NCBI GenBank assembly: GCA_963691655.1
Contig: OY829329.1
Coordinates: forward strand, 18,862,708-18,926,707
DNA from: Toxonevra muliebris
Taxonomy: Eukaryota; Arthropoda; Insecta; Diptera; Pallopteridae
Direction of reading: 5' to 3'
Length of the DNA stretch: 64,000 bases
The notes under the pieces were generated by a model. It ran no database searches, had not been told where the DNA came from, and was given only the letters and a program-made list of their open reading frames with translations. Below, in pieces: positions 1 through 64,000 of this stretch; the first letter of the stretch is position 1; each line of letters begins with the position of its first letter. The position numbers and the translations under genes are program-made.

Positions 1-560
1 ATCTGCTAAGATTTGTTAATAAATCAGGTAGATTTAAAGAATAACAAAAGGGAACACAGAAATATACAAATAAGTCAATTCAAAATCAAAATTATTTTGG
101 AAATATTTGCGGATTTATTGGTGCATAACTGTAGCCGTTTCATTGATCCTGGCCATTTTAAATGTTTAATGTTGTGTGATTGTGTGTTGTCGCCTGATTG
201 TTATGAATTGAAGCGTTGTCATGCTAGAAAATCCATTCGTTGGCCATGTATTTCGGCAAAAATGGAAGCATAGTCGTCCTCAACATTGTTATGACTTCTA
301 CAGAATTCATTCGATTAGTTGGAAAAGCTATTTCCTGGATTCCATTGAAACAAAAAGCTTCCTAAATTATGAAGGTAACAAAATTCCTTTTGGAAGAATA
401 TCGATGTTTTTTTTTTTTTGATGTGTCTCCAATATGAGTTAAACTCTTCAGGACCGGACAAATAAAACTTTCTAGTCGGAAAAAATTACCGAAAATCGAA
501 AAACTGTTTCCTATTTCCTATAGTAATTTTCAATAGGAAATTTGGCAAAAATAACAAATT
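1..560. other. Intergenic AT-rich sequence, no gene seen
   Basis: Only short open frames without recognisable domains. A poly-T run lies near 408-419. I see no RNA gene or promoter I can defend. The right edge runs into the decayed transposase that follows. Confidence 0.5.
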
Positions 561-579
561 TTTTTCAGATCCATTCCCA

Positions 580-2165
580 TTTCTCTCGTGAAAATTGGAG
601 GCAGATTTTGTTGGCATAAACCAGCGACTTAATGTAGCTTCAGAGAAAAAAGTCTAAAGGTGTTAAATCGCACGATCTTGGCGACCATTCCGCATCCGCT
701 TTTCTGAAAATAATAACGCGTTCTGGGAACTTTTCTTGCAACAACTCTAACGTAACAACTGATGTGTGACACCACATATTGTCCAGATCCATGTCAATCC
801 AATTGAGCCGACAAAAAGTTAGATATCATGGTGCAATATCGTTCTTCATTGACAGTCACCGTCTGGCCATTCTCGTTTCGGAAAATGTATGGCCCAATGA
901 CGCCGCTTAACCAAAATCGACACCAAACAGTAAGTTTCTCCCGATACCATGGAGCTTTTTGATAATGCTGTTGATATTTATTATTAGTTCGAGGATTAAC
1001 CGAATCAGACCCAGACGGATCCCTTTTCGTCCCCTACCGCCTGATGCTCCGGGTATTGTCATCCTGCGTCAACGCAAGCATATCCTTATAGGCCAATCTC
1101 AGATTCTTCAACGTATCGACGACCCACGATTGCTAACCTTCTGCTGGCCAACGCTGAGCATTGGCACAGCAAGTGCACGTATATTTCCAACTCCTCCCGA
1201 CACAACCTACAGGTGTCATCCTCAACAAATGACAAAAGTCAAAGTCTTTCGGTTTAGTTTGACGACTTTGGCTGACTCACTGCACGACTACTTCACGGCA
1301 GTCTTTGCCTGCCTGCAGTTAGTGGCCTCCTCCCATCTTTTACGAGTTTATCCACTGTTTTAACAGGCGCTTCACCTATCCATCATCTATGTCAGAATAT
1401 CCTCTCATCCACATCAGTGTAAGCTCGTTTACACGAGTTTACTCATTGAGTTTTTGAACACACTCCATGGCCAACTTGGAAGTTACATCTGTCCGCTGCA
1501 TGCACTTAATGGCTGATTGATTGTCAAGGGCAATGACCTTTCTCTTGCCATTGACTTAATTCTCAAGAAGATGGTCCTGTGCATGCACTAAACTCAGCAT
1601 TTCTACCTGGTAGCATCTCTGCCTTGTTCACGAAGCCGTTCAACCAAAAATGTGCCTCATCACTGAAGATGATTTTTTCATTAAAATTTGGATCCATTTC
1701 CAACTGCTCCAGAGCCTAATCAGCGAACGTACGATGAGTTTGGTGGTCTTGGGGCTTCAATTCCTGTGTAAATTGAATCTTATACGGATGCATGCCTAAG
1801 ACTTTTCGCAAAATTTACCAAATTGAGGTCACAGAAAGGCAAACTACTTGCTCACGACAAGGAATCGAGAGGTTTGAGTCTTCACACATATTTTTGACAA
1901 CAGCAGCATTATTCTCGCTTGACTGCGTGTTTCGGCATCGTTCAGGGACCGCTCAATCGCCAACCAAGCTGCTCTGCTCGAATGTTGCGTTAATTCGTTC
2001 AATTTCAACTGATCGCTCGGTTGGAGGATCATTTCGGCCGTAAATATTTCGTAACACGCTAAAAAATTTAGCGTATTTTCATAATAAATTTTAACAATAT
2101 CGACGTGTTGAATGGTAAAATGGTGACTACGACAAAACACAAACGTCAAAGGATGACAGTGCTGC
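580..2165 (-). pseudogene. Decayed DD41D/rosa-like Tc1-mariner transposase, split by a LINE fragment
   Basis: Read on the minus strand, 580-955 and 1615-2165 together give a degraded IS630-Tc1-mariner transposase. Recognisable blocks are an N-terminal helix-turn-helix region (about 2000-2110), a stretch ending in a degraded version of the first catalytic region near 1640-1660, a block resembling 'TVWC...GVIGPYIFRNENG' (about 830-935), and 'SPRSCDLTPLDFFL' (about 640-690). This last block is very like the one in the better preserved copy at 31,677-32,936. Stops and frameshifts occur throughout. A short block present in the other copy is missing where the 0.65 kb LINE fragment now sits. I found no terminal inverted repeats. 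No active product is expected. Confidence 0.7.
960..1615 (-). mobile_element. 3'-terminal fragment of a jockey-like non-LTR retrotransposon inside the transposase remnant
   Basis: On the minus strand this segment encodes RNase H-like protein (around 1490-1560, a 'VIALDNQSAIKCMQR' stretch typical of the LINE RNase H) and then the tail block that follows the zinc knuckle in jockey-type elements (about 1000-1190). It has stops and is only the 3' portion of an element. It interrupts the DD41D remnant, so it probably arrived after that transposon. Confidence 0.6.
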
Positions 2166-2189
2166 CACCTGAGACAACAGAGCAATAAG

Positions 2190-3490
2190 CTGCCAAAGTT
2201 CGGACATAGCTATTGAAAAATCCTTTATAAGTCGCTGAACTAGGATGAATTCTCTAGCATTTTAAAAGGTGGGAGATTTGCAATTGACGAGATAAGATTT
2301 ACGTTGTTTGCTTCCTCATTCAATATTATGCAAATTGGAAATTATATAGTACTCATATTTGCTCAAATTAAAAATATTTTTAAAACAGATGCCTACCAAT
2401 TAAATTATTTTCTAAAGTTTACCAAGCTTAATACACTCTATAATAAATTGAAACATTCAATGTCTAAAACGCATACAAATGTAAATTCCTCAACACAAAG
2501 GAGCACAGAAATATATTTAGCCATTCTTCTACCTATGTACGATTGCATTTACATAAAAGATTTTATGTAAATATACAGAAATTGATTTGGAAGTTAATTA
2601 TTGGACATATTGTCGTGCGATTTCCTAAGGGTATCCAATTCATCAATGCATCAATTGAGTTTCATTTATTGAACACAAACCAAAAAAAAAAAAAAAAAAC
2701 CAAACACAATACAAGCGACAAAGTGCATTCAAGAGAGATTGTGTTTGTTGCAATAAGAAGTTATTGTACGTGTGTGTGTGTGTGTGTGTGTGTGTACGAA
2801 TAGTTGCAGTTGCATGCGGCATTTTGCTGGCAAACCTCATGATAGACCTCAAACTACTTATTTGCTGCATACAGAAATCAGGAGTCATTGTTGTATTGCT
2901 ACTGTTGCTGCTGCTGCTGCTGTAAAGTTGCTGCATTGTCCTGCTTTTACATTTATCAATTTATCATATTCACGATTATTTACACAAGCAGATACAAGAT
3001 ATTGAACTACATACATACGCACTATGTATACATATTCGATACTCATACATACAAACATACGAATTGTATTACAGTTGTCATCGTTTCGTTTCGTTTCGAT
3101 TGAGTATCTATCACATTGTTTACGTATTCAGAGTCAATCAAGATGACTTCCTTGAGGGAATTAGTTTGAAGTGATATATTATATAGGCGTGATAAGGACA
3201 CCTCAATGATTAATGATTTGTAAATACAATGATAATTTGTAAATTTTGTCAACTTTTGTTTGTTAAATGATTCAATTTGATGTCAAATTCATTGTTGTGT
3301 GCTTTTGAATCAATATTTAAATTCAATGAAAATCTAAATTCAAAATTTTTAAGCAAATAAAAATGATTTTTGTAGGTAATTTATTCAATGGATTATTCAA
3401 AGTACATAAATAGTTATTTCGATTTATGTATATGCTTGTGTACATAAAAACAGTTTTGATTTATTTTATTAATTAAAATACATAGGTTTT
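2190..3490. other. Region upstream of B3GLCT with simple repeats
   Basis: No gene recognised. It contains a poly-A run (about 2682-2699), a (TG)n microsatellite (about 2770-2795), a CTG/TGC-rich run (about 2903-2922) and TTTCG repeats (about 3083-3100). The promoter and 5' UTR of the B3GLCT gene should lie at its right end, but I cannot point to a defined core promoter. Confidence 0.5.
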
Positions 3491-3494
3491 CGTA

Positions 3495-6400
3495 ATGCTA
3501 CAAATCATCAATGTAATAATTACTATTTTCACATTAAAATTAACCTTGGCTTCTGGTAAGTATTTAAAACTATGCAATTTCCTTTAGAAACATATCAATA
3601 TTAACACTTTCTTGTTCTATATCGAACACTGTCAGACAATTAACTAATCAATACACAATTGAACCATAAAGGGCTAAATGAGGTGGTGATGAAACGAAAA
3701 GACCTGATCTCTGTATCTATGAGCAAAATTAACTGCAAATTAAGAATTCTGATACATTCATTTTGGGTTTAATCCTTTCAAGATCGACTTGAAACCGCTG
3801 GAACTATTATTCCTTGTACTTTTTTTTACATCATTTCTAATATACAATTTTTTCGAGCTCCACATGTGGAAAAATTTTTAAAATACCCAACGCAGTTTCG
3901 TCCCATAGAAAAAATTCTTATAATGTCAAAACTAAAGAAATTTGCTGTCATTCTCAAAATAATACTCCAATTAAGAAAACTCCAAAAAATGTTGGCGAAA
4001 AAAATAATTAGTGTGGGTGCAAGTGCAGCTCAGTTACAGCTCTCGGCAGTATTCAGAAGATAGATGGCTGGCTCATGGACAGACTCGAGTCAGGAGTCTC
4101 TTGAGATTCACACAATGGACGTCGCGCAGCACGCATGCCGCAAAGGTAGATTAGTGGATAGCGCTCTTCATGAAGTTGTTAGCATCATTGAGAAGTTATT
4201 GGATTTTAAAGAGTACACTTTAGTAGGTTTCCTTGATATTGAAAGAGCCTTCTTAAATGTCAAAATTGGATCTGTAAGGCGTTGACAGATCATGGAGTTA
4301 ATGATTTCATAGTGGCATGGATCAGAACAATGCTAAGAGGTAGAGTCATTAACGCTATAATGGGTACGGGTACCGTAAGCAAAAGGACTACAACGTACAA
4401 CGCTCCTAGTAGTTAATGAGATTCTACCAACCTTCAAGGAAAAGAAAACGAGGGTTGTAGCCTACGCTGACGACGTAGCAATATTAATCCCTGGCAAATT
4501 CTTGTCGTCGATTAGTGAGCTTATGGAATCAGCACTTGGTGAAATTTCCGATTAGACCAGACGAAACGGCTTAGCAGTTAATCTTGCTAAGACTAAGCTT
4601 GCCTTGTTTACGAGGAAAACAAAAATACCTAAGTTTTCCTTATCAAAGCGGAATGGAGTGACACTGAATCTCTCTTCGAAAGCAAAGTATCTCGTTACCA
4701 TTCTGAATTCAAATCTAAATTGGAGAAGGAATATCGAAGAGAGAACGAAGAAGGGACAGGCTGCATACTATACCTTTTGAAAAAGATGGGTATTGTCACC
4801 GTACGTTATTCATGAAGTTTACAGAACCCATCATCCCCTATGGGTCCCTCGTCTGGTGGAAGGTGTTGGGTAAGAAGACCAACCAAGCTCGCATGGGAAA
4901 AGTACAGAATCCTGGGGATCTCAGGAGCTGTAAGAAGTGCACCTCATGAAGGTCTGAATATGATATTTTATCTCTTACCGCTACGGGTGTTTGTTTAAGG
5001 CTGTGCCGCAAAAGGAGCTCTCAGACTGAGAGAATCTAACGTATAGATATCGGCAAACTATGGACACTCTACAATTTTGAGAGAGATTAAGCGGAGGGGT
5101 CAAAATGGGATCAAAGCTGACTTAGATGTGGCCACGGATTATATGACTTCAAATTTAGATTTTATTACTAGAATTTCAACTCTACATCCAACCAGAGAAG
5201 AATGGGTGTCGGGTTCGGTAACAGGTAATGCTGGTATTACCATCTTGACCGATGGCTCAAAGACGGATAATGGAACTGGAGCTGGTCTCTACTTCAAAGA
5301 CCTGCAAATAAGGCTGTCGTATTGTCTTTCTAAAAGCTGGAGTGTTTTTTAGGCAGAGATTTTTGCTACTGAGAATGCAGCTTGACTTCTACAAGACAGT
5401 ACAATTCGGACTTCGAATGCCACTATATATACTGACTGTCAGGCTGCAATGAAGGCAATAGAATCCAAAATATTTAAATCAGAGATTGTAAAGAAAAGTC
5501 GTGCTTCACTGATGGCCATTGAACACCACAGGATCACTCTCTGCGGGGTTCCTGGACATAACGTAATTGAGGGAAATGAGAGGAACGAAAGAGCAAATGA
5601 AATGGCCAGAAGGGGCTCTGATATGGACATAAACGTGGCGGATACCTCTCACAATCTTCGATGTGTGAACTATTTATGACGCTTGGTTCAACCTAGATGA
5701 CTGTGTAGTTTCATGGGCCTTATGGCCAAGGTTAGATAAGAAGAAGACAAATGTCCTCTTAGGGCACAACAAATCTGCAGTACGTCTGCTCACAGTCGTC
5801 ATAACTGGACATTGTGCTATTGCACCAGTGCTTCAACGGTGTATATTCCGACGAGCGGACTATGCAAAAGCTGTCTTGATGAAGCAGAAAGGCTGGAGGG
5901 ATGAGGGGGGAGGGGTGAGGGGGTTTCCACCAAACCTGGACACCCTGCGTAACAGTCTAGCACTTATACACTATGACATGTCGACTACTGAAGTATATTT
6001 TAAAGTTAAATTTCATCCCCATTTTCACTTGGCAAGTTTTCTCGACGGCAATTCGACATCGTAGGCGAGAGAAAAAACTAAAAGAGATGGGTGTCTACTG
6101 GTAAGTTTTCTTTTGTGTCGTAAGTTCTTTAGTAATGTTAAAGCAGAATTGCTCAAGAAAGCTTGCCTAGCGGAAATGCAAATGACTACACCAAAAAAGT
6201 ATTCCCATGGATCGAACAAGAAACCTCGCCTAGTGGAAATGAGGACTAACACCAAATATGCATGTAGTTGACCTCCTTTTGAATAGTTCTACAGAGTGTT
6301 CTTCATACTTCTTATCCTAGGAAGGTTATATTGGGAGTATGAATGTATAAACTCGTAATTGTGACTAACTTCATATCTATCATACGCGCCATTTTTTTGA

Positions 6401-9400
6401 CATTGACAGCTATTCTATCTCGAAGAGCGCCAAAAATACTATAAGAATTGATCTGTCAAATAATTTTCATAATTTTACAAAAGTGTTTTACTATAGCTGA
6501 AAATGTCGAATTTCGTGCCAACAAAACAACATTTGCGGGAAGTTTTAATTTGCTCCTTCCATTTAAAGAAACACGCAACTGAAGCACATCGTTTACGTTT
6601 ACTCACTGAAGCTTATCCTGACTGTGCTATAGACGTTAGAATGTGTCAGGTGTGGTATGCCCGTTTCAAAAGTGGTGATTTTGATGTTGAAGACAGGGAA
6701 CGTTCAGGCGGCCCGAAAAAGTTCGAAGATAAAAAATTGAAGGCATTACTCGAAGAAGATTCATGTCAAACGCAACAAGAACTTACAGAATCTTTAGGAG
6801 TTGATCAATCAACCATTTCTAAACGATTAAAAGCATTGGGAATGATTCAAAAGCAAGGAAATTGGGTGCCGTACGAATTGAAGCCGAGAGACGTCGACCG
6901 ACGATTTTTCACATGTGAACTGCTGATTGAACGACAGAAAAGAAAGGGTTTTCTGCATCGTATTGTGACTGGCGATGAAAAGTGGATACGTTACAATAAC
7001 CCAAAGCTTAAAAAATCATGGGGACCGCCCGGACATGCATCAACATCAACGGCAAAGCCGAACATCCATGGATCCAAGCTCATGCCGTGTATTTGGTGGG
7101 ATATGAAAGGTGTCGTGTATTATGAGCTGTTGAAACCGAATGTAACGATCATTGGCGACCGCTACCGACTACAATTGATGCGTTTGAGCCGAGCATTAAA
7201 GGATAAGAAGACAGAATATGAGAATAGACACGGCGAAGTTATTCTTCAGCACGACAATGCTCGGCCGCATGTTGCAAGGCAAGTAAAAACATACTTGGAA
7301 ACGCTGAAATGGGAAGTGCTACCCCACCCGCCGTATTCTCCAGACATTGCTCCTTCTGATTACCACTTGTTTCGATCGATGACAAATGGCCTGGCTGAAC
7401 AGCACTTCCGTTCTTTCGAAGAACTCAAAAAATGGGTCGATTCGTGGATAGCCTCAAAAGATGAGGAGTTCTTTCGACGCGGAATCCGTATGCTACCAGA
7501 AAGATGGGAAAAGGTTGTGGCTAACGATTGACAATACTTTAAAGAATAAATTTATAATCACTTTTTCACAATAAAAGTCCAAATTACGAAAAAAATACGA
7601 GTTTATACATTCATACTCCTAATACCCTATTCAAACATTGGCTCCCACTAAAGTTTACAGTACCATATAATTGAAGTTCTGTATATGTATATTTTTTAAA
7701 ATTCTAATTTTGAGAAATTAGAAATTGTGAAGAACATTTAATTCACATACATAAAAGATAAATTTTTAATTCATAAGTTTCGTATACATAACTACAACAC
7801 AACATGTCAGCTTATTGTACAAACAAAAAAACAAACATTGCAAATACGTGTGCAGTTTGCAATCTTGCATTTTTAGCAATCAACAAACAACTGCAACACC
7901 ATTTGGGTTATCTTCGTTATAAATGATGCAATGACAAAATTTAAACAGTTTTTGGTTAAACAAGTCACGTGTGTGCAGTAGTGTCACACACATTTAATGC
8001 TATCTATAGAAAAAGACCACAAAAAATATATAATAAAATAAAATCAATAGCAAATTCAATTTATTAAGATACGCACTCTACACACACACACACACACATA
8101 CACCCATATGCACAAATAAACTAGCAAACACACATATATGTACGTTTATTTGTATTTGTTTTGCAGCGCCAACGGAAGTTCTCTTCCTAATATCAACCCA
8201 AGATACCACATACCATCATCAATTAGTAACAAAACTACGCAATGACATTATTAACCAATCTCATACAATATCCTCACAAGATTATGTTATCAAAGTTCGA
8301 ATATTGCATGAAATATTCAATCACCCTGGAGACTGGACTATTTTAACCGCCTTACCGCACCTACTACTACGAACAGCAGGCGAAACTTCACCGAACATTA
8401 TAAATGACAAGACAAAATGGATTATCTTGTGTGAAGAGAGCACACATGTTGAGCTGCGACCACTATTACAAAAATTATCTCAGGAAAATCACACGAAGGT
8501 AAGTTTTTTTTGGGGGGAGCGTGGGATGTGAGTGTGTGGTGAATGTGGTGGGAGAGCATACTACTCATTACTATTGAGGTTATGAATGCAAAAGAAGACA
8601 AAAAAAAAACAAAAAAAACAAAAGGTTGGCAATTCTGAAATATGTATTTTCGATTTGTAGAGAGAAAATGTCAACGAGAGAAAATTAATTAAAATAAATT
8701 ATAATAAATTGGCTATCGAGACGACCTCAATAGCCTAGTAGATAGTGCACTAGACTTTTATCCGGGAGGTTCGGGATCGATTCCCGTCTTCGTCTGGTGG
8801 TTAATTTTCATTACTTTCTTATATTCACTATCAATATGAAGTGTATGAGAATTATAAGATAGTGTACAAGTACACACATTGGTTGGTAATGGCAAAACCA
8901 CCAAGCCGATAAAAAATTGCCACACCGCCGTTCGAAATCGGCGTTAAACTGTAGGTCCAACTATGTGGTATCACAATGGGCCGTTCAGGCCTAAGTGTGT
9001 CTCTCGACAGCCACTCCAACCTAACCTAACCTATGTGGTATCACAATGGGTCGTTCAGGCCTAAGTGTGTCTCTCGACAACCACTCCTACCTAACCTAAC
9101 CATAATAAATAAATAGTGTTTATAAATATGAAATAAATAGGGGTGAGCAATGTAACGTTGGCATTATTTTTGTTCAATTATTCTATGCATATATACACCT
9201 GGGTCTGCATTTTCAATTCAGTATAAAGCATTAAAAATTCTGTGAGCTAGTGCTACGCTAAGTCTACGTACTACTATAATTATGATACCACAGCCCATAG
9301 AGGGCCTAGTCTGTGCTTTTTGCAACAATTCGTGTTACGTTACTTATATTTGTACACGAATGGAAGGAACCTAAAGTGTTATGCCGAATCCGAACGGCGA

Positions 9401-12400
9401 AGAGAAAAGCTTTTAGGCAATTTTTACTCCTGGATATTTGCCATTGCCAGCCAAAAGGGATTGCCGTGTAGACAAATATTTATTTTAAATTTTTGATTTT
9501 TAACTGTGTCGAGCATTGAACTCGGGGACCCTGCAGGGCAATTCAGTACACTAACTAGTAGGATACGACAAGCTACTACCACCATTTGGATCTATGTTTT
9601 GGAAGGCATAATCTTTCTTGTTGGCCACATTTGTGATGCGGGCATCACCAGAGTTAAGGTGTATAACTTGAAAATTAGTGATTTACAATTGATGGCGTAA
9701 CTTGTACTGTATCACATCTGGCAATACTGTGACTTTGTTCGTGTTTTAACTACTCATTATGTATTAATTTGTCAAAGTGTAAACACCTTAATATTTTTTC
9801 ACTACAAAAATGTCGTGCCAAATAAACAGCATTTGCGGGAAGTTTTGCTTTTTTTCTTTAATTCGAAAAAAAATGCTGCCGAAAGTCAACGATTGCTATC
9901 GGAAGTTTACGGTGAATATACTCCATTGATTAAAACATGTAAATTCTAGTTTCGACGATTTAGACACGGAACACAAGGAATGCCCTGACTAAATGAACAA
10001 ATTCGAAGATGAAGACACGTGCCAAAAGCAAGATGAACTTTCAATGACATTGGGAGTTACTCAAGCAGCAATTTCCAAGAATCTGAAATCATTCTGGTTC
10101 ATTCAAAAGGAAGGAAGCTGGGTGCCATACGACTTAAAGCCGAGAGACGTCGAAAAGCGATTTTGCATGTCTGAGATGTTGCTTCAGCGCTATATAAATA
10201 GGTCGTTTTTGCATGGAATTATTACTGTCGACGAAAAATGGATATATTACGACAACCCGAAGCGCAAGAACTCGTATGTGAAGACCGGCCAACCAGGAAC
10301 ATCAACGCTGAAGCAGAATATTCATGGCTCCAAGGAAATTATCTGCATTTGGTGGGATCAAAAGGGTGTCATCTATTACGAGCTGCTAAAACCTGAAAAC
10401 AATTGATTCGTTTGAAGAGAGCACTGACTAAAAACCGACTAGAATATGCGACCAGGCAAGAGATTGTAATTTTCCGGTTAAAACTATTTGGAAAATAGTG
10501 GATCAGAAGTTGTGCCTCACCCGCCGTATTCACCAGGCCTTGCCCAGCCTGGCTATCACTTACTTCGATCGATGCAGAGTGCCTTTATTGGAATACACTT
10601 TACTTCGGTTGAAAGTACCAACAATTGGATTGATTCATTCATAGCCTCAAAAGATACGGTTTTTGAATAATTTTTTCATTCAAGTTGTTATCGAAATAAA
10701 GCAATATTTTTGTAAAAAAATTCCCTATTTTCAAGTTATATAATCATATAACAAAGTGAAATACGTGATCTGAACATTGATTGCTATTGAATTTCTGTGC
10801 AGCGGTTTCTAAGTTGTTGATTTGAGGTTTTCGGCATACAATTTGTATAGATGTCTCGTTTACCTATCCAATACCAAAACAGAGGCATTTTAAAATACTC
10901 TGATACTAGAAAAAGCAGTTAGGGTCATCTACAGATAGTCAAAGACTATCTGGCACAGAGCTAAGGAGTGAGATCGAAAAAATCTTAACACACGTTTTAC
11001 CTAATAATTTTTTTTGGATGTAAAATTTAAAAATTTCTTTGATCTAGTTATCTTTGAAAAATATGTCAGTCGTTATTTTTAATGACAAACATGCTGATTT
11101 ATTATGAGTTTGATCAAAATGAGTGAAGAAAAAGAAGTACGTCTTAAAATTATTAAAAATTTTCAAAAAAATCCATATTGGTCCTACAAAAAATTGGGCA
11201 AAGTATTGAAGGTCTGCCGTCAAACTGTTTCCAATGTTATTAAACAGTTTCAGGAGAATTTGACCATCGATAGAAAACCTGGTTCGGGAAGAAAACAAGG
11301 ACCACATGATATTGGGAAAGCCAAGAAAATAGAAAGCATATTGAAAAGATCTCCAAACACATCTGGTAGAAAAGCTGCCCGGTTAGCCCAGTGCTCTGAC
11401 TATTTGGTGCGAAAAGTTAAAGCCAATGTAGGTTTGAAAACATACAAAGTCCAAAAAGTTCCAAAAGTAGGGCTCGGAAATTAAAACCAATCGAATTTCA
11501 TACAAAAATATTCATGTTGTGTACTGGCAGATTTTACACAGCTTCCGGGTCAAAATTTTTATGTTGCTGATGCTCGAGTAAATGTCGAAGAACAATTTAG
11601 AATCCAAAAGCAGACAAAATTTCCTAAAAAATTCCTGGTATGGCAAGCTATATGCAGTTGCGGCAAAAGATTTGTTTGTTTTCATTTGTTACAGTGGGCT
11701 CTATAAATACCGAAATAGACATCAAAGAATGTTTGAAAAAAGACTTCTTCCTTTCATAAGAGAGCACAATGTGCCCACATATTTTTGGCCCGATTCGGTA
11801 TCATGTCACTACGGCAAGAAAGCTCTGGAGTGGTACCAAAGTAATAACATAGTTTTTGTACCAAGAGAGGCCAATTCTCCAAATTGTCCGGAGCTAAGAC
11901 CTGTGGAGAGATATTGAGCTCTTGTGAAAAGAAACTTAAAGAGCACAAAAAAGGTGTCCCAAAATATCAAAGATTTTAAAAGGAGATGGGCAAACTGTTC
12001 CAAAAAGATGTCTGAAACAACTATCGAATCTCTAGTGGAAGGCTTACCAAAAAAGGTCCACGAGTTCATAAATAGTGGTTAGACCTATAAAAGTTATATT
12101 TTTCAGTGATTTGTAAAATATTATCAATTAAATAAAAAAAAATCAAAACTCTAAGGTCAACCGTTTAAAAATTATTGAATTTTATATTGTATATGTTAAG
12201 ATTTTTTCGATCTCACTCCTTATATATATTAGTCAGGCGCAGACAGAGACAATGAGTTCATTAATTTTCCAAATTGATATATTAAAACAGTAACAGGCAG
12301 TCAAAAGGAACTTTGAGACAGCCTGAGCCAGTCAAAGGCAATCAGAGGTATTAAAAGGCAGTTGGAACCACCCAAAGCCAGTTTGATGTTGATCGATGTT

Positions 12401-15400
12401 GAAAGGGCAATGGCAATAAGAGGCAATCAGAATCAATTACAGCAATGAAAACAAATCAAGGTTTTTGATTTATTTACAAGCAAAGTGCCTGACTACATTT
12501 AGATTTTATAGATAGAAGGCTTGATACAGCCAATTCTCCCTTATCCCAATTGAAGTAGAGTGTAAATTCGACGACCTAGAACTTATTTGCAGTACTGTAG
12601 TTAAATAGTTGTGCATAACTTTAAGTGAATGCTGCTTTCTCTCACGCTCTCTCTTTGAATGAATTGCTAACCTCTTGCTTTGAAAGTAAATTAAAATCCC
12701 CTCCAGCTTACCCTTTAGCATATTGCAATATAAATTTAAAAACATTTCATATGTACAATGTTTCTGCTTTGTCCTTTGTGCGTCTAGGCCTTTTATCTAG
12801 GACATCCTCTGTATGATCAAGAGGCAACTATAATTCATCATTTCGCCTTCTTTGAGAATCCAAAATGGTTCCCCTACCCGATGTTGCGCTCCGGTGTGGT
12901 ATTTACTACCGTTTTGTTGAAAAGGTGAGTACAAAGCGTCGGCAACTCATGTGTTCGCTCAAAAACATATGAATGTGAGTGTGAGGCAAAAAGAGACAGA
13001 GAGAGAGAGAGAAGAAGTGAAAGCGGCGAGAAATAGATTTCATTTCACATTTACTATGCAAAAAGGCAAAAAGACAAAAGTCAAAAGTCCTTTGGTGGTT
13101 TGTTTTTCTTAGTATATGCACACTAACAAAAACAACAAAACTGATTTTTCGCACTTTTCATTTTAAATAATACATACTCACTCGTTTGTGTACACATATT
13201 TACAAACAGGATGGCTGCATTAGTTGCCGCTGACAATAACAACAACAACAACCAGAATGACAACAGCAGCGCCAATAGTAAAACAACAAAACCCAAAAGG
13301 CACACAGATTTCACCATAGATGCTGCCCATGAGCTTGCTCGTTTCATTTTGGATAATGTACGAGTAGAGAAGAGCAGCAGCAACCAGCAACGACAGCAAC
13401 GTCAACATCGTCAACAACAAAAACAACAACAAGAACGTCAGAGCCGCCGCTTAAGAGATGCCGTTGGCAAAGTTGTAGCTGCCGCCAAGGGACATGATGA
13501 AGTTGACAGTAACGAGATTTCACTGCACTCACATGAATTCTCCACATCCTCCACTAGTAGAAGCAGCAGTAGCAGCAGCAGCAGCATTACTATCACCACA
13601 CAAAGACAACACACAAAACATTTGGAGAATGTGCAGAAAATAATTTTGAAAAGAGCTTCTTATATTTGCCCATCGTCAACTGCGGCGGCATATACACGTA
13701 AAAAAAATAGTGGCAGCAGCTGGAAAGTGGAGCAGGAGAATGGAGATGCGGAAAGAAAGAATTGCGCTATGTACGCGAAATCAACGGATACGTCGACATG
13801 TGTAAGTTTTTGTTGCTGTTGTTTTGTGTTGTGTTACATTTTTCCATACACACACACACACTCTCATCCATGCATAAAAATGCTGTAGGGTGTTTTAAAT
13901 TCCTTTTGATCCTTACTTTTATTAAAACACTATATTAATTTGAGTTTGTTACATTAATACGTGAATATTTTGCAGCGTAGAACAAATTGTAGTATAATTT
14001 GTATCTCCTTAGTGCAATAATAGGCTATGGTGGATTAAGGTTAAGGGGAAAGAAATAAAAAGTTTCGGTGTACATAGTCAGAAAAGATATTGATGATTAT
14101 TGTAGTGATTTTTATTTTTATTAGGTGCAAATTTAAGTGAAGAATTCATTTGAGAAAATGGTGTTAATGCAATATTTTGTGCCATTTTCTAAAGGAGGAG
14201 AAAGTAAGCTTTTGCTTCCTCTCTCCACAAGTGATTTTTCTTCATAAGATACGCTCAAAGAGAGTCGAAGAGCGTAACTGTTTTTTGCTCAACAAGTCAC
14301 CCAACGGGCCCGATTGTCAGCAGCTCGCCTGAGGAGTAAAAGGTCACCACTTGTTGTTTTTGTTTTGTTAACGACCACTTGCCGCCGAAAAGCAATCGTT
14401 TCCGAATCAAACAACGACAAGATCGTCGTAATTTCATAGGGTGGCCAGACTATACTTTTTTTTCGTTTTCAAACAAAAATATTCAGTAAACTCATCGTTT
14501 TCAAGCCGATAAACTTTTTATTATATTTTGGTCACACAAAAAAAAAAAATACAAAAGAAATTCAAAAATAAACGTAGGAGTCAGTAGCGTGTTGTTTAAA
14601 GCGAAACGGTCATCGGCAATTGTTGAAAATAATTAAAAGGTATGAACGTATTTATAAATTAAATTGATAAAATATAACAAATGAAAAATATATATCTTTT
14701 GTATTTGCAGATAGTGTTAAAAGGTAAAATTTCGACTTCAACCAATTTGAAGCAGCGAAGAGGATCTTATAGATGATGCCACAAGAAATTCCGCCGAAAT
14801 AAATTAAACTTTAATTTTAAATACTTAGTTATAATTATAAGTAATATATATTTGGTTATTTAAAAGTTATTTAAAATATAAAGTGTTAAAACATGAAAAA
14901 CGGGATGAACTGCTGACGCAAAGATTTCGTGAGAGGTCTTTTGAAGCACTTAGAAAAGAAGAAGAAGAATGTTGTAGAGCAGGGCAGTGGAAAAATGCGA
15001 GCGAACTGCTGACGCAAAGATCTCAAGGGAGGCCATTCAAAGCACTCCAAAAGGAGGGTAAACGGAGTGCTTTTTTCCAATGACATGCAATGTTAAAAAC
15101 GTAATGGTGTGTCATACGGAGAGGAAGCGCCTACAGCTGACTTGTCAGCACTCCGAAAGGCCTTTTGGAGTGCTTTTTTTCCCCCGCTAGGCAGTTTCAA
15201 GAGAGAACTTACGTCATTCAAGTGAAAAGAACTAGATCTCAATGTCGATGCTTTCAGTGCCATCCCGTGTGAAAAGTACCAGATCTCTCATACTAAATCC
15301 ATGGCAGAATAATAGACAGGCGCATCCGAGAGGGAATCTAAGTTTAGCTGTCATACTATGCATTGAGAGCGCTGAACGTCGTGGTTTTGGTATTACGAAA

Positions 15401-18400
15401 CACACACACACATGTTATGCACACACACACAGTACGACGATTTGTCCGATAGAGTCCAGAGTGAAAAAATATCGTTATATTGGATGCGCCTGCCTTTTTT
15501 ATGCTAAGTATAAACACAACTAAAGCAGTCAACCTCCGACCGTCGGCTTCTGATAGAATAAGCACAATAACAGCATCAATCTCTAGCGTCAAGAATATGA
15601 AGGAGAAGAGCAAAACCAAAGCAGTTGGATTTGATTTTTGTTTTTACAATTCATTTTGTTTTTATTTATGTTGTCAATTGTCAAAAAAGAAAAATACAAA
15701 ATTCTTCAATTTGAAAGCATAGATTAAAATTATTTCAAAATCATCAATAAAAATCAACAAACTCGAAAATATAAATTTTTTTTCGCACTTAAACTTGGCA
15801 GCATTTGGCTTTTTTGTAAAAAATATGGCAATACTTCCCCTCCCAGAAGAGAGAAAACATTCTGAAGTTGAGGGAATTCAAATAGGAATTTTTGTAGCGG
15901 CGTTGAGGCGGCAGCTAACCTCAGAAATTTGTGTTCATACAAGTTGTTTGTTGTTGCAGTTGCTATCGGCTGCCTGATTCGGGCGCAACAACCGTCTGGC
16001 TGATCGGGCTGAGTTCTATTTTTTGGGCGGATTCAGTGCAGCTGCTGCAATGTAAATGTGACGTAAGAAAATTATATGTAATCCCCATAGGAAATCATCC
16101 TAAATATGGACTGGAAGGATACAGACCTTCAATAGCACTGAGTCTTTTGAACCATTATACTTTGCCCAGATAGAGAAAAGGAAAGGGAAAGGAGAATTTT
16201 TTACACCTCACCGAATTTCTTAGTCTCTTTAAGACACCTGAGAAGATTAGGTAAACATCTCTATCCAGCAAGCATCTCCTTCTTCCACCGTCTTCTTGCA
16301 AAGGGGGGACAATAACTGAGAATGTAGTGTAGTGATCTGTAGTGTCGCTTTCTTCTTCAAGGCAGGATACACATGCGGGATCGGCAATGACGCTCATGTT
16401 GGTCATATGGTGACCATGTGTATTGTGCCCTGTGCTCAAACCCACCAGGAAGCGCAGATCTTTTCTCCCCAGATAATAAAGAAAGTCAGCTGATCTCCTG
16501 TTAGGTTCTTTCACAAAGAACTTCGTAGTTTTGCAGGAATTGATACTGAACTATATTTCTTTGTGGGCATAACTCATGAATTCGTTGATCCATTGCATAG
16601 TTCCTGCCAAACTGACACTGATGTTTGGTTGCGGGCCTATTAGATTGGCCGCAGACCCACGGTTGGCCAATTCATCAGGCACTCAGAAGTGTGCTGGCAC
16701 CCATATAATGCATAACTTATTTAGTCTCGCGACACTATTAAGTTTTGCCTTAGGCTCGCTTACGGTCTTCGAAAAATTGGCGACATTTTCTAAGGCCTTA
16801 AGTGCAGCCTGACTGTCACTGCAGACTCTTATCCATTTTTCTCACCAACCATATTCGATTATCCAGCCAGCTACATTCAAAATAGCTAAAATCTCTGTTG
16901 CCGTTTCATATGTAGCGAAGAAGTATCTATTCCCCTCGTCCAGGTACCAATCAAAACCGATTCTAATTGTTATTTTGGAGCCGTTTGTATAGAAAATAAG
17001 TGTAAAACTTCTGAGGATGATCTCCAAATTGCTCCATTGGCTCCGCTCAGAATATTTCGCATCATATTTCCTGCCAAATTTGATGTAGGTCACAAGATTG
17101 TCAACCAGCATAGAAAACAATGGGCTTTGCTCCGATAGCTGGCAGTAAATCCGTCTGTACCCCGTATCATTTTCATACAAAAATTTGTACCAGAAATTCC
17201 CAAAAATAAAAGCATAAAGAATGGGTTCATTAGGGTTCATTTCCTAGGATGGTTGTATGGCTTCGCGAAATTTTACTGTGTAAAATGGTACCAAACTAAA
17301 AATATGTATTTCATAATGTATTTCATTGGCCCGAATTTTCAAAATTGAATAAAACCCCAGAATGATGAAAATATAACTTAAAAATAAATAAGAAAGACCT
17401 TTAAAAAATTTCTCAAAACGTTCCAGAACTGGAACCTTCATTCCATCTAAATCTATTCGTGAAAATGAGACAAAAAAAAAATTTTGCGAGTTCCGGAAAG
17501 TAAACCTCAAAACGTTTCCTTAAAAAAGTAACAGCTTATACTGTTTTATTAGACACACAAAAGATATTTCTATCAATTTCAGTGACTCCCACAACATCTT
17601 TGATATTCAGGGAGTTTCAAATGGTCCTATGGGTCTTTTTTTTATGAAAATTTGCAAGGCTGTGAAAGATTTAGCACCCCAACATACTCAAGACAATCTC
17701 AGGCGCTTAGTTGTATGGGTTTGAATAAGGTCCTGGAAGAAAAAATCATATAAGGATAAAATCATAAATTGGTGAAATCTTTTCAACAAGTTCATAAAAA
17801 ACAAATTAACACTTTGAGAACGATAAATAACTTTTTCTTTATAAATAACTCTTAAAATTTATGTATGTTTTTCTTTCTACTTCAAAAAGCACTTATTTAT
17901 TTATTTTTTCCTTCCTAATTTCAAGCTGCCCGTAAAACCGGATGAAATTTATTTTGCAATCAAAACATGCCAAATTTATCACAAGGAACGTATACCAATT
18001 ATTAAAGCAACCTGGGCACCTTATGCCACACACAAGCGGTACTTCAGTGATGTTGCAGGTAAATTTTCCAAAAACTTACAAGTAAAACTTAAAAACTTTA
18101 AAAGAAAAAAAACGAAAAAACAAAATATTTTAATAAAATTTTCAAATTCAGTATAAAACGAACAATTAGTTCAATTTACCACAAGATATTCAAGCTGGAA
18201 ATTCACAAGTATATCCGTAGAAACACATAACTACATAGTACATACATACATACGCCGCATGCCACACACACACACACGACCACACAATTTACAAGTATCT
18301 GTTACTGTTAATATTGAAAGCATATTGATTTGACTTTGTACTTCCAAAACTAAACTACTATGTACCTTCTAAACTTGTACTTGTTCTATGTTTGTATCTA

Positions 18401-20312
18401 TGGACGTATGTACGTGTGTTTCGTGATGCGCTCATGTTTTATGCAGATGACGACATACCAACCATCAGCGTCGATGTGCCCAATGTTGAGATGGGACATT
18501 GTGCCAAAACTTTGGCAATATTGAAATTAGCCTTAAAGGACGTAGAACAAATGAATAAACGACAACAACAACAACATCTTAATCAAAATATCAACGTCAT
18601 ACGTTGGATATTTCTCTCCGATGATGATACATTATTGAGGTATGTAGAACACATAGGTGCAAGATGTTCAAGTCCATGAGCGACTGGTACATTTGCTACG
18701 GTGTTATGGATTTGTGTGTGCTTTTTTTTTAATTTTTTGGTTCACCATTTTCAATTTTCATTTTTCAATTTACCAATTTTCATTCATTCGTACACGGATT
18801 ATATTTTATTTGCACTATTGGTTTTCATTACAAGGATTATGTGCATGCCGCCTTCGCATTTGTACTCTGCAATCCAATTCAATGCATACAAATGTATAGC
18901 TATGTAGTTTGCTGCCGCAATAAACCGCAGCAATTCGTCTGGGATCAAATTCAATTATAAATTTTTTCTTTTTTTTTTTCATCATACTTTTGTGTCCTTC
19001 ATCGTCATCTACAATTATCTTATTTTTATTTATTTTTTTTTCTGCTTCACTTAATTCAATCATCTTCTTCATTATCAGCGTTTCAGGAGTCTGTGAAATA
19101 CTTGGGTGCTTTAATGCGCTCAATGATATATATCTCGGAGAACGTTATGGCTATAGATTACATGCAGAGGATGGCTTCAATTACATTACAGGTGGCGGTG
19201 GCATCGCTTTGAGTTTAAGTGTTGTTAAACTTATACTACAACATTGCACTTGCCCCTCAGAATCCGCGCCAGATGATATGATTTTAGGTTCATGTTTGCA
19301 TTCGCTGCAGGTTATGGCTATACATTCATCAAGATTTCATCAGGTGGGTTGAACTAATAATATAAATACTTAAATTCAAATATTGTTCATCTATCAAATT
19401 TTTCTCATGCACACTCAAAATGTATGAATTTTGATAGATAAGCGACGCTCTCTTTAAAGTAGGACTTCTCAGTTTCGAAAGAGTTGATAATTGAAAATAA
19501 TGCGAAGAGAGAGAGAGAGAGAGAAAGAGAGAGAGCAAAAGAATATCTTATATGCTCTCATTGAATTTTCTCAGAACATAATAGTTACATCCTCTCACAT
19601 ATCAGCTCAGTCAGCTTTTACAGACACACCGTTTTCTGCCCGATTTCTCTCAGCCATTTTCTGTAACGAGTCGAAGTCAAAGTCGGCTGTACCAACGAAT
19701 AGTTATATACAAAGATTTTTGACGTTTGGCTTTTGCAAGTTTTGCATCTCTATTCCACTTATGTACAATAATCAATAAGTCAATCGAAATCGTTGTGTAT
19801 GAAAGCTATCGCCGATTGAACAAGATAACAAAAGAGAATTTGTAAAAATCTGTAAGAAAAGTCGGGTACAAATAGGTGTGATAGGTGTGTAAAAGTAGAC
19901 TCATACATACATAATATCTCTTTTAAACACTTTCTGTCTCTTTAATTTTTAGGCTCGCCCCAATGATTACACACGTGATCTTTTAGCAGTTGATCCACCT
20001 ATATCATTTCATAAATTCTGGCAACTAGATCCTATGGGAATTTATGAGCAATGGTTTGCTCCTGCTGATCGCCAAATGGCACATTTACATCACACTCTTC
20101 ACATACAACAAAAACTTAAAATACAGAATTCAAATAATGAAAGTCATAGACGTTCGAAATACAGTGATGTCGTAAATTGTAGAAAGGCTACGATGAGGCA
20201 ACCAAAATCTATAGAAAATATCGCTGTTGCTGCCTCCGACAGTGAACTTTCTTTGTCGGAGGCTGCTGCGGAGGCGCTTCAGCACACCAATGAGAAGCAT
20301 ATTGATCTATAA
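3495..20312 (+). CDS. B3GLCT: Beta-1,3-glucosyltransferase (B3GLCT-like), 8 exons
   Basis: The family adds glucose in beta-1,3 linkage to O-fucose on thrombospondin type 1 repeats in the ER. Exons by hand: 3495-3555, 8167-8498, 12788-12924, 13210-13801, 17926-18058, 18447-18639, 19079-19343, 19953-20312. All junctions keep phase, giving about 690 aa. Exon 1 is a hydrophobic signal peptide. The N-terminal thioredoxin-like half (exons 2-4) holds 'ATIIHHFAF' and 'DFTIDAAHELA'. The GT31-type catalytic half has the metal-binding DDD (about residues 477-479), 'FLGERYGYRL', 'YITGGGG', 'APDDMILG' and 'ISFHKFWQLDP'. The human protein is about 498 aa; most of the excess is an Asn/Gln/Ser-rich insertion in exon 4. 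The protein ends in HIDL, a plausible KDEL-like ER retrieval signal. An AATAAA lies at 20354-20359. Confidence 0.93.
4064..5900 (+). mobile_element. Decayed jockey/R1-type LINE (RT and RNase H) in B3GLCT intron 1
   Basis: Plus-strand protein remnants in several frames follow the order of a non-LTR element's second reading frame: 'GFLDIERAF' (about 4230-4250), the RT active-site motif in 'VVAYADDVAILIPG' (about 4456-4500), and RNase H blocks with 'ILTDGSKTDNGTGAG' (about 5238-5285), 'IYTDCQAAMKAIESK' (about 5426-5470) and 'GVPGHNVIEGNER' (about 5545-5585). Many stops and frameshifts make it inactive. It lies in the same orientation as the host gene. Confidence 0.85.
6331..7622 (+). mobile_element. 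Full-length mariner element with TA target duplication
   Basis: Terminal inverted repeats at 6331-6357 (starting TTGGGAGTATGAATG) and 7596-7622 match at 26 of 27 positions and are flanked by TA on both sides (6329-6330, 7623-7624). The length of 1,292 bp is normal for mariner. It encloses a single uninterrupted transposase gene and sits in B3GLCT intron 1. The structural evidence is direct; recent arrival is inferred from the near-perfect ends and open frame. Confidence 0.95.
6503..7531 (+). CDS. Mariner transposase, apparently intact (DD34D)
   Basis: A 342-residue cut-and-paste transposase. The N-terminal half carries two helix-turn-helix regions (first about residues 8-60, second about 80-115, 'QQELTESLGVDQSTISKRLK') followed by the 'WVPYELKP' linker. 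The DDE/D nuclease domain keeps all three acids: D158 in 'VTGDEKW', D251 in 'LQHDNARPH' and D286 in 'IAPSDYHLF', with exactly 34 residues between the last two. Length is within the usual 340-350 aa. No stop or frameshift. AATAAA follows at about 7545. The ATG chosen gives the conserved 'FVPTKQHLREVL' start. I have not assigned a subfamily. Activity cannot be judged from one copy. Confidence 0.95.
   Translation: MSNFVPTKQHLREVLICSFHLKKHATEAHRLRLLTEAYPDCAIDVRMCQVWYARFKSGDFDVEDRERSGGPKKFEDKKLKALLEEDSCQTQQELTESLGVDQSTISKRLKALGMIQKQGNWVPYELKPRDVDRRFFTCELLIERQKRKGFLHRIVTGDEKWIRYNNPKLKKSWGPPGHASTSTAKPNIHGSKLMPCIWWDMKGVVYYELLKPNVTIIGDRYRLQLMRLSRALKDKKTEYENRHGEVILQHDNARPHVARQVKTYLETLKWEVLPHPPYSPDIAPSDYHLFRSMTNGLAEQHFRSFEELKKWVDSWIASKDEEFFRRGIRMLPERWEKVVAND
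8706..9101 (+). repeat. tRNA-derived SINE-like composite (copy A)
   Basis: The head resembles a tRNA gene: A-box-like 'TAGCCTAGTAGATAGTGC' (about 8731-8748) and a B-box-like GATCGATTCCCG (about 8774-8785). A roughly 150 bp body (8830-8961) follows that is shared, inverted, with 23,705-23,830; common blocks include 'GAAGTGTATGAGAATTATAA', 'GGCAAAACCACCAAG' and 'CACACCGCCGTTCG'. The tail (8962-9101) is two 70 bp direct repeats each ending in CCTAACCTAACC. No protein is encoded. It lies in B3GLCT intron 2. Confidence 0.7.
8962..9101 (+). repeat. Tandem duplication of a 70 bp unit ending in CCTAACCTAACC
   Basis: Units 8962-9031 and 9032-9101 differ at only three positions that I can count. Each starts TATGTGGTATCACAATGG and ends with a short CCTAA repeat. 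Such CCTAAC tails look like 3' ends of non-LTR or SINE elements. Confidence 0.85.
9655..10750 (+). pseudogene. Dead mariner copy of a second lineage
   Basis: Frames from about 9810 to 10670 encode pieces closely related to the intact mariner at 6503-7531, such as 'GSWVPYDLKPRDVEKRF', 'VDEKWIYYDNPK', 'IICIWWDQKGVIYYELLKP' and 'VVPHPPYSPG'. The block with the second catalytic Asp ('HDNARPH' in intact copies) is deleted near 10470-10500, and the third Asp is replaced (PSDYH reads as QPGYH). Several frames are needed. Short inverted ends sharing TATAACTTGAAAAT lie near 9662-9675 and 10730-10745. They differ from the ends of the intact mariner, so this is a separate lineage. Confidence 0.88.
10964..12220 (+). 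mobile_element. DD37E-type Tc1-like transposon with perfect terminal inverted repeats
   Basis: Inverted repeats at 10964-10989 and 12195-12220 (starting AGGAGTGAGATCGAAAAA) look identical and are flanked by TA (10962-10963, 12221-12222), giving a 1,257 bp element. The interior carries a Tc1-like transposase remnant. It lies in B3GLCT intron 2 on the host gene's strand. Confidence 0.93.
11104..12081 (+). pseudogene. Tc1-like DD37E transposase, broken by a frameshift region and a stop
   Basis: The first frame (11104-11484) gives the paired helix-turn-helix DNA-binding half ('YKKLGKVLKVCRQTVSNVIK'). The second (11582-11917) gives the catalytic half, with 'YFWPD' as the middle Asp and 'NCPELRPVERY' containing the Glu; 37 residues separate them. 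Between 11484 and 11582 the frame is lost. At 11915-11917 a TGA stands where relatives have Trp (ERYW), after which the same frame continues to about 12081. The perfect element ends contrast with the broken gene, as in an element moved by another copy's enzyme or one very recently inactivated. Confidence 0.85.
12290..12440. repeat. Degenerate short tandem repeat
   Basis: Variants of GGCAGTCAAAAGG / GGCAATCAGAGG recur irregularly (about 12296, 12334, 12357, 12420). It is a decayed minisatellite in B3GLCT intron 2, just downstream of the Tc1-like element. Confidence 0.5.
13385..13600 (+). repeat. CAA/CAG-rich and AGC-rich coding repeats in B3GLCT exon 4
   Basis: Within exon 4 the DNA is dominated by CAA/CAG (Gln-rich, about 13385-13450) and AGC/AGT (Ser-rich, about 13555-13595) codons. 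They encode a low-complexity insertion between the thioredoxin-like and glycosyltransferase halves. The flanking conserved residues stay in frame. Confidence 0.8.
13802..14880. other. B3GLCT intron 4, first part, no gene seen
   Basis: Starts with the GTAAGT donor at 13802. Contains a short (CA)n run near 13850-13860 and AT-rich sequence. I recognise no coding remnant or RNA gene here. Confidence 0.5.
14903..15176. repeat. Direct 96 bp repeat plus 16 bp inverted repeats
   Basis: GAACTGCTGACGCAAAGAT occurs at 14907 and again at 15003 (spacing 96 bp), with related sequence continuing after each copy. AAAGCACTCCAAAAGG at 15040-15055 is perfectly inverted at 15161-15176, with further GCACTCC/GGAGTGC variants between. 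The short open frame through the direct repeats (14883-15083) is probably a by-product of the repeat. It lies in B3GLCT intron 4. Confidence 0.75.
15180..16150. other. B3GLCT intron 4, middle part, no gene seen
   Basis: Small (CA)n runs occur near 15400 and 15423. The open frames are short and match nothing I recognise. Confidence 0.45.
16155..17240 (-). mobile_element. Antisense jockey-like LINE 3' fragment (RNase H and zinc knuckle)
   Basis: On the minus strand, 17240 to 16842 encodes the start of an RNase H domain ('LIFYTNGSK', 'TATEILAILNV'). The region 16840-16520 carries 'CSDSQAALKALENV', and 16514-16155 carries 'LGRKDLRFLVGLSTGHN' followed by a CVSC...H pattern, the usual end of a jockey-type element. 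A few stops interrupt it. It opposes the transcription of B3GLCT, in whose fourth intron it lies. Confidence 0.85.
17250..17925. other. End of B3GLCT intron 4, no gene seen
   Basis: AT-rich sequence up to the acceptor TTTCAAG at 17919-17925. No recognised feature apart from the splice site. Confidence 0.5.
19505..19537. repeat. (GA)n microsatellite
   Basis: An almost uninterrupted GA run in B3GLCT intron 7. Confidence 0.85.
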
Positions 20313-20353
20313 AATATTATTCAACTACAGGTTTATGTGATTTTTTATTTATT

Positions 20354-20359
20354 CAATAA
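20354..20359 (+). terminator. Polyadenylation signal of B3GLCT
   Basis: AATAAA 42 bp after the TAA stop of the last exon. It is the first consensus signal downstream. Confidence 0.65.
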
Positions 20360-21124
20360 AGTTAATAATATTTTCTAATAATTACATATAGTAAGTAAGA
20401 TGAAATTTAAAATAAATTTTCAACTAAATATTCAGAGATCTAAGGTAAGTTCTAGAATAACAGTGATAAGTGTTTAATGTGTCTATAGCTGAGTTTTTTC
20501 GAACTTAAAACCCTTTAATCTTGTAGAAATAGAGAAAACCGTACGCTAGTAAAAAGACTTCAATCTTTGTGTAGGTATGAATGTGATTTTCCACGGACTA
20601 TAATAATAAATGAACTTAATTAAAATAACTAAAATTCAAGAATAATAATAAATGCTAGGGGCTTGGAATTTGAGAATGCAAGGTGAATTCTGTGCCTATT
20701 CTCAATCTTTTCGCTCTTCTATCTCAAATTGCCAACTAGACATTCTCTTATTACTGATACTTGTCAGAGAATTAGTTCACTCTTTTGTGCCGGAACTGGA
20801 ACTCACTTTAAAGCAAATGAAGAACCATCTTGAATACCGATCAATTTTTTTATACTCATTAGAATAGTGATTTAAGAATTTGAAGACGAACCACAGGGCT
20901 TACGAGCATGGAAGAAAGTTATGGATTAAGTAGTCACGTTAATTAATCAGGGGCGGATACAAGAGGGGAGGGAGGAAACAGGGGGAAATTTCCCCTCTCC
21001 CCCCAAAAGATTTTCGAACACTTAAAAATTTAATAACTTAAAAAGGCAAAAAGGTGAACATAATTAGTATTGTTGTTTTTAGTTATTACGATTTACTTTC
21101 AATTATAAGAATAATGAATAATCT

Positions 21125-21720
21125 TGCTCATTAAACCACTTTCCTTCTCTATGGAAATGTGCTGAAATAATAATGATACCTAAACCAAATAAACCTGAAA
21201 ACTCAGCGCCCTCATATAGACCTATAAGTTTGCTGGCAATAATATCTAAAATATTTGAAGTAGTAGATTGCTAATAATACAAGAAAATAAGAATATAGTT
21301 CCGAATCACCAATCGTCATAGGCACGGAACTCCTGAGCAATATCATCAATATTGTCACTGACTTTCTGGAATGCAAAAAATATTGCTCTGCCGTATTTTT
21401 GGACATTTAAGAAGCGTTCGAAAAAGTTTGGCTTCAAGGGCTGTTATACAAATAAAAAAATTTACTTCCAGCTCCATTTTATTTGGTCTTAAAGTTCTAT
21501 GTCAAAGTAAATGATAAAACATCAGCCAAATGTCAAGTGAAAGCCGAAGTACCACAGGGCAGTGTTCTGGGTCCTGCTCTTTATTCGATTTTTACTTGCG
21601 ACTTGCCTGAAACTGATGGTGTTACTATAGTTACTTATCCAGACGATACTGCAATTTTAGCATCAAATTAATCTCCTACAGAAGCTGCTATAATCTAGTT
21701 CAGAAACAGCTCGACGACGT
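21125..21720 (+). mobile_element. Jockey-like reverse transcriptase fragment
   Basis: Plus-strand frames carry RT blocks: 'PSYRPISLLAI' (about 21210-21240), an FLDI-like block (about 21395-21420), 'VPQGSVLGPALYSIFTCDLP' (about 21549-21610) and 'VTIVTYPDDTAILASN' (about 21624-21671), where the usual F/YADD box is altered to YPDD. Frameshifts and stops mark it as dead. Confidence 0.8.
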
Positions 21721-21729
21721 TCAATAATG

Positions 21730-21800
21730 GTTACTTTGTGGTTGAGTGCTTGACTGGAGTTCCATCTGCCTCAAGTTCGATTCCCAGATGGGCTTAAATT
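21730..21800 (+). repeat. tRNA-like unit (SINE head or tRNA pseudogene)
   Basis: TGGTTGAGTGCTTGACTGG (about 21738-21756) resembles an A box and its D-arm, and AAGTTCGATTCCCAG (about 21773-21787) is a good B box. No full cloverleaf could be drawn by eye. Confidence 0.5.
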
Positions 21801-22439
21801 CTTAAAATATGTCCAAATGGATTGTTCTAATGAAATGGATCATTTCGGTGATTTAGTTCTTAGATACGTGACTCAAGTACTAGTTCAACGGGTTCTATTC
21901 TCAGGTAGAGAATTGAATCCACTAAAAAAAAAACAAAATTATAGGTTTCGGGTCGATATAAAGAAAATCCCAGATGGGAAAGAGAACATTTTAATATAGG
22001 GTAGGAATCATCGACCTTAAATTATTCTTTAAATTCTATTAATTCTCGACATTATAAACAAATCTAAAACCGAAAACTGGATAAATGTTTCCTATTGTTA
22101 TATTTTCCACGAACCGTTACCTTGGAAATAGATCATAGAAATTGTGAAATGATTTGCTACAAAAACAGGGTTTCTCCAAAATGCGTAACGTACCAGTAAG
22201 TTTACACATGGCCCATACCTTTGAAATTGTTAGTCATCGAAATGAAGTTTATGAATAAGCAAAAAAAAAAGGATACACGAATGAGAAAAAAAGAGCGCTC
22301 CAGCCAGCGTTTGGCGTTCATATGAAGAATTTTTATTTTTTATTTCCCCCCGCCCCCCTCCCCCCAAAAGTGTTTTCTGTATCCGCCGCTGAATTAGTCA
22401 TTTTTTTTTTACGATACCTACTGTCATTCGGTATGGTTA

Positions 22440-22882
22440 ACGCTCGTATCTATAGTTTTTCGAGGTATTATATTGTTTTTTAGATTCAAAAACCGAATAC
22501 CGCGTTTTTTTTAGTAAGAAAAAAAACGCCTCGAAATTCAAATTTGTCAATGGCAATACGCTGCGAGTACACTTTTGATAGAAGTGGAAACATTGAAGGC
22601 GATTCTGATCGTCAAATGAATATCCATGCGTTGATTTCTATAAATACTTCATAATAAAGCCGGAATTGCTTCGTCAAATTTCTTTAAAAGGCAAGTACAA
22701 TACTAAAACTACAGAATGAGAAGACGATTCAGATAATGGATAATTTGCTTTCCTTGTTAATTTTCTTTGAATAAAATTGATACCTCGAAATATACAGTTT
22801 TTTTAAATCGATTTACTGTTTTTTTTTAAATTAATTTTTGGTAGAAATATACAGTTTTTGGTCCGAAAAAATATACGAGCGT
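22440..22882. mobile_element. 443 bp MITE with TA flanks
   Basis: Ends read ACGCTCGTATCTATAGTTTT on the left and its imperfect complement on the right (22860-22882, ...ATATACGAGCGT), flanked by TA at 22438-22439 and 22883-22884. TACCTCGAAA-type sequence is also inverted just inside both ends. No complete coding frame. The TA duplication points to mobilisation by a Tc1/mariner-type enzyme. Confidence 0.7.
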
Positions 22883-22899
22883 TAGGTATGGTAGATATG

Positions 22900-23635
22900 T
22901 AAAATGGAGGACGATTTTTTATATACCTTTATAGATTTTATGTGTGTTTATTAATACTTTATGCATTAATTTAAGGATTTAAAATACTCCATTCAGTTTA
23001 TCTGTTTTATTTATTAACGAAATATCAAATTTTTCATTCATTTTGTCTTGTAAATTTTATAAACATTTGATCGCAAAAAAATAAGTCAACAAATTTATCA
23101 GTTTCTTGTGCTGTAGAAGTCATGTAGTTGTATTAACTCAAAGCATTGTTATTGCAATTATTAGCATATGAAAAAATGGAAAACACGAGACGAGTTCGTC
23201 AAAGAAAGCGAATGAAGTCAAGTTGTTGTTGTAATCACAGAACACATAAGAGAACACTGAGAGAGCGAACGTCGAGTTTTTTTTCATATGAACATATTTA
23301 GATCCTCTATCTCTGCTCATATAAATGAGCAGAGGCAGAGGAGTTGACATCGGCTTTCTCAGTATCGTCTAATGTCATTTATTGTTGTAATTAATTAAGT
23401 TTAATATTTGATTCAGGGAATGTGTTCTTTAAATAAAAAATTTCTGATCAGTACAGAAAAAAATATTTAAATTCAAATACGCAAAAAATTTCAAAATTAA
23501 TTTCCATGCATAACAATACTATGCATGGAAATTTTGAACCTTTTTAAAATCCGAAAGATCTATTGTACCAAAGCTGCAAGTTATGAAAGAAAGACAGGAA
23601 GAGAGAAAGAAGGATAGACAAGAAATCATACCATA
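22900..23635. other. AT-rich intergenic sequence, no gene seen
   Basis: Short frames only, with no recognisable protein or RNA. It ends at the SINE-like repeat. Confidence 0.45.
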
Positions 23636-23955
23636 GCCTAGAACCGAACTCAGATCTCCAGAGACGAAAGTCTGGCACGCTGTCTCTAGACCACAGTGGC
23701 GATTGTTGCACCTAAAGTTTAACGCCGGTTGCGAACGGCGGTGTGACAATTTGTTATCACTTGGTGGTTTTGCCATTGCCTACCAATATTTGTACTTGTT
23801 CACTTTCTTATAATTCTCATACACTTCAATTCAATTCACAATCGGTGAATTGAAAAAGTTTATGAAAATTATCCACCGGACCAAAACGGGAATCGAGGCC
23901 GCAATTTTCTGAGTGAAAGTCTAGTGCACTATCCACTAGGCTATCGAAGTTGTCT
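23636..23955 (-). repeat. tRNA-derived SINE-like composite (copy B)
   Basis: Read on the minus strand it starts with an A-box-like 'TAGCCTAGTGGATAGTGC' (about 23944-23927) and a B-box-like CCTCGATTCCCG (about 23898-23887). The same body as copy A at 8830-8961 follows (about 23830-23705). Beyond the shared border it continues with a second tRNA-like segment (about 23703-23640, with GAGTTCGGTTCTAGG), where copy A instead has the CCTAAC-tailed repeats. So the head and body are shared and the 3' modules differ. Confidence 0.7.
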
Positions 23956-23959
23956 GTCA

Positions 23960-26900
23960 GGTTTGGTGGTTGTAATATATGTTTTATGAACATGAATATG
24001 TAAACATTTTTTTCGGGTCACGTGAAGATATGACGGCCGTACTATATGTGGTACACCTATTTTTATCGGGTTGGTGCGTTAATTGTGTTTAAAATTTTCT
24101 AACCGACTTGTTGTTGTGCTACAGAACATAGCGGTCAACAAAGCGTGCGTTGATAAGTTTTGTCTAGGGTAATTGCTTGAGTGTTTCTTATTTGGATCAG
24201 AGTTTTCAGTTTTGCGAAATTAGCAAAAGTGTGAAGATGTTACGTATACTACATGTAGTACGTTTGGCCTTGGTGTGCAAAAATGGTGAGCAACGAATTT
24301 CTTCGGTCTAACGATTTTAAAATTCTGACGAAGACCCACTAGTCGCCCAGTACCTCTTCTGTACTCTGAGGTGCTAGGAAAGACAGTTCATCTCTCTGTG
24401 CAAAGTTACGAAGGTCTTTCCTAATAAGAATGTACATCGAAAAGCTTTGGAAAATCTTCTACTGATATTGATTTATTTGTGCATATTGACTTACAACTGT
24501 TACTTTGTTTTCAATTTTCAACTATCATTATGCAATTTAAAGCATTTTGCAATGTGCGTCAACAATAAAATGTTGCTAAGCGTACCAATAATTCTCACAT
24601 CCGTAGGTTTGAATGTGCTGTATGTCAATACATACCTCAATTTGTATGCCAGCGGCTTGCAACGGAAAACTCTTTCAACTCAACTTTTGCTGAATTCTTT
24701 TTTCACCTTTTTTGGGGGTTAGAGAGGGAGAAGGAAGGTGTATCCTACTTTTTTACATTCACCTAAGCTATATATACAAAAGAATAAATCACGTTTAAAC
24801 GCACACGTGAGCGATTTATTTGTTAGTAAGCAAGTTACTGCAGTAACTCGACTTTGACTAAACTTAACTAAACTGCCAAGTTAAGGAACACAGAAGTAAA
24901 AACGACCACGAGTTCAAGCGAATTTTCTTGCGCCTATCAATTGAGATAATCTTTTGGTAGTTGCCACATTCTACGAGAGAGAGACTCAGCCATCGTCAAT
25001 TGTTGTGCAGTCATGCTTACCGCAACGCGACGCTAGCGCCCGAAAACATTTTGGTTTCCGTTTTCTTTATACGAATGCAGCAGCAGTGATTTTATTTCTA
25101 CTAAGAACTGTGTGTATGTGTGTGTGTGTAGCTGTGAAAACTACTGATACCGGCAGGTAGGAGTAGCTAGTAGCTACAAATGCAATATACTTGAGATTCC
25201 TTACAGTCGAACATGGTGGTTGCGCACGTGATCTGATAACAAAATAACAAAAGTTTGGCTTACGTATAAACGTAGTATATTTCTATTCCATATAAGTAAA
25301 GTGTTGCTGTGGTGTGCGAGCTGGCGGACGATCGGTCGGGCGCATTTGTTCTTCCAAATGCATTTGTGTATCACCTTGGGGCAGCCGTCGTACACAATCG
25401 CATACACAAGTACGAGTGTATTTTATAATCCTTTTGAATACGTTTGCCATACCGGTAAATGTGCTAGTGTTGCACATTTATATGCACGAGTATATATGTG
25501 TGTGTGTGTGTGTGTTGTATGTAGGTACAAGTGTTGCAACGATTTCATTTTAAATTGCAAAACCGTTTCTCAAATTGATTTATACGGCAATGAGCATACA
25601 ATTTGCCAAATACCGGAATCCATCTTGGCAGTAAGTAGTAGGTACCTAACTGTACCTGTAAATGTTCGACGAATGTCACGTGCGGCGCGCTGCAATCAGA
25701 GTTAAAGTTTCAACATAGAAATTCATCAACAACTAAACTGGAAAACAACTACATACAACAAAAAACAAAAAAACAAATTGTGATTAATTTGCTGCAATTG
25801 CAATTGCTACATTTTAATTTTAAACTTACATTTGCCATGTATTATCGTAATAAAGTTGTTCATAGAGTAAGTAAGTGTATTTATACCTCTTATTAACGTT
25901 ATAGGGGAGTTCATGAAGTATGTATGTATATGTATAAGCATTCATTTTAAATATAAGTCTCATGTATGTATGTAAGTAATTAAATTTTTCTTCTAGAAAT
26001 TCAAAAACTAATTAGTACGCGCATCTGCATTGCTTCATGCAGATAAAACTTACGAGAATGTATTACAAGGATACGCCAACATTCATTCATACGCACAAAC
26101 ACAGAAACATCTACACATACAAACACACAGAATACACACACAGATAATTCATACACACATTAAAATGCACTGTAACTCACTTGCCTAGTTGGACATTTCA
26201 AAGGATGCGAAAAAATACTCAACCAAACTTGGTATATTTTTAATCTGTAAACGTGTAAAGTTTACAAAATGAGCTTACAAATAAGTGCACTAAGAGAAAA
26301 AATTGCGTTGCAATTAAATTAATCAATTAGAAATGTTGATAAATTTAATTTACTTAGGTATAAATAATCAAGTAAATGAAATGTAGAGTCATTGCATCTA
26401 TAAAATATTTGAAATGCATCTATAAGTCCTTTTGGTATTCATTCAGAATCTTGTCTAACTAGACCTTCATGAAAACCAAAATCACGTTTCTTTAGATACC
26501 ACCTGTCGACATGCAGTTGAATGCTATCGAAGAAAAACTTGTTTCTTTATTTAATCCCTTTTTAAAAAGTAATGATTTAACAATTTTGCTGAATTATTTT
26601 AAATCTTGCTACCCAAAAGACGGTTATGTGGAAGGTTATGCCTGGTTATGTCAAATTCAATCAAATTTGCCAGCATGTTGGCAAATTTCATATAGAAAGT
26701 TCTCTCTTTTTCTCTCTTTGACAGGGAATATGACATAGTGAAAATCATGCATTACAAGTTAATTTTTCTAATTAGGCAAATTCAAATATTGTAAAAATAT
26801 ATTTAACAAACCTCCAACAGAAAAATTTACTAAGTTTTCACTTCACTGTTTAAATTCATCTTTAGGTTTAATTCTCTCAAGATGAATTTATATAAGGTGG

Positions 26901-28480
26901 AGTTACGAACAACTCATTGTCCTTCTTCATTTTTATAGGAGGAACGGTTGTTCTCAAAATTTTGTTTACTTTTGATTGTTTGTTTGTTTACTTTTTTAAA
27001 TGAATCTATACATTTATTAATGTAACTACAATTTTATTCCAGAAGATCCAAAAGTGCTATACTATCAAATTATATATCAATTTAAAGAGCTTGACGATTA
27101 TCAAATTTAAAATCGGTTCGGCCAATTCCAAAATATTAGCGTCGAAAGTTCTTTAAAATTCACTCATTGAACAAAGCATTGCATTCATCTTTGTAAAAAT
27201 CATTGCTTAAGCGGGAGTAAATAATAAATGAGAGAGAGAGAGAAGAGATGAGTAACGGCATTTCTCAAAATTATCTAATGAATTATCTGCATACACAAAT
27301 AACAAAACAAACACCAACGAGTAGTTTGGTTCTCTTTTGATATTTGTTTCTTCATAAAGAGATTTCTTGAGAAAAAAAATATCCTCAATTACTGGGCCCT
27401 TACCGACTAGTATTACTTATAAGATAAAATATGCAATAGATAAACGACTCCGCCTTCGTCTCCCCTCCTTCGTGTAAAAACACAATCGGGAGAACAACAT
27501 CAAAGAAATTAAATTTGCTCTTTGACTTACATGTTCTCTTGAGGACTTTCTTTTCAACTAATTCTCTTTCAAGTAATGCATAACGGGCTCTCATTTAATA
27601 TTGAACAATTGAATTTTGTTTGTATTAAATAAACTATGCGATTTTGGCTACTCGGCTACGTTTACGAATATGCACGACAATTTCTTTCACGTTTTTTCCT
27701 TTTGGTTAAACGATAGTGTGGAGAGAAAACAAAAACCAGATGAGATGTATTACATATTGCATTTTGGCGTTCACATATCGATGTGCAATATTGGTAAAAT
27801 ATAAAACTATGTATGTGAAAACAGTGCTTGATTAATGATTAATTAATGAAAATTTATATCTGAAAACAAAATATGGCTGACCACGAGTGACAAATCTACG
27901 AACTCAAATTTAAATAACGGTATGTCTGCGTTTGAATTTAACATATAACTTGTTATGAATGCCGATACTGATTGTATTTTGTTTTAATTAAATGGAAAGA
28001 AAGAAATGTTTTTGGAACTTTTTTTTTTTAAAAAACTTATTTTTACATATTGTTTAACAAATTTATTGCGTTTTGATTTTCTTTTCCTTAAATAGTGAAA
28101 AAGTACTTACGAGAGGTCAACGTATGACCATTTACATGAGCAAAAAAATGAGCAAGACACGAAAATAATTGTATTAAAAAAATATTAAAAATAGCTTAAG
28201 GTCGTTCTGTTAATCGCTCTCAAATTTAAGATAAAGTAGTTTTATGTAAATGTTTGGGTTGGCCAAGCCGTCGTATTTGGATATATTTCAGTAGACTCCG
28301 TTCGCATAAAAAGATATTCTTACGAATAATTTTCATTAATCAGAATATACCAAGAGCAAATAGGTGAGTTGGATATAAATTCAACTAGCTATGGTAGAAT
28401 GTGTCAGTCATTCACTCATCACTGTTAATGCGGATATACCACTTGCCACATGTAAACTCTTAATAAAGTATTATCGACCT
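23960..28480. other. 4.5 kb repeat-poor intergenic region, no gene recognised
   Basis: Frames up to about 134 codons exist (for example 25301-25705 and 26511-26738) but show no domain and no splice-consistent continuation. TG-rich microsatellites lie near 25110-25128 and 25498-25516, with a (GA)n run near 27231-27243. Non-coding transcripts or distant regulatory elements cannot be excluded. Confidence 0.45.
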
Positions 28481-28499
28481 CATATTATAAAAAGCAGAT

Positions 28500-28880
28500 G
28501 AAGAATAGAATCAACTTGCGATATTCTCAGACGGTTTTGGCCTACGCCTCACTAAAAACGGACTAAAGCGCTCATAGACTGGACGGAATCCAGATTCTCA
28601 TCGGCACTGTCTCATTGACAATTACTTTCGCAGGCTAGACCTTTCCAACAATGACTTCAGCAGACGCTATAGAAATAACGAGCAGTGGGGAACAATGCAC
28701 CTTCTCTGCAATTGCCCTGCTATGGCAGTATGCACACATAAAGCTTAGGAAGCATATTTCTATGAAAGACTCACAGAACTGGGTTCCTCTAAAATCAGAG
28801 ATATATTATGGTTCAATAGAAGAACAAAATGATTTAATTAGGGACGATCAGGAGTAAACCACCCGCCCTGTAAAATAAGG
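28500..28880 (+). mobile_element. R1/jockey-like LINE 3' tail fragment
   Basis: Plus-strand frames give 'RRYRNNEQWGTMHLLCNCPA' (about 28666-28730), followed by 'LTELGSSKIRDILWF' (about 28770-28815). This is the zinc-knuckle-plus-tail signature at the end of R1/jockey-type second reading frames. It is broken by stops. Confidence 0.7.
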
Positions 28881-29387
28881 CAATCAATTGAGGGTATAAG
28901 TCACAAATGAACATTAATTTTTTTTACAGCCGACTCTAGAATAAAAAATGGAGTCCTTTTCGTCGTAACCGATTGGTTATTCATTTAGAAAAGTCTCTTT
29001 TGGAGTCAGAGGAATGCATTCTTTTTTTGAAGTCATGGGAATGCAAATATTGTGACTTCAAATTACGCCGAGTTGGAGGGGGTAGAATTTTGATATTTTA
29101 GCCCCTTTTTTGAATCTATGTAATTAATCACCTATTGTATTTAGAAAATTTCCTCCAAAACGTTTTCGTTAGATTTTTGTTTAATCTTTCGAAAAAGAAA
29201 AAAATTTAAAAATCCAAAATTTAACCGATTTTTTTTTTAAATTAAAAATATTTTTGACTTTTTTCTCAAAAATTAACCTTTTTTTGCTCAATAGAAATCT
29301 AAGCTCTTTTTCTTTAAGAACTTTGAGGTCCAAGTGCTAAGACTTGTTTATCTATTGAAATGAGCTTCGAGTAATTCGAAACACATA

Positions 29388-29646
29388 CAGCTGTGTTCAA
29401 AATAATAAGAGTGCTGGTACCAATTTATTAGTTTGATTATGTAACGATATGCAAACCACCCGAACTTCTAACGGTACTTGCAATGGAATGTTAGAATTGC
29501 AACACTAAAAAGTAGCTTGGAATTTAGACAACATTTGTGACGTTATATATATTGTTTTGAGTTGCACTGATCAAAAACACATGAGTGAGAGTAAGTTTTA
29601 TATAATGTTTTTATTAATGCCCCTCCTTTTATTTTGAACAGAGCTG
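29388..29646. mobile_element. 259 bp Tc1-type MITE
   Basis: Ends CAGCTGTGTTCAAAATAATA (29388-29407) and, inverted at the right end, CAGCTCTGTTCAAAATAAAA (29627-29646) match at 18 of 20 positions. They are flanked by TA at 29386-29387 and 29647-29648. No coding capacity. Confidence 0.8.
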
Positions 29647-29649
29647 TAT

Positions 29650-31670
29650 ATTAAAAAAACCAAAAAATAACCTTGGAAAACAGGCCCTCGAATAGAACCC
29701 TGAAGGCTAATCTAAAGTTGAAAGACCAACAACAGCCTAAAGGCTAACAGTATTGGCAGAAACACGGCCGAAGCGCAAATCGTGGATGCAGCTAGCAGGA
29801 GTTTGTCGTCAACCTATACCTCGAAATCGTTATATCTTAGTTTTTATAGCATTTTTTTATTCTGCTTGTTTTTTTTTTTCATTTTTTTCTAACTTTTTCA
29901 ACACAAAATAGAAATCGCAGATTTTTACTCTTTAATTTCTGCTCCACAGCTTTGGTGAAAATAGATTAATGTTTGTAAATTCCTGCCGAACCTTCAGAGC
30001 GGAAAATTTGTACAGTGTATAATACATTTGTATCTTCATAAAACTAAGCCAAGTCTTCATTAAATTTTTGGATTATCGCACACTATAATGAAGAGTTGAG
30101 GACTGTAGTTAGTATCATGCTGAATGATATAAAAGAAATATACGAGGTAAAAAAAAACACATTTATTTTGATTTTATTTAAAAATATGCAAATTAAATGT
30201 AAGTATTTGCTTGGCTATGCTCGTGTGCAAATTATCTCTTCTATGTTGAATGTAGAAGGATATAGAAAAAAATATATACATGTTCATACATATATATACC
30301 ACTAATTAAAACACTGCGTGTGGAAATTGAAAGCTTGCTTACTTTAGTCAGTGAGATAGCAACAGCCAATACACGTGAAATGCTTAGAAAATTTTAAATG
30401 TATAAAATCCTTTTCAAGAAAAACACAAAAAAGTTTTCACATTTATTTATATTTCTACTATTTATTTAATGAAAACAGCGCTACGCGCTACCAACAAATA
30501 TGCCACGAATGAACGAAATGAACGAACGTACGAACGGTAAAGTGCAATGGACCCCAAATCCAAAATGGTTGTGGTTCTTATCGCTTCAAGCGTACACGGT
30601 AAAATTCGAGATTCATGCTCTGCATACGTGCATTAAAATTATGGCCCGGAACTGACCACAACATCACGTACCAAAAAGACAACGGAACCCACCATACAAC
30701 TCCTAAAAACGGTAACAACAACTACAAAACACACTGCTGCTGTTGTCTCCCATGTTTGTTGTTGCTATCATTCTCTCATCTCTATATGGAAAAGAAATCC
30801 AAAAATACATAGATATATGGGTGTATGAGTGTGTGTATTCGTGTATACTCCTATTTAGCGTATTTTGTTAGTTTTTAATTTGTTTTTTTTTTTTTGTTTA
30901 TACCAATTTAATGTATTTTGTTTACATATTCGTACATTATTAAATTTAATTATTAATGACAAAGTAATTGTTAACTTTTAATGCGGGCAAAGTATTTTGT
31001 TGAAAATTATGAAAAAACGATGAGAAATATTAAAATGAATTCTAATTTTATAATAGTTTTTTTTTTGTATGAAATTCAACTTATATCTGAACTTGCAGAA
31101 CAGAACTCGGTCGTAAGTCGATAAATTACTGAGTTTCTGAAAAAAACATTTTTTGCTATTGATGGGAACTTAGTCTTCGTGAAGGTGGGAACTTAATATT
31201 ATATTCGCAAGTACGTAAACGCCATTTCAAAAGAATTCAAATAGTTTTCCCTGCTTTAATTTATAAAAAATTAAACTTACGTATTTCATATTTATTTCCG
31301 GCGTGGGTTTTTTTTTTCCGCCGATACTCTCGACACTTATCAGCACTTGTTTTCAGCTTAATCGAACAATAATTTTTCATTTGAAAGTCACCTAAAAATA
31401 GATTGAGAAATAAATTCTTAGAATGATGAATGGTTAAAAGTTTACGCATAATGTAAATTGTAAGGTTATACATGTGATGCATGGAAGTTCAAAAGATGAA
31501 TAATAGTAGAGAAGACCGGAGCAAATTCGGTCACAGAGCTAAACTTATCATTAGCTTTTCTAAATTGGGACCACGTTCTAAGAGGAAGAATCCGCTACTA
31601 TATATTTAACAGCACGTTATAATGATATTTTATTAATGCAAAATTGCGTTAGATATTTATAATAATAATT
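29650..31670. other. AT-rich intergenic sequence, no gene seen
   Basis: No recognisable coding or RNA feature. Poly-T runs lie near 29868-29886, 30884-30894 and 31306-31316. Confidence 0.45.
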
Positions 31671-31676
31671 ATAGTA

Positions 31677-32936
31677 AAGGGTGTTTTTTTTAGAAGTGTG
31701 TTTTCAAGAAGATATAAAACGCATATAATTTAATGTTATGGCCAAGAATTTAGCTTTATTATAAAGACAAGGGTTTGCCATTATGTTTTAAAAATGATTT
31801 CGGGCAAGTGGCCGCCGCGGCTGGCTCGAATAAATTCCAGCCGAGGCCCAATTTTCGACCACTTTTTGCAACAATTGATGCAATTCTCTACCAAGGCGTC
31901 AATCGCCTATCTGCGTAGACAAGCGACTTCACATAACCCCACAAAAAATAGTCCACCGGTGTTAAATCGCACGATCTTGGAGGCCACGCCACAGGCCCAC
32001 GATGCGAGATAATGCGCTCACCAAAAGTTTCCTTTAATAAATTGATTGTTTCGTTGGCTGTATTGCATATAGCGCCGTCTTGTTGGAACCAAAGGTCGTC
32101 CACATTAACATCCTCCAATTCAGGCACGAAAAAGTCATTAATCACGGCTCTATAGCGTTCCCCATTGACTGTAACATTATGGCCGACTTCATCTTTGAAG
32201 AAATATGGACCAATGATTCCCTCTGCCCATAGAGCACACCAAACAGTGACTTTTTGAGGATGTAACGGCATTTCAACAATGGCTTGTGGATTATCATCAC
32301 TCTAAATGCGACAATTTTGCTTATTAACGTACACATTCAACCAAAATTGAGCTTCATCGCTGAACAAAATTTTCTTGTAAAAATCGGGATCAGTGACCAT
32401 CTCGTTTTGGGCCCATTCACCGAACGTGCGACGCGATTGATGGTCGTTCGGCTTCAATTCTTGCACGAGTTGGATTTTGTAAGCCCGCAAACCAAGATCC
32501 TTCCGCAAAATCTTCCATAAAGTGGATGGGCACAGCTCCAATTGTTGCGCGCGATGGCAGATGGACTCGGGTCTTCTTCGATACTCTGCTCCACAGCAGC
32601 AATAGCGTCTTCGGTGCGCACTGTACGGCATCTCTAAGGATGCGCATTATTCACTAAGGTAAACGTGGTGCGAAACCGATCCATGGTTGCTCGAATTACC
32701 GACTCTGCTGGGCGATTATGTCGGCCGAATATTGGACGCTGCGCGCGATGCGTCGCGCGAACCGAACCATTATTTTGGTAATAAATTTGCACGATTTGCA
32801 AACGTTGTTCAGGAGTAAGTATATTCATTATGGAATGGCAAACCAAACTGAGCATAAATCAAGTGACAGCTGTCAAAAAGACTAGCTCCGAAAAAAGTAT
32901 TGCCAGATTGAAAACACTTCTAAAAAAAACACCCTT
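31677..32936 (-). mobile_element. DD41D/rosa-like Tc1-mariner transposon with intact ends
   Basis: Inverted ends AAGGGTGTTTTTTTTAGAAG at 31677 and at 32936 (complement) are flanked by TA (31675-31676, 32937-32938), giving a 1,260 bp element. The interior on the minus strand encodes a nearly complete but broken transposase. 'Rosa-like' rests on the 41-residue spacing of the last two catalytic Asp residues and is a family-level inference. Confidence 0.88.
31790..32828 (-). pseudogene. DD41D transposase with frameshifts and a stop
   Basis: Starting at the ATG of 'MNILTPEQRLQIVQIYYQN' (32828), the product reads through an N-terminal helix-turn-helix half (to about 32640). After a shift near 32632 it gives 'AQQLELCPSTLWKILRKDL', 'FSDEAQFWLN' (first Asp), a stop near 32304 after 'QNCRI', 'WFQQDGAICNTA' (second Asp) and 'SCDLTPVDYFLWGYVKS' (third Asp, 41 residues later). 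The frame is lost again near 31890; the usual C-terminal 'WLEFIRASRGGHLPEIIF'-like tail is recoverable in another frame to about 31790. Three lesions make it a pseudogene. Confidence 0.88.
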
Positions 32937-32939
32937 TAT

Positions 32940-35890
32940 TTCTCTAAATTTTTTTTTTTTTTTTGATTTTTATATATTAATCTCAGAGTTAAACTTGGCT
33001 GGGTAAATATTTTCTTAGCTTTAACCGTAAAGCCCACAATTTAAAATGCAAGAAATCCTCTTATTTGAGGAAACTTCTGAAAAGTATTTTTTAATTTTTA
33101 ATTAAAAAATAGCCAATAGCGTTAAATTACATTTTTTGCGTGATTATAAATAGCCAAAAAAACATTAAAAGTTACCCGAAAATTAAACCAGATATAGGAT
33201 ATGTAAATCAATAACTTGTAAAAGAACAAAGATTTCTCTTCTTTTTTGAGATTTATTTTATTTTACACCATACACGATGTGTTAGCTACCGACATTATCC
33301 AAAAAGAGAGGAACATGGATAGCGGAAATGAGAAATGACAGAAGAGGAAAGTAAAGCATATGAAGGGTTGCATTTTTTAAGATTATGCATTGTTAAAATT
33401 TAAAGGAAAGCAAACTTGATAATATACAGTACAGTGATTTACTTTCATCAATTTTGTGGTTTCTTTAGTTTTTCTACACGTTTCTTTGCGAGGCAGATCC
33501 ATGATCCGCTATTAGCAATTCGCGAAATTGTCGACTTGTGTATTGAATATTTTTTCAAAAATTATTTTTGAGATAAACTATTTATCCACCTTTCAAACTA
33601 ACCCCAGTTGAGAGCCATTGGATGCTCGTGTAGAGAAAGATTGGCACGAATACGTTTAAAAAACCGGAGGATCTGAATGAGGATGTTCAAAAGCAATGGA
33701 GCAAAATTGTGAAAACTTTTTTGGTTTTTCTTAAATTTTCACATTAACTTTTTCTGGTTGCAAATGTTTTGACCACTTCAATTCAAACTTTAATTTAATA
33801 TTAATTTTTTCTTTTTTGTTTGCAACATAATTTTATTTAAGGTGTGATTTTTCGATGTAATTATATTTTTTAGTATTTTTAATTAGGAAATTTTTTTTTT
33901 TTAGAATTTCTTCCAATTTTATTTGAATATTAAAAAATTGTTGCCCAAAGTTGGTGACTGATTTTTTTTTTTTTGTTTTTTGTGTATTAGTGGCTGATCA
34001 CACGAGTGCAAGCATGAACGCCTGTCTGAAAGGAAGAGGTAGAAAAAATATTTCCAAAAAGGTATGGGTTGGTAACTTTAAACTGTCCACTACTGTATGT
34101 ATGAATTATGTATTTATTTATTAGTAGCTAATTTATTAGTAGCTAATCTAAAAATATAAAAAATGTGAATTTGAATGAGTGAATACTTCCACTGGGAACA
34201 TTAATATTAAAAAGTGTACAAAAATGTAATGGATTTATATCCAACTGATTCAAGCTGGTGTCAAAAGTACAAAAATCATAAGAATAATGGAAAAATGTTG
34301 ATTTCCTATCTTGTGAAATATTCAATTTTCTCATAATTTAGAAGGTAAAATTTAATTTGTTTTGAAATTATTTGAAGTGATAAGATTTTTTCTTCTTTGT
34401 TTTTAAGTCCTGTATGCCAAGGCAACTATGGCTTAAAAATTGCAAAACCAGGCAAGTAAAATTCTATAATGTCACATTTGTATACTTATGTGCATATAGA
34501 GACATGCAACATGTGTATCTATGTATGTATATGTACCTGATGTATATGTATGGCTTATTACATTTGAATATGTGTGTATGTGTTTGTGCAATTATGAAAA
34601 TGTAACTGTGAGTTCCCAGAGGGAATGAAGAAACGCACGAGGGTTTTGCGTTTTGGTTTCTGTGTGTTTTAAATTTGGTGACACGAAATTGCAACAAATG
34701 AAAAAGCAACAAGATACTTATGTACGTACCTATGTGTGTGTGAGTGTTTGAATTCATGCGTATGTTTGTATATTTGTATGGATGTGTGAGTTAAAAGAAA
34801 TTTATGAAAATGGTTTTAAACTTTTCATCTAAAAATTGGTGTTCTCTTCTCTCTTTTCCGTTTTTACGTTTTTCGTACAAAGTATCTGCATAAGAGCATT
34901 TGTTCATACAAATTTTCCATAGGGATAACTTTTGTTCATAGCATACAAATATATTCACAAAAACAAACAAACAAACAAATACATAAACATGGATACACAT
35001 ACTTACATATAGAAAAGTATCTGCTAAAAATGAACATGCTTATGCTCATCCCACAGGATTACTTCCTACACACACACACATACACACACAAACACACATA
35101 CATACTTGTAAAACGAAATCTTTGAAGTGCTTCTGCTTCTTGAACTTTTGCAAAAGTTCTTTCATTTTTTTCTTTTCTTTTTCTTCTTCTTCATCATCTT
35201 TCTCATATTCATCTCGAGCGATAATCTCACTTTTGTCTTTATTTCTACTCTAACTCGTACTAGCATCATACATATTCCTTCATAATTTGAAACGTGAATA
35301 TTTTTGAATGCGTTTTTCTTTTATGTTTTATGTTTTTTGTGTTTTGTTTGGTGACATTTTTAAAATTCTTTTTTGAAATTCTAATGTTATCTGATGAAGC
35401 GCACTTTGAAATCGTTTGGCCTGCAGCTGGCAATTTGTGTGTGTGTGTGTATGTGTTTCATTTGGTCAATGCAAAATCATAATGCCAAAATTATGCAAAG
35501 TAGGTATCTTACATAGCCTCGTGTATGTGTAGTTGGATTATATACCAATTTGAAGATTTGGAATTTAAAAGTTTTGTCATTTATGCCCGTTGGTGTTTTG
35601 GTGTTGGATGTTTTTGATTTACTAAGAAATATGTTTTTTCTGTAATTTTAAATTATATATTCTTTTAAGGGTACGTTTTAATGATAAGAGAAAGTGCATG
35701 TATGTTTGTCAACTTTGGATATTGTTTTTTAAAGACATCAAATTGAAAATGCGTAAAACAAGGTGAGTTTATGAATTGTATCTGCTTGGGTGCCTAATGA
35801 TACTCACGTTAGTGAGTTAGCTAATGTTTGCGGCGGGTTTCTCTGTGACCTTAAATCAATGGTTGTACGTCGTACAACTCCACTGAAACC
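32940..35890. other. Intergenic simple-sequence-rich DNA, no gene seen
   Basis: AT-rich, with (TATG)n and (CA)n-like tracts around 34500-34600, 34730-34780, 35070-35105 and 35440-35455, and poly-T runs at 32949-32963 and 33963-33974. A segment near 33989-34040 resembles the hairpin element at 50,677-50,803. No coding gene is supported. Confidence 0.45.
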
Positions 35891-35929
35891 ACAAACGAAA
35901 CGGATATGGAATTCTCCTAAACAAAGGAC

Positions 35930-36935
35930 AACGATTTCCGGATATACACTTGGAATGTACGAACCCTCTATAGGGAAGGTGCAGCTGGCATTACCGCTAT
36001 CCAGGAAACGCGTTGGATGAGATAGAGTTGCTCCAAAAAAGTATCCTGTGACATTTGCTATAGGCGTAATGATCTGAAACACGAATTCGGTGTTGGATTT
36101 TTTCGAGGTTCACGCCAGTGAACGAGCGCCTAGCCACAATCTGCATGAAGGCGAAATTCTTTAACATCAGCCTAAGATGATTTCGCCACGCGATTTTAAT
36201 GTCAACCTGAACAATTAGAGTCTCTTTGATCCGACGGTCGGAAAATTCAGTATCCACGGCAAAGCCACTGACTGATTCACTTTGCCGCGGCAAGGAACAT
36301 GACAATTAGTAGCACCAGATTCCAACATCTCGCTATCTCCTGATCAAAAAAACACGAAGCCCAATTTATCACGTGATAGACGGAAGGCACGCTTCCAATG
36401 TACTAGACGTACGCACGATAGATGGAGCAAACATCGATTTGGACTACTATTTGGTTGCAGCCAAGGTCCATAAACGCCTCTGTCTAGCAATTCGCGTACG
36501 GATAAGGATAGCCGAAACCTTCGCTAATCAACTCTCACTTCTTCTATAGTAAAACACCCCTCAACGTGATGACGCATGCGCGCAATGGACATACATTTCC
36601 CACTCTATGCCGCTGCAGCTGCCAAAAATAGTGCTAGGCTACCACCGTCGACGGAGAAATATGTGATACGATTAAGACTGTTGCGAAACTACTGAATCGA
36701 AGAACGCAATATAAAAAGCCATCCTGCATTTAGATGCAACGCGAGCTGCTAAGAAGCGATACAGCTGGTTGAGGAGAGAAACGTCTTTTCAGGTGCAAGA
36801 AACGAGAGCAAAAAAACGTGAGTTCAATGATATCGAGATCTTTGGGGACAGAAATGAGGTTCGAAAATTTTTCAAAAAAACAAGACGCCTGACTAACGGT
36901 TTGCACCATTTTAACTTCCTCTCCATAGGATCCAC
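35930..36935 (+). mobile_element. RTE-like non-LTR retrotransposon fragment (endonuclease and linker)
   Basis: Frame-shifted plus-strand remnants follow an AP-endonuclease domain: 'TWNVRTLYREGA' (about 35949-35985), 'AIQETRW' (about 35993-36015), 'AARNMTISSTRFQHLAIS' (about 36290-36345), 'HVIDGRHASNVLDVRTIDG' (about 36370-36425) and 'DLDYYLVAAKV' (about 36437-36470). Then comes the basic linker 'KREFNDIEIFGDRNEVRKFF' (about 36818-36875). Stops are frequent. Such proteins are often mis-annotated as craniofacial development protein 2-like. Confidence 0.8.
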
Positions 36936-37128
36936 AAGACGTTGCCAATAACTCCAAAGCAATTAATGTTACTTTATGGAAAGGCAAATTGGAATGGTTT
37001 TTAATAACTTTTTTCATCGTTTCAATTGGAAATTGTGCTTTCTCGATAAAAGCATAAAAGCCAGTGCTGAAATGGAAGAAGAAATTATTTTGCTGGGATT
37101 TTGCTAAAAGAATGCCATTACTAAACAT

Positions 37129-37362
37129 TTGCCTAATGCCATTCTAAGCCGCGAAAAGTTTCTTCACGAACAGCGAAAAGGGTATAAAGCCTTACACTTC
37201 CATAGGGGTAGTACGAACTTTTGGTCATTTGTAAAGAGACTTCGTCAATTTCAACTCGCCACTAGCTCGGTTGATAAAGCTAACCTTTTAGCTAGGCCAG
37301 CCACTACCCGTTATCAGATACAGATTCATTTTACTCGACCCTATAGTGTATTTATCTTGTAG
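37129..37362 (+). mobile_element. Possible jockey-like LINE fragment upstream of RT
   Basis: The frame contains 'GSTNFWSFVKRLRQ' and 'SSVDKANLLA', resembling the segment just before the RT domain of jockey-type elements (FW.FVK... followed by ...KAnlLa). It is short and isolated, so the call is tentative. Confidence 0.45.
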
Positions 37363-37639
37363 TACGGATCTTCAACATGCTTGTATTTGCACAAGCATTG
37401 ACGAAATCCCCATGGCCGCTCTAGAATTGTGTAAGATGAAATTTTAAATCACCATGTTTTCTCTCTTATTCATGGTCTTATGCACGATACGGACGGAGTC
37501 TACCGTCCTTTTGTGCTGGCGTCACACCTATGTTGCCACTCTCCTAGGTAATCGCCAATAAGACGCTCACGGTCTCCATATTATTTACTCCGTAAGTTAC
37601 GCAGTGATGCAGCTATCTTCGTTTCTATGTTAATTGGTC

Positions 37640-38080
37640 AAAAGCTTCAGTTGTGACGGTTAGAAATGCATAGCATACTCCCAATTGATCGCTCAAACCC
37701 ATATGAGAGCAGGGTACATCATCGAGGATTCAGTTACAGTAGCCAACAAGTTTCCTATGGGTTGCTTTGGGCCACCAATATTTGGCATCAAACTTATCAG
37801 TCAAGTAGTCACTCACGTAAATGATCTATACGTCTTTTGACATACGAATGCATAGGATCTGTATGACGGCATTCCACAGCTCAGATCATTGCTTTGCGTG
37901 CCAGATTGCAAACCGCATTAATAGCATCTATAGAGCTTTGCTTTTTTTTTGAAGCCATATTGACGTTTGGAAAGTCCTGGTGTACCTTCGGTGTATTTTT
38001 CTAGGCTGGAGCGTATAATGCTCTCTAGTACTTTACGTGCAGTGTCTAGCATCTTCAAAGTCATCTCAGAAATTAAAAAA
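37640..38080 (-). mobile_element. R1-like LINE reverse transcriptase fragment (antisense)
   Basis: On the minus strand, 38080-37918 reads 'TLKMLDTARKVLESIIRSSL' and 'EGTPGLSKRQYGFKKK', a strong match to the RT finger region of R1-type elements. It is followed in shifted frames by 'INAVCNLARKAM'. It is truncated on both sides. Confidence 0.8.
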
Positions 38081-38394
38081 ATGGACTTAATGACTTCTGC
38101 TTGAACGCTTACTATAAATTTAATATTCGGACTATTAATTACACTATGTGACACTAAATATGTGATCTGGATCAGAGTATGCTTGTTGGTGGAAGTGCTC
38201 CAAAGTACTGTGGTTAAGCCCGGTTTGGGACTCAATTTCAATTTTTTTTGCTGCAGCCCTAAATTTTGCACATTTCTGAACATAACGCTACAAATATTAT
38301 GGTTATTTTTGCATCGGAGAATGTTCCGTAGAATATATTTTTTGAATATAAAGTAACTCGCAAAACTGATCACATAAAGGCAAATTTTTAGGAC

Positions 38395-38612
38395 AGTTAA
38401 GTTTCTACTCATACAGATGAACAGAAATGGAAACAAATTTTTGAAATCAGATAATATCTTTAGGTTCTAAAAGGGCCTTGAAATTAAAAAAAAAAGTATT
38501 GATTTATGATAAAAAAACGGGAATTTTAAACCCCTTTTGGAGGCTGAAGATATTATTTAATTTCAAAAATCTGTTTCCATTTCTGTTTTTCTGAATGAGT
38601 AGAAACTTAACT
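38395..38612. repeat. Long inverted repeat (hairpin) of about 90 bp arms
   Basis: The arms 38395-38485 and 38525-38612 are reverse complements with few mismatches over the outer 65 bp (AGTTAAGTTTCTACTCAT at both tips, then AACAGAAATGGAAACA). The loop is about 40 bp. A further outer match (TGATCACATAAA at about 38368-38379, inverted near 38679-38690) suggests the palindrome is part of a larger foldback element. Confidence 0.85.
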
Positions 38613-38770
38613 ACGCTGTTACTTTTTAATTTGACATTTTTTAATTTTTGGCTATTGCTCGTGTCCCAACAATGCCGTTTATGTGATCACGATCACTTTT
38701 TGTCGCTCTTTTCCATTTTTGCCAAAATGGAAGCAAAAACGGAAATTTCCCTCAAACTAGCATCATTGGC

Positions 38771-39032
38771 TACGTTCAGAAGGCACAACTGTTGCCTAAC
38801 AGAGGAGAGCGTGTCTTCTGAACGCGCAGCTGTGTGTTTTTGCTCAGCCCAACTGTTGGCATTTGGACGCCATTTTTGTGATCATATTATTTTTCCGCTC
38901 TTTCATGCCAACATGTTGTTTCCCAAAAATTGGACAGACGATGCATCATGCCGTTCAGAAGACACAACAGTTTAAAAACAACTGGTGGCAATTTACAAGC
39001 AACAGTTTAAAATTTTCTATCTTCTGAACGTA
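38771..39032. repeat. Compound inverted-repeat element with the CGTTCAGAAG motif
   Basis: TACGTTCAGAAG at 38771-38782 is perfectly inverted at 39021-39032, and two internal copies (38815-38824 inverted, 38952-38961 direct) subdivide it. Short companion blocks (CACAAC, AACTGTTG) recur beside the motifs. It is MITE-like and lies 250 bp upstream of the first gene of the Harbinger-derived cluster. Confidence 0.7.
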
Positions 39033-39282
39033 CACATTGTCTTGCGCCCGGACGATAGCCTTCCCCAATATACATCATGACTACCCCTAGTTTTAACCGA
39101 AAAAAGTACGATTACACGAAGTTAAGCGGGCTGCTATATGAGCACGAAATCATTTGTAAACATTTGCAATATTGACATTTGAGGAAGGAAAATTTTTCGA
39201 TAGAAGCGCAAGCAGAGAATATTTTTGGACGCAGCAACCAAGTAATAAACAATTTTATAAAAGGAAAGACTTAAGGAAAAAA

Positions 39283-40465
39283 ATGTCTGAAAAGGTAAAT
39301 TTGAAAAGTTTTGGATTAATTTTAGAACAACTTGCTCAAATGATAAAAATTTTTGTCAGAAGTGTTTCAAACGAAAACGGGATAGACCTAATCGCAAATG
39401 GAGCGATACGGAAACCAGCCAACTCGTAGACTATTTGAAGGAACATGAATTTGAGGTAATATATAATAATTGTGAAGCTTTTCCATGCTGAGTCATTTAT
39501 AATATCATTTTTAGAAACCCACTTGCAAGATATATTACAATAAATTTATCGATGAATGCAACATTGATATTGACTGGGTTTTGGCAAAAAACAAAGTACG
39601 CAACATGAAGACAATGTACTATAAGGCAACCGATTGGAAGAACTCAACCGAGGCAAGTTCACTGGGCGAGGGAAAGTGTGCAGCAGGTAGTTATAATAAT
39701 AAGCACCTAGAAATAGAATAGTAAAATAACTGAATGTTTATTTATTTAGATCTTGCCAAAAGGGTTTGCCCCTATTACGACAGTCTCCATGAAGTTTTCA
39801 GTAAACTACGGCGACCCACGCCTGCCTTGGATATATCTGAATTGGGTCCATTATGTGAAAACCTAATGTCACCACCTTCATCGCCACACTTTCGGTCAAT
39901 GGGTAGTGCGCCTGTAAATTTTATCGAAGTAACAAATAGTCAACAATCATCATTTGATTATCAACAATCAGAAGATACAATTGATGACGATGACGAAGAC
40001 GATAACAACAGTAATAGTCTTTTAATGCCAATCGACAACGAAGGACAAAATATTGAATTTAAGTTCACACCAGTCAATAAAATAGAAGCTGTTACGCTAT
40101 CGCCTGCTGAATCACAAAGCTGCAGTCTAGTGCCTTCTATGAATGCTGAGCAAACTACTGGAGGGCGGCGAAACAAAAGCAGTAGCAACAAGCGATCGCA
40201 ACCAATACCAAAAGGAGTATACACACGTACTGCTCTGCAAGATTTACTAAGTTGTCACACAGAGCGTAGTGAAATTCAAAAATCTAAACTTGACTTAGAA
40301 GAAAGAAAATTCGCTTTTGAGAAGGAGAAAACTATGCTTGAACTAGAATTACGTGGCAAAGAAATCGAAAGAGATGAGCGACTGAAAGTTTTGGAACTTG
40401 AATCGAATGAAAGAATTGCTATGAGAGAGTTGGAAATCAAATATCAAAATCAAAATAAAGATTGA
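39283..40465 (+). CDS. Myb/SANT-like DNA-binding protein with coiled-coil tail (PIF/Harbinger-derived type), 4 exons
   Basis: Exons by hand: 39283-39294, 39360-39455, 39515-39686, 39750-40465, giving about 331 aa. The first tiny exon is the least certain. Residues about 14-95 form a trihelix Myb/SANT-like domain: 'RKWSDTETSQLVDYLKEHEF', then 'IYYNKFIDECN' and 'IDWVLAKNKVRNMKTMYYKATDW' with the spaced Trp and hydrophobic residues expected. A low-complexity acidic segment follows (poly Asp/Glu/Asn, about residues 165-185), then a Ser/basic-rich linker and a C-terminal charged coiled coil starting 'LDLEERKFAFEKEK'. That tail is almost the same as the one in the MADF gene downstream. The role is inferred: DNA binding, perhaps with the transposase-derived neighbour. 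A retained transposon gene is the alternative. Confidence 0.75.
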
Positions 40466-40469
40466 AATG

Positions 40470-41220
40470 GATGTAAAAACTTGAGCTTTCTTTAGATTGA
40501 GAGATTAGATTTGTTACCATGGAAGCCATTTTTGTACCAATTGATGCGGAACGAAAACTTTTATTTACATGCACAAAAAAAAATATATTTTTTGTAGATT
40601 AATATGCAAGCGGGCATGAATTTTCTATAGTGGGAATTTTGACCAAAACAAATTTTTTCCCCTTTATTGATATTCCTTTATTGATACATATATAAGAACA
40701 AATTAATTAACTTCTTGGCCCAAAAGGGGAGTTTTAACGTCCCCTCTCTCGCTTTGCAAGGGGCATTGCCGCTAAACTATTCATAGATGCTATTGGAATT
40801 ATGTATAAGGAAAGTAAAATATATATCTTCAATAGAGGTGTAGGTATATTCAAAATAAAATAAATGTACAGGGCTTTGCAGTGCATTCAAATTACTTCTT
40901 TATACAAATATCTCAATGGAGGGAATTTGTATAATTCAGGCATTGTAACTGACCCAGAAATATGAAGAATATACACCATATTTTATATTTATAGAAATTA
41001 ATTGAATTCCTACAGGTCGAGCATGCCGTCGATCCGTTGGCGAAAATCAAAATCTTCTGATTTTTTTCGAGCATGCTCGGTGACTTCCGTTTTTGCACCC
41101 ACACGAAGGGATTCGGTCTTCGAGCATGCTCGACTTTCTCAACGGGCCTTTTTCTTAATCATTATAGATAAAGCATTTTTGTTTTTATTTAAAAAGCACA
41201 GTCAAATATTATTAACATAC
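40470..41220. other. Interval between the Myb/SANT and MADF genes, no further gene
   Basis: AT-rich 3' flank of the Myb/SANT gene with possible AATAAA signals near 40855-40862. The segment near 40800-40880 is repeated, diverged, near 41490-41570, as part of a local duplication. GAGCATGC repeats occur near 41018, 41067 and 41120. Confidence 0.5.
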
Positions 41221-41224
41221 GCAA

Positions 41225-41490
41225 CTATTTTTTCAGTCTCATTCATTTTCTCCGCTTACACGAAACCCGCAATTTTCTGCAATTTCAAGTTCATACGATT
41301 TTGTGGTATTTCAATAAATATTGGTTGGCAACAATGGCTATCTTTATATCATGTCAGTTGTGATGCCAATTGACATCACAAAATGTCGCGAATTGAACAA
41401 GCAGCTACCAACATATTTTATAAATTTGTACAGAAAATACGATTTTTCATAGAATCCTAGTAATGTCAATTTTAAACGAAACGAGTTATA
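41225..41490 (+). pseudogene. Truncated duplicate of the MADF gene's promoter and first codons
   Basis: This segment aligns with 41750-42110: the same order of 'TTTGTGGTATTT.AATAAAT', 'GGCAAC.ATGGCTA', 'GTCAG.TG.GATGCCA' and 'ACAAAATGTCG.GAATT'. After the ATG at 41383 the matching exon start ('CAAGCAGC.A.CAA.A', then 'TTTGTAC.G.AAATA') soon meets stops and ends near 41480. It is a tandem copy of the 5' end of the MADF gene that decayed. The duplication is seen directly; direction and timing are inferred. Confidence 0.75.
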
Positions 41491-41995
41491 TCATAAGGAA
41501 AAAATATATATCTTCAATAAAGGTGTCTAGTCAAACTTTTTGGTCCCAATAAAATAAATTTACAGAGTGCTCTGACCTATATAAAATTTGCGGAACTTAC
41601 ACCATATTTTATTTTTTTTTTAGAAATTATGTTATGTCATATATCTGTGTATGTATATAAGTATTTAAATTTCTTTAATAGAGCTGAACAAATTCTTCCT
41701 TCATTAAATAATGAAAATAAATCGCTGTATAGTTACGCTTGCATGCTGCCATTTTTTCACTCGTAATTTTCAAATTCCCCCAATTCCTCATGCTCGAGTT
41801 TATACGACTTTGTGGTATTTTAATAAATTGAGGGGAATTTCATGGTCGTGGGATAATTTTCATTATGGAAATTCTTCAAAAAAATTCCTCAAAAATTTAG
41901 AATTTTGAGTGTGAATTTCATATGGCAACTATGGCTAGCGTTATGTCGCGTCAGCTGCGATGCCATAAAAATCGCCATTATTTTGACATTACAAA

Positions 41996-42926
41996 ATGTC
42001 GGGAATTAAATTAAACAAGCAGCAAACAAAAAATGTTATAAGTTTGTACCGGAAATATAGTTGTCTATGGGATCCTAGAAGTGCTAGTTATAAACGAAAT
42101 GATCTAAGAAAGAAATCGTGGGAGAAATTAGCTTATCAATTGGATTCTCCAGTTGATGAAGCTAAAAAGAAAATTAAATATTTGCGTACGGCGTACCTGA
42201 GCGAGAAGAAAAAGGTGGACAAACTTAAAAAAAATGGCGATAACTATGAACCCAATCTGTTTTACTATAATGAATTTTATTTTTTGGATGGAATAGTACA
42301 GCATAGAAAATTTCCATCATTTGAAGAGGTTAGTATAAAAATGCATTCAAACTCTGAAATTCTTGACAATTTACATGAATATTACACAGAATCATTGTAG
42401 CGAAGTAGATGAAACTTCTAACTTAAAGAACAATCTGACTGTGGAAGAAGACGAGGAGGAGCAAGAAGAAGAAGAAGAAGAGCATTATGATACCGAAATG
42501 AAAATAAATGATGCGAAAAAAATGATTGATTTTGAAGAGGTTTGTGTAAAATAAATGTGTCTTAAATTCTCATTTTAATAGTTTTCAATATGAATTTCAC
42601 AGATCAACTGTATCGCTGAGGATGAGACTAATAATACGAATAAAAGAGCCAGAGAGGAAGAGTTTCACAGCACGAAAAAGAAAATCAGAGTGCAGGAAAA
42701 TCATAACAAGAATAACAATATCAGAGTGACTTACAACTCAGACCGTCAACTAGACTTGGAGGAAAGGCGTTTTGCATTTGAGAGGGAGAAAGCGCTCCGT
42801 GAACTTGACCTACGAGAAAAGGAAATAGAAAAGGATGAACGACTAAAAGTTTTAGAAATCGAATCGAAAGAAAGAATCACTATGAAAGAATTGGAGTACA
42901 AATATACTTATTTCAATCAAGAGTAA
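41996..42926 (+). CDS. MADF-domain protein with the shared coiled-coil tail (PIF/Harbinger-associated type), 3 exons
   Basis: Exons: 41996-42328, 42390-42539, 42603-42926; all junctions are phase 0, giving 268 aa. Residues about 10-105 form a MADF domain ('NVISLYRKYSCLWDP', 'RKKSWEKLAYQL', 'AKKKIKYLRTAYLSEKKK', 'FYYNEFYFLDG'), a Myb-like DNA-binding fold common in flies. Next comes a Glu-rich acidic stretch (about 129-142) and a C-terminal charged coiled coil beginning 'LDLEERRFAFEREK' that is about three-quarters identical to the tail of the Myb/SANT protein upstream. In Drosophila PIF elements the second gene encodes a MADF protein, so this is a candidate partner of the minus-strand transposase-derived gene that faces it. 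AATAAA lies at about 42964. Function in the host is unknown. Confidence 0.8.
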
Positions 42927-43019
42927 TATTAAAGTTCATTGTTTCAAAACATATATATTAAAAAATAAAGCTCAGACTTTCACTGTTTCCTGAGTAGCGT
43001 AATTGATCTGTAAATAATT

Positions 43020-43610
43020 ATTTATTCAGATAGCCAACCTGCTCTGAAGACCTTGGTAAAAAACAAGCTACAACTTCCTTCAAACCCTCATAAACAAAAA
43101 TAAACCAACTCCACAGGGTCCCAGGACATTTCACAATCATTCTGTTTTCATTACTTAGCCTTCGAAAAACAACTTTTGTCTATCGTTAATAGAAAATTAT
43201 GGAGTCAAAACTTCTGCCACACAACAGACCGTTTTTGGCCCATATTCTCGCGTAGAAAAACTGAGTTTCTGTTCCTACTTTCGTTGTTACTGGACACAAA
43301 ATTTTTAAGTATCACGCTAAAAACGACATACAGGAACTGAAATGGTTCTGTTACAAAGAACACATTCTTTGTCATTGTCCAATATTAGCTAGGACTAGAT
43401 TAAGGACGACGGAGTGTGCTCTTTCTTTCTCTAAGTGATTTAACCAATATAAACCAGGCTTCTTTAAAAAACTTTGCTATAGTGACAAATAACTTCAAAC
43501 TGGAAACAGTGATAGATGCAGTTCGAAGTTTTTATTGACCCTGGAGAGTTTGTGATAACAATATGGGCATTGAACGGTCTATGTGAGGCATTCGCCTACC
43601 ACTTCTAATC
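43020..43610 (+). mobile_element. Jockey-like LINE 3' remnant between the two Harbinger-type genes
   Basis: Plus-strand frames give 'ALKTLVKNKLQ' (about 43040-43075, RNase H end), 'SFSLSDLTNINQASLKNF' (about 43425-43485) and 'NNFKLETVIDAVRSFY' (about 43490-43535), the order seen at the end of jockey-type elements. Several stops. It separates the convergent MADF and nuclease-like genes and so postdates any joint origin. Confidence 0.65.
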
Positions 43611-43654
43611 TAACTTTAATTTAAATTGCATTAAAATTAATCGTATAATCTTTA

Positions 43655-44905
43655 TTAATACGCACCCGTTCTATTTAAATATTCACAAAGTCCCAGTCTT
43701 AAATTACTGCATTCTAATATCTCGTGTGGGTATTGCAATGCTTGAACATCTTGATTAGATTCAATTTCATCGTCAATTTCCATGAATTTAAGTATATTAT
43801 ACAAAATACAGCAAACAACAGTCCATTCATAGCACGACTTGTTGTTTTCAGCTGTTCCACAGCGAAATTTCCAATCTTTTAAACTTGGAAACATTCGTTT
43901 CAGCTGGTGGTAACAATTTTCAATAGAAGCATGATATTTTTCAAAGCGTTGATTAAAATTCTCACGCACTTCTTTCGTGCATTCTGTACTTTTTATAGGA
44001 AAAGGTGTTATTACTGTATTTGAAGCCTTATGCATAGCTCCTGCAGCTAGCCACTGCAAATCTGAAAAGTATTTATCCGGTTGTTTTGCTATAGCACATG
44101 TTGAAAATATGCTCGCTTCTTGCGAACGGCCTGGATGGCACAAGGAGACTTGTCGTATTCTTAAATTATAATCAGTGATTATTTGTACTTTCACTGAATA
44201 CTGTTTTCGTTGTTTCGACCAATATATTTCTCGATATTTTAGAGGAGGATTATTCGATTTTACTTCCATACAACCAAGATAGCCAATACAACCGGGAAGT
44301 TCACTCATTGACTGTTTTACAATATTAGCTCTCTCCTTAGTATTTGGCCATTTTATATAAAGTTTGCGTAATTTCAAAATAGCGCTAAAAATACGTTGCA
44401 TTACCTTCGGTATTGTGCCACCATCACCAATGCCAAATGTTAAAGCAGTTTTTCTTATAGAAGCGCCCCCCAAGCGAAAGAGTGTAATTTGTAATTGCAA
44501 TTTCACAGGCATTTGACTTGATCGCATATGTTCAAAGGTTGAGTCTTTAGAAATTAAATTTAAAATATGCTGAAACTGAAATAATTCCATGCCAAACAGT
44601 TTCTTATATTGAGCGTCCGTAAAATTGTGCAGAATATTTCCATTTTTAATGATCTTTGGGTTGTATCTGTTTCTTGTAACACCGGCTAGATAAGTAGCTT
44701 TGCGATGGCACAGCAGCGTTACAGCATCTTCGAAGAAGTCATCCATTACTCTATCTTCTTCATCACCTAGAGGGGAGATACTATTTTACCATTCATTAAT
44801 CATAACAAAATTTATTTAAATACTTGAATCTGCATCACAGAGATCCAAAATAGTTTCGTGAATTAAAAAATTAAATATTTTATCTTTTTCGCTTTTTCTT
44901 GGCAT
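43655..44905 (-). CDS. HARBI1-like PIF/Harbinger transposase-derived protein, catalytic residues lost, 2 exons
   Basis: Exons on the minus strand: 44905-44824 and 44766-43655, joined by a 57 bp intron with a split Ser codon, giving 397 aa. After an acidic leader ('DSSDEEDRVMDDFFEDAV') comes the helix-turn-helix region of the family (about 75-155) and the DDE_4 nuclease fold. Compared with HARBI1, the first catalytic Asp (G-V-V-D-C-I-H) is Gly at about 192 ('GYLGCMEV') and the Asp of L-L-G-D-S is Gly at about 270 ('WLAAGAMHK'); the Glu of the I-E-K/N motif remains (about 310, 'ASIENCYHQLKRMF'). The frame is otherwise complete. An intact reading frame with a dead active site is the usual mark of domestication. 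AATAAA overlaps the stop codon (43656-43651). Confidence 0.85.
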
Positions 44906-45501
44906 TTTATTCGAATTTTCCTTCAGGATAGCAAAAATCACGAAATAAGGGCGTTCACACTGAGAGAACTTATTTCGACATACTTTAATAAATAAATATT
45001 TATGTATATATTCGAAAAATTCACAACTTTTGCAATAAGAGATTAAATTGTACAATCCTTTTTTGATTCAAACATCATCACCAAAGATTTGATGAAGATT
45101 TTAAATAATTATTATGGTAATGTGGTGTTGGTGTAACCGAAAAATCCCAACAGACACCAGCTGCTTAGGAAACGTTCAGAAAGTGAAATCAATTTATATT
45201 TCAGGGATGACTAATTATTATAATAAATATCAACAAATAAAACGAAACCAATTTCGTTAAAAAGAAAGTCGTTCTGACTTCATATATTTGTAAAAATTTG
45301 AATTTCCTAAAAATAAGATTACTAACAAAGGCATTTTATCATAAAATTATTCTGATTACAATAATCTGATTGGCACACGGCAACCCTATCAAATGATAAA
45401 ATTTTTCCAACAAAACCAAAAACAAAAAAAGGAAGGAGATTAAAAAAATTGTTTATTGAACAAATACCACGAAAAAACTGAAATATATTTATTGGAATAA
45501 A
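44906..45501. other. Divergent intergenic region between the Harbinger-derived gene and mtm
   Basis: About 600 bp separates the two start codons, so both promoters should lie here. AT-rich. An ACGTTCAGAAAG near 45172-45183 resembles the CGTTCAGAAG motif at 38771-39032. No other feature seen. Confidence 0.5.
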
Positions 45502-47430
45502 ATGGAAAAAGCAGATGTTTTGGATACTGTTACATCGCTCACGGATAAAATAACTTCGAAGAATGCTAGCACGAACTCTTTGGATACTGCAGACTCCAAA
45601 TCTAGTTCCATCGGCTCGAAGCAAGGTAACACCGAGACACGGGACACACCCTTTACTTATCTTGACGGTGAAGAAGATCAGGATCAAAAAAATGACGTTA
45701 CCTACGTGTGCCCGTTTCGCGGTCCGGCATTCGGTGCACTAACAATCACCAACTTCCGTTTGTACTTCCGGTCACTACCGTTGCGAGATCATGAACCACC
45801 AGTGGTGGTGGATGTGCCGCTGGGTGTAATAGCTCGTGTTGAAAAAATAGGTGGTGCCACGTCACGTGGCGAAAACTCCTATGGGATTGAAATCTTTTGT
45901 AAAGATATGCGTAATTTGCGATTTGCTCATAAGCAGCAGAATCATTCGCGCCGTACAGTTTTCGAAAAATTGCAATCGTATGCATTTCCGCTTTCGTACA
46001 GTGGTCGCTTGTTTGCATTCGCTCATGCTACCGCCACAGGCCCACCGCTGTCTGCTGCCGACAATGGCTGGGCGGTGTATGAACCGTTGGCTGAGTTAAG
46101 GCGGATGGGTGTGCCGAACGATATGTGGCGCGTCACCAAATTGAATGAAGCGTATGCTGTGTGTGATAGTTATCCAGCAGTGTGGGCGGTGCCCAAAGCT
46201 GCATGCGATGATTTTTTGCGTCGTGTCGCACAATTTCGTTCACGTTGTCGGCTGCCGGTACTCTCGTGGATACATCCGCGTTCACAGGCAACCATAACGC
46301 GCTGCTCCCAGCCGTTGGTGGGTGTGGGCGGTAAGCGTTCAGCTGATGATGAACTCTACTTGAGTTATATTATGGAAGCGAATGTGCAATCGGATAAGTT
46401 GGCAATTATTGATGCCAGACCCAGCGCCAATGCTATTGCTAACAAGGCTAAGGGTGGTGGGTACGAGTCGGAAGAAGCATATAAAAATGTAGAAATACAT
46501 TTTTTGGACATACACAACATACATGTGATGCGTGAAAGTTTGCGTAAGGTGAAGGAGGCTTGCTATCCCACCATAGATGACTCCAAATGGTTATCAGCGA
46601 TTGATAGCACATTCTGGCTGAAACATATTAAGGGTATACTAGCGGGTGCGGTGCGTATTGTTGACAAGGTGGAGACGATGAGCACTTCGGTAGTCGTACA
46701 TTGTTCAGATGGTTGGGATCGTACTGCGCAGCTAACAGCCCTGGCAATGCTACTACTTGATCCATATTATCGCACATTGCGTGGTTTCGAGGTGCTCATC
46801 GAGAAGGAATGGCTTTCGTTCGGTCACAAGTTTCAACAGCGTATCGGACATGGTGATAATCGGCATTCGGATGCTGACCGTTCACCGGTTTTCTTGCAAT
46901 TTATCGATTGTGTGTGGCAGGTCAGCCAGCAGTTTCCCAATGCATTCGAGTTCAATGAACACTTTCTCATCACCATCATTGATCATTTGTATTCATGTCG
47001 CTTCGGCACATTTCTTTGCAATACTGAGGCGGAACGTGTTGCTGAAGGTAAAAATCATTTTAATATCATAATAAAATTATTCAACACTCTTTTTTTTTTC
47101 TTTCTCCATTTAGATCTAAAACACAAAACAGTTTCCCTGTGGACGCACATTAATTCTTCACTAAATCAATATTTGAATCCGCTTGCATTCTCTCATGGCG
47201 CCCAAACAGTTTTGCGTCCCATTGCCAGCATGCGTATCGTAAAACTTTGGAAAGGGCTTTACTGTCGCTGGAATCCAAGCATGAGACCGCAGAATAAAAT
47301 TTATCAGCGTACACGTGAGCTGCTTGCGCTGCAGGAACAATTGATCAAACAAGTCAGTGATCTGCGCATGAAAACAAATTCACGACAGACTGCGCAGACT
47401 TCAACTCGATTGGCCTCACCTATGCATTAA
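45502..47430 (+). CDS. mtm: Myotubularin, phosphoinositide 3-phosphatase, 2 exons
   Basis: The family removes the 3-phosphate from PI3P and PI(3,5)P2 on endosomal membranes. Exons 45502-47047 and 47114-47430 give 620 aa, in line with the fly orthologue. The 66 bp intron (GTAAAA...TTTAG) is a multiple of three without a stop, so an unspliced read-through of 642 codons is also open. An acidic, Ser-rich leader (1-60) precedes a PH-GRAM domain (about 65-175, '[16 protein letters not shown]'). The phosphatase domain (about 230-560) has the active-site loop '[11 protein letters not shown]' with Cys401 and Arg407, so this is a catalytically competent member. A C-terminal heptad-like helix follows ('[17 protein letters not shown]'). 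A likely AATAAA is near 47836. Confidence 0.96.
47048..47113 (+). other. Stop-free 66 bp intron of mtm
   Basis: Donor GTAAAA after GAAG and acceptor TTTAG after a long pyrimidine tract. Splicing yields '[12 protein letters not shown]', which fits the family, while retention inserts 22 residues rich in Phe, Asn and Ile that do not. Confidence 0.85.
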
Positions 47431-48506
47431 AGTTATCGATCAAGACTTCTCTGAAAGTATGGCAGATTGCTGCTATTGCTCTCGGAAGCTTATTCTCTTG
47501 CATACATTATTAAACTACTTTTATTCCATTTATATTTTATATAAAACTAATTCTTTTTTTTTTTCTTTTTTTTTTTGTACGCGTTATACTTATTATTTTG
47601 GGCATATAACTAGTATTTTTATACACATACATAGTTATAACATTATTAACATTTTTGTAATACTAATATAATAATTTATGATATCAAAGTTGAGAATTAT
47701 AATGCCAATTACTAAGATATAAAAGTGAGGAAGTGATTTCATTATTTTATAAAATAACATCTCAACTTATAGTTACTACTTAAGCTAGAGATGAAATCCT
47801 GAAAGTGGATTTGCTCTGCGAATGCTATTTAAAAAATAAATTTGTAGTTAAATGACGGTGATATCAAAGATCTTAACAATATAAAGAAGTCTCAATACAT
47901 ACAGTATTTGTCCGCATAAAATTGGTGTTAATGTATAAAGAAAAAATATTTCTTTTTTTTAATTAAAAGAGTAAGGAAACACATAACATCGAATTAGATG
48001 GACAATTAGTATTTGTTGGTTTAATAACAAACCATTAAAAAACGTGTAATAATGTTTTATACACGATTTAAATTTTTTAAAACATGTATATGTAAATGTT
48101 CATAGCCTTATGAGATGAAACGTGACGTTTTTATGGTGAAACCGTTTTTACGCCGCGTAAATTCAGCTATATTTTGTTTACATCTTAAAGTTGCAATTTG
48201 TAACTTCTAACGTCATTTATTCTTAATGGCAACACTGAATTTCGATGGAAATTAAAAAAGTATTTTCTTAAAGAATCAACATTGTTCATTTTGACAATTG
48301 CAAGTGTGAAAATCCAGAGAGATAGTAAGTTCGGGGCTTTACCTCCTTATTTTATCATGACTCGGAGGATTGGCTCATTCTTTTTCTGTTTGGATGACAG
48401 AGACAACAACTATAAAAAAAGAAGGACAAGTAACAATGCTGAACTAATTGTAATCAGTGAATGGATATCAGAATTATTATAGTAGAATAGAAATACGACA
48501 TAAAAC
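47431..48506. other. Intergenic, 3' flank of mtm
   Basis: AT-rich with poly-T runs (about 47552-47575 and 47951-47960). No gene recognised. The promoter of the PI31-like gene should be at its right end. Confidence 0.5.
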
Positions 48507-49084
48507 ATGGCAGCATCTACACAAAGTTCGGTGAAACGAAATTATTTCTTCGGTTGGAATTTACTCTACAATTCAGTCGAGAAAGTTATAAATAAAAAGG
48601 AAGACGTGTTAGTAATATTACTGCATTTCCAACTAACCAAACACTTTGACTTCCAATGTATTGGTGTGGGTGATGATGTGAGTAGTGTGGATTTCGAAAG
48701 ATATAGGCTCAATATACAAAGATAATTATAAAGACATTTATTTTATTGCAGGAAACCATTGTGGAGGATGATCAAGGTGACGAGTTGCTGCCGGATGGAT
48801 GGAATGATGATAAGAATTTGTATGAATTACGTTACATGTGTAATGGCAAGTTGTATTTGTTGCATGCGGTGAAGACAAAACATAGTTTCATTATCACTTT
48901 ACTTGATCCGAAGGAAAAGGGGAAAAAGCAGAATATTTTAATGGATACAGATTTAGTAAATAAAGTAGAGCCAAAATGCAGAAATCTTGATCTAGTACCG
49001 ACTGCTTCAGATATTCTAGATCGCTATTATAAGGAATTAATTGAACCGGTGAATATTGCTCCAAACAACGATTTACACACATAG
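48507..49084 (+). CDS. Small PI31-like FP-domain protein (proteasome regulator relative), 2 exons
   Basis: Exons 48507-48677 and 48752-49084 (GT-AG, phase 0) give 167 aa. The fold matches the N-terminal FP (Fbxo7/PI31) dimerisation domain of proteasome inhibitor PI31: 'EDVLVILLHFQLTKHFDFQCIG', an acidic loop, then 'ELLPDGWNDDKNLYELRY', closely resembling human PI31 at the same place. The product stops after the FP domain and lacks the Pro- and Gly-rich C-terminal tail with DP motifs that binds the proteasome; known PI31 proteins are about 270 aa. I see no further exon before the transposon at 49431. It may be a short paralogue acting through FP dimerisation or a truncated gene. Confidence 0.8.
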
Positions 49085-49422
49085 AATTTGAATTTAATTA
49101 TGTAAAAATTTTTAGGTTATACTCTCATCAAATTCAATATTTCACACTGGACAGGAAAAGCCAATGGAAGAAGACCTAGGGCAACATTTTTACATTTGAT
49201 TAATTTCTGTTTGTTGTTTACTTTAATGTTTACTTTTAAATTGGCACCATACGTAATCGGTAAAAATTATATATGTCTGCTTTTAGATTAGGAAAATTGT
49301 TGCTGGTAACTTTCAAATGTGGTGCAAAAAGGCGGGAACACCCCTTTTCATTACACCGCCTCTTTCCAATACAATGAGATTTGTTAGAAATAAGTTTCCT
49401 CCTTTAAAATCGAATCTTGAAG
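49085..49422. other. 3' flank of the PI31-like gene
   Basis: No consensus AATAAA close to the stop. Sequence of no recognised type up to the hAT MITE. Confidence 0.45.
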
Positions 49423-49430
49423 CCACTTGT

Positions 49431-50270
49431 CAGTGTGGCCAACTCAGCGTTTTTTCCGCTAAATTTAAAAGACATTAAATACTCCACTAAATAATCCATT
49501 TCCTGAATTAACCTAACAAAATTTTAATCGAAACATTGTAATTTTTTACTTCATTTTACAACATAAACATTCAAGTAAACTGCTGTAAGTTGAGAATATG
49601 TATTATCTTCGAAAAATCAAAGAAATTTTCATTGGCTAGAAGTAGCGAATGTGTGTGCATCAGAGATCTGCAATGAGTACTGTCAAACTAAATATCTTTA
49701 ACTCATGATCCCAAAATTCTACTATCCATATCCATCCATATTTATTGAAATGCTGTCGAACCTCATATACACGGATTCATTTTACATTTACATTAATTGT
49801 TATATTTGAGAAATAAAGAAAAATATGTATGTATATTTATTTTTACATTTCATATTTACATATACATATATAAATATGTTTGAATCCAGTTGAATCATTC
49901 ATATGATCCTAAGCATTTTCCTAATATTTTAAATCAAAACTGCGGTTATGTATGGATCAAACAGATTAGGGATGGTATGAGTATGATGTCGCCGTCGGAT
50001 TCATTTTTATTGCAACTTATATTTATGGATAAGCGTTGTTGTACATGTGGGTACATCAGAATAGTAGCGTTATAATGATTTCAACGCATTTATATTCAAA
50101 AATTCATGGGTGCCTATGGATAGCGAAAAAGCGACTCATTGCTGATCTCTGGTGTGCATTAGTGAAGAAGTTTAAATGTATCGAGAGAAAAATTTAGCGC
50201 TTTTTTAAAGAAAATACACATTTTATTTTTAAATTTAGGGGATTTTAAGAAACAAAAGTTGGCCACACTG
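49431..50270. mobile_element. Non-autonomous hAT element with perfect 8 bp target duplication (outer)
   Basis: Ends CAGTGTGGCCAACT (49431-49444) and its exact complement (50257-50270), with weaker similarity continuing inward (CTAAATTTAAAA). The flanks are the identical 8-mer CCACTTGT at 49423-49430 and 50271-50278. Without its nested insert the element would be about 341 bp. No transposase. Confidence 0.93.
49661..50151. mobile_element. Second non-autonomous hAT element nested inside the first
   Basis: Ends CAGAGATCTGCAATGAGT (49661) and its near-complement (ACTCATTGCTGATCTCTG at 50134-50151) are flanked by the identical 8-mer GTGTGCAT at 49653-49660 and 50152-50159. Length 491 bp. No coding gene. 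Its ends differ from the outer element, so two hAT families are involved. Confidence 0.93.
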
Positions 50271-50279
50271 CCACTTGTT

Positions 50280-51203
50280 ATCATTTACCATTGCATGGTT
50301 GCATTCGTAATGAAGTGAATTCAAAAGTTGGAGAGAAAATACACGTAAATTCACTGCTTTACGAATGCAGCTATGATAGGACCGAATTTCTATTTCGTAG
50401 TACTATCAAAAATTACAAAAACAAATCAGTATTGTAAGAAATAAAATTTGCTTTTCAACGGTTCTGTCTTTTTAAATTGACTGACCTTTCTCGTATATTC
50501 TCTTTATAAATTGTCTTTTTTTAGCTGTGCGCACACAGTTGCGATTTCTTCAGTGTGAATTTGCTCCATTTTGGATGCGTCTCTGCTGCAAATTTCGAAA
50601 ACGCAGGGGCCACACATTAGGGTGAAGTCTAGTATATGCCCTTGCACGGTGATGTTGTCACGAGTTGTTTCCATAATGGCTGTTCACACGGGCGCAGGCA
50701 TGAACGGTTGAAAAAATAGGTAGTTAGAAAAAGACAAGCGAGTTTCTACCTCTTTCTCACTACCTCTCTTTTTCAGATAGGCGTCCGTGTGAACAGCCAC
50801 ATATAAAATTAAATTAAATGATTCGATTTTTGTTGGTTTTCATCAAATTTTGAACACAATAACAAATTCATTCAAAATATTTGCAAAAGTATTAACACTT
50901 TGGATGAAAGCACTAAAGCTAATACAAATGGGAAAATCATTTGAGAACATCAAAGTTGGTACTCATGAAGTCAACGCTTCTCTGTAAAAATAAACTCAAC
51001 TTTTAATTGCAAGATTGATGTGAATGTCCTTATTTATCGAAAGTTGTATATATTGTGAATTCACTAAATAAAAAATACTAAAATTTACAGCTCTGTGTTT
51101 AACAAAAACTAACAGCTGATTTTCTTATCAAAACGCGCAATTTGATTCAAATCGTTTATAATTATTCAATACATAAATATTAAATGAAAACCTAAACAAA
51201 AAA
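50280..51203. other. Upstream region of the FASTK gene
   Basis: Holds the hairpin element described separately and AT-rich sequence in which the FASTK-gene promoter must lie. No other gene. Confidence 0.5.
50677..50803. repeat. Short hairpin element (about 125 bp) with GGCTGTTCACACGG ends
   Basis: GGCTGTTCACACGG at 50681-50694 is inverted at about 50784-50802 (CCGTGTGAACAGCC), and the arms continue with matching GAGGTAG/CTACCTC sequence. A related single arm ('TGGCTGATCACACGAGTGCAAGCATGAACGC') starts near 33989. Probably a small MITE family. Confidence 0.7.
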
Positions 51204-54200
51204 ATGTATTTTAATTTGCTGCCAAAACAACAATTGAAATATGTAGCTCGAATTCTACAAAAACGTCAGGTGACACAGATAACTACAGCACAATTTTTTC
51301 ATCGTGGAATAACAAAGGAAAGTGTGCGAAATGAAATCAGCGAAGGAGAACATAACTGCCTGGCGCATCTTAAAACCTTTAAAACAATACAACGTAAGTA
51401 CAGCACGATGAAAGTTGACAATATGAGATCATCATCTCAGGAACAAACTTCAAATAGCAAAACAACAACTTCAGAAGAAGATGAAGAAGCAGAAATAACA
51501 TTTGGAGATGTTGATGTCGAATTAACTAATTTTCCGCTAAAGTCAATGCTATACAATGAGGATATGGATGAGATTATAATTGAGCTCAATAGTTGCCAAA
51601 ATGAGAAGCAGGTGATATAGATAGAGACAAAGAGTTCAGCTTTCCTATCAGGAGCTAGTAAATAATGTTTAAAATTCCATTTGTAGCTTTTGGACACAAT
51701 GGCACGTTATGATAGTTCCCTGGAATGTCATCATCGGGTGCAATGCATGATACTATTATGGACATACTGTTGCAGCAACAATGAGTTTGGACATCCCAAT
51801 ATGGACCTTACAGCAGCACTTGAACGTGGTCTCTTCGGTTTACGCGCACACATTCCCACAATGAATGCGAATGAATTGAGCTGCTGTTATCTTTATTTAC
51901 GTAAAATGGGCGTGGATAATGCGCACGCTGTGCTGCAGGAAATACTACTACAAGCGTTGCATGCAGTAGAAACCGCGCCCTCTCCAATTTCCCTCCCCGC
52001 TTTATCGCGTCTAGTGGTAGGCATAAATATTCAACGCATCTTTCACACACCCACTGTTTGCCAACACTTTATGCCACATATTGTTGCACATATCGACAGC
52101 TGCACCAACGAACAAGATGCGCGTTTATTAGCCATTTGCCTTATAAACTTGCAACCGCTTGTCTGCACATATATACTGCATTCTTTTAAGCTACGTGTTC
52201 ATCAACTGCTCACCGATGGCATCATTAGCAACAGTGAATCATCGTCCAAAACTATACTTAAATTATTGCATTTTCTAAATTTACCAAAATGGTCACAGAG
52301 AAACTCGCAGCTTATACGCCAGCTATTGCTACAGCTTAATGTGCCGCAGCTGCATAGCAATGATTTGAAAAAAATCAGCCGCATCTTTCAATATCATTTA
52401 GAGCCAGCGGCAATAGTGGCGCCGCTCATTAAAGCAACAGAAAAGTTGCTTGCGCAGCAACCCACACCCGATACCTTGGCTTGTTTCATGTCATTTGCTG
52501 AACCGCGTCGCCGCGAACCTTTGGTGGCAATTTTTAAGCGTTTACTATTCACCAACGAGAGTTGGAAATTGCCAAATGCAAGCGGAAATTTATTTACAAT
52601 TTTACGTGGTTTAAAAATTTCTGATGTTCGTATGTGTGACGCCTATTGGGCTAATGTAATGACTGAGCTGGATTCATGTCCGCAAGAGGAAACACAATTG
52701 CGTTTTCTGCGGCACTGTCATCGCTACATGAATTTCAATAATAATTTAGGTGGCACATATCGATTTATACCGCTTGAGCGTCGACTGAGCCAAATGGCTA
52801 TGAGTGCCATCGAGAATGATATTGCCGGTCGAATTCCTGTGAAATTTGCACGCTTGGCTTCATTTGTTTTAGCTTATGGGCATACACCATTCTCTTGGAA
52901 AAAATTTCCCAATGTGATACTTTCGAAGATTATCAATATGTCGGAGCAATTTAATGTTACAGATTGCTTTCTCATTAGTCGGGGCATGCAAATCGCTTCG
53001 GAAATGCGGTAAATATCTTTCAAGTGATATCTACTTTAAAGATTTTGAAAATTTTTCTCTCTGCGTATTTCAGATTTCGTTATCACACTCCTCCTTTATT
53101 GGGCATGCAATTCTCAACAATCGACAGTGTATTGATTAATTGTGCAGAGCGGCATTTAAGCAATAGGGAAACATTGCCAGTAAACGATTTAAATGTAATT
53201 GTTCGGACACTGGCAATCAGAAAATGTAAGCATTAAATTATTGGATAGGTGTAATTAATCATTGAATCAATTAGATTGAGAAAAATATTCAATAACGTTA
53301 CTTGATTTGAAGCCAATTCAAAAACTAATCCCAAAAAATGGCAGCGTAACATATGGTGGCAAATTTAGTTGAATTTGATATAGTGAAAACCAGGCATTAG
53401 GATCATCAATGGTGCAGTCACCAAGCGCTCGAAACTGAGCAATTGATTATTTCCTATTGCTCCAAAACCCTGGAATTTTTTACTTAATCTTATTCCATGC
53501 CCTAAAAGCATAGAGCAATCGTTTTAACCTACAAAATAAGAAAAAAAAGAGTACATCATTGCTCTTCTGCTAAAAACAAGAGCACCCCTTTCTTTCTCTC
53601 TCTTGTTCTTATAGTTAACTCTTTTTTACAATTTCTTCTTTTATATTGTTTTTAAGTTAATAATACTGTACGATAACGAAATATAATATGTAGATTTATT
53701 ATCAATTTTTATAAAATATAAATTTTAGTAAAATTTAAATTCATTTGCATTCACAACATTCATATATTACCGTGAGCAAAGGAAACAAAAAATAAATGAA
53801 TTTAGCAGAATTCATTCAGTGATATTAGCATAGAACAAAAAGAAGAGAGAGAAATTGCAAGCAGTGTGAAAAGTCTAAAAATGATGTGAAAAAGAGAGAG
53901 AAAAATAGAGAAATTTTGCTGTTACGAATGGCTTCAAATTAAAATCTGCCCGGACCTAAGGCAAAATTTAACTAACATTAGATTAGTGAAATATAAATTA
54001 ATAACTTTTCAATGTCAACTAATATTTTTGCAATTTGAAATAAATTCGTTTGAATTCCTTTCAATAATTATTATATTTATATTTATTATTTACAGCACTC
54101 AAGAATTCAACTGTTTCTCATGAAGCGCTCAACAAATATAAAGAAATCGATTACACAGAACTCAATTCTCGTTCCATACGCGAAATGTCTTACAATTTTA

Positions 54201-56982
54201 ATACATCGAATTTTATTGTACCTAAAGCATTGGATGCTATGTTTAATTACATAGAACAGAATCATGAGTATGTAACGGGTGACACTGTGGAGAAAGTTTT
54301 GACATGTGCCTACAATTTAGGTTATACACCACAATCTCAGGATGTACTCGAATATGCTGCCATTATTTTATTGAGGTTTGTTGGAAAAATCGACATCAAC
54401 ATTTTTAAATCAATTCTTTTCATTCACAGAGATTTTAATTATATGAGTGGTTTAGCGTTGGTTCAAGCCTGTCTAGCTTTATGCTATTACAAAACAATAC
54501 CTGAAGAATTAATCAACAAAGTATTTTGTGTAAAATTTATACAACGCGTTGAAGAGGAAATACAAATGTGTTATTCTAAGGTAGAAAATCGTTTATTTTT
54601 TTTAAATTTTGATATGTTATAAATATTTTTTTCGATTGAAATTTTTAGGCCACATATCCTGAACGTGTTCTAAATTTAGTTATGCAATTAAATCGAACGG
54701 TATGTTTAGATTTCCCTGAAGCAAATGTTCCTTGGTTTCAGCAAAATTATTTGGAAGCACAACTTAGTAAAAGTAATTAATGCTGCAAATTTTAATATTA
54801 AATTGTTAACATTTTGTTTATTGTTGTTGTTATTTGTATATTTTAAGAACCTTTTTTGAAGAGTAAATTTAATAATGATGTAAGAAAGTTACTAGAAGTT
54901 GTACTTAAAGAAGAAACTTATTTCCGTTGCAATCATACGACACCATATGGCTATCAGGTAAGTGAATTATTTGATTTTAAAATTTAGTATAGAAAAATGG
55001 AATAATTTTGATAAGGGGAAATTTATTATTGTTGAAAAATGCGATGCTTTTAAATGCTCCATTTGATTAACATCGGAAATTATAATGCTACTTCAACGTC
55101 ATTGCCATCAAAAATTTTGATACTAATGCTAGTTCAGCTTTGTTTCATTGACAATTTTAATGAAAATTTAGTTTCAGTATCATAAAAAAAGTTTAATCTT
55201 ACACTTTTTTTTGTTTATTTGAAGTTGGTTGACTTTCATTGTCATTAAAATGGACTTGGCATTCAAATGGAATGGAAATGGCTTTAGCATTGCATTTTTC
55301 ATTGATAACTATGTTTGCTTATTTTGATCAATGCTTTTATACCCATGCTTGATATCTATGCAATTATAATTCTTTACAGATCGATTTTGTGATACACTTT
55401 GACCGCAATAAGAAACCAATACCCGCGCCGCCTGTTGAAACCACAATGTTGGATCGCATAACCAAGTAAATTAGTCTAGTATAATAATATTGAACATTAA
55501 GAATGCTGATCTTATATTAAGGACATTTTTGTATAGCGGATCGTAACATTGCACCACGAACTCAATGATGAGTTTACTCTGCTATCAATGTTACCCTCGC
55601 GATTACGTAGTTATAGGCAAGCCCCCATTGCCTATACTGCAGCAATCTGGTGAAATAAATTAAAACTAAAACAACATAAGCCAAGCTCAACAAATTACAA
55701 TGACTAACGGGTGTTTTGATAGGGAAAACCCCACTATCGACTCCAAAAATTTTAAATTTGTTTTTATTCGTGACTCCCATACCTATGACAATGTATATAT
55801 GGTATACATGGATGGGATTTAACCCACACCAAGTAAGGTTAATATTAGGATTTCCAAACCAAACACAGGTCAAAAATCAGACTAAAAAACTATCCAAAAC
55901 TAAAAGCAAAAGTCTAGGCAAGTTTAAACCAACAATCAGACCAGAATTATCGAAATTCAGACCAAAAAGTATAACAAACATTACCGAAATTCAGGCCAAC
56001 TCTAAAGACCAGAAACCAAGTTGAAATTCAGAACAAAACTTTCACCAAAAATCAAACCGAAAATCTAAACTAAAAATTAGACGAAAAAAAGACCAAATTC
56101 TAATCCGAATTCAGGCTAAAATTAAAACCAAAATTTACACTATTTGCCAACAATAATTTTATATCATTTGCTTTGCTACATTTTTTAACTCGATCTTTGA
56201 ACCATGATGAGAAAAAAACTTTAATTTTGGGGCTTTACAAATAATTTTCCATAACATTTGAAACTCTAAATTTTTGACATTCGAGACCTGGTTGACTTGT
56301 CGCATTCACTCACATCTTTGCACTCGCTCTTGCGCACAGAATTGTAATTGTTTCTTCTTCTCTCTTGGCTTGAAAATGTTGTCAACCTATATAGAGAATA
56401 AAATACCGCTAGAAACCGCCATATTATAGAACTCATTAGTAAAACTAAAAAAAAAACAGTGGTTGTAAAACTTCGTTGCTCTCATTAGGGTTCTCTTTGC
56501 GTTTGCTTTTTCTTTGTTACTTCCCGCCAAATTTTTTTATTATCAGAATGCAGAACATGGCATTTCACTTTCGAGTGGAATAAAAATTCCAGTAATATGA
56601 ATTGCAATGTTTCGATTTCAACATTTTCTAGCGTATTTTTATGTTTTTTATATATATTTATATTTTTATATAAAATTTTCATTATATTATATATTTTTAT
56701 ATAAAAAAAAAAAAAAAAAAATTATTTTTTTGTATATTCCCCTTACTGCATTGCTACTTGTTTTATTTTTGCAGAGTGGCAATTTTACTATTGAAATTGG
56801 ATTCATTTTGTGAGAATGACTTAACTGCACTACGTGGTCCGGAATATTTAAAAACTAAACATTTGGAAATGATGGGCTATAAAGTATTGCATATAAACGA
56901 GCACGACTGGAATTCAAAGTATATGAATGTGCCTAACGCTAAGGCAAACTATCTCAAATGTTTGTTACAAATAACTAATTGA
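51204..56982 (+). CDS. FAST kinase domain family protein with C-terminal RAP domain, 9 exons
   Basis: FASTKD proteins bind and process mitochondrial RNAs. Exons: 51204-51611, 51687-53008, 53074-53225, 54096-54375, 54430-54580, 54649-54772, 54848-54957, 55380-55465, 56775-56982. All phases agree, giving about 946 aa. The N-terminus is basic and free of acidic residues (mitochondrial targeting). The long second exon encodes helical repeats of the FAST_1/FAST_2 type ('LSCCYLYLRKMGV', 'ISDVRMCDAYWANVM', 'FARLASFVLAYGHTPF'). The C-terminus is a RAP domain split over the last two exons ('IDFVIHFDRNKKPIP' ... 'ALRGPEYLKTKHLEMMGYKVLHINEHDW'). I am sure of the family but not which FASTKD member, so no symbol is given. 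It converges on Pfas, 277 bp away. Confidence 0.92.
55850..56150. repeat. Degenerate CAGACCAAA-type minisatellite in the last FASTK intron
   Basis: Variants of AAATTCAGACCAAAA recur every 12-25 bp within the intron 55466-56774. The same motif in the opposite orientation fills a Pfas intron at 60720-61420. Confidence 0.75.
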
Positions 56983-57259
56983 TCGAAATTAATTATTACA
57001 TTTGTTGTTGTTATGTTATGTTTTCAAAGTATTTACGTCCATGCGGTAGATATTAAATGGTAATACAATTCCAAATTCCTAATGTAGCTAGAATATTTAT
57101 TTAAAAGCATCTTTATTGAATTTTTTTTATTATATTTTTTAATATTTCTATATGTGAAATATTATAATTATTTATTTATAACATTATATTTATTTTATAA
57201 AAAACAAAATTAATAATGAAAAAAACTCGTATACATATAGATTGTTAAATAAAAAAAAA

Positions 57260-60200
57260 TTAATTTGCTTTCTTTGCACTGTCACTGCTGCACCATTCAT
57301 AAGCGTTATTGAACATTATCTGCCAGGGGCTTGCTTTTGATGCAACCTTAAAATCATGCGGCACATATGGCCATTGGAACATAGCACTGCAACGTTCTGG
57401 ATGTGGCATTAAAGCCAAATGACGTCCATCTTCCGAACATAGACCGGCAATACCTTCGACACTGCCATTAGGATTCATTGGGTAAGTTTCTGTTGGTACG
57501 CTATTATCATCAACATAATGTAAAGCAACGCATTGTTTCGTTTTGATATTAGTTAAAATGTCAGTATTACGGAATGAGAATCTGCCTTCACCATGGGAAA
57601 CCCAACAGCCAAGCACTGAACCCTCTAGTTTACGCAGCATCATGGCTTTGCTGCGTTCAATGCGAACTGTAGTCCAGCGGCATTCAAAACGTTCTGATTT
57701 ATTGTGCAATAGGGCAACATCGGGTACCTCAATAATTTGTTGGCTCTTCGTGTTTGTGGTGTTTGTGTCGGAGTTGGAGGAGCCGTCGCCCACCCAACCT
57801 ATTAAACTCATTAGTTGGCAGCCATTGCAAATTCCCAGTGAGAAAGCATCTTTGCGTTGCTTGAAAGCTTGGAATTGCGGTGCCAGTAAATCGCTAAACA
57901 TAATGTTAGCAGCCCAGCCCTTAGCAGAACCCAAGGTGTCGGCATAACTGAAGCCTCCAGGAAATACAATACCGCGATAACGATCTAAAGTTGTTTTGCC
58001 TTTAATGAAATAATGAACAAAATTTATATGAGTTTGAAGGTGGTTTGTAGTTAAAGCAACTTACCACTCAGCAAATCTGACATTGTAACATCGTGCACCT
58101 CGAAGTTTGCTTTCAGCAAGGAAGCCATCATTTCACGATCACTATTGACACCTTCTTCGCGTAGTACTGCGACACTAACAGACTTCGAAGCACGTTTGAG
58201 CGTTATTTCAGTGCTGAAATCAATGTTGCTACTATATTTCGGCCCAATGCGATAATTTAGCGTATTATATTCTTCAATAGCACAGTCAACATTCGCTTGT
58301 AATTTCTCCAGCTCAAAACTAGTGCGTTCCCACTGCTTATACAGAGTTTGCACATTACTCTGCAGTAGTTTTTCACCTTTACACATTAATGAGATACTCG
58401 ATTCAAGTCCATAACCACATGCTGTACCAATCAAGTAATTTGGAACACCCACTTGTGTGAAGGTAGATTGGACTTCAGCTAATAAGGATGGCTGTACCTC
58501 TAACACCCAACCACATTCTTCAGCAAATAAAAGAGCAAGCTCTAGTTTGCCTGAGTTCACAGCAGCAGCATCGACATCGGAATTTTTAAGGTTTGCAGCA
58601 ATACTGGTTAAATCTATTTTCAAGCCTGCTAAGCCACCAAATGCCATTTCCAACAAACATACCAAAAGGCCACCATCACTGATATCGTGGCCCGCCAATA
58701 GTTTACCCTGCTGTAGTAGCTGCTGCGTAGTATTAAAAGCGTTCTCAAGAACCTCAGTACGCAAGACTGTAGGGTATTCACTGCCTTGCTGTGCATATGC
58801 CTGCGCTAATGCGGATCCACCCAAACGGAATTTTCCCTCAATATTAATCCAGATTAAAGAGGTTTCTACATCCATTGCCGGGCCTTTCAAATCGGGTGTT
58901 ACTTTTACCGTGACATCAGGACAAGGCGCATACGTAGAAATTACGAGAGTACCGGGTGATTTTATTGTATCTTTACCAATTTTGGCTGCCATAGAAAGTG
59001 AATCTTTGCCACCATCGACAGCAATATGCAATTCCTTCATAATTTGACACATCTCACGGCAGGCATCATACATTTTAGCACCTTCACCTGGTAATTTTGC
59101 AGCCCACATCCAATTGCCAGAGCATTTAACATCTGCAAGTTCAGTGATTTTTACAAACACAAGATTCGATAGTGCCTCCGCAACACACATGCGCGCCATC
59201 GCAGCAGCATTCAAGAGACCTGTAAACAACGCATATATAAATGAAAACATTGCAACTTTCAATGCTTTTTATTAATGTGTATACCTTTAATAGGTTGCGT
59301 GCCAATAGACGTAGCGATGCCTTCGTGCCCGAAATGTGACACCGCCGCCAAACCATAATCAGCCAATGGCGTATGCAAAGGTCCCACACATTGTTGCTGC
59401 GCTATTAGCCCCGTAACGCAACGATCCACTTTGTTCGTGAGAAAACGTTTACTACCCACTGCCACCAAGCTCAGAACGCGTTCTACGCTGCTGTCGTAAT
59501 CTGATAGCGATTCAAAATTCAAAGGCAATAATTTTGCTGCCGTGCGATTTAATTGATATTCACGCTTTGGCATTTCACCCAGAACATGTTTCAATTGTAA
59601 ATCAAATGGCATGGGGCCTAACTTGGAGGGATCTTCTAGTTTTAAGGAGTCTTCAAAATTAGCATAACTTTCAATCAGTGATACACGTCCATTGCCCGTA
59701 ACAATACCCACAAAACTAATCGGACAACGCTCACGTGCACAAATGTTCTCCAACAGTTTACGATCTTCCACTTTACAGAGTATTGCATTATTCTCTTGAT
59801 ATTCAGCACCCCATAATTCCAGTGCATTTATTGTAGGATCACCCAATTGAAATTCTTTCGAGAAGATAACAGCGCCTGCAAATCCAGGTTCGACTAATTC
59901 TTTGAGTACATTTCCATTACCGCCAGCTCCCTTTTTTTTGCGAAAAGTAAAGCTATTGAACTATGCGTGATTTTTTTCTTTTTGATAATTTTCCTTACCT
60001 GATCATGTATCGCTAAAATTGGATTGTTTTCACCCATTTCTATGCACGTACGTACTACACGATTTAATTTATTCTCCATTTCTGCATCACCGCGCTGTAC
60101 TGCATTGAAATCCAAATCGGAATCGTTTGACCCTTGTACCTCAACCGAGCTAGCAGCGCCTCCGCCCACACCAATACGATAAACAGGGCCTCCAATTTTT

Positions 60201-63200
60201 GCCAGTAACATGCCTTAAGATTATGAGTTAAAACTTAAAATCAATTTTTACACCACACTGCTTACCTCGTTGAGGATCAATTTTTGCACGCATTGAAGTT
60301 GCCATTGTACCTAGACCTCCACTGAACATAATTGGTTTCACAAACTCATCACGTTCGCCTTGTGCATTAGTCAAACCATATGAACTTACAAAACCGGAAA
60401 TTACAGGCTCACCAAATTTATTGCCATAATCTGATGCTCCATTACTGGCCTCAATGAGCACCTTCAAAGGTTTGGCAAATGATGAGGGATATGTGTAGTT
60501 GACATTCTCATATGGCTGAACATATCCTGGGAAGGAAGAATAATGGTTGTTATTTACTTCAGAGCATGTTTAAGAAGCGATCAAGACAAATAGCTACAAA
60601 ACAAAAAATTAATCAATCATCTTCTATCTAAAAAACCAGAGAAGGGTATGGCCCCTAACCGAAAATGTGAATGATTATAACCTTTAAATTCAGAGTATAT
60701 TGAATCTGAAATTTCAAGCACTCCATAGGTTTTTGGTCTGATTTTTTATCTGCATTTAAGTCTAATTTTATGGTTTGAATCATGATTAGATTTTGCTTTT
60801 GATCTGACTTCGATAATTAATTTAAATTTAGTTTGAATTTTTACCAGGATATGGTCTAAATTTCTGTTTGAATTTAGTATAATTATTGGTTTGAATTTTG
60901 ATATGACTTTGGCCTAATTTTTCGTCTAATTTTAGATATGATCAAGTCTGAATTTTAGTCAGACTTTGCTGTAAATTTTAAATATTTTATGTTCTGAATT
61001 TCGATCTGAATTTGGTCTAAATTGCGATTTGAGTTTAGCTTGAATTTTGGTTTAATTTTTGGCTTGAAATTGGTCTAAGTGATGATCTGATTTTTAGTCT
61101 GAATTTTTGTCAGAGTTTCGTCTGGTTTATGGTCTGAATTTGGTTTGAGTTTTGGTCTAAATTGTGGTCTACGTTTAATCTGAATTTTGATCAGAATTTG
61201 GTCTAAATTTGGTTTGAATTGTAGTCTGCATTTAGCATGAATTTTGGTCTGGATTTCTATTTGCTTTTTTGGTCAGAATTTGGTCTAAATTGTGGTCTGA
61301 ATTTTAGTCAGAATTTAGTCTAAATTTCGATATGAATTTGGTTTAAGTTTGATCTGAATTTTGTTTTGAATTTGGTCCTGATTTCGTTCTGATTTTTGGT
61401 TTGATGTGAGAATCAAGCTGGGTTTAGTCCGCATCTTGGTTGTGATCTGTTGTTTTTTTTATTTTAGCCTGGTTTTTGGTTTCAATTAGCAAAATCATCC
61501 CTCTCCAAATCAAAATCCAAGGTCCGTCACTGACACTGGCTACTTGTAAATTACAGATTAACACGTTTTTCTCTGGCATAACCAATAAACGTTGGTTGGT
61601 AATGACTACCTGCAGAAACATTAATCAAAGTCGAAAGAAGAAATCTATAGTTAGATCAATACTTTTTGGACTTCAAAAACTTCATTAATAATAAGAACTA
61701 CAATGAGCCAATACTTATGGGCCTAAGTAAGGCCGCTATAACTTAACTATCAGCCATCTCACCTAACCTATGACTTGCTCTTATCCTATGCTGACAAGAA
61801 GAATGCCAATTTACCATTCTAACCTTCTGATATGCATACATATAGTTAAAGAACAGAGTCTACATAATTGTTTAGATTCAAAACCCATTTATTTTTCTAA
61901 GGACGATTCCAGCGGACGAGCTTGAAACTGATTTCATGATTTATGTAAAATACTTTCGAATAAATCATGTGTTATATTTTGTAACACTAACCTGGAATAT
62001 TAAGGCAACCGACACAATAACCTGCGGTACCAGCAATTGGCAAGCCACCACGTCCAACGCCTTGCACATCTCTAAAAATCAAAACATTGCAATTGGAATT
62101 ATTAAATTCAAATTACTCAGTATTATTTTAGATACTTATACTTTTGAGCAAAGCTTTTCAGAGAAAAACAAAACGATTCCGGGATGCACAGTTTTCTTCT
62201 TCTTCCCTCCCCTTTCCCTCTGAAAGGCCCTGCTCGTTTGTATATATATATGTAAGTACCTTAAACGCCCACCAGTACCCGTAGTCGCCCCACTAAACGG
62301 TGCAACAGCCGTTGGCATATTATGTGTTTCTGCAGTAAAAATCAAATCAGAATCGACAATGTCCAATGTAACAACACCTGGTCCATCAAAACACTGCGGA
62401 CGTATAGCGTTATGTTTAAAACCACGAATAGCGCTACTATTATCACTAAACTTGATGGTATTATTAGGATTTGAATTTGCCTGTGTATCCATAATCATGC
62501 GTATCAACGATTTAGGCTGCTCCTGGCCGTCTACAATCATTTTACCACGAAAGAACCAATGACGTGAATGTTCGCTGTTACTTTGCGCACAATCGAACAA
62601 TTCTACAGTGGTAGGATTACGCTTCAGAATATTTACAAAAAGATTGGTATAATAATCAAGATCCCAATCACCAAAAGCAAGTCCCAATTTTGTATTAACT
62701 TCTTCTAAAGCCTTGCGCCCTTGTTCTAAAATTGGTACATAATACCAAGACTCTTGTGTTTTTGGTAATTGTTCATTGAAGCTAGCAACTGGGAGATTAT
62801 CGCTAGTATAACGACATTCAGTCATACGATCACCAAGTAAATCAATAATTTCCGGAACATTTTCAGGTTGCTGCTTGAATTGTATGAGATAACGTGTGGA
62901 TGCTTCAAGGCGTATTACTTGCTTGAGGCCAACATTTTGACAGATATTCACACAATTTGTGGAAAAAGCAGTGGAAAAATTAAAACGTGGTCCGATCTCA
63001 ATTAAAATGGATTTTTTGTGAACGTGCGTGGGTAATGTGCTTGTATGCTGTAAGCTATCAACGCTTTGTGGTTGTTTGAGTAACCAACGTAAAAGTGTTT
63101 CTTCTTTGGAATCACTTGCAATTGGTGTAGTAGTTTCAACGTGGTAGCATTTTTCCAGCTGCAGTTCAGTTACATTAGGGGAAATCTTAGAAGTAGTCAG

Positions 63201-63341
63201 AAAAATTAAAAAATGGCGGTTATTTAGAGATATACAAATTTAAGGTTAGTTTATTATACTTACAGTTTGCAATCGCTTTAGGATTTTCTGTATATGAGCT
63301 TCATCACAATCATCGGTTGTATAAAAACGCAAAATCGCCAT
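57260..63341 (-). CDS. Pfas: Phosphoribosylformylglycinamidine synthase (FGAM synthase), 8 exons
   Basis: Converts FGAR, glutamine and ATP to FGAM, the fourth step of de novo purine synthesis, in the cytosol. Minus-strand exons: 63341-63264, 63185-62260, 62071-61992, 60526-60266, 60213-59999, 59930-59285, 59219-58065, 57999-57260; all phases agree, giving about 1366 aa (human 1338). Order: N-terminal PurS-like region ('EIGPRFNFSTAFSTN' at its end), linker, two AIRS-type synthase halves ('AETHNMPTAVAPFSGATTGTGG', 'GGKDSLSM', 'GHDISDGGL') and a C-terminal class I glutaminase ('FPGGFSYADTLGSAKGW', nucleophile Cys about 1178 in 'LGICNGCQL', and 'LMPHPERCSAMFQW'). Key residues are all present. It was called ade2 in Drosophila. 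Intron 3 (1.47 kb) holds a minisatellite. Confidence 0.97.
60720..61420. repeat. Degenerate TTTGGTCTGAATT minisatellite in Pfas intron 3
   Basis: About 700 bp built from diverged copies of TTTGGTCTGAATTTTGGTCT-like units, with typical spacing of 12-25 bp and TCTGAATTT/TCTAAATT variants. It is the inverted counterpart of the array at 55850-56150. Confidence 0.85.
61440..61990. other. Rest of Pfas intron 3
   Basis: No gene or recognised repeat. Confidence 0.5.
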
Positions 63342-64000
63342 GATGCTTTATTTGTTGTTTGTTTTTTTTTTACTTTATAGGCAGACAAAATATAGTACTG
63401 AAGACAAATTCTACAATTCCTCAAAATAAAGCTACAACTGATCAACGTCAGAGTCAATCAGCAACTGCTTATTGCTAATAAAGTGGGCGATCGAGCTTAC
63501 GCTGTTGTTGTTTTCCTTTTCCTTCTTTTTGTTTTTGTAATGTGATCTATATACATACAATCACATGAAAATCACTTGCCTGCAAAAATTTATTTTTGCA
63601 AAATTTGTTAAAAACAAAAACAAGAAAACATCATAAAAACACACACTTCACTTCCAACAGGTCAACATTCAATGCAATCGTTCCTTGCTGGGGGTTATCA
63701 GTGATCGAATGCTGATGGAAAATGCATTTAAATTACAACAGCAGCCAGCAATAGAGAAGATTGGCGTCAAGCGCTTAATCAAGTGTTTTTGTTTGCACTG
63801 ATAAGAAAAATCAATGAAAATATTTTCCACTAAAAATACTTGATAAAGCAGGGGAAGCTTTAATTTTTGAATACTAAATATAACAAAATTTCAGCAAGAT
63901 CAACCCACACGTGCTTCTGCTCTCTTTCGATATTTCTGAGCTTGTCTCGCAACACAATCAAAATTAACTTAATTCAAGTAAATGAATGAATGAATCGAAT
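63342..64000. other. Upstream region of Pfas
   Basis: 5' UTR and promoter of Pfas are expected here. No coding gene is seen before the window ends. GAATGAAT-type repeats lie at 63981-63997. Confidence 0.5.

Follow-up and report, generated by a model that had tools for sequence, protein, structure and literature searches.

Co-domestication of a PIF transposase together with a DNA-binding partner is already known in insects, where the transposase-MADF pairs DPLG7-DPM7, APLG1-APM1, APLG2-APM2 and LPLG2-LPM2 have been reported; according to that report, none of the co-domesticated genes had an identifiable source among the PIF elements of the same genome (PMC9710019). In vertebrates, the nuclease-like protein HARBI1 is described as requiring the Myb-like partner NAIF1 for its nuclear localisation (PMC9710019). 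The Arabidopsis pair ALP1-ALP2, accessory parts of PRC2, comprises a PIF-derived nuclease in which two of the three catalytic residues are gone and a relative of Harbinger DNA-binding proteins for which a coiled coil is predicted at the C-terminus (PMC4671723, PMC7282668). ADF-1L, a MADF protein described as PIF-derived, brings a histone acetyltransferase both to the gene that encodes it and to a neighbouring one (PMC11893794).

The locus described here lies in a 64 kb window (the whole stretch of DNA analysed) of a 491 Mb genome assembly, and is composed of three genes: g1 (Myb/SANT), g2 (MADF) and g3 (HARBI1-like) (Table 1). Like the insect pairs, as these are described, it combines a single-copy PIF transposase gene with adjoining DNA-binding partner genes, open coding sequences and no recognised terminal inverted repeats (TIRs). 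The DPLG, APLG and LPLG systems are reported as pairs, whereas the present cluster has three genes; moreover, the element's own partner reads as Myb/SANT here, and the MADF gene bears that partner's helix. Unlike the cases in that report, this genome also retains relict elements of the same layout for comparison, though distant ones (37%). The loss of two of three catalytic residues and a DNA-binding relative with a C-terminal helix recall ALP1-ALP2, but these are described as two plant genes without a MADF chimera, for which no common domestication is claimed. HARBI1-NAIF1, similar in its pairing of a nuclease-like with a Myb-like protein, is described as two genes only. ADF-1L, which resembles g2, is presented in the available text as a single gene, with no mention of a transposase partner or a common helix. 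No description of such a trio was found in the open-licence PMC literature, and the three-part version is new.

Table 1. Features of the three-gene locus (positions in the 64 kb window; exon models are predicted)
Feature	Position	Strand	Details
Four exact CGTTCAGAAG sites	38773..39030	.	order + - + -; upstream of g1, candidate control sites
g1, Myb/SANT (trihelix-type) + C-terminal charged helix	39283..40465	+	331 aa, 4 predicted exons
g1 exons (predicted)	39283-39294, 39360-39455, 39515-39686, 39750-40465	+	open spliced frame
Charged helix of g1 (coding)	40287..40444	+	homologous to 42748-42905 (blastn)
Upstream copy, tandem duplication of g2 5′ region	40796..41484	+	blastn pieces 41326-41484, 41285-41319, 40796-40841
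g2, MADF + PIF-Myb-type C-terminal helix	41996..42926	+	268 aa, 3 predicted exons
g2 exons (predicted)	41996-42328, 42390-42539, 42603-42926	+	single open frame
Charged helix of g2 (coding)	42748..42905	+	homologous to g1 helix (blastn)
g3, HARBI1-like	43655..44905	-	397 aa, 2 predicted exons (44905-44824, 44766-43655)

The initial annotation had claimed a trio at 39283..44905, and it is present: g1 and g2 on one strand are opposed by g3 in a head-on layout within 5.6 kb, and each gene can be spliced into one open frame in exon models predicted from the sequence with GT-AG introns. The first predicted exon of g1 consists of 4 codons. No near-identical copies of g1, g2 or g3 came up when the 491 Mb assembly was searched. 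The first 1001 bases of g1 occur at one place only, and among the matches listed for g3 (at least 46) the sole full one was g3 itself, the longest other match listed having 38% identity and short fragments up to 60%. Stop counts in these g3 matches are weak evidence of decay, since the matched stretches include introns (the match of g3 to itself contains two).

Assignment of g3 to the PIF/Harbinger superfamily by descent is based on its HARBI1-type nuclease domain, which matches Pfam DDE_Tnp_4 above the curated cut-off (E 5.2e-17, residues 192-351). In the protein database its top-scoring match shows 39% identity, and the most similar one reaches 45% along 75% of the protein. Since g1 scores 13.9 bits against Pfam Myb_DNA-bind_4, under the cut-off of 27, its Myb/SANT label rests on relatives in the same genome, which include Myb genes adjoining PIF transposases (loci L025, L026 and L028). 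As a Myb/SANT-like gene that itself adjoins a nuclease gene, g1 reads as the DNA-binding gene of a PIF element. A protein-database search with g1 gave no match at E 1e-3.

The most informative relative is L028, a full-length but broken element of 2835 bp with the TIR ATGGGTATTCACG and a 3-bp duplication (AAT). It holds a transposase and a convergent Myb-plus-helix gene in the same head-on layout as g1 and g3. The transposase intron follows codon 29 in L028 and codon 27 in g3, in phase 1 in both, and the intron donors in the L028 Myb domain have phases 0 and 1, as do introns 2 and 3 of g1, whose donors also match them in position (the first acceptor of the L028 Myb gene could not be placed). 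The PIF/Harbinger origin proposed earlier is thus upheld by the correspondence of g1 and g3 to both genes of this element. At 36.6% identity to g3, L028 is a cousin and not the parent. Convergent HARBI/Myb pairs were also identified at L025 and L026 (two copies of a single 99%-identical segment), L051 and L055. No transposase match was present in the fetched stretches around the Myb-plus-helix genes L027, L047 and L053.

The first catalytic Asp column, occupied by D in six of the seven relatives aligned and by E in the other, holds G192 in g3. The conserved GDSAYPL motif has become AGAMHKA, which replaces D270 by G, and the third catalytic acid, E310, is retained; the columns are those that we take to be the triad. 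The claim of an intact HARBI1-like frame without its active site holds with this one residue remaining, and g3, having lost two of three catalytic acids, is probably no longer a cutter. The vertebrate protein HARBI1 retains its catalytic residues. In total, g3 deviates at 31 of the 86 columns invariant across the seven relatives (20/45 in the catalytic core, 8/32 in the N part, 1/7 in the C part and two gap columns). In leave-one-out comparisons it departs at 29-38 of 85-103 columns, against 1-19 of 87-105 for the omitted relative. An AlphaFold2 model of g3 exon 2, built with 7 sequences, is too poor for a judgement of the fold (mean pLDDT 49.8, catalytic-region blocks mostly 27-49), and a PDB sequence search with the g3 alignment A1 (E 1e-3) returned nothing.

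An active PIF/Harbinger transposon carries TIRs with a 3-bp target duplication, an intact DDE triad and similar genomic copies, none of which was found for the trio. TIRs of the L028 type (up to 3 mismatches) are absent from the locus in the right orientation. Two matches just outside the genes, at 44947 (+, AAGGGCGTTCAC) and 39077 (-), were judged to be chance occurrences, because their orientation is wrong for element ends; five others lie inside or between the trio genes. A scan for 15-mer TIRs with 3-bp flanks produced two candidates, each with 3 mismatches, while the same scan yielded one pair with 1 mismatch at L028 and only 3-mismatch pairs at L025. In the inverted-repeat list, the pairs were short or rich in A+T, apart from one fold-back, which lies outside the locus. 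No convincing TIR emerged near the trio. The refuting case of many near-identical copies with TIRs and target duplications was looked for and not encountered. In its single copies, intact frames and lack of a recognisable TIR, the locus resembles domesticated PIF genes, and domestication is favoured over a mobile copy.

Upstream of g1, the four exact CGTTCAGAAG copies are the only ones in the window; with 1 mismatch allowed there are 5, a total equalled or exceeded in 18 of 100 shuffles and hence not unusual. The cluster may consist of control sites or represent a small repeat.

The product of g2 matches Pfam MADF above the curated cut-off (E 2.2e-17). The BESS family was absent from its Pfam matches at E ≤1, although a motif this short can escape detection, so that of the two features of the MADF-BESS family only the MADF domain was recognised. 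A PDB sequence search (E 1) returned nothing, and the protein database gave two matches, from the hoverflies Eupeodes and Episyrphus. No relative of g1 or g2 was found in Bactrocera dorsalis, although the database includes proteins of that species, so that the tephritid affiliation implied in the initial annotation is unsupported. The searches gave no orthologue as close as a conserved gene would lead one to expect; the trio could be young, lineage-restricted or merely unannotated in other species.

We noted that g1 and g2 have a C-terminal helix in common, which the initial annotation had overlooked. Their DNA is 76% identical over 158 bp (blastn, E 1e-26) and 40 of 59 residues (68%) are identical. 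Estimates for the pair are dN 0.17 and dS 2.0 (NG86), dN 0.24 and dS 0.58 (YN00) and dS 3.2 (ML); the ratio is rough, with dS ranging from 0.58 to 3.2 by method and a period as a transposon possibly included. The helix may oligomerise only weakly: no heptad-period peak was detected in that of g1. Comparison was confined to pairwise identities, because the helix tree is weakly supported.

Also overlooked was a decayed partial copy of g2 at ~41326-41484. This part of the upstream duplicate contains a version of the first ~35 codons of g2, with a stop at the position of a conserved Trp and with gaps when aligned to g2. At the 17 residues that differ, g2 agrees with a hoverfly MADF protein at 8 and the copy at 0 (sign test P 0.008), a comparison that somewhat favours g2, since the reference protein was found by its resemblance to g2. 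This indicates, at the level of sequence, that the MADF domain of g2 was conserved while the duplicate decayed. Together with the open-frame simulation (below) and the helix dN/dS, the decayed copy constitutes the within-genome evidence bearing on purifying selection.

Persistence of an old PIF copy that has yet to gain stops would agree with the many PIF fragments in this genome, and the loss of the active site could itself be decay. However, g3 has changed at more than a third of its invariant columns, and an open frame would almost never survive this by chance: in a substitution-only simulation none of 500 runs reached 20% changed residues with the frame still open. The conservation of the g2 MADF domain beside a decayed duplicate and the lack of a convincing TIR also speak against a dying transposon, which we regard as very improbable.

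The position of g2 is the more delicate question. It might be a bystander, i.e. a host MADF gene acting alone beside g1 and g3 as a standard domesticated PIF pair. MADF matches are abundant in the genome (of the 57 g2 matches listed, 51 fall within the MADF part), no MADF match was found in the PIF stretches examined (L025, L026, L051, L055 and L028 itself), and the nearest MADF relative, hoverfly protein P0007, has no visible helix of this kind. The C-terminal 50-60 residues of g2 are nevertheless homologous to the g1 helix, and the other copies seen, at L027, L028, L047 and L053, are all on Myb genes, which ties g2 to the PIF system and makes an independent bystander unlikely. Alternatively, a single unusual PIF element could already have borne Myb and MADF genes with common helices. 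This would suit the head-on arrangement of all three genes within 5.6 kb, and PIF partners with MADF domains are described in the report on the insect pairs (PMC9710019); in addition, the g2 helix resembles a hoverfly Myb helix (73%) as closely as it does that of g1 (68%), so that the g1-g2 split looks old. Against it, away from this locus none of the g2 matches listed comes closer than 5 kb to a HARBI match (at least 57 and 46 matches, respectively; one pair on C3 is 15.7 kb apart), in a test of limited reach: applied to the 16 g1 matches listed, it recovered only the copies at C3:46.2 Mb, whereas the Myb-HARBI pairs at L028, L051 and L055 escaped it. We consider such an original three-gene element quite unlikely. 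The suggestion that the MADF gene arrived with the transposon is not supported as it stood: the PIF elements seen here carry Myb/SANT genes, and the same limited test showed no MADF match within 5 kb of a transposase match elsewhere; g2 therefore looks like a chimera made within the element, and none of the 57 g2 matches listed marks a second place where MADF and helix are combined.

The PIF origin of g1 and g3, the absence of near-identical copies, the active-site loss, the intact frames and the chimeric g2 are thus supported by sequence. We hypothesize that a PIF/Harbinger element with facing Myb/SANT and DDE nuclease genes inserted beside mtm, and that the host retained both genes while the element ends decayed. 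The nuclease gene g3 would have lost two of three catalytic acids, and g2 would have arisen between g1 and g3 from a MADF domain and a copy of the C-terminal helix of the Myb protein. The products of g1 and g2 might form homo- or hetero-oligomers via the common helix, and one or both might carry g3 to the nucleus, a role already reported in other PIF pairs. Such a complex could read two kinds of DNA site, with g3 as a scaffold recruiting chromatin or transcription regulators. Taken as a whole, this account of a decayed insertion with g1 and g3 kept, a chimeric g2 and a regulatory complex of three seems to us fairly probable. Its more specific form, in which exon copying and domain fusion at the insertion site yielded a three-part host regulator, with the helix copied from g1 to g2 and the nuclease turned into a scaffold, is put forward tentatively, as a possibility somewhat short of probable.

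If true, this would mean that a domesticated transposon can grow, gaining a third subunit when, after both element genes have been kept, the element's interaction helix is fused to a DNA-binding domain of another kind. The locus would also offer a compact, testable system for the role of catalytically dead PIF nucleases.

Annotation of the region beside mtm revealed three intact predicted spliced genes (g1, g2 and g3), as in the Myb/SANT, MADF and HARBI1-like cluster of the initial annotation. Their features, and those of nearby sequences, are summarized in the table. In Pfam the divergent domain of g1 scores 13.9 bits, short of the cut-off of 27, so its Myb/SANT label is based on relatives in the same genome. 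The four exact CGTTCAGAAG copies upstream of g1 compare with 0.08 expected in 64 kb. Three copies occur in 242 kb from other loci that overlap in part, and allowing a single mismatch brings the number in the window to 5, which is not unusual.

Features of the three-gene locus and of other sequences in the window
Feature	Position	Strand	Description
Trio g1, g2, g3	39283-44905	+, +, -	three intact predicted spliced genes
g1		+	331 aa, four predicted exons; Myb/SANT-like domain and highly charged C-terminal helix
g2		+	268 aa, three predicted exons; MADF domain (Pfam E 2.2e-17)
g3		-	397 aa, two predicted exons; HARBI1-type nuclease domain (Pfam E 5.2e-17)
mtm (myotubularin gene)	begins 45502		identified by Pfam
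Decayed partial copy of g2 5' region	about 40796-41484		
g2 intron donors	42320-42340; 42531-42551		near-repeat, 90% over 21 nt
Exact CGTTCAGAAG copies	38773-39030	+, -, +, -	four, all those in the window; 250-510 bp upstream of g1
Fold-back repeat	38395-38612		91-nt arms, 86% complementary, 36 nt between
Mariner (Mos1-type) transposase	6503-7531		open 342-aa frame

From sequence comparison within the genome we conclude that a single PIF insertion supplied both g1 and g3 as its two genes, because they share gene pairing and convergent layout with PIF relatives, and intron phases with one of these, L028. At locus L028 (contig C5, 14.52 Mb) a full-length PIF element spans 2835 bp, carries the terminal inverted repeat ATGGGTATTCACG on each side and shows a 3-bp duplication, AAT; in it, a transposase gene containing a stop codon faces a Myb gene with the helix. 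The transposase intron is in phase 1 in both cases, after 29 codons in L028 and 27 in g3, and the Myb-domain intron donors of L028 (phases 0 and 1) correspond in phase and residue to g1 introns two and three; the first acceptor of this Myb gene could not be placed. The same convergence, with g1 running rightward and g3 leftward in the window, was found at loci L051 and L055 and at L025 and L026, which belong to a single segment present twice at 99% identity. Because it is 36.6% identical to g3, L028 is judged to be a cousin of this gene, not its parent. The claimed PIF/Harbinger derivation is thus borne out for g1 and g3. PIF-type Myb/SANT genes with the helix also occur at L027, L047 and L053, with no transposase match within the fetched stretches, and are possibly further domesticated genes.

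The g2 gene, also assigned to a captured PIF module by the initial annotation, appears instead to be a chimera joining a MADF domain to a duplicate of the g1 last-exon helix, because its C terminus matches that helix (76% DNA identity over 158 bp; 40 of 59 residues identical) and the further helix copies found (L027, L028, L047 and L053) are on Myb genes. Differences between the two helices number 9, 8 and 25 of 54 at the three codon positions, and estimates of dS vary between 0.58 and 3.2. The helix of P0008, a Myb protein of the hoverfly Episyrphus that also matches the Myb region of g1 (29% over 99 residues), is 68% identical to that of g1 and 73% to that of g2; since the g1 and g2 helices are about as close to each other, their split is, on these identities, not recent. 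Both are 38-58% identical to the other four helices. The Myb and transposase genes lie 166 bp apart in L028 versus 3.2 kb here, a space partly filled by g2. No g2 match elsewhere has a HARBI match within 5 kb (one pair is 15.7 kb apart), by a blunt test which, applied to g1 matches, recovered only the copies at C3:46.2 Mb and missed the L028, L051 and L055 pairs. Within g2, the donor near-repeat and the similar residues following each intron (HCSEVDETSN and NCIAEDETNN) suggest an internal exon duplication.

Tandem duplication left the decayed g2 copy, which has a stop at a conserved Trp. Over 32 codons, 17 residues differ between g2 and this copy; g2 agrees with the hoverfly MADF protein P0007 at eight of them, the copy at none (P 0.008; 8 informative sites and a single outgroup, found via its likeness to g2). 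Because of this asymmetry and the stop, the g2 MADF domain was probably held by selection after duplication.

The g3 protein was compared with seven relatives (six database proteins and L028) sharing 86 invariant columns. It deviates at 31 of these, two being gap columns: 20/45 in the catalytic core, 8/32 in the N-terminal and 1/7 in the C-terminal part. With each relative left out in turn, g3 deviates at 29-38 of 85-103 columns and the left-out relative at 1-19 of 87-105. As claimed, the nuclease appears dead: at the position of the first catalytic Asp, which is D in six relatives and E in P0004, a HARBI1-like protein of Calliphora vicina, g3 has G192, and the conserved GDSAYPL has become AGAMHKA; the third catalytic residue, E310, is retained. 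These columns are assigned to the catalytic triad following the pattern known for the family. In neutral simulations allowing substitutions only, the frame stayed open in 517/2000 runs at 5% changed residues and 120/2000 at 10%, but in 0/500 at both 20% and 33%. Because the frame has changed this much yet is open, g3 was probably maintained by selection for a role other than DNA cleavage. Structure prediction of g3 was uninformative.

Near-identical copies elsewhere, named beforehand as evidence against domestication, did not appear in the 491-Mb assembly (96 contigs; the window is part of C4), where repeat counts are lower bounds. The initial 1001 bases of g1 are present at a single place. 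Searches with g3 gave at least 46 matches, one being g3 itself; the longest other covers residues 31-355 at 38% identity and contains a stop, and the rest are mostly fragments, short ones reaching 60%. Stops are present in 32 of the 45 non-self matches, introns being counted too (g3's own match has two). At least 16 g1 matches comprise three own exons, the g2 helix (68%), and Myb domains or helices at most 43% identical. Searches with g2 gave at least 57 matches: three are its own, one is the g1 helix, two are further helices and 51 fall in the MADF part, where identity is at most 41% for matches of 90 residues or more and reaches 59% in short ones. Two HARBI1-like matches separated by 14 kb (G000:C1:93928043-93928747 and C1:93942702-93943415) lie in long stop-free frames of 369 and 335 aa, show 27% and 23% identity to g3, and may be other intact PIF-type genes or copies. 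In database searches, no g3 match exceeded 45% identity, whole g1 gave no match at E 1e-3, and P0008 surfaced only via the g2 search.

Co-domestication of a PIF transposase and its MADF partner in insects is described for a minimum of four pairs in PMC9710019. In the open-licence PMC literature we found no description of such a trio, in keeping with the initial annotation, no MADF gene bearing a PIF Myb helix, and no tephritid or hoverfly case.

In PIF transposition the nuclease is described as depending on a Myb-like protein to enter the nucleus, and one of these proteins is reported to bind a 9-bp motif (PMC9710019). Arabidopsis ALP1, reported to have lost two of three catalytic residues, is now a PRC2 accessory (PMC4671723), and a C-terminal coiled coil is predicted for its partner ALP2 (PMC7282668). 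By analogy with known PIF pairs, g1 may carry g3 into the nucleus, and the helix that g1 shares with g2 would, by oligomerising, let the MADF protein enter the same assembly; against an oligomerising helix, that of g1 has no peak at the heptad period. Such an assembly would combine two DNA-reading modules with a dead nuclease as their scaffold and may serve regulation.
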